The notes beneath the pieces were generated by a model. It had not been told where the DNA came from. It was given only the letters and a program-made list of their open reading frames with translations, and did not search any database. A DNA stretch of 64,000 nucleotides from Lacibacter cauensis (GTDB lineage: Bacteria; Bacteroidota; Bacteroidia; Chitinophagales; Chitinophagaceae), in the NCBI RefSeq assembly GCF_007830055.1, contig NZ_VLLE01000003.1:682001-746000 (forward strand), given 5' to 3'. Positions within the stretch are counted from its first letter, which is position 1, and each line of letters opens with the position of its first letter. Shown piece after piece: positions 1 to 64,000 of the stretch. Made by a program: the position numbers and the translations under genes.

Positions 1-4
1 AATT

Positions 5-457
5 ATGAGAGCGGTACTGCAACGAACGGCACATGCATCTGTTAAAGTTGATGGACAAATTACCGGCGCCATTGAAAAAGGATTACTGGTATTAGTTGGT
101 ATTGAAGATGCAGATACAACAGAGGATCTGGAGTGGCTTTCTTCAAAAATTGTGAACCTGCGCATTTTTGATGATGAGAATGGCGTAATGAACCTGAGCG
201 TAAAAGATGTGGCAGGTGATGTTTTATTGGTAAGCCAGTTTACCTTGCATGCATCAACAAAAAAAGGAAACCGCCCATCATACATCAAAGCTAGCAAACC
301 CGATTTTGCGGTACCGATGTATGAAAAAATGATTGTACAACTGGAAAAGGAACTGGGTAGAAAAATACAGACCGGCGTGTTTGGTGCTGATATGAAAGTG
401 GAGTTGCTGAACGATGGCCCGGTTACAATTGTAATTGATACGAAGAATAAGGAGTAA
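5..457 (+). CDS. dtd: D-aminoacyl-tRNA deacylase
   Basis: Cytosolic proofreading enzyme that hydrolyses D-amino acids (and glycine mischarged on tRNA-Ala) from tRNA. The 150 residues match the usual family length. Visible signatures are the N-terminal MRAVLQRT, the SQFTL motif at residues 77-81 and the NDGPVT motif at 136-141, which carries the Gly-cisPro dipeptide that selects chirality. The ATG lies four bases from the window edge, so its upstream signals are not visible. The stop codon falls inside a short 7-bp-periodic AT-rich stretch. The mazG-like gene follows 32 bp downstream in the same direction and is probably co-transcribed. Confidence 0.95.
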   Translation: MRAVLQRTAHASVKVDGQITGAIEKGLLVLVGIEDADTTEDLEWLSSKIVNLRIFDDENGVMNLSVKDVAGDVLLVSQFTLHASTKKGNRPSYIKASKPDFAVPMYEKMIVQLEKELGRKIQTGVFGADMKVELLNDGPVTIVIDTKNKE

Positions 458-479
458 TGAATAATTTATAATGGATAAA
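452..479. repeat. short array of four 7-bp units (xxxTAAT type)
   Basis: Four consecutive heptads, GAGTAAT, GAATAAT, TTATAAT and GGATAAA, cover the dtd stop codon and the start of the intergenic gap. The 7-bp period is the same as in the heptad elements of the heme region, but the units differ and there is no clear inverted partner. It may be a decayed solo element or simply AT-rich sequence. Confidence 0.35.
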
Positions 480-489
480 TGATACGATA

Positions 490-828
490 ATGAGTATAGA
501 CATAACACTAAAGCAGGCACAGACTGATGTGGACCAATGGATCAAAACTGTTGGTGTACGCTACTTTAATGAATTGACCAACCTTGGTATTTTAATGGAA
601 GAAGTGGGTGAGCTGTCGAGGTTGATGGTACGCAAATACGGCGAACAATCGTTTAAAGAAAGCGATAAAGGCAGGGAACTGAGTGATGAAATGGCTGATG
701 TGCTGTGGGTGCTGATTTGCCTCGCCAATCAAACCGGTGTTGATTTAACCGAAGCCCTGCAAAAGAATTTTGAGAAGAAAAACATAAGGGATGCCAATCG
801 GCATCAGGAAAATGAAAAGTTGAAATAA
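490..828 (+). CDS. MazG-like nucleotide pyrophosphohydrolase
   Basis: All-alpha NTP pyrophosphohydrolase of the MazG/dCTPase superfamily, expected to hydrolyse non-canonical or surplus nucleoside triphosphates to monophosphate and pyrophosphate in the cytosol. The metal-binding pattern is visible: EEVGE at residues 37-41, then E67-x2-D70 in a helix about 25 residues later. At 112 residues it is a single-domain form, not the double-domain MazG of E. coli. It follows dtd by 32 bp, so the pair may share a transcript as two small cleaning enzymes. The natural substrate cannot be read from the sequence. Confidence 0.85.
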   Translation: MSIDITLKQAQTDVDQWIKTVGVRYFNELTNLGILMEEVGELSRLMVRKYGEQSFKESDKGRELSDEMADVLWVLICLANQTGVDLTEALQKNFEKKNIRDANRHQENEKLK

Positions 829-894
829 CACCTGGGTTCCAAAATTGGCTTTTGTTTCTTGCTGCTGTTCCTTCGTCTTGCGACTGCAAACGCT

Positions 895-902
895 TATCTT
901 TG
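895..902 (+). promoter_or_regulatory. predicted -7 promoter element of glyS
   Basis: TATCTTTG matches the Bacteroidota -7 consensus TAnnTTTG exactly and lies 22 bp before the glyS ATG at 925. No good -33 TTTG is seen at ideal spacing. Its position supports the downstream glyS start. Confidence 0.55.
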
Positions 903-924
903 CCCACCTTCAAAAACAGCGAAC

Positions 925-2382
925 ATGGCGAACGAAAAGCTTTTTGCAAACATTATCTCTCACGCTAAAGAGTATGGCTATATTTTCCAGTCATCAGAAA
1001 TTTACGATGGTTTAAGTGCGGTATATGATTACGGCCAGTACGGATCGCAGCTGAAAAAGAACATCCGTGATTTCTGGTGGAAGAGTATGACTCAGCTGCA
1101 CGACAATATTGTAGGTATTGATGCGGCTATTTTTATGCATCCTACTACCTGGAAGGCCAGCGGCCACGTAGATAATTTCAGCGATCCGATGATTGATAAC
1201 AAGGACAGCAAAAAGCGCTACCGTGTAGATCATTTAATTGAAGGTTTTGCAGAAACATTATCTGCAGATCAGGGAGCAGCCCTCATTACAAAAATGGAAC
1301 AGTTGTTAGCGGCCGATGATTTTACCGGCATTAAACATCTGATTGAAGACAATAAGATCAAATGTTCGGTAAGCGGTACTGCTAACTGGACCGATGTGCG
1401 CCAATTCAACCTCATGTTCTCCACCGAGTTTGGCGCTGTAAGCAGCGATAACCCGGAAGATAATATTGTATACCTCCGCCCCGAAACGGCACAGGGTATT
1501 TTCGTCAACTTCCTTAATGTGCAAAAGACCGGCCGTATGAAAATACCGTTTGGTATTGCACAAACAGGAAAGGCTTTTCGAAACGAAATTGTGGCCCGCC
1601 AGTTCATCTTCCGTATGCGGGAGTTTGAACAAATGGAAATGCAGTTTTTCGTACGCCCCGGTACGGAACTCGATTGGTATGCAAAATGGAAAGAAACCCG
1701 TTTGCAGTGGCATAAAGATCTGGGCTTACCTGCTGAAAAGCTCCGTTTCCACGACCACGTAAAACTGGCGCACTATGCAAACGCAGCGGTAGATATTGAG
1801 TTTGAATTTCCGTTTGGATGGAAAGAACTGGAAGGAATCCACTCAAGAACCGACTATGATCTTCGCCGCCACCAGGAGTTCAGCAAAAAGAAAATGCAGT
1901 ATTTCGATAATGATCTGAATGCAGAAGGTAAACCTTATGGCAATTATATTCCTTATGTGGTGGAAACCTCTGTTGGTCTGGATCGTTTGTTCCTCACCGT
2001 TTTAAGCAATGCTTATCATGAGGAAGAAGTGCCTACCGCAGAAGAAGGTAAAACAGATATGCGTACAGTTTTGCGGTTACCTGCCAAAATTGCACCTATC
2101 AAACTGGCAGTGTTTCCACTTACTAAAAAAGACGGATTGCCGGAACTGGCTGAAGAAATCGTAAAAGAATGCCGTCCGCATTTTGCATGTTTTTATGAAG
2201 AGAAAGATGCTATTGGTAAGCGCTACCGCAGGCAGGATGCAATTGGTACGCCGTTCTGTGTTACCGTCGATCATCAAACAAAAGAAGATGGCACGGTTAC
2301 AATCCGCAACAGGGATACATTGGTGCAGGAGCGAATTCCCGCAACTGCCGTTAAACAATTTATTCTCAATTATATTGCATAA
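925..2382 (+). CDS. glyS: glycine--tRNA ligase (dimeric type)
   Basis: Class II aminoacyl-tRNA synthetase that charges tRNA-Gly. It is the single-chain alpha-2 form, not the bacterial alpha2-beta2 form. The 485 residues show the class II core: RPETAQGIFVNF around residue 195, the motif 2 region with FRNEI and FRMREFEQMEMQFF, and ETSVGLDRLFL near motif 3. A C-terminal anticodon-binding domain follows, with GKRYRRQDAIGTPFCVTVD. The frame is open upstream from 859, but the start MANEKLF at 925 is preferred: the upstream part crosses a TAnnTTTG promoter element and reads as non-conserved leader. Dimeric GlyRS is normal for Bacteroidota. Confidence 0.95.
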   Translation: MANEKLFANIISHAKEYGYIFQSSEIYDGLSAVYDYGQYGSQLKKNIRDFWWKSMTQLHDNIVGIDAAIFMHPTTWKASGHVDNFSDPMIDNKDSKKRYRVDHLIEGFAETLSADQGAALITKMEQLLAADDFTGIKHLIEDNKIKCSVSGTANWTDVRQFNLMFSTEFGAVSSDNPEDNIVYLRPETAQGIFVNFLNVQKTGRMKIPFGIAQTGKAFRNEIVARQFIFRMREFEQMEMQFFVRPGTELDWYAKWKETRLQWHKDLGLPAEKLRFHDHVKLAHYANAAVDIEFEFPFGWKELEGIHSRTDYDLRRHQEFSKKKMQYFDNDLNAEGKPYGNYIPYVVETSVGLDRLFLTVLSNAYHEEEVPTAEEGKTDMRTVLRLPAKIAPIKLAVFPLTKKDGLPELAEEIVKECRPHFACFYEEKDAIGKRYRRQDAIGTPFCVTVDHQTKEDGTVTIRNRDTLVQERIPATAVKQFILNYIA

Positions 2383-2485
2383 TTGGCAGAAGTGAACTAA
2401 TTTGCCGCCCGAGCGCTTTATTTATTAGCATACCCAAATCAATACAGGCAAATTGCCATGTTATTGAACTAAACCTTAGGAAGAA

Positions 2486-2839
2486 ATGATAGACCTTACT
2501 CAATTAACCCTTGAAATCCTAGGTTTCATACCAGGTGAAATCTTTGGCCTAACACAATCGACCCTTCAAATTCACGTAGTTCTTTTCGGTGCATTAACTG
2601 CTGTTTTTATATTCATCGGCTTTCTGTATGGGCGTAAAAATGTAAAAGCGAAGGAAAAACGCATCTTGGAAGTAGAAGAAGAAATGCTTGCAGCACACCA
2701 GGAAATTTTACAGTATGCTAAAGCCAATAAGCAGTTGAAGGAAACTCTCGAAAAAGCAAAAATTCCTTATCCAGTTACAAGAATAGATGAAGAGGATGAT
2801 GAAAAGGTTAGAAAAATTCCTCTTGGTAAAATCGGATAA
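2486..2839 (+). CDS. small membrane-anchored coiled-coil protein
   Basis: Unrecognised 117-residue protein. Residues about 28-48 form one strongly hydrophobic transmembrane helix (HVVLFGALTAVFIFIGFLYG), followed by a basic stop-transfer stretch. The charged region at 53-92, rich in Glu, Lys, Ala and Leu, looks like a coiled coil. The C-terminal tail is acidic then basic (IDEEDDEKVRKIP). The likely topology is a short periplasmic N-terminus and a cytoplasmic coiled coil, but this is inferred from charge only. An AGGAAG ribosome-binding-like sequence precedes the ATG. The gene ends at a bidirectional hairpin shared with the convergent subtilase gene. No function is proposed. Confidence 0.6.
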   Translation: MIDLTQLTLEILGFIPGEIFGLTQSTLQIHVVLFGALTAVFIFIGFLYGRKNVKAKEKRILEVEEEMLAAHQEILQYAKANKQLKETLEKAKIPYPVTRIDEEDDEKVRKIPLGKIG

Positions 2840-2850
2840 TCAAATAAGAA

Positions 2851-2884
2851 ATAAAAAAAAAGAGCCATTAGGCTCTTTTTTTTA
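2851..2884. terminator. bidirectional rho-independent terminator
   Basis: The stem AGAGCC / GGCTCT (2861-2866 with 2871-2876) has a 4-nt loop, with an A-tract on the left and a T-tract on the right. It lies between the convergent small membrane protein gene and the subtilase gene and can serve both. Confidence 0.85.
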
Positions 2885-2906
2885 TGCTTGTATGTTTGCG
2901 GGTTTA

Positions 2907-5900
2907 TTATTTGCCCTTTGTGATCTTTTTCGTGTACTTATCTTTTCCTTTTGCATCTCTTATTTCTACAAAGTAGATACCCTTTGGCAGCTGGCTCATA
3001 TCTACCTTGGTATCGCTGTAGGATGTTTGTACAAGCTTCATTTCCTGGCCAATGCTGTTTACAATACGAACTGTCATTGAACGTACTTGTGGTTTATTGC
3101 CCACAGCAATCATTAAGTTTCCTGCTTCGTCGGGGAATGCATTCTTAATAAATATGCCGGTTTCAGGAACATCGTTTACATCCGTTACAAGTTGCGCTAA
3201 ACCCATATCCACAGCATTGATCCAGAACTCAGAAAAACTCTTCACTTTAAATTCCGCATAATAGCCATTGTTAAATGGCACTACATCAACTTTACCTGAA
3301 TCAATGAACAGGAATGTTCCATCTGTACCATCGTTGAGTAAACCATTTTCGAATGAAGCATAACCGCTGTATTTGGTAACAGCAGCCAGGAATGCATCAG
3401 AAAACTTCGTACAGCCTGTACAGCTTGTGGCAGATAGCAATCTGTTTACTTCCTGTTCTGTAAAGTAGAAGCGAACCAATACACTATCGGTTGGTGCATT
3501 TGCAGAACTGATAACAAGATTACGATCGAGATAATACTGATTGTTCATGTAACGCACGGGATTGGTGTTGATGTAAACACTCACATTCGTAGTACCAAGA
3601 TTCTGACCTAAAGGATGGATTGAAGCAATACGGTTACCGCCACTGTTAAAATGCACCCAGTTATTTCCGGACACTGTTTGGCTGTTATTTAAAACATCAG
3701 TACCGGTATACACGGTTGCTTTATCAAAGATGTGGATGTCATCAATACCCACGCCTTCATATTCTGTCAACTCATCACTTGATAATACAAAACGGAAACG
3801 GATGTTTGCTGCATTCGGCACCTCTGTACTCGATACATGCCAGCGTTGAATACTTTTTCTCCATGATTGGTTACTGGTTGAGTCGAACCAATTAGTACCG
3901 TTGGTAGCAGATAAACGTTGCCAGGTATTACCATTATCAATGCTGTATTCGAGTGTATGATAATCGCAGTTGCAATTATCTTCCTGTTGTGAAATATGGC
4001 TAAAGCTTAAAACAGGTTGCGTTAAGCTGCTGAGGTTAAAGCAAGGTGAGTAGAGATATGCATTTTCGTTTTGCCTGTAAATACTGTTAAGTGTAGTAAA
4101 CCAACCTTTGCCTTCACTGGCAGCTCGTTTCATAATTGTTTTTCCTGGCTCACCCCATTGCCAGCTGTTGTAGCTTAAGGTATCTGTAAACCAGTTACCC
4201 TTATTATTATTGAAGCGTTCGAGGTAAGGGAAGGTGGTAACTAACGGGCTGCTGTAAACATATTGATTTGTAGTACTGTCGTTGACAGGATAATTGTCGC
4301 CGGGTAATTGTACCCATGCATCAACTTTATATGCTCTTAACGCAGTTAGGTCGGCAGTTGTTGTAAATGTATAATTCACTTCGGTGTTTGCAGGTAACGA
4401 ACTGATGCTGCCTGCTACAGGTGTTCCGTTATTGATGCGGTAGTAAACAGGAACATTATTGTACACAGAAGTGGTAGTGTTTTTTACTTTGATGGTAACA
4501 ACTGTATTACCTGCATTACAGAGGAACGTATCGGGCGCAACAATCTGTGTTAACTGCAGATCGTTGTTGGCTTTTACAATTCGCAGATCATCAAATGTAA
4601 ACCCATCATCCATATCATCACTTTCACTGCTGTAACTGCCATTGTTTGCCGAAGTAGTTCCTTGCTGACCAAACCGAACCTGGAAACTGGAGCTTACCGG
4701 TTGACCAAGCTCATTGATGTTGATGCTTACTCGTTTGATATCGCCAGGTTTGCCTTGATTGGCAGACAGGTCGTATACTTTTATCCATGGATTAACATCA
4801 CTACCACGCATCCAAACAGCAGTGCCGGGTTGTTTCAACTGTCCGTGATTTTTAAAACTAAAATCAAAGCGTAAACCCTGATCGGCTATGTAATTAGAAA
4901 GATTCGCAGTTGCAATAATTTCGTTATTGGCTAACACGCCTGTATAGTTTACAGCATCCAGCGTTAATGCTTTACCGCCTGTAACAGCAATGCCGCTGTT
5001 CACAAAAGTGCGCAAACGCCCGTTGGGTGTAGTAGTAAAGTCGAATGCGGGCAAACTGGTTAATGCAAAGTAGTTACTGGTGTAAGTTGAAGTATCTGCA
5101 GCTTCAAAACCTTCCGTGTATGGTAAACTGATTGCTGGGTTTACAACTTGACGGATAGTATATATCAATTCGTCATTAGTTGTTTGTATGTCTCCGGTTT
5201 GCTTAACCGTTACTTTAATGGTATAGGTGCCAGGTGCTGCAAAATTTGCCGGAGTTGTAAAAGTGTAATTAACGGTACCGCCTGCGGCAATTGTTGCAGC
5301 TGATGTTTCAGAAATAATTGAACCACCATTTACCTGGTAGGTTAATGTATAACTGCCGCTGGTCGCAACATCGTCGAGGTTTTTAATGCGAACTGTTACG
5401 GGATGTGCAGCGGTTAATGCATTACTTGTTAATACCCGTCCATTTATTGGTGAAAGTAAGGAGTCAATTTTCAGATCCTTATCAAACTCAGCTGCAGTGC
5501 AGGGGGTAGTTGAAGTTGGGATGATGCTTTTGGCAACGGCACGCTGACCTACTGAATCGGTAATACGCCCTCTTACTGTAAACCAATAGGTTTTTGTTTT
5601 GTCAAGCGCATTTACCCTGTAGCTGGTTGCAGTAGTAGTTCCTAAGCTTACATATTCATAATCTACCAATTGCAATACTTCGTAGTCTGTTGCTCCTGAA
5701 ATAGCGGGCCACGAAAGATTAACGTAACCTTCGCATGGAACAGAAGGTGTAAGAACCGGTTGTTCAAGTAATGTAAAGTTGCCGGCAGTTACGGCAGAAG
5801 CACCGCCACCGTTTCTTGTAACACGCACTTTACCTTTATTGGTAGGGGTGTTCGGAATGCCAATCCAACGTAATCGATGTTGGTTTGCAGCGACATTATT

Positions 5901-8012
5901 ATTTATCGTAATCCACGTTGCACCATCGTCAATGGAATATTCTATTGTGAATGTATTTGTGCTGTTGTCGTTTGCATTCCATTTAATTACTTCATCCTGC
6001 CCTGCTGCCAGTCTCTCTCCTCCAATTGGGTATTCGAGTTTAATACCATCAAATAGAAACTCATAAGTAACAAAATATTCCTGTGGACCATTAGGTATAT
6101 TAAATCCGCTAAGGTTGACGGTTACGTTGCTGCTTGGATTATCAATTGTTACCTGTTCTATATTGTTGACATGATCTGCGCCTCTGGTGGCAGGAAGATT
6201 TACTGAAGCAGGAGCGGAATTTAAAATCCATGGCTGATATGATGTTGCACCATCAATAACCGTCAAATCAATATCGTTTACTAGTGCATTCGCAGCTACA
6301 GGCGACCCTGGTCTATCGTGCCAGTAAACCATTACTTTTATTTGCTTTGTGCCTGCAGGAACTGTAATTGTTTGAGAGTATGTCCCGCCAGACGATAGCA
6401 CACCAGAGAAATAGCGATTATTCTCAAGAGCTTCTGCAGCTCTTCGCGGATTAATAAATCCAAACCCATAGCTATAATCCGGACCGGGATTTCCTCTATC
6501 ATCACCAGTATTACAAATCACAGCCTTTAGTAGTGCAGATTTTGGAAGAGTGTTACTGTTAAGTTGCTTGTATCTTTCGGTAAGTAAACTCCACACGCCA
6601 GTAATGAAGGGTGAGGAAAAACTCGTACCATATGCGTCTTGGTAACCGTTGTTGCCACTTGTGGTCATTACAGCTACGCCACTCGCAGTAATTTCAGGCT
6701 TTATTCTTCCATCTTCTACAGGACCTCTACTGGATGAAAGGTTTAGTGCATCTGTCCCCACATGATAATCCGCAACATCTAAAATATTTTTACCCGCTTG
6801 GTAACCGCTTTTTATGGTACCAAAGGACAAAGGAAATGGCGAGCAGGTTCTTTGCCCATCGTTTCCTGCAGCAAAAACATGTTGTAAAAAGGGATTGCTG
6901 TAAATCTGTTGATCTACAAATACACTCAACTCATTGTATTCGCCATCGCCAATACAGCCTGCAAGACCATTATAATAGGAGTTATTTGTAACAGTCATGC
7001 CGTAGTCATTGAAGTAAGTAGGAGTTTTTGCCAGTATCAAATCAAAATAATCAACGATCAAACGACTTTTAGGTGCCACGCCACGAAAACGTTCTTCAAC
7101 CAATCCATCACCGCCTACTACACCAGATACCATTCTTCCGTGAATATTACTCGTATAAATTGGGTTTCGGTTTAATACATTTTTTGTATTATCTAGATGC
7201 ATAGGATCTGAATCATCACCCACGCCAACAGTTATTCCTGCACCCGTTAAATTCCGTCCTCCTGCTTCTGAACCGGTGAGATTGGTTAATCCAAATAATC
7301 CTCTTTCACGTTGATTCAATGGCACAACCTGGTTGTTACCTGTATTGAGATAGGCTACAGCCGGTATCTGGCTGATGGCATCAATTTGTTTTGCAGAAAC
7401 CCTTATTTGCAACAAACCTTGATTTAAGAATGTACTCTTTATTAATGCTGCACCGAGATTTTCAAACTGTGCTTTCACATCTGCCCATTGTACGGCGGGT
7501 AATAATTGTACATTGAGCGTAAGATTGGTTTCAGGCTGTTGGCTTGCAATTGATTGGCTTAATTCCCGGCCAAGTTTCGATGATCCGGGTAATTGAGAAA
7601 TAGCTCTGATGCCAATGCTGTAAAGTTGGGAATACTGTTGTGTTTTTTTTAATCTAACCTGGTAACTATTATCTGGCAGGTATTGCAATAATTCAATTTC
7701 GTTATTTTTTAATGACTGTTGTTGAGCTGCAGTAACAGGGCCATTAAATGATAAAAGACAATACGTCCATTCTCCAACCCGTCCCTTTTTAAACTCGTTG
7801 TTAATATTTTCCACAGTCATGTTTTCTTTAACAACAACATTGCCTGTTTTTAAGCGAATGGTGGTGACTGTCTTTTGTGCAAGAACAAATTGGATACTGC
7901 CAATAAGCATTGCAGCAAGCAGCAATGGCTTTGCAAAATTTGTATAACGCAAACGAAAATGTTTTTGGAAATATGAAGCAGATAGAGGTGAAAGCAGGTT
8001 CAAGTGTTTCAT
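2907..8012 (-). CDS. secreted S8 (subtilisin-like) peptidase with T9SS sorting tail
   Basis: Very large (1701 aa) serine peptidase predicted to cross the inner membrane by Sec and the outer membrane by the type IX system. A hydrophobic signal lies at residues 28-45, ending VLAQ. A propeptide-like region spans about 46-235 and the S8 domain about 240-520. Catalytic residues visible are D266 or D267 (GVGDDSDP), H291 (HGRMVSG), N384 (AAGN) and S464 (GTSFSSP). Then come a subtilase-associated beta domain, an FN3 domain near 750-838, two CARDB-like segments near 854-957 and 1154-1257, and two jelly-roll/MAM-like regions near 964-1150 and 1260-1437. The last 80 residues form a Por-type sorting domain with VDMSQLPKGIYFVEI. 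It stands alone on the minus strand. Substrate unknown; a nutritional or surface role is inferred. Confidence 0.9.
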   Translation of the reverse strand: MKHLNLLSPLSASYFQKHFRLRYTNFAKPLLLAAMLIGSIQFVLAQKTVTTIRLKTGNVVVKENMTVENINNEFKKGRVGEWTYCLLSFNGPVTAAQQQSLKNNEIELLQYLPDNSYQVRLKKTQQYSQLYSIGIRAISQLPGSSKLGRELSQSIASQQPETNLTLNVQLLPAVQWADVKAQFENLGAALIKSTFLNQGLLQIRVSAKQIDAISQIPAVAYLNTGNNQVVPLNQRERGLFGLTNLTGSEAGGRNLTGAGITVGVGDDSDPMHLDNTKNVLNRNPIYTSNIHGRMVSGVVGGDGLVEERFRGVAPKSRLIVDYFDLILAKTPTYFNDYGMTVTNNSYYNGLAGCIGDGEYNELSVFVDQQIYSNPFLQHVFAAGNDGQRTCSPFPLSFGTIKSGYQAGKNILDVADYHVGTDALNLSSSRGPVEDGRIKPEITASGVAVMTTSGNNGYQDAYGTSFSSPFITGVWSLLTERYKQLNSNTLPKSALLKAVICNTGDDRGNPGPDYSYGFGFINPRRAAEALENNRYFSGVLSSGGTYSQTITVPAGTKQIKVMVYWHDRPGSPVAANALVNDIDLTVIDGATSYQPWILNSAPASVNLPATRGADHVNNIEQVTIDNPSSNVTVNLSGFNIPNGPQEYFVTYEFLFDGIKLEYPIGGERLAAGQDEVIKWNANDNSTNTFTIEYSIDDGATWITINNNVAANQHRLRWIGIPNTPTNKGKVRVTRNGGGASAVTAGNFTLLEQPVLTPSVPCEGYVNLSWPAISGATDYEVLQLVDYEYVSLGTTTATSYRVNALDKTKTYWFTVRGRITDSVGQRAVAKSIIPTSTTPCTAAEFDKDLKIDSLLSPINGRVLTSNALTAAHPVTVRIKNLDDVATSGSYTLTYQVNGGSIISETSAATIAAGGTVNYTFTTPANFAAPGTYTIKVTVKQTGDIQTTNDELIYTIRQVVNPAISLPYTEGFEAADTSTYTSNYFALTSLPAFDFTTTPNGRLRTFVNSGIAVTGGKALTLDAVNYTGVLANNEIIATANLSNYIADQGLRFDFSFKNHGQLKQPGTAVWMRGSDVNPWIKVYDLSANQGKPGDIKRVSININELGQPVSSSFQVRFGQQGTTSANNGSYSSESDDMDDGFTFDDLRIVKANNDLQLTQIVAPDTFLCNAGNTVVTIKVKNTTTSVYNNVPVYYRINNGTPVAGSISSLPANTEVNYTFTTTADLTALRAYKVDAWVQLPGDNYPVNDSTTNQYVYSSPLVTTFPYLERFNNNKGNWFTDTLSYNSWQWGEPGKTIMKRAASEGKGWFTTLNSIYRQNENAYLYSPCFNLSSLTQPVLSFSHISQQEDNCNCDYHTLEYSIDNGNTWQRLSATNGTNWFDSTSNQSWRKSIQRWHVSSTEVPNAANIRFRFVLSSDELTEYEGVGIDDIHIFDKATVYTGTDVLNNSQTVSGNNWVHFNSGGNRIASIHPLGQNLGTTNVSVYINTNPVRYMNNQYYLDRNLVISSANAPTDSVLVRFYFTEQEVNRLLSATSCTGCTKFSDAFLAAVTKYSGYASFENGLLNDGTDGTFLFIDSGKVDVVPFNNGYYAEFKVKSFSEFWINAVDMGLAQLVTDVNDVPETGIFIKNAFPDEAGNLMIAVGNKPQVRSMTVRIVNSIGQEMKLVQTSYSDTKVDMSQLPKGIYFVEIRDAKGKDKYTKKITKGK

Positions 8013-8094
8013 GGAACTGGTTTTCAGATTTTGGATTACCTCAAAAATAAGTAATATCAGCTTAAAACGGAAGCTTTTGACCGAATAGTTCTTG

Positions 8095-8124
8095 TTGAAG
8101 ATAAATGTCGGCTTTGTATCTTTA
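8095..8124 (+). promoter_or_regulatory. predicted promoter of mfd
   Basis: TTG at 8095-8097 and TATCTTTA at 8117-8124 are separated by 19 bp, the spacing of Bacteroidota -33/-7 promoters. The last base of the -7 element differs from TAnnTTTG. Transcription would begin close to the GTG at 8131, which argues against a TTG start at 8092. Confidence 0.45.
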
Positions 8125-8130
8125 CCGCCT

Positions 8131-11100
8131 GTGAATTTTGAGTTGTTGCAGAAAAAGTTTACCGATGATCCCCGCCTTTTTCAACTGGCGGACAGACTTT
8201 CTTTTTCCCAAACGCAACGGATTTATCTCAAAAACCTGTTGGGTAGCTCATCGCAGTTTGTGGCAGCTTCGGTTTTTAACCACTCATCACTGGAACAGTT
8301 CAATCATGTGTTTATTGTTAATGATGCTGAGGAGGCTGCATACTTCCACAATTCACTGGAAAGTATTACCAAAGAACTCAACCTGTTTTATTTCCCTTCG
8401 TCGTTCAAGCACCCAAAGAATTTCCGTTTGCTCAACTCATCGCATGTGATGTTGCGCACGGAAGCGTTGACGAAATTTTCCATGCCTACCGGGCAACGTG
8501 TAGGTGCAATGGTTACTTATCCCGATGCCTTGTTTGAAAAAGTGGTATTACCCAAAAAGTTGCAGGGTAATATGCTCCTCATTAAAACCAACGATACACT
8601 GGACGTTGAGAATATGATGGGCTTTCTCGTTGATCTTGGTTTTGAACGCACCGATTTTGTGTATCAGCCCGGACAGTTTGCTGTACGAGGAGGTATTCTC
8701 GATATTTATTCATTTGGTAATGAAAAACCTTATCGTCTCGAATTGTTTGGGAACGATGTAGACAGTATCCGCATCTTCGATCCTGAAACACAGTTGAGTG
8801 AACGACGATTGGCGCAGGTAAGTATTATACCAAATGTAGAAACACAATTTGAAAGTGGCGAGAAGGTTTCACTGTTTGAATTTTTACCGGAGAATACGAT
8901 TGTGTGGGTGAAGGATTTTGATGTAATGAAAGAACGATTGCTCACCATGGAAGAAGACATGGAGCAGTTTTTGAAATTGCCGGTATCGAAACAGGAACGT
9001 GATGATGATGAGCGTTTGGAAAAAATTGATCTCAACGAACAGGATTTTATTACTGCAGCAATTGTTGAAGAGCAAATAAAGCAACATCATACCATTGAGT
9101 TTGGTTACGAGCCGCACTTGTTGAACTCTGTTGAAGAGAAGAACAGGTTTGAAATCGAATATCACACCAAACATCAACCTGCTTTCAACCGGCAGTTCGA
9201 ATTATTGATCAGCGATCTTAAAAGTTGGAATGCGAAACAATTTGAACTATTCATCTTTGCCGAAAATCCCAAGCAACTTGAACGACTGCACAGCATCTTT
9301 GCAGATCTGAAAGCAGAGATTCCCTTCACGCCAATTGCATTAGCGATTCATGAAGGTTTTATTGATGAAGACCTGAAAGTGGTTTGTTATACCGATCATG
9401 AAATTTTCCAGCGTTATCATAAATACAAAGTCAAGCAGGCATATAATAAGAGTAAGGCATTAACCATTCGTGCATTAAAAGAATTGCAGCCAGGCGATTA
9501 TGTAACGCATATCGATCATGGTGTAGGTACGTACAGTGGGCTACAAAAGATAGAAGTAAATGGCGTAATGCAGGAAGCGGTGCGTTTGATCTATAAAGAC
9601 AGCGATATTTTGTATGTGAACATCAATTCACTCCATAAAATTTCAAAATACACTGGTAAAGAAGGAAGCGTACCGAAGATCAATAAACTCGGCAGCGATG
9701 CATGGCAGCGGCTGAAAGAAAAAACAAAAACGAAAGTAAAAGAAATTGCATTCGATTTAATTCAGCTGTATGCACAACGTAAAGCGCAACAAGGTTTTCA
9801 GCACTCACCGGATAGTTATCTGCAAACAGAACTGGAAGCTTCGTTTATGTACGAAGACACTCCAGATCAAAGCAAGGCTACGGCCGATGTAAAGAAAGAT
9901 ATGGAAGCGCCATCGCCCATGGATCGTTTGGTATGTGGCGATGTTGGTTTTGGTAAAACAGAAATTGCTGTTCGTGCAGCGTTTAAAACAGTATGTGATG
10001 GTAAACAGGCTGCAGTAATGGTGCCAACAACCATTCTTGCTTACCAGCACTACAAAACATTTAAAGAGCGTTTAAAAGATTTTCCTGTTACGGTTGATTA
10101 CGTCAATCGTTTCAAAACTGCCAAAGAAAAAAAGGAAACCTATCAGAAACTGTCGGAAGGAAAGGTTGATATAATTGTTGGTACACATGCATTGCTCGCT
10201 AAAGATGTGAAGTTTAAAGATCTTGGTTTACTGGTGGTAGATGAAGAACAGAAGTTTGGGGTAGGGCATAAAGAAAAGATCAAGACGCTCAAAACAAATG
10301 TGGATTCGCTTACGCTAACGGCTACACCTATTCCACGTACGTTGCAGTTCAGTTTAATGGGGGCAAGAGATTTGAGTATCATGAATACGCCGCCACCTAA
10401 CCGTCAGCCGATACAAACAGAAGTGCAGGTGTTCCAGGAAGACTTCATTCGTGATGCGATTTACTTTGAAACAGAACGTGGAGGCCAGGTATTCTTCATC
10501 CATAACCGGATTGCAGGGTTAGCAGAGATGGCGGCTATTATTCAGCGTTTGTGCCCCGACTTGAGTATTGGTTTTGCACACGGACAAATGGAAGGTCATG
10601 AATTGGAAGAACGCATCTTCGACTTCATCGATAAAAAATACGATGTACTGGTTTGTACAAACATTGTAGAAAGTGGTGTAGATATTCCTAACGTGAATAC
10701 GATCATGGTTAACAATGCGCACCAGTTTGGTTTAAGTGATCTGCACCAGTTACGTGGACGTGTTGGTCGAAGCAATAAAAAAGCATTCTGTTATCTGCTG
10801 GCACCACCTATGAGTACGTTGCCCAACGATAGCCGCAAGCGATTACAAACCTTGGAGCAGCATAGTGAGTTAGGTAGTGGTTTCCAGATTGCCATGCGTG
10901 ATTTGGATATTCGTGGTGCAGGTAATATGCTGGGTGGTGAGCAAAGTGGTTTCATGGCCGAGATCGGTTTCGAAATGTACCAGAAAGTACTGGATGAGGC
11001 CATTCGGGAATTGAAGCGCACCAAGTTCCGTGAACTGTTTAAAGAAGAAATCCAGCAACAGGAAAATTATGTAAAGGATTGTGTAATTGATACAGATCTT

Positions 11101-11550
11101 GAAATTCTTATTCCCGATGCATACGTTGAAAGCATTGGCGAACGTTTGAGTTTGTACACACGATTGGATAATTGTGAAACCGAAGAAGACCTTGTTGCGT
11201 TCCATACAGAGCTCATCGATCGTTTTGGCCCCATACCTCCGCAGGTGGAAGATTTGTTTACCACTGTGCGTTGCCGTAAGCTGGCAGTAGAACTTGGCTT
11301 TGAGAAAATGACCCTGAAAGAACAAACTTTGCGTTGTTACTTCATCAACAATCCCGATTCACCTTATTTTGAATCAGCCGTATTCCAGGGCATAATGCAG
11401 TTTGTGCAAACCTCTTTGAATAAGGCACAACTGAAGCAAACAGGTAAACTTTTCCTCCTGGTTGTAAGAGATATCGATGGCATGGAAGCTTTGCTGCGCC
11501 TGCTAACACGTATGCACGAAGCTGTGGTAGAGAAGCCCGTAAACGCATAA
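8131..11550 (+). CDS. mfd: transcription-repair coupling factor
   Basis: ATP-driven DNA translocase that removes RNA polymerase stalled at lesions and recruits UvrA. About 1139 residues from the GTG at 8131. Domain order: a UvrB-like N-terminus (1-430); the CarD-like RNA-polymerase-interaction domain near 451-515 ([18 protein letters not shown]); a RecG-like translocase with Walker [10 protein letters not shown] near 602 and DEEQ near 700; motif [12 protein letters not shown] near 870; and the C-terminal TRCF domain that masks UvrA binding. The frame extends to a TTG at 8092, but this lies upstream of the predicted -7 element, so GTG 8131 is preferred and the transcript may be nearly leaderless. 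It stands alone, divergent from the subtilase. Confidence 0.95.
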
Positions 11551-11717
11551 TACTTATTGCTGACTAACCCTGTTTGCAAGGATAAAAGTAAAAACGCACC
11601 CATTTAGTTTTAAAATCCAAATCCGGAAGTCTGGAAAAAAAGAGTATTTTTAATCGTACAAAGTTGCTGTGTCCAAAAAACTTTAACCAATTACTTTAAA
11701 ACATTAAACCTTTAATC

Positions 11718-12083
11718 ATGGAACAAAACTTTGCACATTTACGTGAAGTACCTTATGCCAATGTAAGCAGCGATGAACGTACCATTGCAATTCTTACACA
11801 TGTACTATCTCTCTTTTTTCCTATTCTGGCTCCGCTTATTATTTATCTTGTAAAAAAAGACGATTCCCGTTACGTTGGTGAGCATGCCAAAGAGGCGTTG
11901 AATTTTGGTATAAGCATATTCATTTTTTGCATGATCAGTATTCCGCTTTGCTTATTGATTATAGGCGTGTTTATGCTTATAGCTATTGGTATCGGTTCAT
12001 TTATACTGCATATCATTGCAGCAGTAAAGGCGGCAGACAATGTGCTATATCGTTATCCATTCAGCATCCGCCTCATCAAGTAA
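11718..12083 (+). CDS. DUF4870 (Tic20-like) membrane protein
   Basis: Small inner-membrane protein of 121 residues with the DUF4870 layout: a short N-terminus (SSDERTIAILTHVLSLF), a first membrane helix near 27-45, the conserved cytoplasmic link VGEHAKEALNFGIS, and two or three further helices near 66-110. The C-terminus carries AVKAADNVLYRYPFSIRL, typical of the family. The molecular function of DUF4870 is not established; Tic20-like channel similarity is only structural. It sits alone between mfd and a lipoprotein gene and has its own hairpin terminator. Confidence 0.8.
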   Translation: MEQNFAHLREVPYANVSSDERTIAILTHVLSLFFPILAPLIIYLVKKDDSRYVGEHAKEALNFGISIFIFCMISIPLCLLIIGVFMLIAIGIGSFILHIIAAVKAADNVLYRYPFSIRLIK

Positions 12084-12112
12084 TTTTACTTTTTTTAAGT
12101 TAATTCAATGAT

Positions 12113-12139
12113 AAAGGCTTTCGTTTAAGGAAGCCTTTT
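12113..12139 (+). terminator. hairpin terminator after the DUF4870 gene
   Basis: AAAGGCTT at 12113-12120 pairs perfectly with AAGCCTTT at 12131-12138 around a 10-nt loop, followed by a short T-rich run. Confidence 0.6.
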
Positions 12140-12140
12140 C

Positions 12141-12148
12141 TATTTTTG
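12141..12148 (+). promoter_or_regulatory. predicted -7 element of the lipoprotein gene
   Basis: TATTTTTG fits TAnnTTTG. It lies directly after the preceding terminator and 56 bp before the ATG at 12205. Confidence 0.4.
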
Positions 12149-12204
12149 GTACTGCAATTGATTCTTTTCCTATGACATGTTGTTGTTCATTAAAACCGAA
12201 GCTT

Positions 12205-12861
12205 ATGAAGCATATTCTACTCTTACTCTCTCTTTCTTTAGTTATTTCTTCCTGCGCCAGAAAAAAAATGATGGAACGTGTACAGCAGTACAATATCCGC
12301 ACCATTGCTATTTTACCTTCACAGCTGGAAGTAACCGGAAACATTCCTAAAAAGCTTACACCCGAACAGGTAAAAGAAATGATTGCCAAAAACAATGCAT
12401 TTCTGAACCGTGCATTGTACATCGACCTGGTACAGTATGTTGATACACGTTTGCGCCGTTACTCGCAGGTGCAGTTTCAAAGCACTGAACGCACTAAAAA
12501 ATTACTCGAAGAAAAGGGGCTCAGCGATTCAGCTGTTTGGCAAATGGATCCAATGGAGCTGTCGAAAATATTAGGTGTGGATGCGGTGGTGTCAGCCAAG
12601 GTTACACAAAACCATATCCTCAGCGATGAAATGGCATTGGGCATTGATGTAGTAGGCGGCATTCTTAACCGTACTGTGCCGGGTATTGGTATACCCACAG
12701 GTGCGGCCCGTACCAGCGATATGTTTGTAAGCTGTGCATTGGTTAAAGAGGGTTATAATGTTTGGAGTACACGCTTTACCAATCAAACCGATTGGAATTA
12801 TCCTTTTCAGCAATCCATACAAAATGTAACAAGGGCCATTGCACGAAGATTCCCGTTATAA
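12205..12861 (+). CDS. predicted lipoprotein of unknown function
   Basis: Residues 1-17 form a lipoprotein signal ending LVISSC, so the mature protein probably begins at a lipidated cysteine and is anchored to an outer or inner membrane facing the periplasm. The 218 residues include IRTIAILPSQLEVTG, a phrase seen in GNA1162/CsgG-like envelope proteins, and later VDAVVSAKVTQN. This suggests a nucleotide-free beta-alpha fold like the curli/TolB-N-type lipoproteins, but the assignment is weak. The open frame begins at 12172, but a start at 12205 puts the signal peptide at the N-terminus. It is a single-gene unit bounded by hairpins. Confidence 0.65.
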   Translation: MKHILLLLSLSLVISSCARKKMMERVQQYNIRTIAILPSQLEVTGNIPKKLTPEQVKEMIAKNNAFLNRALYIDLVQYVDTRLRRYSQVQFQSTERTKKLLEEKGLSDSAVWQMDPMELSKILGVDAVVSAKVTQNHILSDEMALGIDVVGGILNRTVPGIGIPTGAARTSDMFVSCALVKEGYNVWSTRFTNQTDWNYPFQQSIQNVTRAIARRFPL

Positions 12862-12875
12862 AAGTTAGCAACACT

Positions 12876-12910
12876 AAAAAAGTCCTGTACACATTGTACA
12901 GGACTTTTTC
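12876..12910. terminator. strong bidirectional terminator
   Basis: A perfect 11-bp stem (12881-12891 with 12895-12905; arm AGTCCTGTACA) has a 3-nt loop, an A-run before it and a T-run after it. It lies between the convergent lipoprotein gene and the 65-residue protein gene. Confidence 0.9.
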
Positions 12911-12927
12911 TATGGTAGAAATTTCAA

Positions 12928-13125
12928 TTAATCCCAACCTTTCTTAGCAGTACCTGCTTCAATAGCAGCCAATGCTTTTGCTTCGCTCAGCAAAGAAGTT
13001 AATTTATTGCCTTTGCCATCGTTGCCTTGTGCCATATAGCCACCTTTCGCTGTACGTGTGATCACTGCATCGAGAATAGGAACGTTTTTCTCTTTGGTCT
13101 TTACATTATACGCTGTTAATTGCAT
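12928..13125 (-). CDS. small conserved-looking protein, 65 aa
   Basis: Short cytosolic protein without signal peptide or membrane segment. It reads as a compact beta-hairpin (QLTAYNVKTKEKNVPI, then AVITRTAKGGYMAQGND) followed by an alpha helix (LTSLLSEAKALAAIEAGTA). This arrangement and its balanced composition look like a real gene and not a shadow frame. It lies 174 bp downstream of gyrB on the same strand and is separated from it by a hairpin terminator, so it is probably a separate unit. It ends at the shared strong terminator. No named family was recognised. Confidence 0.6.
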   Translation of the reverse strand: MQLTAYNVKTKEKNVPILDAVITRTAKGGYMAQGNDGKGNKLTSLLSEAKALAAIEAGTAKKGWD

Positions 13126-13252
13126 AGTTTACTTGTTTTATGGTATTAGTAAAATAGTTGTCTTTCGGCCTTGCCGTGCGGGCTAAAATACGGCTTTTAG
13201 CCAAAAAGCCGGGAAAATGCTTTCCACAGCTGTAACGGCATGGTTTTCAATA

Positions 13253-13278
13253 AAAAAAGCGACTTGTAAAGTCGCTTT
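13253..13278 (-). terminator. hairpin terminator after gyrB
   Basis: AAAGCGAC (13256-13263) pairs with GTCGCTTT (13271-13278) around a 7-nt loop, 22 bp beyond the gyrB stop. On the minus strand the stem is followed by a T-tract (the A-run at 13252-13258). Confidence 0.8.
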
Positions 13279-13299
13279 CTATCGTTGATTTGTTATTGC

Positions 13300-15369
<2,070 letters not shown>

Positions 15370-15529
15370 TTATTGCCTTCATTTTAAGGGAAGAAATCCA
15401 CATTTTTTATACTGAAAATGAAGTGGTTGTGGGTAATGTTGAAAAAGGGGTAAGCAGGCGTATGCAGGCACTCGCAAAACATGACGAAACTCTGTCAATC
15501 ATGTAACAGGTTAAGCGTGCCGGAGATAG

Positions 15530-15537
15530 TATCTTTG
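15530..15537 (+). promoter_or_regulatory. predicted -7 element of the AraC regulator gene
   Basis: TATCTTTG, an exact TAnnTTTG, ends only 7 bp before the ATG at 15545. The transcript would be leaderless or nearly so. Confidence 0.5.
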
Positions 15538-15544
15538 CGCTTCG

Positions 15545-16477
15545 ATGCAGCAGACAAACGACATACTTACACCCGCTTACAAGCAGGCGTTAATGGTGCA
15601 GGAACTGGAATTACTACAAATGCAGGAAAAGCAAATTCCGGGCTCCGTACAGTATGGCATTTACCGTTATAAACTGCAGCCGCATATTACACCGGAAGAT
15701 ACTGCCGAGCTCTTGTACAATGTACAATCAACAAAGGCGAAAGAAAAGTCGATTGAGCTTCGCTTTTGCATAAGTGGCAACAAATATTGCGACAGCGACA
15801 GTTGCCGCAATGGTGTTTGCAAAGCATCCTCTGCCGATTGCATGGCACATCCTACTGCCGATGTATTCGTGTTTCGTTTTTCACCCGCCTACCTCACGCC
15901 GTTTGTAAAGGGCCGTACGATTTCAACCAAAAGCGACAGGGTGCTGGCTTTTAAAGAAAAGCAATCCTTCACTACAACCGTAAACCTCTGCAACCGTATA
16001 CGTACTGTGTTGGATAATTTGCTGCAACATAATTACAGCAATGCACTTGAGAATATTTATGTAAACAGTCAGTTACAAACATTGCTGTTGTATGGTTTGG
16101 AATGTTTAACCGATCAAAAAGCAGAAGAAAGTTTTGTGTGCCGTTTCCTTGCAACAGATAATGCAAAGGATACCATTCTGCAGGCACGAGAAATTTTACT
16201 GCAACGTATTGGCGAACCTATTACCATTAAAGAATTGAGCCGGAAGGTTGGCACCAATGAGTGTTATTTGAAGAAAGGGTTTAAAGAAATGTTTGGTACA
16301 ACTGTATTTGAGTTTTATCAAAGTCAGCGTATGGAACACGCCAAATATCTTTTATACGAAAAAGGATTAAGTGTTACCGAAGTAAGTGCAATGCTTGGCT
16401 ATTCATCCATCTCACACTTTTCTACTGCATTTAAAAAGCATACTGGGTTGAAACCCTGTGAACTGCTGTTTCGATGA
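15545..16477 (+). CDS. AraC-family regulator with an N-terminal cysteine cluster
   Basis: Transcription factor of 310 residues. The C-terminal part (about 212-308) is a double helix-turn-helix AraC domain: ITIKELSRKVGTNECYLKKG is the first helix pair, and LSVTEVSAMLGYSSISHFS with FKKHTGLKP the second. The N-terminal sensor region has five cysteines within 25 residues (C75, C82, C87, C92, C99) and H102, which could hold a metal or iron-sulfur cluster. It lies 101 bp before a siderophore receptor gene on the same strand, like PchR/YbtA-type activators of siderophore uptake. Iron or ferri-siderophore sensing is inferred. The start is fixed by a promoter 7 bp upstream. Confidence 0.85.
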   Translation: MQQTNDILTPAYKQALMVQELELLQMQEKQIPGSVQYGIYRYKLQPHITPEDTAELLYNVQSTKAKEKSIELRFCISGNKYCDSDSCRNGVCKASSADCMAHPTADVFVFRFSPAYLTPFVKGRTISTKSDRVLAFKEKQSFTTTVNLCNRIRTVLDNLLQHNYSNALENIYVNSQLQTLLLYGLECLTDQKAEESFVCRFLATDNAKDTILQAREILLQRIGEPITIKELSRKVGTNECYLKKGFKEMFGTTVFEFYQSQRMEHAKYLLYEKGLSVTEVSAMLGYSSISHFSTAFKKHTGLKPCELLFR

Positions 16478-16511
16478 TAACAGATAGCGGTTTTCCTTAT
16501 TGCGTAAACCC

Positions 16512-16521
16512 TTTTCCCGAT
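16512..16521 (+). promoter_or_regulatory. motif shared by both TonB receptor genes
   Basis: TTTTCCCGAT lies 57 bp before the siderophore receptor ATG. The identical ten bases lie 58 bp before the FecA-like receptor gene at 43939. The matched distance suggests an operator, possibly for the adjacent AraC regulator. Confidence 0.4.
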
Positions 16522-16578
16522 ATTGAAAGTAAAAGAAGTTGATTCATTAGAAATTCGCATCCGAATAAAATGTGAATT

Positions 16579-19011
16579 ATGAATCGGACATTACTAACGC
16601 TTAGTCTAGCACTTATTAGTTTATCAGTATCAGCTCAAAATAATTTCAATACAGAAAACAGAAATACACAGCCCGTAACAGCTCAACCGGCACCTGCTCC
16701 TGTTGTAAAAGGTGTTGTACGTACCAGTGACGGTAAACCGGCAGGTTGGGTGAACGTACTTATTAAGGAAACAAATAACGGTACAATTACTAACGAAGCA
16801 GGCGAATATTTTTTCTATTCTGTTCCGGAAGGTCGTTATACACTCATTGTATCGTTTACAGGTTTAAAAACAGTAGAAACGGTAATTGATGTTAAAAAAG
16901 GCGATGCTTTGGTGCAGGATTTTGTACTTACCGAAAACAAAACCGAACTGCAGGAAATTGTAATTGCTTATTTCCGCAGTGTAAACGATCGAGCAACAGT
17001 ATTTGGTAAATCAGCTATTAAACCAATGGATTTGCCACAAGCCATTGCTACTGTTAGTGAAGTAGTGATGAAAGAACAGCAGGCACAAAGGTTGAGCGAT
17101 GTGGTGAAAAATGTAAACGGTGTGTACCTCAGCACAACAAGGGCAAGTACACAGGAAAGTTTTTCTGCAAGAGGTTATGGGTTTTCTTCAACCAATATGT
17201 TTCGTAACGGATCAAGAGTAAACAGCGGTGCAATGCCCGAAGTAAGCTCACTGGAAAGTGTGGAGATATTAAAAGGTGGTGCGGCTATTTTATACGGGAA
17301 CGTTGCACCGGGCGGTGTGCTGAACATGGTAACCAAAAAGCCAAAGTTTGATTTTGGTGGTGAAGCAAGTTTGCGTGCAGGAAGTTTCAATTTATGGAAG
17401 CCAACATTTGATGTGTACGGACCCATCTCTAAAAAAATCGCCTACCGTTTAAACGGTACGTTTGAAACAACAGACAGTTACCGTGCGAAAGTTTCTTCTA
17501 AACGGTATTACATCAACCCTTCTTTTCTTTTCAAGCTGGGTAACAAAACAGAGTTGATTCTTGAAGCTGATTACCTGAAACATGATTTTACTCCCGACTT
17601 TGGTGTTGGCTCTTTAAACAATACGATTATACCCAATGTGCATCGTTCAACATTTATGGGTACCGAGTGGCAGTATAACGTTACACAGCAGTCTACTGCA
17701 TCTGCAACGGTAAAACATGCGTTTAATGACAAATGGCAATTGAGCAGCGTGCTTTCTTACCAAAACTTCGATCGTGATTATTATGCTGTAGAACGTATCC
17801 AGGCAAAAGCCAATGGCGACTGGGGCCGTCCGTTGGGGCGTGTTGATACCAAAGAAAATTATTTCACAGGCCAGGTAAATCTTAACGGTAAATTTAAAAC
17901 CTGGGCAATGGAACATACCTTGCTGGCAGGTATCGACGCAGATCGTTACTTAACTGAAACATACAACTACGATATTCAGGGTAAGATCTACGACAGCATC
18001 AACATTCTTGATCCAAACAAATTCGTTCGTCGTACTGATATTCCTGTAGCAACCAGAGTAACATTTGTGCAAACACCTGTAAACCGTTTAGGTGCTTATG
18101 TGCAGGATCTCATCAGCATTACACCAAAACTTAAATTACTCGCCGGCATCCGCTGGTCGTTACAGGAATCGGTTCCCTCCACAACTACCTATCTTGCGAA
18201 AGATTCGGTTGTAAAAGGAAAAATTAAAGTTGATCGGGCGTTCTCTCCACGTTTTGGTTTGGTGTACAGAATGAAACCCAATGTTTCGTTTTTTGCGAGC
18301 TACTCCAATTCATTTGCGATTAATACCGGGTTGGATATTTACAACAATGTATTACCTGCTTCCATTATTGATCAGTATGAAATTGGTGTAAAGAATATTC
18401 TGTTAAAAGGAAAATTAACGGTGAATGTAACTGCATACAAAATCATCAATAACAACCTCGCACAAACAGCACAGTTCGATCGCAACGGCAATCCGAACAA
18501 CAACAGCAACCTGAAAGAATTAACAGGCCAGACAACCAGCAATGGTATTGAAGTGGATGTTACCGGCAACTTTGTAAAAGGATTATCAATGATGGCTGGT
18601 TACAGTTATAACGATATGCGTTATACAAACACACCCGATAAAGTAGGCAGCTATATTGAAGGAGACCGCCTGGTAAATATTCCTGCGCATACAGCTAATG
18701 CAAGTGCATTCTATACCTTCAGCGAAGGAGCGTTGAAACGTTTGAAAATTGGTGCAGGTGTTTATTATATCGGCGATCGTATTGGAGGCTGGAACAATAC
18801 ACAGGGTCAATCGCAGAACTATTCACGCATGATTCCTGTAAAAGCGTTTACAACCGTTGATATAACTGCAGGCTACAATATCAAACGTTTTACGTTACTT
18901 GCAAAACTTGCGAATGTGGGCAATGTACTTAACTATTATGTGCATGAGAATTACAGTGTGAACCCGATTGCTCCACGTAGTTTTGTAGCAACGGTTTCTT
19001 ACAAATTCTAA
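16579..19011 (+). CDS. TonB-dependent siderophore receptor
   Basis: Outer-membrane receptor of 810 residues that imports ferric siderophores using TonB energy. Seen: a signal peptide (residues 1-19, ending VSAQ); a carboxypeptidase-like regulatory domain (about 45-125) common in Bacteroidota; a TonB-box-like segment ELQEIVIAYF; a plug at about 150-255 with the FSARGYGFSS and LKGGAAILYGNVAPGG motifs of siderophore receptors; and a 22-strand barrel ending in aromatic YKF. It follows the AraC gene and is followed 97 bp on by a PepSY protein, the usual trio for siderophore-iron use. The siderophore itself cannot be deduced. Confidence 0.92.
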   Translation: MNRTLLTLSLALISLSVSAQNNFNTENRNTQPVTAQPAPAPVVKGVVRTSDGKPAGWVNVLIKETNNGTITNEAGEYFFYSVPEGRYTLIVSFTGLKTVETVIDVKKGDALVQDFVLTENKTELQEIVIAYFRSVNDRATVFGKSAIKPMDLPQAIATVSEVVMKEQQAQRLSDVVKNVNGVYLSTTRASTQESFSARGYGFSSTNMFRNGSRVNSGAMPEVSSLESVEILKGGAAILYGNVAPGGVLNMVTKKPKFDFGGEASLRAGSFNLWKPTFDVYGPISKKIAYRLNGTFETTDSYRAKVSSKRYYINPSFLFKLGNKTELILEADYLKHDFTPDFGVGSLNNTIIPNVHRSTFMGTEWQYNVTQQSTASATVKHAFNDKWQLSSVLSYQNFDRDYYAVERIQAKANGDWGRPLGRVDTKENYFTGQVNLNGKFKTWAMEHTLLAGIDADRYLTETYNYDIQGKIYDSINILDPNKFVRRTDIPVATRVTFVQTPVNRLGAYVQDLISITPKLKLLAGIRWSLQESVPSTTTYLAKDSVVKGKIKVDRAFSPRFGLVYRMKPNVSFFASYSNSFAINTGLDIYNNVLPASIIDQYEIGVKNILLKGKLTVNVTAYKIINNNLAQTAQFDRNGNPNNNSNLKELTGQTTSNGIEVDVTGNFVKGLSMMAGYSYNDMRYTNTPDKVGSYIEGDRLVNIPAHTANASAFYTFSEGALKRLKIGAGVYYIGDRIGGWNNTQGQSQNYSRMIPVKAFTTVDITAGYNIKRFTLLAKLANVGNVLNYYVHENYSVNPIAPRSFVATVSYKF

Positions 19012-19108
19012 GAAGGAGAAATAAATATCGATCGTCTAAAAGGGGCACGTTAACAGCGTGCTCCCTTTTTATCATAAATCCAAAAAGTAAAAGCAATTCA
19101 TTTCAGCA

Positions 19109-20383
19109 ATGGCAAAACAGGAAATCAGTAAAACACGCTGGCAGAAATTAAGAAAGTTGGTTAACGATATTCATTTATGGCTGGGACTCGGCAGCGGATT
19201 AATTGTCATTGCTGTTTGTTTCAGCGGTACAGTGTATGTATTCAATACCGAATTAACGGAGAAAGCAGCACCGCATTTGTACAAGTTGCAATCAGTTGCG
19301 GATAAAGAACGTATTCCTGTTGATTCGTTGCTGGAAAAAGTAAAACAGGAAACAGGTGGTACGATTACCGGTGTAACGATTCCTGCAGAACTAAACCGTA
19401 CGTACCAGTTTAATGTAAAGAAAGCCGGTGAAGAAGGACCAAGAGCTGGCACCACTTATTTTGTAAATCCGTATACCGGCGAAATAACAGGCAACTCCAA
19501 AGAGAAGAATGGAACCAAAGAATTTATGGGAACGATGTTCAGTCTGCATCGTTGGTTGCTGTTGGATAAAGTGAAGAAGCCGATTATTAATGGTGTTGAG
19601 AACAGAAAGCTCGGCAGTTGGATCACGGGATTTGCAACTATCATCTTTACGTTGGGATGCATCACCGGTTTGATCATCTGGTTTCCACAAAAAGTAAAAT
19701 TCTGGGAACAGGGATTAAAAATAAAATGGAATGCAGGTTGGAAACGTGTGAATCATGATTTGCACAACACACTTGCATTTTATGCACTCATCTTTTTATT
19801 GCTGATGGGCTTAACCGGTCCGCAATGGAGTTTTGAATGGTACCGAACAGGTTTGCAAAAAACACTCGGCACGTATAAACCGGCAGATGGAGCAAAAGCC
19901 GGCGAACGCAAAGAAGGCGAAGGAAAGAAAAATGCGGCAACGGATACCGCTGCTTTGGCTGTTACGCAACTATCCGTTGCTGATTATATAAAAGCTGCTG
20001 ATAAAGCACTGCCCTATACCGGCAACTATGTGATTACATTACCGGCCGATGCTGCTGCAAAAACAATGATCAGCAAAACAAAGCTGGGCTTTTTTGCACC
20101 TGCTGCCGGCGACCGCATCACCATGGATCCGGCTACTGGTAAAATTGTAAAGCTGGATATTTTTAAGAAGAAGCCATTTAACGAACGTGTTGCAGGTTCA
20201 ATTAAAGCCATTCACGTTGGTAATGTATATGGTACGTTCACCAAAATATTATACTTCCTTGCCTGTTTAATTGCAACCAGCTTGCCCATAACCGGCACAA
20301 TAATCTGGCTGAATAAAATGAAGAAGAAAAAGAAAAAAGAAGAACCTGTTGTTGCATTCACGGGTAAAGAAAAGGTAGCATAA
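19109..20383 (+). CDS. PepSY-domain membrane protein (putative siderophore-iron reductase)
   Basis: Inner-membrane protein of 424 residues from the PepSY-TM family. First helix near 28-48 after the motif KLVNDIHLWLGLGSGL; a periplasmic PepSY region; FSLHRWLLLD leading to a second helix near 172-195; VNHDLHNTLAFYALIFLLLMGLTG as a third; and a last helix near 375-398 preceded by AIKAIHVGNVYGTF. Several conserved histidines next to the helices could bind heme, as proposed for FoxB/FslB-like reductases that release iron from siderophores. The tail is strongly basic (KKKKKKEE). It lies directly downstream of the siderophore receptor, with a hairpin after it, so co-expression is likely. Confidence 0.85.
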   Translation: MAKQEISKTRWQKLRKLVNDIHLWLGLGSGLIVIAVCFSGTVYVFNTELTEKAAPHLYKLQSVADKERIPVDSLLEKVKQETGGTITGVTIPAELNRTYQFNVKKAGEEGPRAGTTYFVNPYTGEITGNSKEKNGTKEFMGTMFSLHRWLLLDKVKKPIINGVENRKLGSWITGFATIIFTLGCITGLIIWFPQKVKFWEQGLKIKWNAGWKRVNHDLHNTLAFYALIFLLLMGLTGPQWSFEWYRTGLQKTLGTYKPADGAKAGERKEGEGKKNAATDTAALAVTQLSVADYIKAADKALPYTGNYVITLPADAAAKTMISKTKLGFFAPAAGDRITMDPATGKIVKLDIFKKKPFNERVAGSIKAIHVGNVYGTFTKILYFLACLIATSLPITGTIIWLNKMKKKKKKEEPVVAFTGKEKVA

Positions 20384-20400
20384 ACTTGAAAGAAAAAAAG

Positions 20401-20439
20401 CATGGGCTGAGATTTATGAGGAATAAATTTCAACCCATG
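20401..20439 (+). terminator. hairpin after the iron-uptake genes
   Basis: A 15-bp stem with one mismatch and one G-U pair (20401-20415 with 20425-20439) begins 17 bp after the PepSY stop. The U-tail is weak. The 210 bp between here and the next gene show no recognisable gene; TATAATTG at 20631 is a near match to a -7 element. Confidence 0.6.
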
Positions 20440-20649
20440 TTTGTTATGTACAGCTGAATCGATACATTTGTTTCAGCAGGAACCTGCAGGTGCGTGTTCG
20501 AAAAAGGAATACCCCGGCTGTATAGTTTAGCTGAAACTCTGATTACAAGTGTTATATTTAATTCATCTGTTGTGTGGGCGTTGCCTGCATTGCAGCTGAT
20601 GGTGGATCTATAAAAAGATCTGAAAAATCATATAATTGCCGCTTGTATC

Positions 20650-22962
20650 ATGAACCGATTGCTTGCTTGTACTTTATTCATTTTTGCAGTTATTGTAACA
20701 GCTGCCTCCTGTTTTAACAAGGGCATGAGTGAAGGGGCGTTACCCAAAAACGTCAGTTACAATTTTCACATCCGCCCCATTCTTTCCGACAAATGTTTTA
20801 AATGTCATGGTCCCGATGCAGGTCACAGGGAAGCCGGTTTGCGGTTAGATCTTGCCGATAGTGCCTATGCACCGCTGCGTGATACAAAAGGAGCATTTGC
20901 CATTGTGCCAGGCAAACCTGAGCTGTCTGAATTAATTAAGCGGATAAGCTCTACAGATTCTGCTATCGTGATGCCCACACCCGAATCGCATTTAGGTGCA
21001 TTATCGGAATATGAAATTGATTTGTTTAAAAAATGGATCAAACAGGGAGCGAAGTACGAACCGCATTGGGCGTTTACGGCACCGGTAAAAGCGCCGCTGC
21101 CGGAAGTAAAAAATAAGAAGTGGGTAAAGAATGAAATTGATCGGTTTATTTTGGCAAAGTTGGAAGAAGAAGGATTAGAACCAAATGATGAAGCAGATAA
21201 GGAACGTTTATTAAAGCGGGTGAGTTTTGATCTCACAGGACTGCCGCCTTCTATCGAACTGATGGATCGTTTCTTGGCAGATAAGTCGGATGCAGCGTAT
21301 GAAAATATGGTGAATGCATTGCTGCAACTTCCGCAGTACGGCGAAAAGATGGCGGTGCATTGGATGGATGTTGCACGTTATGCTGATAGTTACGGTTACC
21401 AGGATGATAACATCCGCACACAATGGCCCTGGCGTGATTGGGTTATTTATGCATTTAACAAAAATATTCCGTACGATGAGTTTATTACCTGGCAGGTAGC
21501 AGGCGATCTGTTGCCGCAAGCAACAAAAGAAAATATACTGGCCACGGGTTTTTTCCGTAATCATAAATACACCGAAGAAGGTGGTGTAATTGATGAAGAA
21601 TACCGCATTGAATATTTAATTGATAAAACAAAAACATTCACGAAAGGTATTCTTGGTATTACGATTGAATGTGCACAATGCCATGATCATAAGTACGACC
21701 CGTTTTCGCAGAAAGATTATTATTCGTTGCTGGCGTTTTTCAATAACACCAAAGAAAAAGGGTTTGAAGGTGATGTAACAGCCTCGCAACCGGCAAAAAA
21801 TCCGGTGCTTACCATTACTGCCGAAGACAGGAAAAATCTGCTCAACTATATCAATTCAAAAGATACCAATGCGTTAATGGTATCGGTGATGGGCGAACTC
21901 GATACATTGCGTAAAACCTATGTACTCAACCGTGGTGTGTACGATCAACCGGGAGTTGAAGTACAAGCATCTGCTGTAAAAGCCGTGATGAAATTTGATA
22001 CTGCAAAATTTCCACGTAACAGGTTAGGTCTTGCGAAATGGACGGTTGACAGAAACAATCCGCTTACAGCAAGAGTATTTGTAAACCAGGTATGGCAGGA
22101 GTTTTTTGGAAAAGGATTGGTGAAAACATCTGGTGATTTTGGAATGCAAGGCGAGTTGCCATCGCATCCTGAATTACTCGATTGGCTGGCTGTAGATTTT
22201 ATGGAGAACGGCTGGGATATAAAAAGATTGGTGAAACAGATTGTAACCTCTGCTGCATACAGACAATCTGCAAAAGTTACTCAGCAACATTTACAAAAAG
22301 ATCCGGAGAATATTTATTTGGCAAGATCGCCACGTCAACGATTAAAAGCAGAGTTTATTCGTGACATGTATTTATCCTGCAGCGGACTGTTGGTAAGAAC
22401 AATCGGCGGTGCAAGTGTAAAACCATATCAACCCAAAGGCATTTGGGAAGCTGCATCATCGGGTCGTGGTGTATTGGCAACGTACAGGCAAGATCATAAC
22501 GAAGCCTTGTACAGGCGTGGATTGTATAATTTCATTAAGCTTACTGTTCCTCCTCCGAATATGATTATGTTCGATGCCAGCAACCGGGATCAATGCGAAG
22601 TAAAACGGTTGAAGACAAATACACCGTTGCAGGCGTTGATTATGATGAATGATCCTGCAGTGCTTGAAGCATCACGAGTGCTGGCGCAGCAACTGCTCGG
22701 CGAACAATCAACTGTAGAAGAAAAGATAAACAAGGCATTCCGGTTAATTATTTGCCGGCAGCCATCTGCAACGGAGAAAAAAATAGTGAAAGCATATTAC
22801 GATGAACAGTTGCAGTTATTTCAGCTAAACAAGTTAAATGCAGCCGTTACTCTTAAAGTGGGTGAGTATCCGCTCAACAAACAATTGAATGCACAGCAGC
22901 TGGCTGCAGTAATGAAAACCATCAATACGATTTATAACCTGGAAGAAGCAATTGTGAAATGA
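20650..22962 (+). CDS. planctomycete-type cytochrome c / DUF1549 / DUF1553 lipoprotein
   Basis: Exported lipoprotein (signal ending TAAS-C21) of 770 residues. The N-terminal PSCyt1 domain holds CFKCH (C49, C52, H53), a c-type heme site, within FHIRPILSDKCFKCHGPD. DUF1549 (PSCyt2) spans about 155-365 with a second CAQCH (C341, C344, H345). DUF1553 (PSD1) spans about 460-720 with RLGLAKWTV, NQVWQEFFGKG and SPRQRLKAEFIRD. This architecture is frequent in Planctomycetes and Verrucomicrobia and is nearly always paired with DUF1501, as here. Its biochemical role is not established; redox chemistry on extracellular sugar polymers has been suggested from context. First gene of a five-gene set. Confidence 0.9.
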   Translation: MNRLLACTLFIFAVIVTAASCFNKGMSEGALPKNVSYNFHIRPILSDKCFKCHGPDAGHREAGLRLDLADSAYAPLRDTKGAFAIVPGKPELSELIKRISSTDSAIVMPTPESHLGALSEYEIDLFKKWIKQGAKYEPHWAFTAPVKAPLPEVKNKKWVKNEIDRFILAKLEEEGLEPNDEADKERLLKRVSFDLTGLPPSIELMDRFLADKSDAAYENMVNALLQLPQYGEKMAVHWMDVARYADSYGYQDDNIRTQWPWRDWVIYAFNKNIPYDEFITWQVAGDLLPQATKENILATGFFRNHKYTEEGGVIDEEYRIEYLIDKTKTFTKGILGITIECAQCHDHKYDPFSQKDYYSLLAFFNNTKEKGFEGDVTASQPAKNPVLTITAEDRKNLLNYINSKDTNALMVSVMGELDTLRKTYVLNRGVYDQPGVEVQASAVKAVMKFDTAKFPRNRLGLAKWTVDRNNPLTARVFVNQVWQEFFGKGLVKTSGDFGMQGELPSHPELLDWLAVDFMENGWDIKRLVKQIVTSAAYRQSAKVTQQHLQKDPENIYLARSPRQRLKAEFIRDMYLSCSGLLVRTIGGASVKPYQPKGIWEAASSGRGVLATYRQDHNEALYRRGLYNFIKLTVPPPNMIMFDASNRDQCEVKRLKTNTPLQALIMMNDPAVLEASRVLAQQLLGEQSTVEEKINKAFRLIICRQPSATEKKIVKAYYDEQLQLFQLNKLNAAVTLKVGEYPLNKQLNAQQLAAVMKTINTIYNLEEAIVK

Positions 22963-23049
22963 GTGATTGTTTAGTAATGAACCGAATGATGAAGTGTGCG
23001 ACGCAACAGTTGTTGACCAAAGAAATGAACGCCGACTAAATAAAAAATT

Positions 23050-24495
23050 ATGCAAAAGGAATTTCTTGAACACAAACTAAATATTAACCGCAGGCGCTTT
23101 CTTACACAGGTAGGAATGGGTATTGGTGGTGCCGCATTGGGTTCGTTGCTGATGCCCGATTTGTTTGGTAAGAGCGAAGAAGAAATGATCATGACCGGGC
23201 TGCCGCATTTTGCACCCAAAGCAAAACGCATTATTTATTTGTTTCAGAACGGAGCACCATCGCAACTTGATTTGTTTGATTATAAACCGATGCTGCAACA
23301 AATGTATGGACAGGATTTGCCTGCATCCATTCGCATGGGTCAACGGTTAACAGGCATGACGGCGGGACAGGAAAAATTTCCATTGGCAGGTACAGCATTT
23401 CAGTTCAATCAATACGGTGCAGCCAGAGCATGGATCAGTGAGTTGTTGCCGCACACATCGAAAGTAGTGGATGATTTATGTATTGTTCGATCGATGTATA
23501 CCGAAGCAATTAATCATGATCCTGCATTAACATTTTTTCAAACAGGTGCACAGGTCGGTAATCGTCCAAGTATGGGTTCGTGGTTGAGTTATGGTTTGGG
23601 AAGTGAAAATAAAAACCTGCCTGCATTTTGTGTGTTGCTGTCGAGGGGAAGAGGTAATGGGCAAGGTGTGTATTCCAAATTATGGAGTAATGGATTTTTA
23701 GATTCATTTCATCAGGGTGTGCAGTTCAGCAGTGGCGATAATCCGGTGTTGTATCTTAATAATCCCGAAGGCATTGATAAAGCCGATCGCAGAAGAATGT
23801 TAGATAAGCTGGCTGCATTAAATGATGAATCGTACAAAGAGTTTGGCGATCCGGAGATCACTGCAAAAGTGCAGCAATACGAAATGGCGTATCGCATGCA
23901 AACAGCAGTGCCCGATATTACCGATCTCAGCAAAGAACCGGAAGATATTATTAAGCTGTACGGTCCTGATTGTTTAACACCTGGTACTTATGCCGCCAAC
24001 TGTTTGCTTGCAAGAAAATTATCGGAGAATGGGGTACGCTTTATACAGCTTTATCATCAAGGTTGGGATGGACATAACAATTTGCCATCGGAAATAAAAG
24101 GACAATGCCAGGATGTTGACCAGGCATCCGCAGCGTTGATCACCGATTTAAAACAACGTGGGCTACTCGATGAAACTTTGGTGATATGGGGTGGAGAGTT
24201 TGGTCGTACCAATTACTGCCAGGGTGTTTTAACCAAAGAAAATTATGGTCGTGATCATCATCCACGTTGCTTTACCATCTGGATGGCAGGCGGCGGTGTA
24301 AAGCCCGGCGTATATGGCGAAACAGATGAGTTTGGTTACAACATCATTAAAGATCCGGTACATGTACACGACTTTCATGCAACCGTGTTACACCTGATGG
24401 GGCTGGATCATGAAAAGCTGACGTTTAAATATCTCGGTCGTCGTTTTCGATTAACCGATGTTGCAGGTAAAGTAGTAAACGGGTTGATCGCATAA
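23050..24495 (+). CDS. DUF1501 (sulfatase-like) exported protein
   Basis: 481-residue protein with a twin-arginine-type leader (RRRFLTQVGMGIGGAALGSL near residues 14-33), so probably folded before export to the periplasm. The DUF1501 body has the alkaline-phosphatase-like layout: FQNGAPSQLDLFDYKP, SMYTEAINHDPA, HQGWDGHNNLP and VIWGGEFGRT, then GRDHHPRCFTIWMAGGGVK. These are positions equivalent to metal ligands in sulfatases, but the nucleophile is not certain. It is the constant partner of the DUF1549/DUF1553 protein 87 bp upstream. A hydrolase or transferase role on anionic or complex polysaccharide is inferred only. Confidence 0.88.
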   Translation: MQKEFLEHKLNINRRRFLTQVGMGIGGAALGSLLMPDLFGKSEEEMIMTGLPHFAPKAKRIIYLFQNGAPSQLDLFDYKPMLQQMYGQDLPASIRMGQRLTGMTAGQEKFPLAGTAFQFNQYGAARAWISELLPHTSKVVDDLCIVRSMYTEAINHDPALTFFQTGAQVGNRPSMGSWLSYGLGSENKNLPAFCVLLSRGRGNGQGVYSKLWSNGFLDSFHQGVQFSSGDNPVLYLNNPEGIDKADRRRMLDKLAALNDESYKEFGDPEITAKVQQYEMAYRMQTAVPDITDLSKEPEDIIKLYGPDCLTPGTYAANCLLARKLSENGVRFIQLYHQGWDGHNNLPSEIKGQCQDVDQASAALITDLKQRGLLDETLVIWGGEFGRTNYCQGVLTKENYGRDHHPRCFTIWMAGGGVKPGVYGETDEFGYNIIKDPVHVHDFHATVLHLMGLDHEKLTFKYLGRRFRLTDVAGKVVNGLIA

Positions 24496-24504
24496 TTATA
24501 CAGT

Positions 24505-25539
24505 ATGAATCGTAAACAATTCATTAAACATAGTTCCATTACTGCAGCAGGTCTATTGTGTGCGCCTGCAATTATTGGTGCAGCAAAACAGGAAACCATT
24601 CTTGGTCATAATAACAAACGTTATCGCATCAATACAAAATGGAGTCAGTTAAATGCAGCGCAATACCCGGTAAAGGATTGTCATGAAATGGTGCAGGATC
24701 AACAGGGCCGCATTATTTTATTGACCAATGAAACAAAGAACAATGTGCTCATCTATGATAAAAGCGGAAAGCTCATCAACAGTTGGGGACATGATTACCC
24801 CGGTGCACATGGTTTAACCCTGTTCAGTGAAAACGGAACCGATGTGATGTTCATTTGTGATAATGAGTTGCACCAGGTAATTAAAACAACTACCGATGGA
24901 AAGCAGTTGATGAAGCTTAACAATCCGAAAGAGGTTAATGCATACAGCAAAGCAGAAGAATATATACCTACTGAAACAGCCATTGCACCCAACGGTGATA
25001 TTTATGTGGCCGATGGTTATGGAAAAGATTTTATTATCCAGTACGATTACAAAGGAAACTACATCCGGCATTTCGGCGGCAGAGGAACAGGTGATGAATA
25101 TTTGATGAATGCACATGGTATTTGTATTGATGACAGGGATAAAAGCAATCCATGTTTGGTAGTAAGCTCCCGCCAGCAAAATGCATTTAAGCGGTATACA
25201 CTCGATGGAACATATATCAACACGATTGCATTGCCCGGTGCTTGGGTTTGCAGACCAGTGATTAAAGGCGATTATTTGTATGCTGCCGTTTTGCAAACCA
25301 ATGCAAGACAAGGCGAACAATCGGGTTTTGTATTGATACTGGATAAAAACTACAAAGTGGTTTCAAACATCGGTGGCAATTTACCTGCGTATAATAATGG
25401 GCTGCCCGATGAAATGTACCAGACCATTAAAGTATTTCAATACCCACACGATGTTTGTATTGACGATGAAGAAAACCTGTATGTGGCACAATGGAATTCC
25501 GGCAGGGTTTATCCTTATAAATTATCACCTGTACAATGA
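24505..25539 (+). CDS. exported six-bladed beta-propeller (NHL-type) protein
   Basis: 344 residues with an N-terminal export signal (KQFIKHSSITAAGLLCAPAIIGA) resembling a Tat or lipoprotein leader. The rest reads as a six-bladed propeller of the NHL/peptidylglycine-lyase-like type, with repeated blades such as GNYIRHFGGRGTGDEYLMN followed by AHGICIDD, and IAPNGDIYVADGYG and VCIDDEENLYVAQWNSGRV. It starts 9 bp after the DUF1501 stop and overlaps the next gene by 4 bp (ATGA), so translation is probably coupled. Such propellers bind ligands or partner proteins or act as lyases; no catalytic residue can be named here. Confidence 0.82.
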   Translation: MNRKQFIKHSSITAAGLLCAPAIIGAAKQETILGHNNKRYRINTKWSQLNAAQYPVKDCHEMVQDQQGRIILLTNETKNNVLIYDKSGKLINSWGHDYPGAHGLTLFSENGTDVMFICDNELHQVIKTTTDGKQLMKLNNPKEVNAYSKAEEYIPTETAIAPNGDIYVADGYGKDFIIQYDYKGNYIRHFGGRGTGDEYLMNAHGICIDDRDKSNPCLVVSSRQQNAFKRYTLDGTYINTIALPGAWVCRPVIKGDYLYAAVLQTNARQGEQSGFVLILDKNYKVVSNIGGNLPAYNNGLPDEMYQTIKVFQYPHDVCIDDEENLYVAQWNSGRVYPYKLSPVQ

Positions 25540-26318
25540 AGAGGCTTTTAATATATCTGCTTTTTCATTTAGCGTTGCAGGCACATAGCCAGCAGGTATT
25601 TCAATTGGCAACGCCTATGTTGAAATACGAATCAGCTTTTTTTAAAGACAGTACATCGTTCAGCATACAGTTTAATCAGCCCGGTGCAGAAGTACGTTAT
25701 ACCTTAAATGGAAAAGAGCCAACGGTAAATGATTTGTTATACAGTAAGCCTGTAAAGATTACAAAGCAAACATTGGTGAAAGTAAAAGCCTTCGGTAAAA
25801 ACTTTCTGCCATCTGCAACAGCAGAAATTGAATTTGTAAAAGATGGAAAGGCGATTGCAGGCATGGAATTTTCGAAACCGCATGAGCAATACAGCAGCAG
25901 TAAAAAAGATATACTGTTTGATAATGCCGGTGGCAGTTTACAATTCCGGAACGGCACATGGCTTGGTTATAACATTGATACAGTTGAAGTGTTGATTCAT
26001 CTGCAAAAGCAGGAGCAGATCAATACAGTGCTTGTTGATCTGTTGCAGGATGAAGGCAGCTGGATTTTTTTACCGCAGCAGATACAACTGTACTACTATG
26101 ATGAACAACAAAAAGTATTTGTGCAGGCTGCTGATGAACAGCAGTTGTTTGAACAACAGGTACCCCGCAGAACTGTTTCAAAAAAAGTGACAGTAAAGCG
26201 TAAGGTAAAAACAAACAAACTTAAACTGGTGTTGTTACCGGTAAAACCTATTCCCGATTGGCATACAGGAAAAGGAAATCATGCATGGTTGTTTATTGAT
26301 GAAATAAAAGTTTACTGA
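25536..26318 (+). CDS. secreted FN3-associated / discoidin-like protein
   Basis: 260-residue exported protein (signal ending ALQAHSQ). Residues about 45-95 form a chitobiase-C/FN3-associated domain (AEVRYTLNGKEPTVNDLLY, then VKVKAFGKNFLPS). Residues about 110-260 form a beta-sandwich with FRNGTWLGYN and the end motif PDWHTGKGNHAWLFIDEIKVY. This whole tail is clearly paralogous to the C-terminal 230 residues of the next gene product. It overlaps the propeller gene by 4 bp and precedes the next gene by 4 bp, tight operon spacing. Probably a carbohydrate- or protein-binding accessory module; no catalytic motif is seen. Confidence 0.75.
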   Translation: MKRLLIYLLFHLALQAHSQQVFQLATPMLKYESAFFKDSTSFSIQFNQPGAEVRYTLNGKEPTVNDLLYSKPVKITKQTLVKVKAFGKNFLPSATAEIEFVKDGKAIAGMEFSKPHEQYSSSKKDILFDNAGGSLQFRNGTWLGYNIDTVEVLIHLQKQEQINTVLVDLLQDEGSWIFLPQQIQLYYYDEQQKVFVQAADEQQLFEQQVPRRTVSKKVTVKRKVKTNKLKLVLLPVKPIPDWHTGKGNHAWLFIDEIKVY

Positions 26319-26322
26319 TTTT

Positions 26323-28476
26323 ATGCAACGCTGGAAAGCTATCCTCTTTAATGTATCGCTGGTATTCAATTGCCTGCTCTTGTTTTTAGTAGTATTTGAG
26401 AGCAGGCTTGCTGTTCCTGTGTGGTTGCAGATTGCGGGCCGTATGCATCCGCTGGTACTACATTTTCCGTTGGTGCTGATTGTTGTTTATGCATTGGCTG
26501 TATTGTTTCTTCCGCCACATAAAACACCAACTGAAATTACTTATGCAAATGCAGTTTCATTTGTTTTGCTGATCGCTGCGTTTACCGCAGTTACAACATC
26601 GCTCATGGGTTTGTTTCTTTCGAAAGAAGAAGGGTATGATGCAGATGCATTGTTGTGGCATAAATGGGGCGGTATTGCTATTGCATGGTTTACGTTGGGT
26701 TGGTATGCTTTTTATCAAAAAATACAAACAAGGAAGATTGTAACTGTTGGTACTTCTTTTTTTGCATTACTACTGATTATCGTTACCGGACATTTAGGTG
26801 CAGGCGTAACACATGGCGAAACATTTCTTACAGCTCCGTTGCAGAAGCTACAGAAAGAAACGCCTGTTGCGATAGAAGATGCAGAAGTGTTTACGCACAT
26901 GGTAAAACCGATACTTGAAGCAAAATGTATTTCCTGTCATAACAACAACAAAGCAAAAGGCGAACTGGTAATGCAATCGGAAGAACTGTTGTTGAAAGGT
27001 GGAAAGAATGGAAAACTTTGGGATACAACTGTTGCTGATCTTGGTTTGTTATTGCAACGTATACACTTACCGATGGAGCAAAAGAAACACATGCCACCGA
27101 AAGGTAAACCACAACTTACCGATGAGGAGATTGCAATATTGACTTACTGGATAAGAAAAGGAGCTGATTTTAAATTGCGTGTTGCACAACTTCCTGTGGG
27201 CGACAGTCTGCAACTAATTGCAGCAAGATTATTCTCATCATCTGCTACACCTGTCTACAATTTTGAAGAAGCTGATGTAGCACTTATTGCCAAGCTGAAT
27301 ACCGTTAACCGCATTGTGAGCAAAGAAGCAGAAGGTTCTCCTGCATTAGCTGTTAATTTTTTCAATAGCAGCCTGTTTAAAAGCGAGCAGCTGAAAGAGC
27401 TGGAGAAAATCAAAAAACAAATTGTTGCAATTGATCTTGCAAAAATGCCGGTACAGGATGCTGATCTTCAGTTCATCAGTGAATGTGAGAATCTCCGTCG
27501 GTTAAATTTATCTTTTACAAACATTACCGGTAATGGTTTGCTGCAATTGAAAAAGTTGAAATTTTTACGAAGCCTCAGTCTGGCAGGAACCAATATCAGC
27601 AGCGCTCAACTTGAACTGCTGCGAAGTTTTCCCGAATTGAAAACAGTGTATGTGTGGAATACAAAAATTACTGGGAATGATCTGGAACAGTTACGGCAAA
27701 AACTAAAATCTATTGATTTTATTACCGGTTATAAAGGCGATACGACTATTTTGAAGTTAACGCCGCCTGTATTGTTGAACGAAGAAACTTTTCTTACAGG
27801 TGATCCTGTTCCTTTAAAGCTGAAGCATTATATACAAGGTGCGGTCATCCGTTATACTACAGACGGAAGTGAACCGGATAGTTTACAGTCTGCAATTTTT
27901 AAAGGCACCGAACAGATCAACAGCAATACGTTTATCCGTGCAAAAGCATATAAAAGCGGATGGATCAGCAGCGATATTTTTGAAACACGTTTTTACAAGA
28001 GTACCTACAAGCCCGATACAATTGTGTACATCAGCAAACCGAATGAAAAGTATAAAGATGAAAGCGGGAAAACATTGTTCGATCTGCAAAAAGGCGAACG
28101 CAATTTTCAGTTAGGCAACTGGATTGCTTTTCGTGAAAACAGGATGGAATGTTTGCTGCCGTTCTCAAAACCGGTGCAACTGGAAAGCGTTACGTTAAGC
28201 ACACTGGTTGATGTAGGAAGTTATATTATGCCGCCGCAACTCGTAGAAGTGTGGGGAGGAAATGATGCGAAAAATTTGAAACTCTTAGGCCGGTTAAAAC
28301 CCGAACAACCTGTGAAGTTGATGCCTGTTACCATGAAAGGATTTGAATGTAAGTTTCCGGCCACGACTGTAAAATACATTAAGCTTATTGCAACACCAGT
28401 GGGCAAATTGCCTGCATGGCATCCGGGTAAAGGCGATAAAGGGTGGATATTTGTTGATGAGTTGCTGTTGAATTGA
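26323..28476 (+). CDS. membrane c-type cytochrome with LRR and FN3-associated modules
   Basis: 717 residues in four parts. (1) A DUF2231-like membrane domain, about 8-165, with four or five helices and HPLVLHFPLVL (H42, H47). (2) A cytochrome-c domain with CISCH at 202-206 and a downstream MPPKGKPQLT loop supplying a possible Met ligand. (3) Two or three leucine-rich repeats near 385-460 (LRRLNLSFTNITGNGLLQL). (4) An FN3-associated plus discoidin-like tail, about 490-717, homologous to the preceding gene product. This joins electron transfer at the inner membrane to a periplasmic binding region. It is the last gene of the five-gene set; the GH3 gene after it has its own promoter-like element. 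Confidence 0.82.
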   Translation: MQRWKAILFNVSLVFNCLLLFLVVFESRLAVPVWLQIAGRMHPLVLHFPLVLIVVYALAVLFLPPHKTPTEITYANAVSFVLLIAAFTAVTTSLMGLFLSKEEGYDADALLWHKWGGIAIAWFTLGWYAFYQKIQTRKIVTVGTSFFALLLIIVTGHLGAGVTHGETFLTAPLQKLQKETPVAIEDAEVFTHMVKPILEAKCISCHNNNKAKGELVMQSEELLLKGGKNGKLWDTTVADLGLLLQRIHLPMEQKKHMPPKGKPQLTDEEIAILTYWIRKGADFKLRVAQLPVGDSLQLIAARLFSSSATPVYNFEEADVALIAKLNTVNRIVSKEAEGSPALAVNFFNSSLFKSEQLKELEKIKKQIVAIDLAKMPVQDADLQFISECENLRRLNLSFTNITGNGLLQLKKLKFLRSLSLAGTNISSAQLELLRSFPELKTVYVWNTKITGNDLEQLRQKLKSIDFITGYKGDTTILKLTPPVLLNEETFLTGDPVPLKLKHYIQGAVIRYTTDGSEPDSLQSAIFKGTEQINSNTFIRAKAYKSGWISSDIFETRFYKSTYKPDTIVYISKPNEKYKDESGKTLFDLQKGERNFQLGNWIAFRENRMECLLPFSKPVQLESVTLSTLVDVGSYIMPPQLVEVWGGNDAKNLKLLGRLKPEQPVKLMPVTMKGFECKFPATTVKYIKLIATPVGKLPAWHPGKGDKGWIFVDELLLN

Positions 28477-28519
28477 TCTTATCGTCTGACGAATGAAAAT
28501 AAAGTGTAGGCTGCCTTTG

Positions 28520-28527
28520 TAATTTTG
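28520..28527 (+). promoter_or_regulatory. predicted -7 element of the GH3 gene
   Basis: TAATTTTG, an exact TAnnTTTG, lies 20 bp before the ATG at 28548. It suggests the glycosidase can be transcribed separately from the cytochrome cluster. Confidence 0.45.
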
Positions 28528-28547
28528 ATTTTTTTTGCACGCAGTAT

Positions 28548-31232
28548 ATGAAAAAAATAATTGTTCTATTTTCCCTTGTTTTTAGTGCTCATTTTATTTC
28601 TGCACAAACAGTACCTGCGTATAAACGTGCCGATCTTCCGGTTGATGTTCGGGTAAAAGATCTGCTGCAACGGATGACAGCAGAAGAAAAATTCTGGCAA
28701 CTGTTTATGATCCCCGGCGATCTCGGTACAAACCCATCTGATTACAAGAATGGCATTTTTGGTTTCCAGGTAAATACCGTGCAGCAACAGCAGGGAGCAG
28801 CGGCACAATTGCTTAATTACAAGTCGGGACAAACTGCACAGCAAACATTGGCAAAGATCAATGCCATTCAAAAATACTTTGTAGAGCAAACAAGATTGGG
28901 CATTCCCATTATTGCATTTGATGAAGCATTGCATGGATTGGTGCGTGATGAAGCAACTGTATTTCCTCAATCCATTGCCTTAGCAGCAACATGGGATACA
29001 ACGCTGATGAATAATGTTGCCGCTGCTATTGCAAAAGAAACGAAAGCAAGAGGTATTCGTCATATACTTTCACCGGTTGTAAATGTTGCAACAGATGTGC
29101 GATGGGGCAGAGTAGAAGAAACTTATGGTGAAGACCCTTTTTTAAGCTCAGTGATGGGTGTTGCATTTGTAAAAGCATTTGAACAACGGGGAGTGGTAAC
29201 TAATCCAAAACATTTTGCAGTGAATCATGGTGAAGGAGGAAGAGACAGTTATCCCATTCATTACAATGAACGGTTACTGGAAGAAACTTATTTTGTTCCG
29301 TTTAAAGCGGTGGTGCAGAAAGGTGGAGCAAGAAGTATTATGACGGCGTATAATTCACTCGATGGTTCACCTTGTTCGGCCAACGATTGGTTGTTGAACA
29401 AAAAGCTGCGCAATGATTGGGGCTTTAAAGGTTTTGTATTGAGTGATGCAGGTGCAACCGGTGGTGCTAATGTGCTGCATTTTACAGCTGCAGATTATGC
29501 AGAAGCTGGTAAGAAATCAATCGAGAACGGACTGGATGTAATTTTTCAAACAGCATATGAACATCACAAACTGTTTAATAAATATTTTCTTGATGGCAGT
29601 ATGAATCCTGATGTGATCGATAGCGCTGTTGCAAGAGTGTTGCGTGTAAAATTTGAATTAGGTTTATTCGAGCATCCATACATCGATGAAAGCAAGTTAG
29701 AAAAATGGACAGCCGCCGAACACCGTGCATTAACAAAAGAAGCCGCTGTACGTTCGTTTGTGTTGCTGAAGAATGATGTGTTTGGTAAAAGCGGAGCTTC
29801 TGTATTGCCATTAAATAAATCGTTGAAAAAAATTGCTGTTATTGGAGTTGATGCAATAGAAGCAAGATTGGGCGGTTACAGCGGACCGGGCAATCAGAAA
29901 ATTTCTATCCTGCAAGGTATTCAGCAAAAAGTTGGTAGCAACACACAAGTGAAATATGCAGCAGGCCCGGGCAGGCAACATCGTACATGGACATTTGTTC
30001 CCGGCAATCATTTGTTTACTATGCAAAATGGAAAACGTATAAAAGGTTTGCAAGGAGAATATTTTAACAATGTAACAATGCAGGGGCAACCGGCTCTTAC
30101 ACGAACAGATGAGTCGATCAATTTTCAATGGACATTGTTTTCACCTGATGCTGCTAAGATCAACTATGATTTCTTTTCTGCACGCTGGACAGGTAAAATA
30201 GAAGCACCTGTTACAGGCACTTATAAAATTGGTATTGATGGCAATGATGGATATCGTTTATACCTCAACAATAAACTTATCATCGATAACTGGAAGAAGC
30301 AATCGTATTCAACAAAGTTGGTTGATTTCTATTTTGAAAAAGGCAAAGTATACGATCTGCGTATTGAGTATTTTGAACCGGCAGGTAATGCATGGTTTCG
30401 TCTTATCTGGAATGTAGGTGTTACTGATCATGCAGAAACAAAAATCAACGAAGCGGTTCAATTAGCAACAAGCAGTGATGTTGCAGTTGTTGTTGCAGGA
30501 ATTGAAGAAGGGGAATTCAATGATCGGGCATTATTACAATTACCCGGCTTGCAGGAAGAGTTGATCAAGCGTATTGCAGCAACAGGAAAACCGGTTGTTG
30601 TTTTATTAGTAGGCGGAAGTGCTGTCACTATGAATAACTGGATCGATCAGGTACCTGCTATACTGGATGTTTGGTATCCCGGCGATGCAGGTGGTGAAGC
30701 GGTTGCGGATGTATTGTTTGGTGATCGTTCGCCATCAGGTAAGTTGCCGATTACATTTCCTGTATCGGAAGCGCAGTTGCCATTAGTGTACAATCATAAA
30801 CCAACAGGAAGAGGTGATGATTACAACAATCTTACCGGTCAGCCTTTGTTTCCGTTTGGATTTGGTTTGAGTTATACGCAGTTTAGTTATTCCGATTTAC
30901 AGTTAGATAAAAAGCAGGTCAAGGCTGGAGAAAATCTTACAGTAAAATTCAAATTAAAGAACACCGGAAAATACAAAGCAGATGAAGTAGTACAGTTATA
31001 CCTGCACGATGAACTGGCATCTGTTGCAAGACCGATCAAAGAGTTAAAAGGTTTTCAGCGCATCACGTTAAACCCGGGTGAAGAAAAAGAAGTAACATTT
31101 ACGATTACTCCCGATTTGTTGACGATGCTGGATGTGCATCTGAAAGAAGTAATTGAGCCGGGTATGTTTCGTATGATGATCGGCAGCTCCAGCACAGACA
31201 TCCGGTTGAGAGAATTGTTTGAAGTGAAATAG
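28548..31232 (+). CDS. GH3 beta-glycosidase with PA14 insert
   Basis: Secreted glycoside hydrolase family 3 enzyme, 894 residues, signal peptide 1-20 (ending ISAQ). The N-terminal TIM-barrel has the KHFAVNHGE motif (K221-H222) and the nucleophile region FVLSDAGAT, with D300 as predicted nucleophile. The C-terminal alpha/beta sandwich is interrupted by a PA14 domain (about 498-624, KGLQGEYFNN to WFRLIWNVG), as in some beta-glucosidases where PA14 shapes the substrate pocket. A fibronectin-like domain closes the protein. Likely product: beta-glucosidase or beta-xylosidase releasing terminal sugars. It follows the cytochrome/DUF1501 set and may act on the same polymer; that link is inferred. Confidence 0.9.
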   Translation: MKKIIVLFSLVFSAHFISAQTVPAYKRADLPVDVRVKDLLQRMTAEEKFWQLFMIPGDLGTNPSDYKNGIFGFQVNTVQQQQGAAAQLLNYKSGQTAQQTLAKINAIQKYFVEQTRLGIPIIAFDEALHGLVRDEATVFPQSIALAATWDTTLMNNVAAAIAKETKARGIRHILSPVVNVATDVRWGRVEETYGEDPFLSSVMGVAFVKAFEQRGVVTNPKHFAVNHGEGGRDSYPIHYNERLLEETYFVPFKAVVQKGGARSIMTAYNSLDGSPCSANDWLLNKKLRNDWGFKGFVLSDAGATGGANVLHFTAADYAEAGKKSIENGLDVIFQTAYEHHKLFNKYFLDGSMNPDVIDSAVARVLRVKFELGLFEHPYIDESKLEKWTAAEHRALTKEAAVRSFVLLKNDVFGKSGASVLPLNKSLKKIAVIGVDAIEARLGGYSGPGNQKISILQGIQQKVGSNTQVKYAAGPGRQHRTWTFVPGNHLFTMQNGKRIKGLQGEYFNNVTMQGQPALTRTDESINFQWTLFSPDAAKINYDFFSARWTGKIEAPVTGTYKIGIDGNDGYRLYLNNKLIIDNWKKQSYSTKLVDFYFEKGKVYDLRIEYFEPAGNAWFRLIWNVGVTDHAETKINEAVQLATSSDVAVVVAGIEEGEFNDRALLQLPGLQEELIKRIAATGKPVVVLLVGGSAVTMNNWIDQVPAILDVWYPGDAGGEAVADVLFGDRSPSGKLPITFPVSEAQLPLVYNHKPTGRGDDYNNLTGQPLFPFGFGLSYTQFSYSDLQLDKKQVKAGENLTVKFKLKNTGKYKADEVVQLYLHDELASVARPIKELKGFQRITLNPGEEKEVTFTITPDLLTMLDVHLKEVIEPGMFRMMIGSSSTDIRLRELFEVK

Positions 31233-31241
31233 TTTCTGTCG

Positions 31242-31353
31242 TTGTCTGACGCCCTCGTCTGACAACCATGTTTCGACATGAAACAACAAAGCGATTGAAT
31301 GTTGAATCGCTTTGTTGTTAGTAAGTAATTTGTCAGACGAGGGCCTCAGACAA
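31242..31353. repeat. nested inverted repeat with inner terminator-like hairpin
   Basis: The outer arms at 31242-31265 and 31330-31353 are inverted copies with 23 of 24 bases matching; each contains GTCTGAC twice or nearly so. Inside, a perfect 15-bp stem (31282-31296 with 31305-31319) has an 8-nt loop. It sits between convergent GH3 and hemL genes. The inner hairpin can act as a terminator in both directions; the outer arms exceed what a terminator needs and may be a small mobile or REP-like element. Confidence 0.7.
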
Positions 31354-31354
31354 A

Positions 31355-32641
31355 TCAAACAAGTTCCTGCAAACTTTCTTTGGTTGCAGCAATGGTCTTA
31401 TCTAAATCTGCATACGTTAATGCATTGTTGAGGAACCAGCTTTCAAAAGCAGATGGCGGCAAATACACCCCACGCTTCAACATAGCATGAAAATATTTTT
31501 TGAACAGTTCATTATTGGCTGATGCTGCTGTTGCAAAATCAACTACTGCATGATCACTGAAGTGAATGCTGATCATTGAACCAAGTTGGTTAATGATATA
31601 TGGTTGCCCCCATGCTTTCAATACTTCGTTCAATCCATCCCGCAAGTAAATGGTTTTTTCTTCCAGCTCTTTGTAAATAGAGGGATTGTTCTTTAACTCT
31701 GTGAGCAATGTATAACCGGCGATCATCGCAATCGGGTTGCCACTCAATGTTCCGGCCTGGTACACATTTCCCAACGGAGCAATGTGCTGCATAATTTCTT
31801 TCTTACCACCAAACGCACCAACAGGCATACCGCCACCAATCACTTTTCCATACGTAACAAGATCTGCTTTAATGCCGAGACGTTCCTGTGCACCACCTGC
31901 TGCTAAACGGAAGCCCGTCATCACTTCATCAAAAATGAAAACGATTCCTTCGTCATCACATAATTGGCGTAAGCCTTCATGAAAACCGGGCTGTGGTAAA
32001 ATACAACCCATGTTGCCTGCAACAGGCTCTACAATGATGGCTGCAATATCTCCTTTATGTTCTGCTGCTAATTTCTTCACTGCATCGAGATCATTATACG
32101 CAGCAGTTAATGTATCGTTCGCTACACCAGCCGTTACGCCGGGCACTGTTTGAATGTTGAAGGTGGCCACACCGCTGCCTGCTTTTACCAAAAATGAATC
32201 CGCATGACCGTGATAATGTCCTTCAAACTTGATGATCTTATTTCGTCCTGTATAACCTCTGGCCAAACGAATGGCACTCATGCAGGCTTCGGTTCCGCTG
32301 CTCACCATGCGGATCATGTCAACATTCGGTACCATGCTGAGAATTAACTCAGCCATTTCAATTTCCAATTGCGTAGGTGCACCAAACGAAGTTGAATCCA
32401 ATGCTTTTTCCTGAATGGCTTTGACAATGGGTTCATGTGCATGACCAAGAATCATGGGTCCCCATGAAGCAATGTAATCGATGTATTGATTACCATCTGC
32501 ATCATACATGTAAGCACCTTTTGCTTTTTGCATGAAGAGTGGCGTGCCACCTACACTTTTAAATGCACGTACGGGGGAGTTAACTCCACCCGGAATACTT
32601 TTCTGTGCCCGTTCGAATAGTTCTTTGCTTTTTTCGTACAT
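31355..32641 (-). CDS. hemL: glutamate-1-semialdehyde 2,1-aminomutase
   Basis: PLP-dependent enzyme that converts glutamate-1-semialdehyde to 5-aminolevulinate, the second step of the C5 heme route; cytosolic. 428 residues, the normal length. Class III aminotransferase features are seen: [10 protein letters not shown] at the N-terminus, [39 protein letters not shown] (D238) and the PLP lysine K266 in [10 protein letters not shown]. It is the last gene of the minus-strand heme operon, separated from hemB by a heptad element that encloses a four-helix-bundle gene. One heptad arm begins 6 bp upstream of its ATG and could affect its ribosome access. Confidence 0.96.
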
Positions 32642-32646
32642 AGTTC

Positions 32647-33117
32647 TGAATGGTCAATGGTGAATGGTCAATGAGATGCCTTCGCTTCAATCAGTCCGCT
32701 TAAAAGCTTAAAGCATTTGATCATTGATTCACCAAGTTTAGTTAAATCGTAATTGTTTAAATATTCAATATCTTTTGCAACATCCAGCGCTGCATCAATT
32801 TCAATAACAGAGCCTCTGGCAATTTCGTAGTATCGTTTTCGTTCAACTTCCGACTTTCTGGAAGAGCCTTCTGCAATATTCAGATGGACAGATAGTGCAG
32901 CTCTTCTGATTTGTGAAATCATTCCGAATTTTTCATCGGCAGGAAAGATCTTGGTTAACTTATAACACTCAAGTGTAAATGTTTTTGAGAAGTTATAGAT
33001 ATCCAGTTTTTGGTGGTTTAGGGTTAGAAACATGGTAAACGATTAAAGGTGATAAATGAACTGTAGCTACAAAATAGTAATTAAGCTTGGCATTCACAAT
33101 TCACCATTGACCATTCA
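32647..33117. mobile_element. heptad element A: inverted 7-bp arrays enclosing a four-helix-bundle gene
   Basis: The left arm at 32647-32673 and the right arm at 33091-33117 are inverted copies with 25 of 27 bases matching. Each arm is built of 7-bp units of the CATTCAC/CATTGAC type. Between them lies one gene, for an S23/IVS-type four-helix-bundle protein, whose stop codon is inside the left arm. The unit interrupts the hemB-hemL spacing. Calling it mobile is inference from the matching solo copies elsewhere in the window; no target-site duplication was identified. Confidence 0.5.
32668..33033 (-). CDS. four-helix-bundle protein (S23/IVS type), copy A
   Basis: 121 residues of the four-helix-bundle family first described as ORFs in intervening sequences of 23S rRNA and related to the Avd protein of diversity-generating retroelements. 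Diagnostic phrases: LDIYNFSKTFTLECYKLTKIFP, then FGMISQIRRAALSVHLNIAEGSSR and KRYYEIARGSVIEIDAALDVAKDI. The basic faces suggest nucleic-acid binding, known for Avd; the cellular role of the stand-alone family is unknown. It lies between hemB and hemL, enclosed by inverted heptad arrays, and its last codons and stop come from the repeat. Not related to heme synthesis by sequence; it looks like a passenger of the repeat element. Confidence 0.85.
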   Translation of the reverse strand: MFLTLNHQKLDIYNFSKTFTLECYKLTKIFPADEKFGMISQIRRAALSVHLNIAEGSSRKSEVERKRYYEIARGSVIEIDAALDVAKDIEYLNNYDLTKLGESMIKCFKLLSGLIEAKASH

Positions 33118-33128
33118 CAAATAGTGTC

Positions 33129-34106
33129 TTAGTGGTTTAAAATTCTTATTGCGTCTTTTGCAAAATAGGTTGCAATCAAATCAGCACCGGCACGCTTAAT
33201 CGACGTTAGCACTTCCATGATGGCTTTGTCTTCATTGATCCATCCTTTTTCTGCTGCTGCTTTGATCATGGCATATTCACCACTGATGTTGTAAGCACTT
33301 ACCGGAACATTCACGGCATTCTTTACTTCACGGATGATGTCTAAATAACTCAATGCAGGTTTCACCATTACAATGTCTGCACCTTCTTCCACATCCATCA
33401 CAGTTTCTTTAATGGCTTCAATGCGGTTGGCATAATCCATCTGGTAGGTTTTCTTATCACCAAAGCCCGGGGCACTATCCAGCGCATCACGGAAAGGACC
33501 ATAGAAGCAGGAAGCATATTTTGCACTGTAGCTCATAATACCCACGTTGATGAAATTATTTTCTTCCAGTCCTTTTCTTATTGCACCAATACGTCCATCC
33601 ATCATATCGCTGGGCGCCACCATATCAGCGCCTGCTGCTGCATGAGAGATACTCATCTTCACCAAGGCTTCGACCGTTTCATCGTTAACAATCTGCCCAT
33701 CTTTCACAATGCCATCATGACCATACGAAGAATATGGATCGAGAGCCACATCTGTCATCACATACATTTCAGGCACCGCATCTTTAATGGCTTTTATGCT
33801 GCGTTGCATCAGTCCGTCTTTATTCCATGCTTCTTTGCCGGTGTTATCTTTTAATTCATCTTTCGATTTTACAAAGAGCAACACAGCTTTCAAACCCATG
33901 CTCCAGAGTTCTTTCACTTCGTTCACCGTTACATCTAAACTGTTACGATAGTAACCCGGCATGGAAGTAATTTCCGTTTTTACATTCTCGCCTTCATCAA
34001 TAAAAAGCGGAACAATGAAATCATCCGGCGTAAGAATGGTTTCTCTTACCATGCTTCTGATGGCTTCTGATTTACGGGTGATTCTGTTTCTTCTTTGTAG
34101 ATACAT
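33129..34106 (-). CDS. hemB: delta-aminolevulinic acid dehydratase (porphobilinogen synthase)
   Basis: Condenses two 5-aminolevulinate molecules to porphobilinogen; cytosolic, usually octameric. 325 residues. The two Schiff-base lysines are visible as K196 (SYSAKYASCFYGPFRDA) and K249 (MVKPALSYLD). The metal segment at residues 119-132 begins DVALDPY and ends GHDG, with aspartates where zinc-type enzymes have cysteines, so a magnesium-dependent form without the catalytic zinc is expected. It lies in the minus-strand heme operon between two element-borne four-helix-bundle genes. The heptad arrays begin 4 bp upstream of the ATG, an unusual setting for translation initiation. Confidence 0.96.
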   Translation of the reverse strand: MYLQRRNRITRKSEAIRSMVRETILTPDDFIVPLFIDEGENVKTEITSMPGYYRNSLDVTVNEVKELWSMGLKAVLLFVKSKDELKDNTGKEAWNKDGLMQRSIKAIKDAVPEMYVMTDVALDPYSSYGHDGIVKDGQIVNDETVEALVKMSISHAAAGADMVAPSDMMDGRIGAIRKGLEENNFINVGIMSYSAKYASCFYGPFRDALDSAPGFGDKKTYQMDYANRIEAIKETVMDVEEGADIVMVKPALSYLDIIREVKNAVNVPVSAYNISGEYAMIKAAAEKGWINEDKAIMEVLTSIKRAGADLIATYFAKDAIRILNH

Positions 34107-34110
34107 AAAT

Positions 34111-34712
34111 GATGTCTGATGTAGGATGGATGATGTCTGATTTGTTTCAGTTCAACCAGCCTGATTTTTTATGTCTGATGTAGAATGGATGATGTGTGAT
34201 TTGATTTAGCACAATCAACCTGTTCTTCATTAAAAAGAACGGCTGATTTTCAGCTTCATAAATCCTAGATCATAAATCAGATATCCTACATCCGATTTTG
34301 TTTCGTTTTATTCGTTTTATCTGTTGCAGCAAAGATGGCCGTTAATTCATTCGCTTCCTTAATCAATCTATCCAACTCTGATCCCGCTTGCAATTTTGCA
34401 TCTTTTACAACTTCCAGCCAGTAATGACTTTCGTCTGCTTCTTCTAAAACAATTTCAATTTTATAAAGAAAGTCTGCCGGTGATTTTGCTCTGACAGACG
34501 CTCTGTAATTTGCTCCAACAGATCCTGCAGAACGAATCAGCTGTTTTGCTGTTTCAAATCCTGCGGCATTTTTCGGAAAGGCTTCACATAAATGAATGAC
34601 ATCTACATGAAATTTTTTTGTTCGGCTTTGTAGTGTTTTTCGATCCATGGATAGTTTTTCTAAGAAAGTTACAAACGATCAGCAACAAATCCGACATCCT
34701 ACATCAGCCATC
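34111..34712. mobile_element. heptad element B: second family of 7-bp arrays around a four-helix-bundle gene
   Basis: The arrays use a different heptad, of the ACATCCT/ACATCAG type. Two copies run one way (34111-34143 and about 34171-34205). Two run the opposite way (about 34275-34298, which includes the stop codon of the enclosed gene, and 34688-34720). The core at 34111-34128 is an inverted copy of 34695-34712 with 17 of 18 bases matching. The 179 bp between hemB and the enclosed gene consist mostly of these arrays. Same architecture as element A, different sequence family. Confidence 0.5.
34286..34648 (-). CDS. four-helix-bundle protein (S23/IVS type), copy B
   Basis: 120-residue member of the same superfamily as copy A but of a clearly different subfamily. 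Key phrases are TLQSRTKKFHVDVIHLCEAFP, AKQLIRSAGSVGANYRASVRAKS and FLYKIEIVLEEADESHYWLEVV. The C-terminus is Lys/Thr/Asn rich (TDKTNKTKQNRM), and its last codons and stop are read from a heptad array. It lies between hemF and hemB, flanked by element B repeats. As with copy A, nucleic-acid binding is plausible and no heme function is suggested. The pairing of one protein subfamily with one heptad family is the notable point. Confidence 0.82.
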   Translation of the reverse strand: MDRKTLQSRTKKFHVDVIHLCEAFPKNAAGFETAKQLIRSAGSVGANYRASVRAKSPADFLYKIEIVLEEADESHYWLEVVKDAKLQAGSELDRLIKEANELTAIFAATDKTNKTKQNRM

Positions 34713-34718
34713 CTACAT

Positions 34719-35684
34719 TTAACAGGAGTTCGATCTCTTTGCCCAGGCAACTCTTTCTGCTTCACTTATTTCATTCAGCCAATCTCTCGGGTGCAAACAG
34801 GCTTGTAGCAATTTATCTTCTTCACTTCCCGGTTGCGGTTGATAATTATATTCAAAACGCACAGTAGGAGGTAAGCTCATCAAAATACTTTCAATGCGTC
34901 CGTTGGTTTTTAAACCGAAAATTGTTCCTCTGTCGTGCACTAAATTAAACTCCACATATCTGCCTCTGCGTATTTCCTGCCAGTGTTTGTTTTCTACAGT
35001 GTAAGCAGTTTGTTTTCTTTTTTCTACAATCGGAACATACGCATCAATAAATGCGTTGCCGCATTTTTGTGCAAACTCAATCCAGAAGTTCACATCCTTC
35101 TTTTCGTCGGGACGTTGATGATCGTAAAAAATACCACCGATGCCTCTGCGCTCTTTGTTGCGATGCCAGTTTACAAAATAGTTATCGCACTCTTCTTTGA
35201 ATTTCGGATAGAAGGTTGCATCAAATGCATCGCAGGCATCTTTATAGGTTTGATGAAAATGTTTTGCATCTTCTTCCATCAAGTAATAGGGAGTGAGATC
35301 TGTGCCACCGCCAAACCATCTATCGATCACTACATCGTTTTCGTTGTACAACTCAAACATGCGGTAATTACAATGCACTGTTGGTACAAATGGATTAATG
35401 GGATGAATCACTAAACTTAAGCCACAGGCGAACCATTTGCTGCCGTTGATTTTTAACTGTGTTCTCATCGCATCGGTTACATCGCCAAACACAATAGAAG
35501 TGTTCACCCCACCTTTCTCAAGCACATCACCATTGGCGATCACACGTGTTTTGCCACCACCACCTTCGGCACGGTGCCATTCATCTTCCACAAATACAGC
35601 TTTGCCATCGCACTGCTCCAACGCAGCACAAATGCGATTCTGCAAATCGTGAATGAATGCTATCCAGGTTTGTTTTACGTCCAT
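34719..35684 (-). CDS. hemF: oxygen-dependent coproporphyrinogen III oxidase
   Basis: Uses O2 to decarboxylate two propionates of coproporphyrinogen III, giving protoporphyrinogen IX; cytosolic or peripheral. 321 residues, close to the usual 300. Conserved stretches: GGGGKTRV with VLEKGGVNTSIVFG, then SLVIHPINPFVPTVHCNYR, WFGGGTDLTPYYL, and GRYVEFNLVHDRGTIFGL with ESILMSLPP. The anaerobic counterpart hemN is also in the window, so the cell can make heme with or without oxygen. It lies between hemE (a 74-bp gap filled by a solo heptad palindrome) and the four-helix-bundle gene B. Confidence 0.96.
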   Translation of the reverse strand: MDVKQTWIAFIHDLQNRICAALEQCDGKAVFVEDEWHRAEGGGGKTRVIANGDVLEKGGVNTSIVFGDVTDAMRTQLKINGSKWFACGLSLVIHPINPFVPTVHCNYRMFELYNENDVVIDRWFGGGTDLTPYYLMEEDAKHFHQTYKDACDAFDATFYPKFKEECDNYFVNWHRNKERRGIGGIFYDHQRPDEKKDVNFWIEFAQKCGNAFIDAYVPIVEKRKQTAYTVENKHWQEIRRGRYVEFNLVHDRGTIFGLKTNGRIESILMSLPPTVRFEYNYQPQPGSEEDKLLQACLHPRDWLNEISEAERVAWAKRSNSC

Positions 35685-35688
35685 ATAA

Positions 35689-35767
35689 TTGTGAATAGTG
35701 AATGGTGAATTGTCAATGGGTTCTTACATTCAGATATTCACCATTGACCATTGACCACTCACAATTT
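35689..35767. repeat. solo heptad palindrome between hemE and hemF
   Basis: Left array 35689-35719 (units such as TTGTGAA and TGGTGAA), a 14-nt spacer, then right array 35734-35767 (CCATTGA, CCACTCA), partly complementary. It fills the whole hemE-hemF gap, and its right arm contains the hemE stop codon (35759-35761). Same family as element A, without a gene. Confidence 0.7.
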
Positions 35768-36790
35768 ATATTCCTTCACTGCCTCTACAAATGCTTTTGC
35801 ATGATCAACAGGAACATTTGGTGTAATACCATGACCTAAGTTGGCAATGTATCGCTGTGTACCAAATGCATCAATCATTTCTTTCACTGCTTTCTTGATC
35901 TCAGGAATGGGTGCTAATAATTTAGCGGGATCAAAATTACCTTGAATGGTGATATTGTTCTGCGTAAACTCTCTTGCCATTTGCGGCGTAATACACCAAT
36001 CAATACCAACGCCACTTGCAGCACTTTCACTGATATCTTTCAACGCATGCCATGTTCCTTTTGGAAAAAGAATGACAGGTGCATCATCTTTCAACGCTTC
36101 TGCAATCTGGAATAAATAAGGTTGTGCAAATGTTTTAAAATCGGCTGGTGATAAAGAACCTGCCCAACTATCGAACACCTGCACGGTGTCTGCACCGGCT
36201 TTTACCTGATGCTTCAAATACACAATGGTAATATCGGTTATCTTCTGTAAGAGTTGGTGTGCCATTGCAGGTTCTGTATAAGCAAACTGTTTTGCTTTAT
36301 CCCATGTTTTGCTGCCTTTACCTTCTACCATATAACAAAGAAGCGTCCATGGTGCACCGGCAAAACCAATGAGTGGTACACGACCATTCAATTCTCTTTT
36401 TGTTAAGCTCAATGCATCGTACACATATTTCAAACTTTCTTCGGCACCGGTAGTGATCAATGCATCAATATCTGTTTGTGTTTTGATGGTCTTTGGCAAG
36501 GATGGTCCTTTCCCTTCTTCCATCAATACTTCCACACCCATCGCCTGCGGTATTACCAGAATATCACTGAAGATGATGGCTGCATCTACACCCACCTGAT
36601 CAACAGGTTGCAAAGTAATTTCCGTTGCAAGCTCCGGTGTTTGGCAACGGGTGAAAAAATCATATTTCTCCCGCAGCTTAATATAGTCAGGTAAATATCT
36701 TCCTGCCTGGCGCATCATCCACACGGGTGGGCGTTCTACTGCTTCTCCTCTGAGTGCTTTTAGTAATAAGTCGTTTTTTAACTGTGTCAT
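35759..36790 (-). CDS. hemE: uroporphyrinogen decarboxylase
   Basis: Removes four acetate carboxyls from uroporphyrinogen III to give coproporphyrinogen III; cytosolic, cofactor-free. 343 residues from the ATG at 36790. The hallmark [17 protein letters not shown] is near residues 20-36; [42 protein letters not shown] and [10 protein letters not shown] follow. The frame stays open to 36847, but that extension is read from a heptad repeat (residues such as [16 protein letters not shown]), so the start [10 protein letters not shown] is preferred. Its stop codon is supplied by another heptad palindrome. Within the minus-strand heme operon. Confidence 0.95.
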
Positions 36791-36870
36791 AGTCGTGAGT
36801 TGTGAGTCGTTCGTCGTCAGTTGTGATACATGGGTATTTGCACTCACGATTCACCATTGACGATTCACGA
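36791..36870. repeat. solo heptad palindrome between hemD and hemE
   Basis: Left array about 36791-36827 (AGTCGTG, AGTTGTG units), short spacer, right array 36841-36870 (CACGATT, CACCATT units), roughly inverted copies. It fills the 74-bp gap. The right arm holds the hemD stop codon (36865-36867), and the left arm abuts the hemE ATG. Confidence 0.65.
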
Positions 36871-37566
36871 AAAATATTCCATCGCCTGCCGCACCAGTTC
36901 GTCTTTGCCGGGTGCTTTGCCTACGATGATGGTATTGTTACAATATTGTTGGATTGTTTTTGCTGTTGTATTACCAATGGCAAACAAAATTGTTTGCGCA
37001 GGTACTTTATTGTTGCTGAAAAAACTGCTTACGGCACTGGGACTGTAAAATAAAACGGCCTGGTACTCTTTACTTATTTTGTGTGGTGTGTGAATGGTTT
37101 CGTACACCAGAATTTCCTGCACATCAATTCCACGTTTGCGGAGGATGGCTGGTAACTCATCTCTGCGTTGTTCGCCGCAAAAGAAAATCACTTCATCCGT
37201 ATCACTTTCTTCTGCAATACGTTCAGCAAGTTCGGTGGCGTTATTGGCAGTACCTGCAACACTGTGCACGCTAAAACTTTCCTGCAGTAATTTTTTGGTG
37301 GTATTGCCCATGCAATAAATGACCCAGTCGGGCTGTTGATCATCTTGCCAGGCAAGTACTGCTGTTACTGCATTCATGCTGGTAAAAACTACTGTTGCAG
37401 ATTGCAGGTAGGCCTGTTCAATTTCCTGCTGTACTTCTACCGTTTGAATCGGCTCGGTTTCGATGAAGGAAAGTTCATCAATAACGATGCCTTGCTGCAA
37501 TGCTTCTGCAACAAGCGAACGGGATAGTGGCCGGGTAGATAATATGTTGATTTTATTTTCCTGCAT
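36865..37566 (-). CDS. hemD: uroporphyrinogen-III synthase
   Basis: Cyclises hydroxymethylbilane with inversion of ring D to uroporphyrinogen III; cytosolic. This poorly conserved family is recognised here by ILSTRPLSRSLVAEALQQGI at the N-terminus, ATVVFTSMNAVTAV, EVIFFCGEQRRDELP, and AVLFYSPSAVSSFFS with ILFAIGNTTAKTI, together with its position after hemC. 233 residues from MQENKINIL at 37566, which gives a 14-bp overlap with the hemC end and probable translational coupling; a start at 37599 is possible but less natural. The stop codon lies in a heptad palindrome. Confidence 0.92.
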   Translation of the reverse strand: MQENKINILSTRPLSRSLVAEALQQGIVIDELSFIETEPIQTVEVQQEIEQAYLQSATVVFTSMNAVTAVLAWQDDQQPDWVIYCMGNTTKKLLQESFSVHSVAGTANNATELAERIAEESDTDEVIFFCGEQRRDELPAILRKRGIDVQEILVYETIHTPHKISKEYQAVLFYSPSAVSSFFSNNKVPAQTILFAIGNTTAKTIQQYCNNTIIVGKAPGKDELVRQAMEYFS

Positions 37567-38551
37567 GTTTAATACTATCGGCAATGGCTTTTCCGCCATG
37601 CATTAAAATTTCTTCAGCAGCTTCTAATCCAAGATGTGCTGCTTCGGGTATAGAAACAGTGTTTTCGTATTCTGCTTTTTGTTTTCCATCAAGCGAAAAA
37701 ATATTTCCACGGAAATGAATTTCTTCGTCAATCACTTCTGCATAGGCGCTGATGGGTGTTGAACAACCGCCTAATAATGCACGCAAAAACTCCCGTTCAA
37801 TTTTTGTACAGAAAGCAGTGTCGGCATCATTAAACTGTACACAGGCGTCCAGAGCATAATCATCCTCTTCTCTGCACACCACCATAATGGCACCTTGCGC
37901 AGGTGCAGGTAACATCCAATCCAGCTCAATCGAATTTTCAGGTCGAAGGTTAATACGTTGCAATCCTGCTGCGGCAAAAATGGCTGCATCCCAGTTCTCT
38001 TCTTTTAACTTGCGTAAACGTGTGTTTACATTGCCACGCAGATTTTCTACTGCCGAATTCGGATAGCGATGTAACCATTGTGCTTTTCTGCGGATGCTGC
38101 TGGTTGCAATGGTAAGTGGCAAGTGGTGAGTGGTGAGTGTGTTGCCGATAGTTGAAGCGTCTTCATTCACCATTGACCATTCACCATTCACAAATCCTAA
38201 TCGTGTACTCAATTCTTCCCATTCACCTTTCCATACCAACAAATCCTTCACCGGTCCACGTTTCAATACAGCGGCCTGTAGAATGCCTTTGGGTAATTGT
38301 GTAGGTACATCCTTCATAGAATGTACAGCAATATCAATTTTATTGTTGAGTAAAGCACTATCGAGACTGCGGGTAAACACGCCCTGTACACCCATTTCGT
38401 ATAAAGGTGTATTGAGATCAATATCGCCTTCGCTTTTAATGTAAACAAGCTCTGCTTCGTAGCCGTGTTGTGCCAGTAACTGTTTTACCTGTGTGGCCTG
38501 CCAGACTGCTAACTCGCTTTCCCTGGTGCCGATGCGGATAATTTTTCCCAT
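37553..38551 (-). CDS. hemC: hydroxymethylbilane synthase (porphobilinogen deaminase), with a repeat-encoded insert
   Basis: Polymerises four porphobilinogens on a dipyrromethane cofactor; cytosolic. 332 residues from MGKIIRIGTRES at 38551; the family is usually near 310. Conserved: ELAVWQAT, VHSMKDVPTQLPKG (K80-D81), SSIRRKAQW with LRGNVNTRL, and the cofactor cysteine C263 in LLGGCSTP. Residues about 120-147, just before the ATSSIRR substrate-binding segment, are encoded by an 84-bp inverted heptad repeat and look unlike any homologue; 84 is a multiple of three, so the frame survives. The start is 1 bp after the hemA stop; the end overlaps hemD. Activity is expected if the insert forms a surface loop. 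Confidence 0.95.
   Translation of the reverse strand: MGKIIRIGTRESELAVWQATQVKQLLAQHGYEAELVYIKSEGDIDLNTPLYEMGVQGVFTRSLDSALLNNKIDIAVHSMKDVPTQLPKGILQAAVLKRGPVKDLLVWKGEWEELSTRLGFVNGEWSMVNEDASTIGNTLTTHHLPLTIATSSIRRKAQWLHRYPNSAVENLRGNVNTRLRKLKEENWDAAIFAAAGLQRINLRPENSIELDWMLPAPAQGAIMVVCREEDDYALDACVQFNDADTAFCTKIEREFLRALLGGCSTPISAYAEVIDEEIHFRGNIFSLDGKQKAEYENTVSIPEAAHLGLEAAEEILMHGGKAIADSIKHAGK
38110..38193. repeat. heptad palindrome inserted in frame in hemC
   Basis: Left array 38110-38139 (TGGTAAG, TGGCAAG, TGGTGAG, TGGTGAG), a 24-nt spacer, right array 38164-38193 (CATTCAC, CATTGAC, CATTCAC, CATTCAC). The arms are inverted and partly complementary. The total length, 84 bp, equals 28 codons of hemC. 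Confidence 0.85.
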
Positions 38552-38552
38552 T

Positions 38553-39788
38553 TTATTCTGTGCCGGTAGCAATAAACTCATTGATGGCTTCAATATAGTA
38601 ACAGCCACGCTGGTTTTGCTCTTTCATTTTTGATGCCATGCAGTTGATCACTTTCTGAATTTTTTCATCGGCTTTGCTGCAGGCTGTATGATGCGGTTGC
38701 AAAGTTATATATAATGGGGAAGTATGAATTTCTTTCAGCTTTGTTTTTACGGCTTTCAGCACCGGTACATGCTTACGCATCTGGTACCAATCCATAAATT
38801 CGGCTGTATGTTCGGTAATAATCTCTTTGGCTTTTGGTACTTCAGCCTCACGCCTGGCCAGTGTTTCGTCTTTCAGCTTCGAAAGCTCATCTACATTTAC
38901 CAAGGTTACATTAGGTAATTCGGCTGCAGAGGCTTCTACATTGTTCGGAATCGATAAGTCGATCACGAGTTTGCGTTGCGTACCTGCTAACTGCTGTTTC
39001 AGAATGGTTGGTTCAGCAGAGTTGGTTGCCACCAGGATAATGTCTGCTTCGGCAATTTTTTCGCTCAGTGCTTCTATTGGTGCCGAAAACAAACCAAGCT
39101 CTTCTGCCAATGCAGCTGCTTTTTCTTCGGTACGGTTAATAAGCGTAATATTTTTTGTACCCAGGTAATCTACCAGGTTTTTACAAGTGTTACGTCCAAA
39201 CTTACCGGTACCCAGCAACACAATTTTTTTGTTGCGGATCTGTTTTACATGCTCACGAATAAATTGTACAGCAGCAAAAGAAACCGAAACAGTACCATCG
39301 CTTAGCCGGGTGTTATTCTTAATGGCCTTGCTTGCCTGCAGCATACAGTTGACTAAACGCTCGGTAAATGCATGGATGCGTTGCTGTTGCTTGGCAGTTT
39401 TTGCAGCTTGTTTAATTTGTCCTACAATTTCATAATCGCCAAGTATCTGCGAATCCAATCCGCCGCCTACATGAAACAAATGATCAATCGCCGCTTTTCC
39501 TTTTTTTACGTAAGCCCTTGCTTTAAACTCTTCCATGCTGCCTTCTGTTTGGCTGCAGAGCAGTTGCTCCAGCTGCATAGGTTCATCTGCAAAACCATAA
39601 ATTTCGGTGCGGTTACAGGTAGAAACTACAAAGGTTTCCTGTACACCAAATTCGGGAGCCTGTTTCAGTAGGGTTTCGTATTGATCGGGAGAAAGAGCAA
39701 AACGGCCACGCATTTCTGCATCTGTTTTGCGGTAGTTGATACCCGCAATAAAAAATTTCGATATGTCTTTTGTGCCGTTTTTGTGCAT
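38553..39788 (-). CDS. hemA: glutamyl-tRNA reductase
   Basis: NADPH-dependent reduction of glutamyl-tRNA to glutamate-1-semialdehyde, the committed and usually regulated step of the C5 heme pathway. 411 residues from MHKNGTKDI at 39788. Seen: FFIAGINYRKTDAEMRGRF, the catalytic cysteine C58 in VVSTCNRTEIYG, GGGLDSQILGDYEIVGQIK, the Rossmann motif LLGTGKFGRNT near 184, and VDLSIPNNVE. The open frame extends to 39833, but this crosses a TAnnTTTG element, so the downstream ATG is preferred. First gene of the minus-strand heme operon, divergent from hemH, with hemC following after 1 bp. Confidence 0.95.
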   Translation of the reverse strand: MHKNGTKDISKFFIAGINYRKTDAEMRGRFALSPDQYETLLKQAPEFGVQETFVVSTCNRTEIYGFADEPMQLEQLLCSQTEGSMEEFKARAYVKKGKAAIDHLFHVGGGLDSQILGDYEIVGQIKQAAKTAKQQQRIHAFTERLVNCMLQASKAIKNNTRLSDGTVSVSFAAVQFIREHVKQIRNKKIVLLGTGKFGRNTCKNLVDYLGTKNITLINRTEEKAAALAEELGLFSAPIEALSEKIAEADIILVATNSAEPTILKQQLAGTQRKLVIDLSIPNNVEASAAELPNVTLVNVDELSKLKDETLARREAEVPKAKEIITEHTAEFMDWYQMRKHVPVLKAVKTKLKEIHTSPLYITLQPHHTACSKADEKIQKVINCMASKMKEQNQRGCYYIEAINEFIATGTE

Positions 39789-39814
39789 GGTGATTGTACC
39801 AAAAATCTCAAGCG

Positions 39815-39822
39815 CAAAAGTA
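39815..39822 (-). promoter_or_regulatory. predicted -7 element of the hemA operon
   Basis: TACTTTTG on the minus strand, 26 bp before the hemA ATG; a TTG lies 16 bp further upstream. It probably drives hemA-C-D-E-F-B-L. The 39823-40009 divergent region between hemA and hemH shows no gene. Confidence 0.5.
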
Positions 39823-40009
39823 ACCTCGGGCATCGCATCAACCTAAAAATTCTGTCATTGCATTGTCAAAAGAAAAAGTGATTTTAATCAGTTGAACGAG
39901 TGCTCATTATCAATGAAAAACCGTAGCAGAAAATGCATCAATTCATTACCTGAATAAGACATTTCGTACAAGTTTTCGTGCAGATTGAACTTTTCTTTTG
40001 TAATGCGGT

Positions 40010-40017
40010 TACTTTTG
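40010..40017 (+). promoter_or_regulatory. predicted -7 element of hemH
   Basis: TACTTTTG, 18 bp before the hemH ATG, with a TTG at 39985-39987 upstream (22-bp spacer). It uses the same octamer as the divergent hemA promoter. Confidence 0.5.
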
Positions 40018-40035
40018 CAAACGATTTAAAATTTC

Positions 40036-41091
40036 ATGGCACAAGCAATACGAAAAGGAATTCTGCTGATGAATCTTGGTTCGCCCGATTCAACCGAGGT
40101 AAAAGATGTACGCAGGTATTTGAACGAATTTTTGATGGATGAACGGGTGATTGATATTCCTTATCTGATCCGTGCTTTACTGGTAAAAGGAATTATTGTT
40201 CCTTTTCGTGCACCAAAATCGGCCAAAGCGTATCAAAGCATCTGGACGGATGAAGGCTCGCCTTTGATTGTGTTGACGAAGCAATTACAACAGGCCGTGC
40301 AAGATGAAGTAAGTTATCCTGTTGAAATTGCCATGCGTTATGGTAATCCAACGGTACAACACGCCTTTGCACAGCTGATGCAGAAAGCGCCTGAGCTGGA
40401 TGAAGTGATTGCGGTTCCGTTATATCCGCACTATGCCATGTCATCGTATGAAACTGCGGTAGAAAGTGTAAAAGAAATTCATGCAAAAGGAAATTATCCT
40501 TTCCAGTTAAATTTTATCAAGCCTTATTACAATAACACCGAGTATATCGATGCGTTGGCAGAAAGTATTAAACCTTACCTGCAACAGGAGTTTGATCATA
40601 TTCTGTTCAGCTATCACGGAGTGCCCGAACGGCATATTCGTAAAGGCGATACAACCGGTTGTCATTGTTTAAAAGTAAATGATTGCTGTAATGTTGATTC
40701 GGCAGCACATACACAATGCTACCGCCATCAATGTGTGGTAACAACAAAACTGGTTGCAAAAAAACTCGGTTTGCCCGAAGGTAAATTCGGTTTTTCATTT
40801 CAGTCACGTTTAGGAAAAGAAGAATGGTTAAAGCCCTACACTGCCAAACGTTTTGAGGAAATGCCAAAAGAGGGGATTAAAAAATTATTGGTGGCTTGTC
40901 CGGCATTTGTGAGCGATTGTTTGGAAACACTAGAAGAAATAGCAGAAGAAGGGAAGGAAGATTTTATGCATCATGGCGGCGAATCGTTTACCATGATTCC
41001 CTGTTTGAATATACATCCCATGTGGGTGAAAGCAGTTGCGGGCTGGGCCAACAATGTAGCAGCAGGAGAGAAGGAGATGGTGCTGGCTTAG
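40036..41091 (+). CDS. hemH: ferrochelatase
   Basis: Inserts Fe2+ into protoporphyrin IX (or coproporphyrin III) at the membrane face. 351 residues. Seen: GILLMNLGSPDS at the N-terminus; VAMRYGNP-like EIAMRYGNPTV; PLYPHYAMSSYETA; FSYHGVPERHIRKGD with the catalytic histidine; FSFQSRLGKEEWLKPYT; and CPAFVSDCLETLEEI. A cysteine-rich loop with GCHCLKVNDCC near 207-217 is found in a subset of ferrochelatases and may bind an iron-sulfur cluster or metal. Divergent from the hemA operon, with hemJ 144 bp downstream across a heptad element. Confidence 0.95.
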   Translation: MAQAIRKGILLMNLGSPDSTEVKDVRRYLNEFLMDERVIDIPYLIRALLVKGIIVPFRAPKSAKAYQSIWTDEGSPLIVLTKQLQQAVQDEVSYPVEIAMRYGNPTVQHAFAQLMQKAPELDEVIAVPLYPHYAMSSYETAVESVKEIHAKGNYPFQLNFIKPYYNNTEYIDALAESIKPYLQQEFDHILFSYHGVPERHIRKGDTTGCHCLKVNDCCNVDSAAHTQCYRHQCVVTTKLVAKKLGLPEGKFGFSFQSRLGKEEWLKPYTAKRFEEMPKEGIKKLLVACPAFVSDCLETLEEIAEEGKEDFMHHGGESFTMIPCLNIHPMWVKAVAGWANNVAAGEKEMVLA

Positions 41092-41092
41092 A

Positions 41093-41235
41093 GGTCAATG
41101 GTCAATAGTGAGTGGTGAGTGCCGTGCTGTGTGCACCATGGGGCTGTGTAACTTTTATATGAACTTTGTAATGTTAATTTATAATGTTTGGTGTTGCTGT
41201 CTTTAATTGACTGTTCACCATTCACCATTCACATC
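41093..41235. repeat. heptad arrays between hemH and hemJ
   Basis: Left array 41093-41120 (GGTCAAT, GGTCAAT, AGTGAGT, GGTGAGT), which begins 1 bp after the hemH stop. Inverted right array 41206-41235 (ATTCACC units), which ends directly at the hemJ ATG. The 85-bp spacer is longer than in other solo copies. No gene inside. Confidence 0.7.
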
Positions 41236-41781
41236 ATGTATCTCTACGTTAAAGCACTCCACATCATCTTCATCGTTACCTGGTTTGCGGGATTATTCTA
41301 CATGCCCCGTTTGTTTATTTACAATGTTGAGGCCAATCAGAAAGACGAGACCAGCCGTAAAGTATTACAGGAGCAGTTTGGTATTATGATGAAGCGTTTG
41401 TGGTATGGCATTACATGGCCATCGGCAATTCTTACATTCGTCTTTGGGATATGGGTTTTGTTCGAAAGCGGTTATGCAAAAATTGTGTTTGAACCTGCAG
41501 GCAGGTGGATGTTGATTAAACTCATTTTTGTTGTCTTCTTATATCTCTATCATTTTTCTCTGCAGAAAATTCTGAAACAACAACTGGCTGGCGTATTTAC
41601 CTATACTTCACAACAACTCCGCATTTGGAACGAAGTGGCAACCATCTTCTTAGTTGCAGTCGTGATGCTGGTGGTGGTAAAACAAAACCTCAGTGCATTG
41701 TGGGGCGTTCTTGGATTACTGTTGTTTGTGGTATTGCTGATGAGTGCAATTAAGGTTTATAAACTGTTGCGGAAAGCCTGA
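41236..41781 (+). CDS. hemJ: HemJ-type protoporphyrinogen IX oxidase
   Basis: Inner-membrane protein of 181 residues that oxidises protoporphyrinogen IX to protoporphyrin IX, replacing HemG/HemY. Four membrane helices are visible. The N-terminal MYLYVKALHIIFIVTWFAGLFYMPRLFIY is close to the family signature, with the conserved H9 and the helix-1 arginine; YGITWPSAILTFVFG, GRWMLIKLIFVVFLYLYHF and LRIWNEVATIFLVAVVMLV follow. The open frame begins at 41188, but the first 16 residues are read from a heptad array, so the ATG at 41236 is preferred. It completes the path between HemF/HemN and HemH. Confidence 0.9.
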   Translation: MYLYVKALHIIFIVTWFAGLFYMPRLFIYNVEANQKDETSRKVLQEQFGIMMKRLWYGITWPSAILTFVFGIWVLFESGYAKIVFEPAGRWMLIKLIFVVFLYLYHFSLQKILKQQLAGVFTYTSQQLRIWNEVATIFLVAVVMLVVVKQNLSALWGVLGLLLFVVLLMSAIKVYKLLRKA

Positions 41782-41905
41782 GTAGTTTCCTCTCAAACGA
41801 TCGTTCATTTTTAGGTGTGCACTACTTCTTTTCATTTCAGCAAAAGGAAATGATTAGTTTTAGCGTCAAACCATTGCTATCAGGCAAAACCAAAACTCAC
41901 CAACA

Positions 41906-42268
41906 ATGAAAAAATCAATGCTCGTTTCGGTAGTCTTCGTATCGTTTGTACTTATTATTTTCTCCTGTTCTCGTAAATCGGCAGCTACTTCTTCTGTAAG
42001 TAAAAAGGAATCGGCTGCTGTAACCATGTACCAGAGTAGTGTAAAACCATTGATTGCACTCAGGTGCTCGCCGTGTCATTTCCCTGCAGATGGCGGAAAG
42101 AAAAGACCACTGGATAATTACGATAGTGTAAAAGTGATGGCTGCAGATATGGTACGTCGTGTAGAATTAAATCCGGGCGAAAGAGGATTTATGCCTTTCA
42201 AAAAGTCAAAACTTACTTCAGAAGAAATTGCTGTATTTAAAAAGTGGGCTGAGGAAACAGCGAAATAA
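41906..42268 (+). CDS. small c-type cytochrome lipoprotein
   Basis: 120-residue exported lipoprotein (signal ending IIFSC, lipidated C21 predicted). A single heme site CSPCH lies in LIALRCSPCHFPADGGKKRPLDNY, and MPFKKSKLTSEEIAVFKKWAEE provides a candidate Met ligand and the last helix, the layout of short planctomycete-type cytochrome c domains. Probable periplasmic electron carrier. It lies 124 bp after hemJ in the same direction and is convergent with hemN across a very strong terminator. The redox partner is unknown. Confidence 0.82.
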   Translation: MKKSMLVSVVFVSFVLIIFSCSRKSAATSSVSKKESAAVTMYQSSVKPLIALRCSPCHFPADGGKKRPLDNYDSVKVMAADMVRRVELNPGERGFMPFKKSKLTSEEIAVFKKWAEETAK

Positions 42269-42282
42269 GTACAGCTCTATCT

Positions 42283-42328
42283 TCAATAAATAACAAACCC
42301 CAAATAATCGGGGTTTGTTATTTATTGA
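42283..42328. terminator. strong bidirectional terminator
   Basis: A perfect 19-bp stem (42283-42301 with 42310-42328; GC-rich inner part ACCCC/GGGGT, AT-rich outer part) has an 8-nt loop. It lies between the convergent cytochrome gene and hemN. Confidence 0.92.
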
Positions 42329-42372
42329 AACTGGATTTTGGGTATTGCTTACTTTATTTTCAGCATGCATCA

Positions 42373-43737
42373 TCAAATTGCTTTGCTGAACATTGGTTTT
42401 ACCGTATCTCTTTGCAGGTACAAATCAAATGCACTGCAGATATTGCGGATAAACTGGCGACCTTTTTCGGTTACAACCAATCCGTCTTCATTCAAATAAA
42501 TTAAGCCATCATCGAGAGGTTGCTGCAGTTGTGGCAATACATATTTGTGGATGAGGCGTTGATCTTCTCTGCGGAACACGGCATAACCCCGGCAACTGAT
42601 GCCGAGAATATATTTGCGGAAGGCCTTATCTTCTTCACTCAAAAAATAGCCTTTAAAAATGGGCAGTTCGTTGCGTTGGATGCACTCATAATATTCGTGC
42701 AGCGATTTTTTATTTTGTCCGAACGCTACGCCAATATCGCTGATGCTTGATACACCCAGCCCAAGCAGCATAGAGGTATGTTGTGTGGTATAACCCATAA
42801 AATTGCGGTGCAGTTTACCGGTTTCCCATGCAAGAAACAACTCATCGTTAGGTAATGCAAAATGATCCATACCAATATCAATATAACCCGCAGCCGTAAG
42901 CAGCTCTTTTCCTTTCAGGTATAGCTGCAGTTTTTCTTCAGGCGACGGCAGATCGTTTTCATCAAACAAACGTTGTCCACGGCTGGTCCAGGGCACATGC
43001 GCATAACTGTAAAATGCAATACGGTCGGGGCGCAGGGCAATTACTTCTTCAATTGTACGTGTTATACTTGCCAGGGTTTGTTTCGGCAAACCATAGATCA
43101 AATCGTAATTCACCGAAACAAAGCCAATGGCACGTGCTTCTTCGGTTGCACGTTGTACGTTTTCAAGGGGTTGAATGCGGTTGATAATACGTTGTACTTC
43201 GGGGTCGTTATCCTGCACACCATAACTGATGCGGCGGAACCCGAGGTTGTATAATGTTTCTAAATGTTCTTTTGTGGTATTATTGGGATGGCCTTCAATG
43301 CTGAACTCATGATGCGGATGTACCGTGGAATGCCCGGTAATAAAATGTATTAAGCGTTCAAGATTGGCAGGTGAAAAGAAAGTAGGCGTGCCACCACCAA
43401 GATGCAGTTCACGGATCACCGGTTTTTCCGGCAGCAGCGACAGATAGAGTTGAAACTCTTTTTCAATCATGCCAAGGTATTCCTCTTCTACACTGTGATT
43501 GGTTGTAATTTTTTTATTACAGCCGCAGTAAGTACATAGCGATTCGCAAAATGGTAAATGAATATATAAACTGATGCCTTCTTTGTGGTTGTGCAGCTGA
43601 AACTGCTGTTGCAACAGATGAATGTATTGTTGCTGGTCGATGTTTTCTTTCCACACCGGCACTGTTGGATAGCTTGTATAACGGGGCACGGGTTTGTTGT
43701 AACGGCGTACCAGTTGTTGAAATACTTCGGGTTGCAT
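42373..43737 (-). CDS. hemN: oxygen-independent coproporphyrinogen III dehydrogenase
   Basis: Radical-SAM enzyme that performs the HemF reaction without oxygen. 454 residues, as in E. coli HemN. The cluster motif CESLCTYCGC gives C64, C68, C71 and C73 (Cx3Cx2CxC). Also present: RYTSYPTVPVWKEN near the N-terminus, GGGTPTFFSPANL, YDLIYGLPKQT, DHFALPNDEL and GLGVSSIS, which distinguish true HemN from HemW. It is transcribed alone towards the hemJ side. An FNR-like palindrome about 55 bp upstream would fit anaerobic induction. Confidence 0.95.
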   Translation of the reverse strand: MQPEVFQQLVRRYNKPVPRYTSYPTVPVWKENIDQQQYIHLLQQQFQLHNHKEGISLYIHLPFCESLCTYCGCNKKITTNHSVEEEYLGMIEKEFQLYLSLLPEKPVIRELHLGGGTPTFFSPANLERLIHFITGHSTVHPHHEFSIEGHPNNTTKEHLETLYNLGFRRISYGVQDNDPEVQRIINRIQPLENVQRATEEARAIGFVSVNYDLIYGLPKQTLASITRTIEEVIALRPDRIAFYSYAHVPWTSRGQRLFDENDLPSPEEKLQLYLKGKELLTAAGYIDIGMDHFALPNDELFLAWETGKLHRNFMGYTTQHTSMLLGLGVSSISDIGVAFGQNKKSLHEYYECIQRNELPIFKGYFLSEEDKAFRKYILGISCRGYAVFRREDQRLIHKYVLPQLQQPLDDGLIYLNEDGLVVTEKGRQFIRNICSAFDLYLQRDTVKPMFSKAI

Positions 43738-43791
43738 AGTGCAAAACTGGAGCTTAAATAAGCGTTGTTTGTTGAGGCTGGTTGGTATGGT

Positions 43792-43809
43792 TGCTGATTT
43801 TCATCAGCA
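43792..43809 (-). promoter_or_regulatory. FNR/CRP-like palindrome upstream of hemN
   Basis: TGCTGAT-TTTC-ATCAGCA is a perfect inverted repeat whose core CTGAT-N4-ATCAG differs by one base per half-site from the FNR consensus TTGAT-N4-ATCAA. It is centred about 63 bp before the hemN ATG, in the divergent hemN / TonB receptor region. Confidence 0.45.
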
Positions 43810-43870
43810 GAAACGGCCGGGCTGTACTTTCTGTCATCGGCTTGTCAGCTTTTCCCGTTTACATAACTAG

Positions 43871-43880
43871 TTTTCCCGAT
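43871..43880 (+). promoter_or_regulatory. motif shared by both TonB receptor genes
   Basis: TTTTCCCGAT lies 58 bp before the FecA-like receptor ATG and is identical to the copy before the siderophore receptor gene (16512). A second partial copy, TTTTCCCG, lies at about 43851-43858, one helical double-turn upstream. Confidence 0.4.
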
Positions 43881-43938
43881 TCCGTAAATGGATTTTTTTA
43901 TGCTGACTGAATTTTGCGGCGGTTTTTAAAGATTACAC

Positions 43939-46179
43939 ATGAAGTACAGAAGAATTTTAATGGCTGCTGTTTGTATGGTTGCAACAGCAGTTCAGGCACA
44001 AGAGCAGAACATGGAGCGTGATACACAACGTGTACACACCAAATACCTTTCAGAAATTACCTTGGTTGGCCGAAACACCCGTGCCGATATTCATTTTTTG
44101 CCCGAAGTACTGGGCACACAAATCAACGCCGGTAAAAAGAATTCGCTGATTGTTACAGATAATGTGCAAGGGAATGTGGTAACCAACAGTATGCGGCAGG
44201 TAATGGCAAAAGTGCCGGGCATACAGGTTTGGGAAAGCGATCCCAGCGGTATACAAATTGGTATTGCTGCACGTGGTCTCAGCCCCAACCGCAGCTGGGA
44301 ATTCAACCTCCGCCAAAACGGTTACGATATTACAAGCGATCCGTTTGGTTACCCCGAAGCGTATTACACACCACAGCTCAACTCGGTACAACGTATACAG
44401 GTGGTGCGTGGCGCAGGCAGTTTGCAATACGGTCCGCAGTTTGGAGGTATGGTGAATTTTGTAATGAAGAACGGCAGCGAAATCAATAAACCTTTTCAAT
44501 TCGAAACACAGCAAACAGCAGGAAGCTTTGGCCTGTTTAATACATATAATGCAATAGGAGGCGAAACAAACAAAGCACATTATTATGCTTTCTGGGATCG
44601 CAGAAGTGGTGATGGCTCACGCCCTAACAGTGCATTTACCGTAAATACCGGCTACGGTTCGGTTACCTTAAAGGCAACTGCTAAACTGAAGCTGGGTATG
44701 GAGTACACACATTTCGATTACCGCAGTCAGCAGCCCGGTGGTTTAACAGATGCACAGTTTACGCAGAATCATTTGCAGAGTTTTCGCAGCCGCAACTGGT
44801 TCAATATAAAATGGAACATGCTTGCGTTGAACACCGATTATACCATCAATGAAAAAAGCCGTTTTAACCTGAAAGTATTTGGTATGGCGGGCGATCGCAA
44901 CAGCAATGGCTTTCTGGCTACTCCTAATATCAAAGACACGATCAATGCTGCAACATTGCAGTACAACAACCGCAGGGTAGATGTAGATGAATACCGCAAT
45001 GCCGGTGCTGAGTTTCGTTATGTAAACGAATACAAAATCGGCAAACTCAAAAATACACTTGCAGCAGGCGTGCGTTATTTCTATGGTAATACAAACCGTA
45101 AGCAAAACGGCAAAGGCGATACCAGCAGCGATTATAATTTCAACCTGCTCTCCGATTTTGGTACCAACCTCAGCTTTGTTACCAACAATGCGGCTGTATT
45201 TGCCGAAAACATTCTGCACATTGGCGAAAAGTTTATTCTTATTCCGGGTGTACGTTATGAGAGCATCCGCAACAGTGCCAATGGTCGCATCAGTTTTAAC
45301 AGCAATGGCAGTGAAAATAAAATCAACAATCAAAACCGCACCCGTAACTTTCTGTTGGCAGGTGTGGGTGCAGAATATCATATTGGCAGTACAGAATTGT
45401 ATGCCAACTGGTCGCAGGCTTACCGCCCCATGTTGTTCAGCGATTTAACGGCTAATCCTACTACCGATGTTATTGATCAGAATCTGAAAGATGCAAAAGG
45501 GTACAATATTGATTTAGGCTGGAGAGGCACAGTTAAAGAATATTTATTCTTTGATGTAAGCGGATACTTTTTGCAATACAACAACCGCATCGGTGCCATC
45601 ACTCAGCAGCGTACCGATGGCAGCTTTTATAATTTCCGTACCAATGTTGGTAACAGCAGCAGCAAAGGAGCTGAATTGCTGGTGGAGTTCAGTCCGGTAA
45701 AAGCATTCTTCAAGCAATCAACATCTGGAAATATTACCCTCTTTGCTTCGATGGGTTTTATTGATGCACGATACGATAATGTCAAGGTGGTAACCCGTAA
45801 TGGAAACACATTAACGGAGTCAACACTCAGCAACAAAAAAGTAGAGAATGCGCCAGAGCAGATCATTCGTACAGGTATTACCTACAGCTACAAAAAGCTT
45901 ACGGCTAATGTGCAATACAATTACGTTAGCAAAGCTTTCAGCGACGCCAACAATACAGTTACACCGGTAGCAACAGGTGTTAACGGTCTCATCCCTTCTT
46001 ACCAGGTGGTGGATATTGCGGGAACGTATAAGTTTACCGAGCGCTTTTATGTAAAAGGCGGCATCAGTAACCTGTTCAACGAAAAATACTTTACCCGCAG
46101 GGCTGGTGGTTATCCCGGTCCCGGTATCATGACAGCCGAACCACGTAACTTTTTCTTTACCGTGGGAGCGAAGTTTTAA
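43939..46179 (+). CDS. FecA-like TonB-dependent receptor
   Basis: Outer-membrane receptor of 746 residues, signal peptide 1-20 (ending VQAQ). There is no carboxypeptidase-like domain, unlike the receptor at 16579. The plug (about 50-175) includes VMAKVPGIQVWESDPSG, GIAARGLSPNRSWEFNLRQN, GYPEAYYTPQLNSV and VVRGAGSLQYGPQFGGMVNF, a set that resembles the ferric citrate receptor FecA. The barrel ends in the aromatic terminus FFFTVGAKF, with GISNLFNEKYFTRR in the C-terminal motif. No FecI/FecR sigma/antisigma pair is adjacent. Ferric citrate or a related chelate is the likely substrate by similarity only. Divergent from hemN. Confidence 0.88.
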   Translation: MKYRRILMAAVCMVATAVQAQEQNMERDTQRVHTKYLSEITLVGRNTRADIHFLPEVLGTQINAGKKNSLIVTDNVQGNVVTNSMRQVMAKVPGIQVWESDPSGIQIGIAARGLSPNRSWEFNLRQNGYDITSDPFGYPEAYYTPQLNSVQRIQVVRGAGSLQYGPQFGGMVNFVMKNGSEINKPFQFETQQTAGSFGLFNTYNAIGGETNKAHYYAFWDRRSGDGSRPNSAFTVNTGYGSVTLKATAKLKLGMEYTHFDYRSQQPGGLTDAQFTQNHLQSFRSRNWFNIKWNMLALNTDYTINEKSRFNLKVFGMAGDRNSNGFLATPNIKDTINAATLQYNNRRVDVDEYRNAGAEFRYVNEYKIGKLKNTLAAGVRYFYGNTNRKQNGKGDTSSDYNFNLLSDFGTNLSFVTNNAAVFAENILHIGEKFILIPGVRYESIRNSANGRISFNSNGSENKINNQNRTRNFLLAGVGAEYHIGSTELYANWSQAYRPMLFSDLTANPTTDVIDQNLKDAKGYNIDLGWRGTVKEYLFFDVSGYFLQYNNRIGAITQQRTDGSFYNFRTNVGNSSSKGAELLVEFSPVKAFFKQSTSGNITLFASMGFIDARYDNVKVVTRNGNTLTESTLSNKKVENAPEQIIRTGITYSYKKLTANVQYNYVSKAFSDANNTVTPVATGVNGLIPSYQVVDIAGTYKFTERFYVKGGISNLFNEKYFTRRAGGYPGPGIMTAEPRNFFFTVGAKF

Positions 46180-46197
46180 ATTGTTCCTGTTTCATTG

Positions 46198-46234
46198 TAA
46201 AAACCCCAAACGGCAAGGCTGTTTGGGGTTTTTG
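46198..46234 (+). terminator. rho-independent terminator
   Basis: AAAAACCCCAAAC pairs with GTTTGGGGTTTTT around a 9-nt loop, 20 bp after the TonB receptor stop. Confidence 0.9.
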
Positions 46235-46269
46235 GCTGAAATACGCCTCGTTTGCCTTCCTAAACTTCT

Positions 46270-46277
46270 TACCTTTG
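46270..46277 (+). promoter_or_regulatory. predicted -7 element of ileS
   Basis: TACCTTTG, an exact TAnnTTTG, 35 bp before the ATG; TTTG at 46251-46254 is a candidate -33 element with a short spacer. Confidence 0.5.
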
Positions 46278-46312
46278 GCGACTTTTAGACGAATTACGAC
46301 CGATATAATTAT

Positions 46313-49300
46313 ATGAGTACGAAATACAGAGAGTTTTCACAGCTGAATTTGCCCTCCATTGAACAGGAAATACTGGCAAAATGGGATGCCGAACAGGCAT
46401 TTCAGAAAAGCATCGAGGTAAGAGAAGGGGCTACACCTTTCGTGTTTTACGAAGGTCCGCCCAGTGCCAACGGTATGCCCGGCATTCACCACGTTATTTC
46501 CCGTACGCTGAAGGATCTGGTATGTCGTTACAAAACCATGAAAGGTTTTAAAGTAAACCGTAAGGGCGGATGGGATACGCATGGTTTGCCCATTGAGTTG
46601 GGAGTTGAAAAAGAACTCGGTATTACCAAAGAAGATATTGGCGTAAAGATCACGGTTGAAGAATACAACAAGAAGTGCCGTGAAGCGGTATTGCGTTATA
46701 AAGACAAGTGGGATGAGATTACGAAGAAGATGGGTTATTGGGTTGATCTGAACGATCCCTACATCACTTTCGATAACAACTACATTGAAACTCTGTGGTG
46801 GTTACTACAGCAGTTGTACAAAAAAGGATTGCTGTACGAAAGTGTAAGCATTCAACCGTATTCACCTGCAGCAGGCACCGGTTTGAGTAGTCATGAACTG
46901 AACCAGCCCGGCACCTACAAAGATGTAAAAGACACGAGTGCAACTGTGATGTTCCGTGCCACACAGGATGAGAAGAGTAAATTTTTGCATGATGCAGTAC
47001 ATGGTGCAGAAGTATTCTTCATGGCGTGGACCACTACACCTTGGACATTACCAAGCAACCTTGGCTTAACGGTTGGCCCCAATATTGACTATGTGTTGGT
47101 GCAAACCTTCAATCCGTATACACACCTGCCCGTAAATGTTGTGCTGGCTAAAGACCTGGTGCACAAGTATCTGAAAGCAGAAGGAGAGAACGGCGATTTT
47201 GAAGGCTACAACGGCGAACAGAAATTATTACCGTGGAAGATCATCACTTCATTCAAAGGCTCCCAACTCGAAGGTTTGCATTACGAGCAACTGTTGCCGT
47301 ACGAAGCCAACAGCATTGATGAAGTAAAACGCATTACGCCTGATGCTGATCCTTTCCGTGTATTGATCGGTGACTTTGTTACAACAGAAGATGGTACCGG
47401 TATTGTGCATACTGCTCCTGCCTTTGGTGCAGATGACTATCGTGTAGGTAAAAAATACAACATTGGTATTTTAACCATGGTTGATCGTGAAGGAAAGTTC
47501 CTTGATGGATTAGGTGAGTTCAGCAATCGTTATGTAAAGAATTACAAAGACGAGAAAGAGTATGTAGATGTGAATGTTGACATCTGCGTAAAACTCAAAA
47601 AAGAAAACCGTGCATTTAAGGTAGAGAAATACGAACACAGTTACCCGCATTGCTGGAGAACGGATAAGCCAATTCTTTACTATCCGTTGGATGCATGGTT
47701 CATCAAAACCACTGCCATCAAAGACAAGATGGTGGAATTGAATAAAACCATCAACTGGAAACCAAAATCAACCGGCGAAGGCCGCTTCGGCAACTGGTTA
47801 GAGAATATGGTTGACTGGAACCTGAGCCGTTCACGTTTCTGGGGTACCGCATTGCCCATCTGGAAAACAGAAGACGGTGAAGAAGAAATTTGTATCGGCA
47901 CTGTAGAAGAGTTGAAAGAAAATGCAGCGAAAGCAGATGCAACACTTGGCACCAACAATGCAAAATATTTGGGTAACGATATCGATTTACATAAACCGTA
48001 TGTAGATGAGATTGTGCTCATCAGCCCAAGCGGCAAACCCATGAAACGTGTACCTGACTTAATTGATGTTTGGTTCGACAGTGGTGCAATGCCGTATGCA
48101 CAGTGGGGATTGGATCATGAGAAGGTGAAGAAAGGAGAGAAGTATCCGTTCAAACTTCCTGCAGGCGTTGAAAAGTTTGAAGATCTGTATCCTGCAAGCT
48201 TTATTGCGGAAGGTGTGGATCAGACACGTGGATGGTTCTATACTCTTCATGCAATTGCATCACTCGTGTATGATAGTGTTGCGTACAAAACTGTTGTAAG
48301 TAACGGATTGGTGTTAGATAAGAATGGTAACAAAATGAGTAAGCGCCTCGGCAACGTGGTGAACCCATTTGAAACCATCGAGAAGTTTGGTGCCGATGCT
48401 ACACGCTGGTACCTCATTACCAATGCATCGCCCTGGGATAATTTAAAGTTTGATATTGAAGGCATCAAAGAAGTGCAGCGCAAATTCTTTGGTACGCTGT
48501 ATAATACCTACCAGTTCTTCGCTTTGTATGCCAACGTAGATGGATTTGCGTTTAAAGAAGCTGCCATTCCGGTAAAAGATCGTCCGGAAATTGATCAGTG
48601 GATTTTGTCATCCCTTCATACACTGATCAAAAAAGTAACGGATGCAATGGATGATTACGAACCAACGCAAGCCGGCCGTTTAATTGAAGAATTTGTAGAT
48701 GAGCATTTGAGCAACTGGTATGTGCGTTTGTGCCGTCGCCGTTTTTGGAAAGGCGAATACGAGCAGGATAAGATCAGCGCTTATCAAACTTTGTACGAAT
48801 GTTTAGAAACGGTACTTCGCTTAATGGCACCTGTATCGCCATTCTTCAGCGATGCTATTTTCACTGAGCTCAACAAAGTGAGTGGCCGCTTCAACGCAGC
48901 ATCTATCCACCACGTTGATTTCCCTGTTGCAGATGAATCATTAATCGATGCAGCTCTGGAAGAACGCATGCAGTTGGCACAGGATGCTTCTTCTTTGGTG
49001 CTTTCGCTCCGCAAAAAAGTGAACATCAAAGTGCGTCAGCCTTTGCAGAAAATATTGATCCCGGTGTTGAGTAATGGTATGCAGGAGCAGTTTGGTAAGG
49101 TGGAAGATATTATTAAGAGTGAGGTGAACGTAAAGGAGATTGAATACCTTACTGCCGACAATACGTTCATTAAAAAGAAGATCAAACCCAACTTTATTGC
49201 ATTGGGTAAAAAGCTTGGACCAAAGATGAAGGCAGTTTCAACGGCGCTTGCAGCCTTCACCCAGGAACAAATTGCACAAATTGAGCGTGAAACTGTTTAT

Positions 49301-49699
49301 AATCTGTTGATAGAGAATGAAACCGTTCCATTATATTTGACAGATGTAGAAATTCTCAGCGAAGATGTACCCGGTTGGATGGTAACCAATAAAGGAGCCG
49401 TAACCGTGGCGCTGGATGTAACCATTACCCCCGAATTACTCAACGAAGGGAATGCCCGGGAACTGGTGAACCGCATCCAGAAAATCCGCAAGGAGAGCGG
49501 GTTTGAGCTGACTGACAGGATTGCTGTAGAGCTATCGTTTAACGAGGCTCTCGAGCCATCCATCACTCAATTTAAATCCTATATTTGCGCCGAAATTTTG
49601 GCAGACAGCCTCGAAATGGTTCCCGAATTAACCAACGGAACAGATATTGAGGTAAACGATTTTAACCTAAAAGTTCAAGTACTCAAAAAAGGAGGATAG
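46313..49699 (+). CDS. ileS: isoleucine--tRNA ligase
   Basis: Class I synthetase that charges tRNA-Ile and edits valine. 1128 residues, in the long size class of the eukaryote-like IleS type usual in Bacteroidota. The HIGH-equivalent GIHH is at 57-60 in YEGPPSANGMPGIHH; the CP1 editing domain has MAWTTTPWTLPSN and EDGTGIVHTAPAFGADDY; and the KMSKR loop is near 672-676 (NGNKMSKRLGNV in context). The C-terminal anticodon-binding part runs to the end without an obvious four-cysteine zinc finger. The stop is 1 bp before the DksA-like gene, so the two are probably co-translated. Confidence 0.97.
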   Translation: MSTKYREFSQLNLPSIEQEILAKWDAEQAFQKSIEVREGATPFVFYEGPPSANGMPGIHHVISRTLKDLVCRYKTMKGFKVNRKGGWDTHGLPIELGVEKELGITKEDIGVKITVEEYNKKCREAVLRYKDKWDEITKKMGYWVDLNDPYITFDNNYIETLWWLLQQLYKKGLLYESVSIQPYSPAAGTGLSSHELNQPGTYKDVKDTSATVMFRATQDEKSKFLHDAVHGAEVFFMAWTTTPWTLPSNLGLTVGPNIDYVLVQTFNPYTHLPVNVVLAKDLVHKYLKAEGENGDFEGYNGEQKLLPWKIITSFKGSQLEGLHYEQLLPYEANSIDEVKRITPDADPFRVLIGDFVTTEDGTGIVHTAPAFGADDYRVGKKYNIGILTMVDREGKFLDGLGEFSNRYVKNYKDEKEYVDVNVDICVKLKKENRAFKVEKYEHSYPHCWRTDKPILYYPLDAWFIKTTAIKDKMVELNKTINWKPKSTGEGRFGNWLENMVDWNLSRSRFWGTALPIWKTEDGEEEICIGTVEELKENAAKADATLGTNNAKYLGNDIDLHKPYVDEIVLISPSGKPMKRVPDLIDVWFDSGAMPYAQWGLDHEKVKKGEKYPFKLPAGVEKFEDLYPASFIAEGVDQTRGWFYTLHAIASLVYDSVAYKTVVSNGLVLDKNGNKMSKRLGNVVNPFETIEKFGADATRWYLITNASPWDNLKFDIEGIKEVQRKFFGTLYNTYQFFALYANVDGFAFKEAAIPVKDRPEIDQWILSSLHTLIKKVTDAMDDYEPTQAGRLIEEFVDEHLSNWYVRLCRRRFWKGEYEQDKISAYQTLYECLETVLRLMAPVSPFFSDAIFTELNKVSGRFNAASIHHVDFPVADESLIDAALEERMQLAQDASSLVLSLRKKVNIKVRQPLQKILIPVLSNGMQEQFGKVEDIIKSEVNVKEIEYLTADNTFIKKKIKPNFIALGKKLGPKMKAVSTALAAFTQEQIAQIERETVYNLLIENETVPLYLTDVEILSEDVPGWMVTNKGAVTVALDVTITPELLNEGNARELVNRIQKIRKESGFELTDRIAVELSFNEALEPSITQFKSYICAEILADSLEMVPELTNGTDIEVNDFNLKVQVLKKGG

Positions 49700-49700
49700 A

Positions 49701-50543
49701 ATGGCAACTAAAAAGAAAGCAGCCAAAGCAGCCCCTAAAAAAGTGGCTAAACCCGCAGCAAAACCAGCACCCAAGAAGGCGGCGAAGCCTGCTGCGAAAA
49801 AGCCTGCTCCTAAACCCGTCGCCAAAAAGGCTGCAGCGAAACCGGCACCCAAAAAGGCAGCTAAACCTGCTCCTAAACCGGTAGCGAAGGCCGCCAAACC
49901 GGTTGCAAAGCCAGTAGCCAAGCCTGTTGCAAAGCCAGCAGCGAAACCAGCGCCCGTAGAAAAACCCGTGAGTGCAATTAAACCGACCGTTAAACAAGCA
50001 ATCAAAGAATTGAAAAAAGAAGCAAAAAAGCCGGCACCTCCCAAAGAGATTAAGCCTATCAAAACATCGGTGAACACATCGGTGAAATATCAACCCGATT
50101 TTACAAAATCAGTATTAGATAAAACAGTGGAAGAAAAACCTCAAGGACCGTTGGTTCGTTACAGTGATGCCGACCTGCAGGAGTTTAGAGAACTCATCCA
50201 ACGTAAACTGGAAGCGGCAAAGAAAGAATTATCGTATTTACAGGGTTTAATTACCCGTAAAGATGACCAGGGTGGTGATGGCGACGATGGCCGTTATATG
50301 ACCATGGAAGATGGCAGCGTAAGTATGGAGCGTGAACAACTGAGCCAGATGGCCAGCCGCCAGATTACTTACATCGACCACCTCGAAAAAGCCCTGATGC
50401 GTATTGAAAATAAAACCTACGGTATTTGCCGTGTAACCGGTAAGCTGATTGATAAAGCCCGTTTACGTGCAGTGCCACATGCAACCCTGAGCATTGAAGC
50501 GAAGATGGGTATTGTAAAAGGTCCTCAGCCAGCAGGCGAGTAA
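49701..50543 (+). CDS. DksA/TraR-like protein with histone-H1-like Lys/Ala/Pro tail
   Basis: 280 residues. Residues 1-120 are a low-complexity Lys-Ala-Pro region made of repeated PAAKPAPKKAAKP-type units, like the C-terminus of histone H1, so probably DNA or RNA binding. Residues about 155-270 match the DksA/TraR fold: a coiled coil (FRELIQRKLEAAKKELSYL), then TYGICRVTGKLIDKARLRAVPHA. Of the four zinc ligands only C243 remains; the others are T246, S264 and A267, so classical zinc binding is lost. The coiled-coil tip has no clear DxxDxA motif. It begins 1 bp after ileS, with AAAGGAGG inside the ileS end as ribosome-binding site. Role inferred: a transcription or nucleoid protein. Confidence 0.82.
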   Translation: MATKKKAAKAAPKKVAKPAAKPAPKKAAKPAAKKPAPKPVAKKAAAKPAPKKAAKPAPKPVAKAAKPVAKPVAKPVAKPAAKPAPVEKPVSAIKPTVKQAIKELKKEAKKPAPPKEIKPIKTSVNTSVKYQPDFTKSVLDKTVEEKPQGPLVRYSDADLQEFRELIQRKLEAAKKELSYLQGLITRKDDQGGDGDDGRYMTMEDGSVSMEREQLSQMASRQITYIDHLEKALMRIENKTYGICRVTGKLIDKARLRAVPHATLSIEAKMGIVKGPQPAGE

Positions 50544-50567
50544 TTGTCAGCGGCAATAAAATTTGTT

Positions 50568-50594
50568 ACTCCTCCTTTATGGAGGAGTTTTTTT
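50568..50594. terminator. rho-independent terminator
   Basis: ACTCCTCC (50568-50575) pairs with GGAGGAGT (50581-50588), followed by T7. It ends the ileS-dksA-like unit. Confidence 0.88.
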
Positions 50595-50629
50595 ATGTGG
50601 CTGTTGCTGATTGCTTGTTTACAGCATCC

Positions 50630-51589
50630 TCATCGTTTACCCAGCTTTGTTGCAATAAAGCTCACAAAGAAAATCTGGAAGGCATGGAATAACATCAGCG
50701 GCAACAATATAATGCCGATAGCTGCTGTGTGGCTGAACAGGATTTTCGAAAAAACAGTTCCATGGATCAACGATTTTTTAGTACCGCAAAATTGTGCAGT
50801 AATGCGGTCTTCAATAGAAAATTGTAAGCGTTTGGCAATAGAACCGGTAAGAAAATAAATGAAGAAGAATAATCCGGTAACGATGATTGACAGCAACAAC
50901 AGGTGTGTCCACCGCATATTGCTGAAAATCTTTTCTTCAAACGATTCTGCAAAGCTTTTGTAAATGATCAGCAGAATTACACTCTTGTCGAACATCGACA
51001 GATACTTGCTGTAACGTACTGCATATTTTCCCCCAAAACGTTGCAATAAAATCCCCGCCAAAACAGGAAGCATGATTTCAACAATCAGTTTTTTATAAAT
51101 AATACCAAGATCGAAACCTGCCGTACTTGTTTGCAGAAACAAACCCATCCATAAAGGTGTAATCAGAATACCAATAATGCCTGAGATGCTGGCATTAAAA
51201 ATAGCAGCAGGAATATTACCCCGGGCAATGGATACCATTACCACCGATGATGAAACGGTAGATGGCAATGCTGCAAGAAATAAAACCGAGAGCCACAACG
51301 TTTCTTCCTGGAAGATTTTTGCCAACGGATAAAATGGTAATACAACCAGTGGGAAAAAAAGAAAAGTTGAAACATGAATGAGCACATGCATCTTCCAGTT
51401 TTTTAAACCGGCCACCAGTTTATCGGGACTGAGTTTTAATCCATAAAAAAAGAAGATGAGTGAAATACCAACTGAACCGATTGTATCTAACGGAACAGCA
51501 CTTTTATTGGAGCCCCATTGCGGAAAGAAGTAAGCCAGTACAATAACAGCAATGATGAATAAAACAAAAGTATCGGTTTTGAACTTCAT
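50630..51589 (-). CDS. BASS-family (bile acid:sodium symporter-like) transporter
   Basis: Inner-membrane transporter of 319 residues with nine or ten predicted helices, of the YfeH/SbtA-like branch of the bile acid:Na+ symporter superfamily. Motifs: GISLIFFFYGLKLSPDKLVAGLKNWK in the first half, and FLAALPSTVSSSVVMVSIARGN with FNASISGIIGILITPLW, which is the crossover region. The frame is open upstream to 51859, but that 90-residue extension is alanine/valine-rich antisense of a glycine-rich RNA-binding gene and not real; MKFKTDTF at 51589 is the start. Substrate unknown; organic anions or keto acids are typical. Confidence 0.88.
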   Translation of the reverse strand: MKFKTDTFVLFIIAVIVLAYFFPQWGSNKSAVPLDTIGSVGISLIFFFYGLKLSPDKLVAGLKNWKMHVLIHVSTFLFFPLVVLPFYPLAKIFQEETLWLSVLFLAALPSTVSSSVVMVSIARGNIPAAIFNASISGIIGILITPLWMGLFLQTSTAGFDLGIIYKKLIVEIMLPVLAGILLQRFGGKYAVRYSKYLSMFDKSVILLIIYKSFAESFEEKIFSNMRWTHLLLLSIIVTGLFFFIYFLTGSIAKRLQFSIEDRITAQFCGTKKSLIHGTVFSKILFSHTAAIGIILLPLMLFHAFQIFFVSFIATKLGKR

Positions 51590-51660
51590 GAGCGTGTAGC
51601 TTCTTTTTGCAGAATACAGTACAAAGGTATAGGCAACCAATTTGCAGTTGAACGAAATAA

Positions 51661-51689
51661 AAAAACCCTTCGCTTGCCGAAGGGTTTTA
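51661..51689 (-). terminator. terminator after the RNA-binding protein gene
   Basis: AAAACCCTTCG (from 51662) pairs with CGAAGGGTTTT (to 51688) around a 4-5 nt loop; on the minus strand the stem is followed by a T-tract (the A-run before 51666). Confidence 0.85.
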
Positions 51690-51710
51690 TGTAGACGAGT
51701 TATTGTTGGA

Positions 51711-52103
51711 TTAATAGTCTCTGCTATAACCACCGCCGCCACCTTTGTAGCCGCCGCCACCGCCACGGTTGCCGCCGCCTTTAAAGCCGCCGCCACCGCC
51801 GCCACGGTAACCACCACCGCCGCCGCCACCGAAGCTGCGCTTTTTGAAGCCACCGTCATCTTTCTTAGGCTGTGCTTCGTTTACTACAATCTTACGACCT
51901 TGAACGTCTGTGTCGTTCAATTGACTGATCGCAGCTTGTGCTTCTTCTGCATTGTCCATTTCAACAAATGCAAAACCCTTGCTACGGCCAGAGAATTTGT
52001 CGGTTAAAATTTTGGCAGAGCTAACAGTGCCAAATTGCTCAAACAGAGCAGCGAGGTCTTCGTTCGTCATAGACCAGGCGAGGTTTCCTACGTAAATGTT
52101 CAC
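51711..52103 (-). CDS. glycine-rich RRM RNA-binding protein
   Basis: Single RRM followed by a Gly/Arg-rich tail, 130 residues, like cold-inducible RNA-binding proteins of cyanobacteria and Bacteroidota. RNP2 is IYVGNL at residues 3-8; RNP1 is KGFAFVEM near 42-49. The tail (about 85-130) has repeated GGGGYRGGGG-type runs with Arg, Lys and Tyr and ends SRDY. The preferred start is the GTG at 52103, because family members begin directly at NIYVGNL; an ATG 24 bp upstream would add a Phe-rich leader. It probably binds mRNA as a chaperone, often under cold control. A candidate promoter about 120 bp upstream implies a long untranslated leader. Confidence 0.9.
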   Translation of the reverse strand: MNIYVGNLAWSMTNEDLAALFEQFGTVSSAKILTDKFSGRSKGFAFVEMDNAEEAQAAISQLNDTDVQGRKIVVNEAQPKKDDGGFKKRSFGGGGGGGYRGGGGGGFKGGGNRGGGGGYKGGGGGYSRDY

Positions 52104-52223
52104 AATAAAAAAATTAAAAAAAAACAATTATGAACCAGATAGCAACTGAAAACCGAAGGAAACTGATCGAACGAAAAGCATCTGGAGGCTCAGAAAGCAG
52201 GAACTGAATTCATGTTAACCTTA

Positions 52224-52231
52224 TAAAGATA
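52224..52231 (-). promoter_or_regulatory. possible -7 element of the RNA-binding protein gene
   Basis: TATCTTTA on the minus strand, one base off TAnnTTTG. If used, the transcript has a leader of about 115 nt, a length seen in cold-shock mRNAs. Confidence 0.3.
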
Positions 52232-52271
52232 GGGGATTTAAGATGAAAGTAAAAAGCCCCCGGCCAAAATC

Positions 52272-54095
52272 TTAGCGTACTTCCTGCAGCTCCACCAGCT
52301 TCCTGTAAAAGCCATCCAAGGCCACTAATTGGTCGTGGGTACCCCTTTCAACGATCACACCTTTCTGTAAAACAATGATTTCGTCGGCATGCCGAACGGT
52401 CGATAGCCGGTGTGCAATTACCAGGCTGGTACGGTCCTGCATCAGGTGGTTGATGGCATCCTGCACCAAGCGTTCGCTTTCGGTATCAAGCGAAGAAGTG
52501 GCTTCGTCAAGGATAAGAATTGGTGGATTTTTTAATACTGCACGGGCAATGGTAACACGCTGGCGTTCGCCACCGCTGAGTTTGCTGCCTCTGTCGCCAA
52601 TGTTTTCGTGATAACCATTCTCCTTACGACTGATGAAGCTGTGAGCATTGGCAATTGTAGCCGCAGTTTCAATTTCTGCAAGCAGGGCATCAGGCTTACT
52701 CAAGGCAATGTTGTTGGCAATGGTATCGTTAAACAAAATGGGTTCCTGCGTTACAATACCCATGAGTTGACGAAGACTGTTAAGCGAATAGTTTTTTATG
52801 TTTACACCATCCACCAAAATTTCACCACTCGTAACATCATGAAATCGGGGAACAAGATCGGCAAGTGTTGATTTGCCCGAACCGCTTGAACCTACCAGCG
52901 CAACTGTTTTTCCTTTCTCCAATGTAAGATTGATATTGTGCAGCACTGTAACATCGTTATACGCAAACGATACATTTTTGAATTCAATACTTTTTTCAAA
53001 GGAAGAAATATGAACGGGGCTGGCAATTTCTTCCACTACTTCCGGTGCGTTGATGATTTCTTCAATACGTTCAATAGCAGCACTGCCACGTTTGGTATTG
53101 TAGTAAGCCGATGAAAGCGATTTCGCAGGATTAATGATTTGTGTAAAAAAAACGATGTAGGTAATGAAACCATCAGAGGTAAGTCCTCCTGCATTATTAC
53201 CCAACACCAATTGACCGCCAAACCATAATACGCCACTCAGCACTAATACACCCAATACCTCACTTAAGGGTGAAGCCATATCCTTACGGAAGTTGATCTT
53301 GTTGCGGATATGATTCAGCTCGGCATTCATTTGATGAAACTTGCCTCCCAATAATCTTTCAGCTGTAAATGCTTTAATTACACGTATGCCGCCAAGTGTT
53401 TCATCGAGGATAGAAAGTACCATGCCGTTCTTTTCGCCTGCTTCTGTTGATTGCCGTTTCAATGAGCGGCTTACCCTGCCAATAATGAACCCCATCACCG
53501 GTAAAAAGATCAAAAGAAACAAGGAAAGTTTAGGACTAATAACAATCATTCCCGCCAAATACAACAGAATATTCAATGGTTCTTTAATCAGCACTTCCAA
53601 TGCCATCATCACACTCCATTCCACTTCGTTCGCATCGTTACTCATGCGTGAAATAAGATCGCCCTTCCGTTGCTCGGTAAAAAAGCCAACAGGTAATTTC
53701 AAAACCTTGTCGTACAAATCGCCACGTAAACGGGTTAACACGCCATTACGCATCGGTGCGAGTATGCGATAAGAGAGATACAGAAAAACGTTTTTAAACA
53801 GGATCGAAGAAACAATAACGATACAGATAAACGCCAGCGCCGAAAGTTCGCCTTTTGTTACAATGAGTGTACTGATCTGGTACATCAAATAATTCAGTAC
53901 ATCAGAAGCTGAACGGATTGCTTCCGGAGCATTGAGAACCAGGTCTTCTTTATTGAATAATAATTTCAGAAACGGTGCAAGCATAGCCAGCGAAACCATT
54001 GAAAAAACAATGGAGAGCAGGATGCATAAAAAGTAAAGTACAATCTTGCCGCTATAGCCACGCAGGTATTTGAAAATTCGTTGAAACTGTTTCAT
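52272..54095 (-). CDS. MsbA-like ABC exporter (fused permease and ATPase)
   Basis: Homodimeric ABC exporter of 607 residues in the inner membrane. Six transmembrane helices occupy about 1-325, with the coupling region YLSYRILAPMRNGVLTRLRGDLYDK. The nucleotide-binding domain has Walker A GSSGSGKST near 397-405, the signature LSGGERQR, Walker B ILILDEATSSLD and the switch IAHRLSTV. The closest functional class by overall sequence is MsbA, the flippase for lipid A or glycerophospholipids, though multidrug exporters share this layout. It stands alone on the minus strand and is divergent from rbfA. Substrate inferred only. Confidence 0.88.
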   Translation of the reverse strand: MKQFQRIFKYLRGYSGKIVLYFLCILLSIVFSMVSLAMLAPFLKLLFNKEDLVLNAPEAIRSASDVLNYLMYQISTLIVTKGELSALAFICIVIVSSILFKNVFLYLSYRILAPMRNGVLTRLRGDLYDKVLKLPVGFFTEQRKGDLISRMSNDANEVEWSVMMALEVLIKEPLNILLYLAGMIVISPKLSLFLLIFLPVMGFIIGRVSRSLKRQSTEAGEKNGMVLSILDETLGGIRVIKAFTAERLLGGKFHQMNAELNHIRNKINFRKDMASPLSEVLGVLVLSGVLWFGGQLVLGNNAGGLTSDGFITYIVFFTQIINPAKSLSSAYYNTKRGSAAIERIEEIINAPEVVEEIASPVHISSFEKSIEFKNVSFAYNDVTVLHNINLTLEKGKTVALVGSSGSGKSTLADLVPRFHDVTSGEILVDGVNIKNYSLNSLRQLMGIVTQEPILFNDTIANNIALSKPDALLAEIETAATIANAHSFISRKENGYHENIGDRGSKLSGGERQRVTIARAVLKNPPILILDEATSSLDTESERLVQDAINHLMQDRTSLVIAHRLSTVRHADEIIVLQKGVIVERGTHDQLVALDGFYRKLVELQEVR

Positions 54096-54147
54096 GCTGT
54101 TAAACCCCGCAAAGTAACTACTTTTACAGCGTTTAAACGTTGCAGAT

Positions 54148-54516
54148 ATGTTAGAAGGTAAAAGACAGAAACAGGTTGCGGGGGTTATTCACGAAGAAAT
54201 GACAGGCATTTTCCAAAGGTTGGGATTGAGTATGATCGATGGTGGGCTGGTGTCTATTTCATCGGTAAAAGTTACGCCCGATTTACTGGAAGCCCGTATT
54301 TACTTAAGTGTGTTCCAGGCAAAGGATAACGAAGCAGTCTTAAAAAAGATAGAGGACAAAGCATTTGAAATAAAGCGTGACCTGGCTGCTAAGATGAAGC
54401 ACCAGTTACGCCGTATTCCGGAAATCAGATACTACCTCGACGATACACTCGATCATGTATTTAAAATGGAAGAGCTGTTTAAAAAGATTGATGAAGAAAA
54501 GAAAGGAGAGCAGTAG
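54148..54516 (+). CDS. rbfA: ribosome-binding factor A
   Basis: Small KH-like protein of 122 residues that binds the pre-30S subunit during 16S rRNA maturation. Seen: N-terminal RQKQVAGVIHEEMTGIFQRL, then VSISSVKVTPDLLEARIYLSVF, and the C-terminal RRIPEIRYYLDDTLDHVFKMEELFKKI, which are family signatures. Divergent from the ABC exporter; TACTTTTA at 54119-54126 is a near match to a -7 element. A heptad element separates it from the downstream permease gene. Confidence 0.93.
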   Translation: MLEGKRQKQVAGVIHEEMTGIFQRLGLSMIDGGLVSISSVKVTPDLLEARIYLSVFQAKDNEAVLKKIEDKAFEIKRDLAAKMKHQLRRIPEIRYYLDDTLDHVFKMEELFKKIDEEKKGEQ

Positions 54517-54579
54517 ATAGCCGATAGTTGATAGTAGCAAGCATAGCCGCTATTGACCATTCACCATTCACCATTCACA
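54517..54579. repeat. solo heptad element between rbfA and a permease gene
   Basis: Left array GATAGCC, GATAGTT, GATAGTA begins directly after the rbfA stop. After a 12-nt spacer the right array has CATTGAC-like and three CATTCAC units, ending 10 bp before the permease TTG start. The right arm is the element A heptad; the left arm has diverged. Confidence 0.65.
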
Positions 54580-54589
54580 AAAACATCCC

Positions 54590-55807
54590 TTGAATTTCCT
54601 CTTTGCCTGGCGTTATTTCCGCTCAAAAAAATCAACCAATGCCATCAACATCATTGCATGGATCACGGTATTGGCGATCGCAGTAGGTACAGCAGCACTG
54701 GTGGTGGTGCTGAGTATTTTCAATGGCTTTGAAGGGTTGGTAAAAACGTTGTACTCTTCGTTTTATCCCGATATACGCATTACAGCCAAGCAGCAAAAAA
54801 TTATGCTGCTGGATGATGCAACAGTGAAAAAAATTAAGCTGCTGCAAAACGTAAAAGGCCTGAGCATGGTGGTAGAAGAAAATGTACACCTGCAAAACGG
54901 CGATTACCGAACCAATGCGGTGATTAAAGGTGTTGATGATGCCTATGTGCAAACAAGTGGCGTAAAGGAAATGATCACCTCTGGTCAGTTCGAATTGGGC
55001 AGCAACGAAACACCTGCCTTAGTGCTGGGTGTTGGTATTGAAGGTGCGTTGAATTTACGCAGCGATCGTTCGGTTACACCTGTTACGGCCTATTTACCCA
55101 AGCGTGGCGTAACATCAACCAATCCTTTCGATGCGATCAGTACCGTTAACCTGCAACCAACAGGAGCCTTTTCTATTCAGCAGGATTTTGATAATAAGTA
55201 TGTACTCACTAATCTCGATATTTTAAAAGAAATGCTGGGTTTAAAGCCCAATGAATACAGCGCTGCCGAACTGAAGTTAAAAGATATTGCTACCGAAAAA
55301 GAAACTATTGCAGCCATACAGCAGATACTTGGCAACAACTACCTTGTTGAAAACAGATACCAACAAAACCGTTCGCTGTTTGGTGTAATGCAAATGGAGA
55401 AATGGGCCATTTACGGCATACTTTCACTCATCCTCATTATTGCATCGTTCAACATGATTGGCGCATTAACTATGCTGGTGCTGGAAAAAGAGCAGGATAT
55501 AAAAATACTGCAGGCAATGGGTGCAGGCAAATCGTTTATTCAACGTATTTTTTTAACCGAAGGTGTGTTGCTGGCGTTAATCGGCAGTGTAATTGGTATT
55601 GTGCTGGCGCTTATTTTTTCGTACCTGCAGGTAACATTTAAGCTTATTCCGCTGCAGGGTTCTTTTGTAATTGATTACTACCCTGTGGAAATTTCCATTA
55701 CTGATATTTTACTGATCGTCGTTACTGTATTTGTAATTGGTTTACTTGCTTCGTGGATCCCATCTGTAAAAGCAGCGAAACAAAAAGTATCATTAAGGGC
55801 ACAGTAA
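54590..55807 (+). CDS. LolC/LolE-like ABC transporter permease
   Basis: FtsX-type permease of 405 residues. First helix near 20-45 (INIIAWITVLAIAVGTAALVVVLSIFNGF), then a large periplasmic MacB-PCD-like domain (about 46-265) and three C-terminal helices near 270-390 (IYGILSLILIIASFNMIGALTMLVLEKEQDI, then TEGVLLALIGSVIGIVLALIFSYL). The FAWRY start and the ILQAMGAG coupling helix are typical of LolC/LolE proteins, which extract lipoproteins to the outer membrane. No partner ATPase is adjacent. The start codon is TTG, 10 bp after a heptad array, an unusual initiation site. Confidence 0.85.
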   Translation: MNFLFAWRYFRSKKSTNAINIIAWITVLAIAVGTAALVVVLSIFNGFEGLVKTLYSSFYPDIRITAKQQKIMLLDDATVKKIKLLQNVKGLSMVVEENVHLQNGDYRTNAVIKGVDDAYVQTSGVKEMITSGQFELGSNETPALVLGVGIEGALNLRSDRSVTPVTAYLPKRGVTSTNPFDAISTVNLQPTGAFSIQQDFDNKYVLTNLDILKEMLGLKPNEYSAAELKLKDIATEKETIAAIQQILGNNYLVENRYQQNRSLFGVMQMEKWAIYGILSLILIIASFNMIGALTMLVLEKEQDIKILQAMGAGKSFIQRIFLTEGVLLALIGSVIGIVLALIFSYLQVTFKLIPLQGSFVIDYYPVEISITDILLIVVTVFVIGLLASWIPSVKAAKQKVSLRAQ

Positions 55808-55831
55808 GTTTTAGCCGAACCTTGCTAAAAC

Positions 55832-55866
55832 AAAAAAGCAGAGAATCGTAATCCTCTGCTTTGTAT
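55832..55866. terminator. bidirectional terminator
   Basis: AAAGCAGAG (55835-55843) pairs with CTCTGCTTT (55854-55862) around a 10-nt loop. It lies between the convergent permease and transketolase genes. Confidence 0.75.
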
Positions 55867-55885
55867 CAACTAAAATAGCTTTCAA

Positions 55886-56725
55886 TTAATAATCGCCTAA
55901 ACTTGTTTCGCCCAATTGTGCCAATGCCTTTGCCAATTGTTCGTCGTTTGGAGCAATTCCATGCCATTCGTGACTGCCTTCCATAAAGTCTACGCCTTTA
56001 CCCATTGCCGTTACCATCAGGTTAACGATTGGTTTGCCTTTACCTACAAATGTTTTTGCTTTCTCTAAACCGGCAACAACCTGGTCCATATCGTTACCGT
56101 CTTCGATAATGAGTGTTTCCCAACCAAATGCTTCGAACTTGGCTTTCAGATCACCGAGGCTCATTACTTTGGCAGTAGGTCCGTCAATCTGCTGACCATT
56201 CCAATCGACCGTTGCAATCAGGTTATCCATTTTGTGGTGCGCTGCAAACATCACCGCTTCCCAAATCTGGCCTTCCTGTAATTCTCCATCGCCATGCAAT
56301 GAATAAACAACTGTATTTTCTTTATTTAAACGCTTGGTATAAGCGGCACCAATAGCAACACTTAAGCCCTGGCCCAACGAACCGGAAGCAATACGTACAC
56401 CTGGCAAATGCTCGTGTGTTGTTGGGTGACCCTGTAAACGGGTATTCAGCTTGCGGAAGCTGGCTAATTCACTTACCGGGAAGTAACCACTTCTTGCCAG
56501 TGTAGCATAAAACACAGGCGAAATATGTCCGTTTGAAAGAAAGAAAAGATCTTCACCCTTGGCATCCATATTGAACGCTGGGTCGTGCTTCATCACTTTA
56601 AAATAAAGGGCTGCTAAAAAATCGGTACAGCCAAGTGAACCGCCGGGGTGCCCGCTCTGACATCCATGTACCATACGTACAATGTCTCTGCGGAGTTGGG
56701 TTGCTATTTCTTTCAGTTCTGCCAT
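55886..56725 (-). CDS. transketolase, N-terminal (TPP-binding) subunit
   Basis: First half of a split transketolase, 279 residues. It binds the pyrophosphate end of thiamine diphosphate. Seen: HGCQSGHPGGSLGCTDFLAAL; GHISPVFYATLA; ASGSLGQGLSVAIGAA; the TPP motif HGDGELQEGQIWEAVMFA with N in the following TVDWNGQQIDG; and SHEWHGIAPND at the end. The partner subunit would normally be the next gene; here the neighbour downstream is a convergent permease, so the partner must be elsewhere. The start MAELKEIA at 56725 is preferred; the 46-residue upstream extension crosses a TAnnTTTG element. Role: pentose phosphate pathway. Confidence 0.92.
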   Translation of the reverse strand: MAELKEIATQLRRDIVRMVHGCQSGHPGGSLGCTDFLAALYFKVMKHDPAFNMDAKGEDLFFLSNGHISPVFYATLARSGYFPVSELASFRKLNTRLQGHPTTHEHLPGVRIASGSLGQGLSVAIGAAYTKRLNKENTVVYSLHGDGELQEGQIWEAVMFAAHHKMDNLIATVDWNGQQIDGPTAKVMSLGDLKAKFEAFGWETLIIEDGNDMDQVVAGLEKAKTFVGKGKPIVNLMVTAMGKGVDFMEGSHEWHGIAPNDEQLAKALAQLGETSLGDY

Positions 56726-56743
56726 AGTTTTAAAAGTTGCGGG

Positions 56744-56751
56744 CAAAGCTA
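56744..56751 (-). promoter_or_regulatory. predicted -7 element of the transketolase gene
   Basis: TAGCTTTG on the minus strand, 18 bp before the ATG, an exact TAnnTTTG. Confidence 0.5.
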
Positions 56752-56911
56752 ACAGAAAAAGCGGTTTAAAGTGTAAAAGATTAGACAGGCTGAAAGATTT
56801 TTGCAGCGGTATTGTCTTTACAGCATAAAGTTTTTTTCTATTATCATATCTAATGTTTTCCATTTAGCCGCAGAACATATAGATTTGTGGTACACTTGAA
56901 CAATCAACTGC

Positions 56912-58060
56912 ATGGATCACCTCCTCATTGGTTCCGTTATTGCCTTTTTAATTACGTACTCGGCTATTCCCATTATTATAAGGGTTGCAGAGGCAAAGCA
57001 TCTGTTTGATGTACCGGACGATGATCGCAAATTGCACAAAAGCCCTATCCCCTCGTTAGGAGGTATTGGCATCTTCGCAGGATTTATTCTTGGATTTTTA
57101 ATAGCTGTTCAGGCTGGGTTACCTGAGGTGCAATATTACGCAGCTGCATTTCTGGTGGTGTTTTTCCTTGGCTTAAAGGACGATATTGTGGTGCTAACAC
57201 CGCTTAAAAAATTCCTCGGTCAGCTACTGGCAGCATTCATCATTGTATACAAAGGCGGAATTGTTATTGATGGCATGTATGGCTTCATGGGCTTTGAAAA
57301 AATGCCCTTCATTCTTAGTCTTGCATTTACCTACTTAACCATCATTGTTATTACCAACTCGTTTAATTTAATTGATGGTGTAGATGGATTAGCAGGATCG
57401 CTGGGTTTGTTTACAACACTTTGCTTTGGTACTTATTTCTACCTGGCCGGTTTGCCATTTTATTCGATGATGGCGTTTGCCATGTCGGGCAGTTTGGCAG
57501 CATTCCTGATCTTCAATATCTCTCCGGCAAAAATTTTTATGGGCGATACAGGTTCGCTGATGCTGGGTATTGTTAACTCGGTATTGGTTATCAAGTTTAT
57601 CCAGGTGGCTACTGTTCCTACTGCGAAAGTATATCTTCCTGCAGCTCCGGCGATAGGCTTTGCTATACTTTTTGTACCGCTGTTCGATACGTTGCGCATC
57701 TTTGCTTACAGGATTTTATCACGCAGGTCGCCTTTCAGTCCCGATCGTAACCACGTACATCATTTATTGCTCGAAAAAGGGTTAAGCCATAAAATGGTTG
57801 CTTTTTTGGCTGTTGGATTTAATGTGGTTATTGCCGGCCTTACCGTATTGGCCCGGGAACTGAATATTACATTCCTTTTATTGGGTCTTATCAGCGTTGG
57901 TTTTTCTGTTATCAGTCTCCTTATTTATTCCAACAGGGCCAACCGCAGAAAATTGTTTTCGTTGGAAAAGAAAGTCGACAAAGAGAAAGAAACAAGAGTT
58001 ATACCCCTTGCTAAAGGAGCAGCCGCAGCAGTTTCGGAGAAAACAGAAGCAGCCAAATAA
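56912..58060 (+). CDS. MraY/WecA-family undecaprenyl-phosphate sugar-1-phosphate transferase
   Basis: Polytopic inner-membrane enzyme of 382 residues that transfers a sugar-1-phosphate (commonly GlcNAc-1-P) from a UDP-sugar to undecaprenyl phosphate, starting O-antigen, teichoic-type or capsule synthesis. About eleven helices. Catalytic motifs: DDDRKLHKSPIPSLGGIGIF, the metal-binding LKDD, NSFNLIDGVDGLAGSLG, FMGDTGSLMLG, and SRRSPFSPDRNHVHHLLL with the HxHH motif of WecA/TagO rather than MraY. The tail is charged (VDKEKETRV). It is close to the divergent transketolase gene and upstream of frr; no polysaccharide cluster is near, so the end product is unknown. Confidence 0.88.
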   Translation: MDHLLIGSVIAFLITYSAIPIIIRVAEAKHLFDVPDDDRKLHKSPIPSLGGIGIFAGFILGFLIAVQAGLPEVQYYAAAFLVVFFLGLKDDIVVLTPLKKFLGQLLAAFIIVYKGGIVIDGMYGFMGFEKMPFILSLAFTYLTIIVITNSFNLIDGVDGLAGSLGLFTTLCFGTYFYLAGLPFYSMMAFAMSGSLAAFLIFNISPAKIFMGDTGSLMLGIVNSVLVIKFIQVATVPTAKVYLPAAPAIGFAILFVPLFDTLRIFAYRILSRRSPFSPDRNHVHHLLLEKGLSHKMVAFLAVGFNVVIAGLTVLARELNITFLLLGLISVGFSVISLLIYSNRANRRKLFSLEKKVDKEKETRVIPLAKGAAAAVSEKTEAAK

Positions 58061-58105
58061 TTTGTTTTAGATGCTGATTTTTATTCGGCAAATCTTACAA
58101 TTCTG

Positions 58106-58113
58106 TAGGTTTG
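58106..58113 (+). promoter_or_regulatory. predicted -7 element of frr
   Basis: TAGGTTTG, an exact TAnnTTTG, 22 bp before the frr ATG. Confidence 0.45.
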
Positions 58114-58135
58114 CAGCTCATTAATTTTTAAACGT

Positions 58136-58699
58136 ATGTCAGAAGATCTGTCGTTAATTTTGGATGATGCTGAAGAGCATATGAAAAAAGCCATTCAGCA
58201 CCTGGAAATAGAATTAGTAAAGATTCGTGCAGGAAGAGCAAACCCAAACATGCTTGATGGTATTGTGGTAGATTATTACGGTTCGCCAACTCCCATTGGC
58301 CAGATTGGTAACATCAGTGTTGCAGATGCAAGAACACTTACGATTCAACCTTGGGAAAAAAACATGTTGCAGCCAATTGAGCGTGCAATCATCAACTCAA
58401 ACATTGGCTTGGCTCCCCAAAACGATGGTAACATCATCCGTTTGTTTTTACCTCCATTAACCGAAGAGCGTCGTAAAGAATTAGTGAAGCGTGTAAATGC
58501 TGAAGGCGAGCATACAAAAGTGGCTGTGCGTAACATCCGCAGAGATGCAATTGAAGGAATTAAAAAACTGCAGAAGGATGGCTTGAGTGAAGATGCTGCG
58601 AAAGATGCGGAAAAAGATATGCAGGTGATGACCGACAAATACACTGCGCAGATTGATAAACATCTTGAAGCAAAAGACAAAGAAATCATGGCTGTTTAA
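58136..58699 (+). CDS. frr: ribosome recycling factor
   Basis: Splits post-termination ribosomes with EF-G. 187 residues, standard length. The three-helix body and beta domain are visible: MKKAIQHLEIELVKIRAGRANPNMLDGI, VDYYGSPTPIGQIGNISV, LTIQPWEKNMLQPIERAI, IRLFLPPLTEERRKELVKRV and VRNIRRDAIEGIKKL. In many bacteria frr follows pyrH; here it follows a WecA-like gene and has its own promoter-like element, so it is probably transcribed alone. A strong hairpin ends the gene. Confidence 0.96.
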   Translation: MSEDLSLILDDAEEHMKKAIQHLEIELVKIRAGRANPNMLDGIVVDYYGSPTPIGQIGNISVADARTLTIQPWEKNMLQPIERAIINSNIGLAPQNDGNIIRLFLPPLTEERRKELVKRVNAEGEHTKVAVRNIRRDAIEGIKKLQKDGLSEDAAKDAEKDMQVMTDKYTAQIDKHLEAKDKEIMAV

Positions 58700-58720
58700 T
58701 AACAGACTTTATATTTCGGT

Positions 58721-58749
58721 AAAGGGAACGTTTGACGTTCCCTTTTTTA
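58721..58749. terminator. strong bidirectional terminator
   Basis: AAAGGGAACGT (58721-58731) pairs perfectly with ACGTTCCCTTT (58735-58745) around a 3-nt loop, with a T-run after it. It lies between convergent frr and the EamA gene, overlapping the EamA stop region. Confidence 0.9.
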
Positions 58750-59616
58750 TTGCCTGTTGGTAATGTACACACCGGAAAGAATAACAACCAATCCTGCCAT
58801 TTGCATAAGTCCTACTGTTTCGCCTACCAATAAACCCCAGCCAACGGCAACAAAAGGAATACCATAGGTTACCATGGTAGAAAATAAAGTGCCTGCACGT
58901 TTTAGCAGCATGTAAAACAAAATAGAAGCGATGGCTGTACCAAAAATACCCAGCACCGATGCTGCTGCAACCGAGCGTATGACTGCACTGTCTGCAAGTT
59001 GGTGTTGTGTAAAACCGTTGTAGAGTAATACTGCAAGTGATGCAGGGATGAGTGAAACAAAAGCAATCGCTGCAATATCGAGCGAGCCAACATGTTTCAG
59101 GTAACGGTTGGTCATGTTTACATTTAAACCATAGGAAAGTGTGGCTATTACAATCAATACTGCAAAGAAAATATTGCTGCTTGTTGCTCCGCTTTTTTGC
59201 GACAGGAATAACAGCAGCATACCACTAAACCCAATGAACACACCAACAATTTTCTGTACCGCCACTTTCGACTGAAAGAAAACAGCACCAATCAGTATTA
59301 CAAAAAACGGAGTAAGTGCATTGAGCATACCTGCAAGTGCACTGTCGATTTGTGTTTCTGCCACACAGAATAAAATGGCTGGAATAAAACTGCCCAGTAT
59401 ACCGGTAAGCACTAACAGTCCAAGATCTTTTTTCTGCATGCGTTGAAACGAGCGCACTGCAAAAGGAAGCAATACCAATCCTGCACTTAACATACGGATG
59501 GCTGCCACTTCGTAGGCCGATAGCTGTCTCAAGCCTTCCTTCATTAAAATAAAAGAACTGCCCCAGATGAAGCATAATAGTAAAAAGAGAAGCCAGTTGA
59601 AAAGTTTTGGTTGCAT
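58747..59616 (-). CDS. EamA/DMT-superfamily transporter
   Basis: Inner-membrane permease of 289 residues with ten hydrophobic helices in two EamA repeats. The first repeat opens with FLLLCFIWGSSFILMKEGL and has IRMLSAGLVLLPFAVRSF; the second has VLIVIATLSYGLNVNMTNRYL and ends GWGLLVGETVGLMQMAGLVVILSGVYITNR. These are typical drug/metabolite exporter signatures; amino acids or metabolites are usual substrates, but none can be assigned. It is transcribed alone and is divergent from ppk2. Confidence 0.9.
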   Translation of the reverse strand: MQPKLFNWLLFLLLCFIWGSSFILMKEGLRQLSAYEVAAIRMLSAGLVLLPFAVRSFQRMQKKDLGLLVLTGILGSFIPAILFCVAETQIDSALAGMLNALTPFFVILIGAVFFQSKVAVQKIVGVFIGFSGMLLLFLSQKSGATSSNIFFAVLIVIATLSYGLNVNMTNRYLKHVGSLDIAAIAFVSLIPASLAVLLYNGFTQHQLADSAVIRSVAAASVLGIFGTAIASILFYMLLKRAGTLFSTMVTYGIPFVAVGWGLLVGETVGLMQMAGLVVILSGVYITNRQ

Positions 59617-59691
59617 AACGGAAGCTGCAAAGATGTTGGAAAATTATGGATTCATGTATGCAAGTTTTATATTCGTACAAATGCTGTTACC

Positions 59692-60438
59692 ATGGGCAGA
59701 GTAAAATTATCCGCAATAAGCACCAAAGCACCAAAAGGTTCCGATAAAGCAAAACTGAAAGCTAAAACAGCCAGGATTATTGAGGAGCTGGATGAATTAC
59801 AGAACAGGCTCATTGCCGAAAGTAAACATTCGCTGCTGGTAATTATTCAAGGGATGGATGCCAGTGGTAAAGATGGTTTGTTGCGTGACGTGTTTGGATC
59901 GCTTAATCCGTTGGGTGTTTCGGTAAAATCGTACAAAGCACCAACGGCAGAAGAGTTAAGCCATGATTTTTTATGGCGTGTCCACCAGCATGCACCGGCA
60001 AAGGGAATGATACAGATTTTTAACCGCAGCCATTATGAAGATATTTTAATTACCCGTGTGCATGGCTGGTGCAACGATGATACAGCGGTAAAACGTATGA
60101 AAGCCATTAACGATTTTGAAGAATTGCTTACCGAACATAACAATACACATATTCTTAAGTTTTACCTGCATGTATCGCCCGAAGAACAACAGGTGCGGTT
60201 AAAAGAACGCACACACGACCCACGCAAAATGTGGAAGTACAACGAAAAGGATTTTGAAGAGGCAAAACTGTGGAGTACATACATGAAGTATTACGAAGAT
60301 TGCTTTCAGCATTGCAACAAAGTGCCCTGGCATATTATTCCGGCCGATCAGAACTGGTATAAAGAATACCTGGTTGCACAAAAAGTGTACGATACATTGA
60401 AAGCTCTGAAGATGCAGTACCCCGGTCTGAAAAAATAA
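59692..60438 (+). CDS. ppk2: polyphosphate kinase 2
   Basis: PPK2-family enzyme that transfers phosphate between polyphosphate and nucleoside mono- or diphosphates. 248 residues, a one-domain form. Walker A is GMDASGKDG near residues 60-68; then LNPLGVSVKSYKAPTAEELSHDFLWR, the Walker B region MIQIFNRSHYEDILITRVHGW, and the lid RLKERTHDPRKMWKYNEKDF. The length and lid suggest the AMP- or ADP-phosphorylating polyP:NMP class, but subclass is uncertain. The frame opens at 59611; MGRVKLS at 59692 is preferred because the upstream residues overlap the divergent EamA start. Confidence 0.92.
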   Translation: MGRVKLSAISTKAPKGSDKAKLKAKTARIIEELDELQNRLIAESKHSLLVIIQGMDASGKDGLLRDVFGSLNPLGVSVKSYKAPTAEELSHDFLWRVHQHAPAKGMIQIFNRSHYEDILITRVHGWCNDDTAVKRMKAINDFEELLTEHNNTHILKFYLHVSPEEQQVRLKERTHDPRKMWKYNEKDFEEAKLWSTYMKYYEDCFQHCNKVPWHIIPADQNWYKEYLVAQKVYDTLKALKMQYPGLKK

Positions 60439-60535
60439 AGTTTGTAAATGAATTATTTTTTTACAGATTTGTAATACCCGCCACAGGAAGCATTCTATCC
60501 ATTCAATTTATTTGTAACAATAAAAAACCACTACT

Positions 60536-60910
60536 ATGGGTATGTTAAAAGAATTCAAGGAATTTGCTATGAAAGGCAACGTAGTTGATCTCGCTGTCGG
60601 TGTGATCATCGGCGGAGCTTTCGGCAGTATTGTAAGTTCATTGGTTGAAGATATTATTACCCCCGTTTTATTAAAGCCTGCTTTAAAAGCAGCTGGTGCA
60701 GCTAATATTGAAACATGGGCACCAGGCGGTGTTTTACTTGGTAAATTTATTGCAGCTGTAATTTCGTTTATCGTTATTGCATTTGTGCTATTCCTTATAA
60801 TAAAAGGAATGAATTCTGCAAAGAAAAAAGAAGAAGCACCAGCTGCACCGGCAGCCACTCCCGAAGACATTCAGTTGTTGCGTGAAATAAGAGATGCGTT
60901 AAAGAAATAA
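60536..60910 (+). CDS. mscL: large-conductance mechanosensitive channel
   Basis: Homopentameric inner-membrane channel that opens at high tension to release solutes on osmotic downshock. 124 residues. Seen: the amphipathic N-terminus [41 protein letters not shown] with the pore-lining helix and its Gly-zipper; a short periplasmic loop ([12 protein letters not shown]); the second helix [22 protein letters not shown]; and the C-terminal bundle [17 protein letters not shown] preceded by an Ala/Pro linker. Single gene with a terminator hairpin; no osmotic regulator nearby. Confidence 0.96.
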
Positions 60911-60919
60911 GAAACTCTT

Positions 60920-60964
60920 TTTTTTTAATGGCAGCAAGGAATTTTCTTTGCTGCCATTTTATTA
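60920..60964 (+). terminator. rho-independent terminator after mscL
   Basis: AATGGCAGCAA (60927-60937) pairs with TTGCTGCCATT (60948-60958) around a 10-nt loop, followed by TTATT. Confidence 0.8.
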
Positions 60965-61009
60965 CTGGTATGGTGCAATTATTGCAGCACCTGCCGCAAA
61001 CAAATACTT

Positions 61010-61948
61010 ATGATGAAACAGTTACTATTTACTGCAATTGTTGCTATTGGTGCAGCAACAACATTTGCACAGGATGCTGAGGTAAAACGGCTGAAAGATG
61101 AATCGAACAAAACCATTAAAAAAGAACCCGAACAAAAAGAAGGCTGGACGAAGGGAGGTGTTTTTAACTTAAACCTGAGCCAGGGTGCCAGTAAAAACTG
61201 GGCTGCCGGTGCAGAAAAATTTTCTTTCTCGGTAAATGCATTGGCTAACACCTTTGCGTATTATAAAAAAGGCAGAAACGCATGGGACAATACGTTGAAT
61301 GTGCAGTACGGTATTGTCAATGCTACCAGTATCGGCACAAGAAAAAATGATGATCGTATTGATTTGCTTTCACGTTATGGTTACCAGCTGGGCGATACCG
61401 CTAAAAGCAGATGGTATGTATCGGCATTGGTAAACCTGCGTACACAAATGACAACAGGTTATAACTACACGGTTGAACCGAAAGAAAAGAACTCCAACTT
61501 TTTTGCCCCTGCTTACCTGCTGGTATCGCCGGGTATTTTGTACAAGCCCAATGCTGCTTTCGATGTTTTTCTGTCGCCGGTAACCAGCCGTTGGGTTATT
61601 GTAAACGCAGCCAATAAAGACATTCGCAGGTTGTTCAATTTTACCGACACAACCAAAGGATCTATTAACGAGATCGGTGCGTTTTTAACGGCCAATCTGA
61701 AGAAAGACCTCGCCAAAAACATCAGTCTTACCAGCAGGCTCGATCTGTTCAGCAATTACAAAAACAACCCCCAGAATATTGATGTGTTCTGGACCAACAC
61801 GCTGGGTTTCAAGGTAAACAAATATATCGGCGTCAGTTATAATTTCGACCTCATTTACGACCACGATGTGAAAAATGTAAAAACCGGCGGCCTGCTGGGC
61901 ACACAGCTCAAATCGTTGCTCGGAATAGGCTTCACCGCTACATTTTAG
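61010..61948 (+). CDS. DUF3078 outer-membrane-associated protein
   Basis: 312-residue exported protein, signal peptide 1-21 (ending TTFAQ). The mature part matches the Bacteroidota DUF3078 family: GWTKGGVFNLNLSQGASKNWAAGAEKFSFSVNALAN at its start, regular beta strands such as NTLNVQYGIV, RWYVSALVNLRTQM and KNISLTSRLDLFSNY, and an aromatic C-terminus GIGFTATF typical of outer-membrane beta-barrels. Role unknown; a barrel of about 12-14 strands is inferred from strand periodicity. ATG-ATG at the start leaves a one-codon ambiguity. scpA follows after a separate promoter element. Confidence 0.82.
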   Translation: MMKQLLFTAIVAIGAATTFAQDAEVKRLKDESNKTIKKEPEQKEGWTKGGVFNLNLSQGASKNWAAGAEKFSFSVNALANTFAYYKKGRNAWDNTLNVQYGIVNATSIGTRKNDDRIDLLSRYGYQLGDTAKSRWYVSALVNLRTQMTTGYNYTVEPKEKNSNFFAPAYLLVSPGILYKPNAAFDVFLSPVTSRWVIVNAANKDIRRLFNFTDTTKGSINEIGAFLTANLKKDLAKNISLTSRLDLFSNYKNNPQNIDVFWTNTLGFKVNKYIGVSYNFDLIYDHDVKNVKTGGLLGTQLKSLLGIGFTATF

Positions 61949-61963
61949 TACGGTTTAGTTCCC

Positions 61964-61971
61964 TACATTTG
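61964..61971 (+). promoter_or_regulatory. predicted -7 element of scpA
   Basis: TACATTTG, an exact TAnnTTTG, overlaps the TTG at 61969 that would give the longest frame, so translation must begin further on. The ATG at 61987 is 15 bp after the element. Confidence 0.5.
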
Positions 61972-61986
61972 CAAGTCCCGGATCAG

Positions 61987-62895
61987 ATGATTCGGGACTT
62001 GTTCGTTAAAAACAGAAATACTTTGCAAACAGAATCATACCAGATAAAACTCCCGCAGTTCGAAGGTCCGTTCGATCTGTTGCTCTTCTTTATTGAACGT
62101 GATGAGCTGGACATTTACAATATCCCTATTACACGTATCATCAAAGACTTTATGGATTATATCCATCAGAGTGAGCAGCTGAACATTGAACTGTCGAGCG
62201 AATTTATTTTGTTCATTTCTACGCTTATGCGCATCAAAGCAAAAATGCTGTTGCCACGTAAGGAAATAGATGAGCAGGGAAATGAAATTGATCCACGCCA
62301 GGAACTGGTTGATAAAATTCTTGAATACAAGAAGTTTAAAGAAGCCAGTGTGCAAATGGCCGAACTGGAAGCCATGCGTATGATGATGGTGAAGCGGGGA
62401 AACATTGCCAAAGAATTGTCGAGCATTGGCGAAGAATCAGGCGAAGGCACCGAGATACAAACCATTACCATGTTTAAACTGATGAAGACGTTTGAACGGG
62501 TAATGAAGAAACATCACGAACGGTTTAATAAGCCGGTACATACGGTAGTGCAGTACAACTATACCATGGAAGGTAGCCGTGAGTATGTGCTGGATTTGGT
62601 GAAGAAAGATAAAACAATACCTTTTGAGAAGCTGTTCGATATTGTGGAGAATCGCATACATGCACTCTTTCTGTTTCTTTCCCTGCTTGAGCTCTCGCAA
62701 CAACGTTACATGACACTGTTGGTAGGCGAAGGAAGAAATAATTTTATTGTAGAGTGGAACGAAAACCGTCCTGCAGATCTCGATATTGATATTTTTGAAC
62801 AGAACGAAGCAACAACAGATGCAGCAGAGGAACAGGAGCAACACGAAGAAGAGCCACCGCAAACAGATACTACAAACGAAACTGAAGAGCAATAG
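61987..62895 (+). CDS. scpA: segregation and condensation protein A
   Basis: Kleisin subunit that bridges the SMC dimer in chromosome condensation, with ScpB. 302 residues from the ATG at 61987. The N-terminal domain starts YQIKLPQFEGPFDLLLFFIERDELDIYNIPIT and continues with SEFILFISTLMRIKAKMLLPR, the SMC-neck-binding helix; the C-terminal winged helix contains IHALFLFLSLLELSQQRYMTLLVGE. The last 40 residues are a Glu/Thr-rich low-complexity tail. The start could also be the TTG at 62023, just before YQIKLPQF. scpB and smc are not in the window. Confidence 0.92.
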   Translation: MIRDLFVKNRNTLQTESYQIKLPQFEGPFDLLLFFIERDELDIYNIPITRIIKDFMDYIHQSEQLNIELSSEFILFISTLMRIKAKMLLPRKEIDEQGNEIDPRQELVDKILEYKKFKEASVQMAELEAMRMMMVKRGNIAKELSSIGEESGEGTEIQTITMFKLMKTFERVMKKHHERFNKPVHTVVQYNYTMEGSREYVLDLVKKDKTIPFEKLFDIVENRIHALFLFLSLLELSQQRYMTLLVGEGRNNFIVEWNENRPADLDIDIFEQNEATTDAAEEQEQHEEEPPQTDTTNETEEQ

Positions 62896-62897
62896 TA

Positions 62898-62927
62898 AAA
62901 AAGCCGCATCAATTGATGCGGCTTTTT
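62898..62927. terminator. perfect palindromic bidirectional terminator
   Basis: A 30-bp perfect palindrome (arm AAAAAGCCGCATC and its complement) lies between convergent scpA and dxs, with an A-run on one side and a T-run on the other. Confidence 0.92.
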
Positions 62928-62947
62928 ATTTACAGGCAGTTAAATAT

Positions 62948-64000
62948 TTACGCTTTCACAGCTACCCGTACATTCATCATCTCCCTTACCGTTTTTGCAA
63001 TACCATTGGCATCAATGCCAATTTCTTCATACAGTTGTTTTGGTGTACCATGTTCCACCAAACGATCGGGAATACCCATGATCTTTACTTCAGCACTATA
63101 ATTGTGTTGTGCCATAAATTCCAGTACGGCACTGCCAAAACCACCTACAACTGTTCCATCTTCAATCGTTACTACTTTCTCAAATTTTTGGAACACTTCG
63201 TGTAACAATTCTTCATCGATTGGTTTTGCAAAACGCATATCGTAATGTGCAGGATTAATGCCATCGTTCTTTAACTCACGAATAGCACTTGCCGCAAAAT
63301 TACCAGGGTGACCAAATGAAAGAATGGCAATGCCATCACCATCTTTCAACTTACGTCCTTTACCAATTTCTATTTCTTTCATCTCTGTTCTCCACTCCGG
63401 CATAACACCTTCTCCACGTGGGTAACGGATAGAGAAAGGCAGCTTTTGCGTTTCGAGTTGTGCGGTGTACATCATGTTCCGCAACTCGGCTTCATTCATC
63501 GGAGCTGCAACAATCATGTTGGGTATACAACGCATGTATGCAACATCATAGCAACCGTGGTGTGTAGGTCCATCTTCACCCACTAAACCTGCACGGTCTA
63601 AACAAAATACAACCGGCAGTTTTTGAATAGCCACATCGTGCAGCACCATGTCGTATGCACGCTGCATAAACGACGAATAAATATTACAGAACACACGCAT
63701 GCCCTGTGTTGCCATACCGGCGCTGAGCGTAACAGCATGTTGCTCACAAATACCTACGTCAAAAGCACGGTGCGGCATTTGGTCCATCATAAACTTGAGT
63801 GAAGAACCACTGGGCATTGCCGGTGTAACACCCACAATCTTTTCGTTCTTCTCCGCCAGTTCAATAATGGTATGGCCAAATACATCCTGGTATTTGGGCG
63901 GTTGTGGTGTATCGAATTTTTTCTTGTGAATTTCGCCGGTTACTTTATCAAACAAACCCGGCGCATGCCATTTGGTTTGATCTTTTTCTGCCAGCTCATA
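62948..64000 (-). CDS. dxs: 1-deoxy-D-xylulose-5-phosphate synthase, C-terminal part (truncated by window)
   Basis: TPP-dependent enzyme of the MEP isoprenoid pathway; joins pyruvate and glyceraldehyde-3-phosphate. The frame is open to the window edge, so the N-terminal TPP domain lies outside; 350 residues are visible. Seen: the central pyrimidine-binding domain with [31 protein letters not shown] (catalytic Glu) and FSSF-like [18 protein letters not shown]; then [28 protein letters not shown], which marks DXS and not transketolase; and the C-terminal domain with [13 protein letters not shown] and [17 protein letters not shown]. It ends at the shared palindromic terminator. Confidence 0.95.

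Follow-up and report, generated by a model that had tools for sequence, protein, structure and literature searches.

Genes for small four-helix-bundle (4HB) proteins of family PF05635 are bracketed by inverted, complementary arrays of 7-nt units, and heptad and 4HB protein were shown to be inherited together. The pattern is general and extends beyond the Chitinophagaceae. Arms and gene probably make up a mobile element whose hairpin is matched to its own 4HB protein, and the ORF-bearing intervening sequences (IVS) of 23S rRNA would be one habitat of it. The evidence was gathered from the window (the whole 64-kb stretch of DNA analysed), from 14 genomes of the genus and from a broader set of loci.

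Heptad-array elements around the heme operon

Five heptad-array elements near the heme operon, with arms in inverted order and two 4HB genes among them, were confirmed as genuine. Element 1 (479 bp, minus strand) lies between hemB and hemL. Its 5′ arm, a period-7 array of GTGAATG-type heptads, occupies positions 33090-33122 upstream of the 4HB-1 ORF (32668-33033; 121 amino acids), while the inverted 3′ arm (32644-32676, also period 7) pairs with its 5′ counterpart in a fold that encloses the ORF. Element 2, on the same strand, contains 4HB-2 (34286-34648; 120 amino acids; a predicted four-helix bundle) between hemF and hemB, preceded by a 5′ arm of GATGTAGG/GATGTCGG heptads (34689-34718). Both ORFs match the PF05635 (23S_rRNA_IVP) profile above its cut-off (104.3 bits for 4HB-1 and 58.6 bits for 4HB-2), and the two proteins are 21% identical. 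The heptads differ as well, those of element 1 being GTGAATG/GTCAATG-like (equivalent to CATTCAC) and those of element 2 GATGTAGG-like (equivalent to ACATCCT).

The preliminary description had recorded five elements of one architecture; its arrays, their inversion and the two genes stand, but the inventory had to be amended. Element 2 is a composite: a heptad array oriented as the 5′ arm lies right behind 4HB-2 (34258-34300, minus strand), and two extra inverted arrays of the ACATCCT family follow downstream on that strand (34170-34205 and 34109-34141). The gene-less hairpin in the hemE-hemF gap (35685-35768) is built of GTCAATG heptads and was found with the array detector (RNA fold z -3.72), and the pair in the hemD-hemE gap (36790-36871) is decayed, its arms no longer folding cleanly arm to arm. 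The third gene-less pair (about 38105-38200, array detector) is embedded in frame within hemC; the HemC loop carrying it is 11 residues longer than in four relatives and 20 longer than in four others. Beyond the original five, the array detector revealed a gene-less pair directly after hemH (41092-41234, spacer ~80 nt) and, together with Tandem Repeats Finder, a single ATTCACC array (54547-54584) whose partner arm does not match.

In strict form the detector found 12 arrays in the window. Those of element 2 fail it, their calls coming from Tandem Repeats Finder (34689-34718 and 34109-34141) and from inspection by eye (34258-34300 and 34170-34205). Elsewhere, 98 arrays were found in 2.12 Mb sampled from five genomes, versus 6 in Markov-resampled copies, so the arrays exceed chance expectation. 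A strict hairpin scan yielded only two heptad hairpins in 184 kb, window included, and arrays were therefore used for counting. No Rfam family matched positions 31000-41500 up to an E value of 0.1. The preliminary description had seen no transposase or reverse transcriptase, and the two profiles searched agree with this: PF00078 (RVT_1) and PF01797 (Y1_Tnp) have two matches each in this genome (G000) and none in the window.

Complementary arms and heptad-protein coupling

Complementary flanking arms were found at 89 of 113 4HB genes in the 14 genomes, versus 17 of 896 mismatched pairings, and at 1 of 100 control genes other than 4HB; 38 of the 44 genus sites have at least one gene with such arms. 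These 113 genes come from 117 PF05635 matches, four of which (two in G007, one each in G001 and G005) were omitted as unfetched or neighbour duplicates; five carry an in-frame stop, written as X when distances were calculated. Flank lag-7 autocorrelation for genus 4HB genes was 0.358, against a comparison value of 0.275. Among broad loci chosen by protein alone (GTDB, mostly Bacteroidota), arms were present at 52 of 80, versus 31 of 787 mismatched pairings, and at 11 of the 18 titled as other phyla; 4HB genes on four cyanobacterial plasmid records have complementary arms too. The best period was 7 in 75 of 89 armed loci of the genus and 44 of 52 of the broad set. The median arm measures 28 nt, mostly four 7-nt units. 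A quick look at the broad set for loci with weak coding surroundings, which might be rRNA sites, listed none but is not relied on, and the 4HB protein of locus L038 had no match in phage records. At two loci, L072 and L091, the array has run away on one side.

The preliminary description had tied each protein to a heptad family of its own, which the wider sample bears out. When proteins differed by a distance below 0.35 and their flanks lacked similarity, the heptad was common to 14 of 18 pairs, compared with 15 of 1979 pairs at distances of 0.6 or more. Sharing of the reverse-complement heptad was zero up to a protein distance of 0.7 and involved at most 0.001 of the pairs beyond. A Mantel test restricted to period-7 elements was significant (4/2000; 84 of 124 elements, i.e. 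the 80 broad loci plus one per genus site, passed the arm and period-7 filters); a first test with one element per site was not (145/2000). At two sites with allelic element types, the protein (~40% diverged) and the heptad change together. The coupling is not strict, however, since at site 23 genome G007 carries the GTACGA heptad of another type at a protein distance of 0.37-0.38, and G010 represents a third type.

The 4HB protein is under purifying selection (median pN/pS 0.10 over 21 sites). Both neighbours are in the sense direction at 37 of the 44 genus sites and both antisense at two, and 95 of the 113 genus genes lie between co-directional ORFs; for the broad loci the corresponding figures are 62/80 and 0/80, against a background of 149/320. 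The preliminary description had named, as an outcome that would speak against mobility, that all relatives hold the same elements at the same sites. This is not so, since 4HB-less alleles were found at 12 sites. In eight relatives, the hemB-hemL gap contains a 4HB-1 orthologue in one (G004), another hairpin repeat in four and nothing in three. At the hemD-hemE gap an array pair is kept in all nine genomes with a heptad that differs between genomes (types there and at hemE-hemF were assigned by eye). Simple transposition does not explain hairpins that persist in nine genomes while their heptads change. Inspection by eye of alleles with and without the element, whose flanks have diverged, revealed no clear target-site duplication. 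Orthologues at one site appear mostly to be vertically inherited, which gives no evidence of recent activity of the elements.

Gene-less arrays and their copy number

The claim that gene-less copies use the heptads of 4HB genes is supported: for 82% of the gene-less arrays a 4HB heptad exists at a distance of 0.12 or less, versus 24% of column-permuted ones. Heptads of the own genome beat random sets in three of five genomes and failed in G004 and G008. Genomes that carry the cognate gene are richer in heptad dimers (0/20000 by combined permutation for the 14 genomes; P = 0.0022 for a core of 10, which leaves out G006, G007, G012 and G013), also when the 4HB arms themselves are excluded (5/20000 and 218/20000, respectively). 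Carrier labels were assigned by eye, the GTGAATT/GTGAGTA arms of G010 being counted as GTSAATG. The test weakens when loci replace dimers: with kinship uncorrected, 7-47/20000 for the 14 genomes and 489-954/20000 for the core 10, the ranges reflecting G008-G011 loci bounded by dimer counts. The proposal that copy number follows the cognate gene thus holds for dimers and is less clear by loci; an excess of heptad copies in the company of the cognate gene is moderately supported. The description of gene-bearing and gene-less copies as an autonomous/non-autonomous pair fits the shared heptads, but not the peak of ACAAGG arrays in G010 (where no 4HB gene of the ACAAGG type was detected), the own-genome fit in only three of five genomes or the heptad turnover at hemD-hemE.

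The 98 sampled arrays include six adjacent inverted pairs and no direct pair. A relaxed partner search (score at least 12) found an inverted partner for 14, against none of 98 with resampled flanks, and a direct one for six; the majority of gene-less arrays have thus lost their partner or never had one. Gene-less arrays had no preference for co-directional gaps (39/59 versus 356/563), and within such gaps lay a median of 30 nt behind the upstream stop. A defined gene-less family with a fixed loop was considered and rejected: the query and a 93% identical copy occupy neighbouring gaps of G001, and in G002, G008 and G009 hem gaps contain copies of 86-94% identity; elsewhere, identity was at most 84% over most of the length, or the arms alone matched.

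Mechanism, alternatives and related systems

The proposed element spans ~0.5 kb. Roughly four units of 7 nt are followed by a ~45-nt leader, then by an ORF of ~100-140 codons, and finally by about four inverted units. It occupies the gap between two operon genes in the sense direction and, because of that placement, is probably read from the host transcript. A hairpin can arise from the arms in either RNA or single-stranded DNA. The trans-acting factor would be the 4HB protein (S23/Avd-type fold; the solved member is a pentamer), most likely recognising the heptads of its own arms, and the protein-heptad pair is inherited and replaced as a unit. Gene-less hairpins may be derivatives with the same heptads, kept or spread in trans, a view with moderate statistical support. 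No catalytic domain was found within the element; cutting and copying would fall to enzymes encoded outside it. ORF-bearing 23S rRNA IVS would be the same element in an rRNA gene, where the literature has RNase III excising the RNA.

An RNA-processing role would account for some of these features. The arms would then pair into a stem of double-stranded RNA that separates cistrons and is either cleaved by RNase III or occupied by the 4HB protein; spread of the heptads would be passive, and the protein would be a post-transcriptional regulator rather than a mobility factor. The sense orientation of 4HB genes inside operons, the long stem predicted around 4HB-1 (fold of 32644-33122, z -3.34), the excision of the Coxiella IVS by RNase III (in the part of PMC4990558 consulted) and the hemD-hemE pair kept in nine of nine genomes despite heptad change are all consistent with it. 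Arm mismatches, however, contain no excess of G-U over A-C (119 versus 134 in 141 elements), the sign expected of RNA selection, and arm changes are mostly uncompensated: among close orthologues, single-arm changes amounted to 71.6 versus 8.9 compensated ones, and positions changed in both arms to 15.0 where chance predicts 5.5, with pairing retained at 8.9 (site averages, 20 sites). The tracking of heptad and protein at unrelated sites is also left unexplained, and we consider this reading unlikely. Mobilisation in trans by another enzyme of the genome, be it a RAYT-like Y1 transposase or a reverse transcriptase, with the 4HB protein as helper, as Avd is for the reverse transcriptase of diversity-generating retroelements (DGRs), appears improbable. 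The predicted fold of 4HB-2 resembles Avd (TM 0.75-0.77, E 0.04 or worse, 6-11% sequence identity), Y1 transposases matched in 13 of 14 genomes, and the anatomy is REPIN-like as far as the consulted part of PMC3116915 describes it; but RVT_1 was undetected in eight of the 14 genomes, all eight with 4HB genes and one with 16, Y1 was undetected in G010 (five 4HB genes), and neither family matches inside the window. Either enzyme as an obligatory partner was rejected, neither being universal among the 14 genomes. That slippage and template switching simply make intergenic heptad palindromes, with 4HB genes as passengers, would fit the one-sided runaway arrays and a heptad order weakly palindromic beyond family sharing (18.7 versus 16.9); in a test for exact palindromic order, with arms not preselected for matching, the top 4% was reached by 6 of 31 elements. 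Such a by-product predicts neither the association with one protein family nor shared heptads beside similar proteins at unrelated sites, and is very improbable.

Several known systems partly resemble the preferred mobile hairpin element. In the portion of PMC4990558 available, the S23p ORF of the Coxiella IVS is preceded by a tandem run of GACAGAT heptamers, three in number or two in some strains, together with a degenerate copy; RNase III cuts the RNA at the first repeat, and S23p is described as probably not made and its ORF as expendable. As in that IVS, a PF05635 ORF lies here within terminal inverted repeats forming a stem; unlike it, the elements lie between protein genes of an operon (hem) and not in a 23S rRNA gene, occur in many copies and heptad families, include gene-less copies, and have ORFs under purifying selection. 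Apart from the Coxiella IVS, a search of the open-licence PMC literature found no paper that connects heptad arrays with S23/4HB genes. REPINs and RAYTs, as covered in the text consulted (PMC3116915), share a hairpin from an inverted pair, dispersed gene-less copies and a cognate protein whose repeat co-evolves. Inverted pairs occur here too, as do scattered repeats that match the ones flanking a specific protein gene, with moderate support for protein dependence; however, the protein is a four-helix bundle and not a Y1 transposase, the units are 7-nt tandem arrays, and related 4HB genes recur at several sites per genome. PF05635 is said to resemble Avd in the part of PMC10053308 consulted; in contrast to DGRs, the element has no reverse transcriptase.

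A wider reading is possible but more tentative: a widespread class of mobile elements lacking a recombinase of their own, in which a pentameric 4HB protein would read, in the hairpin arms, a 7-nt code that is private to it and can change, and would copy and overwrite cognate hairpins in operon gaps with host enzymes, with 23S rRNA IVS, cyanobacterial heptad arrays, trnL P6b stems and the Xanthomonas GGGAATC repeats as traces. The mobile-element interpretation would offer one explanation for a protein family of solved structure without a function, the excess of intergenic heptamers in bacteria and the origin of 23S rRNA IVS. If true, many unlinked genomic heptad repeats would serve as substrates for a protein already known yet unexplained, and heptad specificities would form a large natural series of protein-repeat pairs. 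The P6b stem of the Nostoc tRNA-Leu intron has heptads of class I (TDNGATT) and II (NNTGAGT) that were replaced between lineages (consulted part of PMC4476775); it resembles the hemD-hemE gap as a fixed-site hairpin of 7-nt units with heptad replacement, but lies within a cyanobacterial group I intron, and that part mentions no 4HB gene. Heptameric repeats of Xanthomonas (GGGAATC) and Nostoc (GGGGA(C/T)T), as reported in the sections consulted of PMC4692102, are mostly of four units, mostly intergenic and generally without insertion sequences or transposons; they are tied there to G-quadruplexes, and those sections link no protein to them. Few of the Nostoc repeats are paired, while 70 inverted pairs in Xcc and 75 in Xac were counted, a mean of 28 nt behind the upstream ORF. 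The arrays studied here are similar, with mostly four units, a median arm of 28 nt and, for gene-less arrays in co-directional gaps, a median distance of 30 nt from the upstream stop. XCC0516, an S23 protein of solved structure, comes from Xcc (Xanthomonas campestris).

Inverted heptad arms at four-helix-bundle genes

The hem operon contains two PF05635 (23S_rRNA_IVP family) genes (104.3 and 58.6 bits), each lying between inverted arrays of 7-nt units (heptads), here termed arms. These S23/IVS-type four-helix-bundle (4HB) genes, both on the minus strand, are 4HB-1 (32668-33033, hemB-hemL gap) and 4HB-2 (34286-34648, hemF-hemB gap). Neighbouring gaps of the operon also hold inverted arrays with no gene between them, and the five elements reported from this region in the preliminary description were all recovered. 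An additional gene-less pair was located after hemH (41092-41234); a single array was seen at 54547-54584, and a gene-less copy lies in frame within hemC (38105-38200), where the HemC loop exceeds that of four relatives by 11 residues and that of four others by 20. Heptad-like coding sequence was also noted in this length-variable loop in several relatives (L042, L044, L045, L046). The structure predicted for 4HB-2 is a four-helix bundle (pLDDT 95.8) whose nearest matches are the solved S23-family proteins 2RLD and 2GSC, with Avd of diversity-generating retroelements a weaker match.

All 14 genomes of the genus (G000, the source genome, to G013) carry 4HB genes, 12 of them in G000 and between 1 and 16 in each genome. 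When the 250 nt on each side of the gene were compared for 113 of the 117 4HB genes of the genus, complementary arms (score of at least 14) were found at 89, against 17 of 896 pairings of the upstream flank of one gene with the downstream flank of another, and 1 of 100 other G000 genes. At least one arm-bearing member was present at 38 of the 44 sites in the genus, and autocorrelation of the 4HB flanks peaked at 7, 14, 21 and 28 nt. Among 80 4HB loci chosen from GTDB genomes on protein similarity alone (the broad loci, mostly Bacteroidota by record title), arms were present at 52, compared with 31 of 787 mismatched pairings. Heptad arms at 4HB genes are a rule that holds beyond the hem operon. 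The original observation was upheld, in a pattern far wider than first stated.

Arms were present at 11 of the 18 broad loci with non-Bacteroidota titles (one locus titled Algicola was omitted from the 18 as ambiguous): ANME-1, two Anaerolineales/Anaerolineaceae, Phycisphaerales, Omnitrophota, Pontiellaceae, Geobacter, one Nomurabacteria, an Oscillatoriales cyanobacterium, and two MAGs of doubtful label titled Bifidobacterium and Oscillospiraceae. In the other seven (Methanophagales, one Anaerolineales, SAR324, Limnohabitans, one Nomurabacteria, Treponema and Ignavibacteriales) they fell below the threshold. Arms were also seen in four plasmid records from cyanobacteria, of which two are near-identical. 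Two Calothrix brevissima plasmids (L407, L408) share a stretch in which a gene annotated as phage integrase family immediately precedes the S23 element.

The best period was 7 in 75 of the 89 arm-bearing genus loci and in 44 of the 52 broad ones, the remainder having periods of 5, 8, 9 or 10; those of L351, L361 and L332, from Flavobacterium and an ANME-1 archaeon, were 8 to 10. The median arm was 28 nt long, i.e. four units, with medians of 44 nt from the end of the 5′ arm to the start codon and 4 nt from the stop codon to the 3′ arm. Runaway one-sided arrays of ∼9 to 28 heptads were seen 5′ of the 4HB genes at L072, L091 and L034. At one site, the arms of the 4HB genes L026 and L027 both resemble a GGCACAAAG-type repeat, which may therefore be another arm family.

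Allele replacement and the coupling of heptad to protein

The mobility supposed in the preliminary description implied empty sites in orthologous hem operons, and alleles lacking a 4HB gene were indeed found. In the hemB-hemL gap, 4HB-1 is present in G000 and has an orthologue in G004, while G002, G010 and G011 have nothing there and G001, G003, G008 and G009 have other hairpin repeats. 4HB-2 occupies the hemF-hemB gap of G000, and in G010 and G011 this gap is short; the G008 orthologue (L117) has an in-frame TGA with its arms still in place. Hairpin repeats of the AAGACACGAAGGCGCAAAG, TTTCACGCAAAGG and CCCCGACAGCGGTT kinds occupy these two gaps in relatives instead of the 4HB element (L050-L057). 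Overall, a 4HB-less allele was observed at 12 sites, some clean and some with a gene-less hairpin of another heptad. A heptad or heptad-like pair stands at one spot of the hemD-hemE gap in all nine genomes examined (about four types by eye), and a pair of one of three types in the hemE-hemF gap in eight of ten. Since pairs persist in both gaps with differing heptad types, one hairpin seems to be exchanged for another in place, as is likewise described for heptad hairpins in the Nostoc trnL intron (PMC4476775).

Where different genomes carry elements at a common site, heptad distance climbed with protein distance (rho 0.81, 118 non-independent pairs). At site 23, G000, G008 and G011 differ from G001, G002 and G009 by ∼40% of the protein, with unrelated heptads; at site 42, G008 and G010 likewise differ from G002, G005, G009 and G011 in both protein and heptad. 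The coupling is not strict, since at site 23 G007 carries the second group's heptad at a protein distance of 0.37-0.38 and G010 represents a third type, and the arms of G007 at site 42 match both groups poorly. For cross-species pairs with protein distance <0.35 and dissimilar flanking 1.4 kb, the heptad was shared in 14 of 18, compared with 15 of 1979 at distances of at least 0.6 (pairs share members); shared heptads lay in the same orientation with respect to the gene. An initial one-per-site Mantel test for the genus was not significant (145/2000); restricted to period-7 elements, it gave 4/2000 for the genus and 0/2000 for the broad set. Heptad and 4HB protein belong together, though not strictly.

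In 4HB-1 the ORF is enclosed by a fold of its arms (z −3.34); of the gene-less folds one was strong (z −3.72) and three others reached just −2.0 to −2.1. Arm mismatches had no excess of G-U over A-C (119 versus 134), and in close orthologues the majority of changes affected a single arm. Conservation seems to apply to each arm's heptad and not to exact pairing, a pattern that fits a recognition sequence in DNA or RNA alike.

Gene-less arrays

Samples from five genomes, 2.12 Mb in total and with no called 4HB gene inside them by coordinates, contained 98 arrays, compared with 6 in resampled sequence; 63 fell outside ORFs of at least 100 aa, which make up 86% of the sequence. Their heptads lay within 0.12 of a 4HB-arm heptad in 82% of cases, against 24% of column-permuted controls: gene-less heptads are drawn from the lexicon of 4HB arms. 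The fit to 4HB heptads of the same genome beat random sets of equal size in G000, G002 and G010 (53, 22 and 18/2000) and was no better than random in G004 and G008 (961 and 257/2000). Gene-less hairpins of one heptad family also occur in succession, at most a few kb apart, much as in the hem operon (L274 6975-10657 in G008; G001:C22:138107-143112).

The expected link between heptad copy number and the cognate gene had moderate support. When exact dimers of four heptads were tallied in all 14 genomes, more were found in genomes carrying a 4HB gene of the same heptad (one-sided P = 0.036, 0.012, 0.033 and 0.061). The combined test, whose statistics ignore genome kinship throughout, gave 0/20000 permutations for the 14 genomes and 0.0022 for the ten closer ones (without G006, G007, G012 and G013), where no family was significant singly; after removal of matches within 4HB arms the values were 5/20000 and 218/20000. 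The excess was weaker when loci were counted instead of dimers (7-47/20000 and 489-954/20000, kinship again ignored), and ACAAGG ran contrary, with 34 dimers in G010 and 11 in G000, neither having a detected ACAAGG-type gene.

Transcriptional setting, selection and known relatives

Of the 113 4HB genes, 95 had both neighbours on their own strand (37 of 44 sites), as did 62 of the 80 broad loci, compared with 149 of 320 other G000 genes. Both neighbours were antisense for 4 of the 113 and for none of the 80 broad loci; Nostoc edaphicum provided one antisense case. This sense placement points to reliance on the host transcript. The median pN/pS was 0.10 (closest pair per site, 21 sites), and the protein is kept by selection despite in-frame stops in 5 of 113 genes.

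To the observed association, co-inheritance, allele replacement, purifying selection and sense placement, the mechanism favoured here would add that the 4HB protein, as the putative cognate factor of its arms, binds them, may act in trans on gene-less copies, and would use enzymes from outside the element. No reverse transcriptase was detected in 8 of the 14 genus genomes and no Y1 transposase in one of them, so a constant need for either enzyme seems unlikely.

In the Coxiella paper (PMC4990558), tandem GACAGAT heptamers in strain-variable number lie 5′ of the S23p ORF in the intervening sequence (IVS), the first repeat is an RNase III site, older proposals of IVS mobility are cited, and the S23p protein is held to be probably not made. 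PMC4692102 gives 186 heptad arrays in Xcc and 183 in Xac, usually four units long; inverted pairs number 70 and 75, respectively, and are few in Nostoc, and the arrays are described there as in general unlinked to mobile elements. The solved protein 2GSC originates from Xcc. TAACTGA arrays are reported, in a Beggiatoaceae paper, from Beggiatoaceae and also from Bacteroidetes and Cyanobacteria. No publication joining the Coxiella, Xanthomonas/Nostoc and Beggiatoaceae repeats was found in searches of one open-licence library. A bolder reading, conceivable though we would not favour it at present, is that one transposase-free element class underlies all these heptad repeats. With ORF-bearing 23S rRNA IVSs the present element shares an S23-family protein and a stem around the ORF and, with that reported for Coxiella, the heptamers; unlike them, it does not lie in an rRNA gene.
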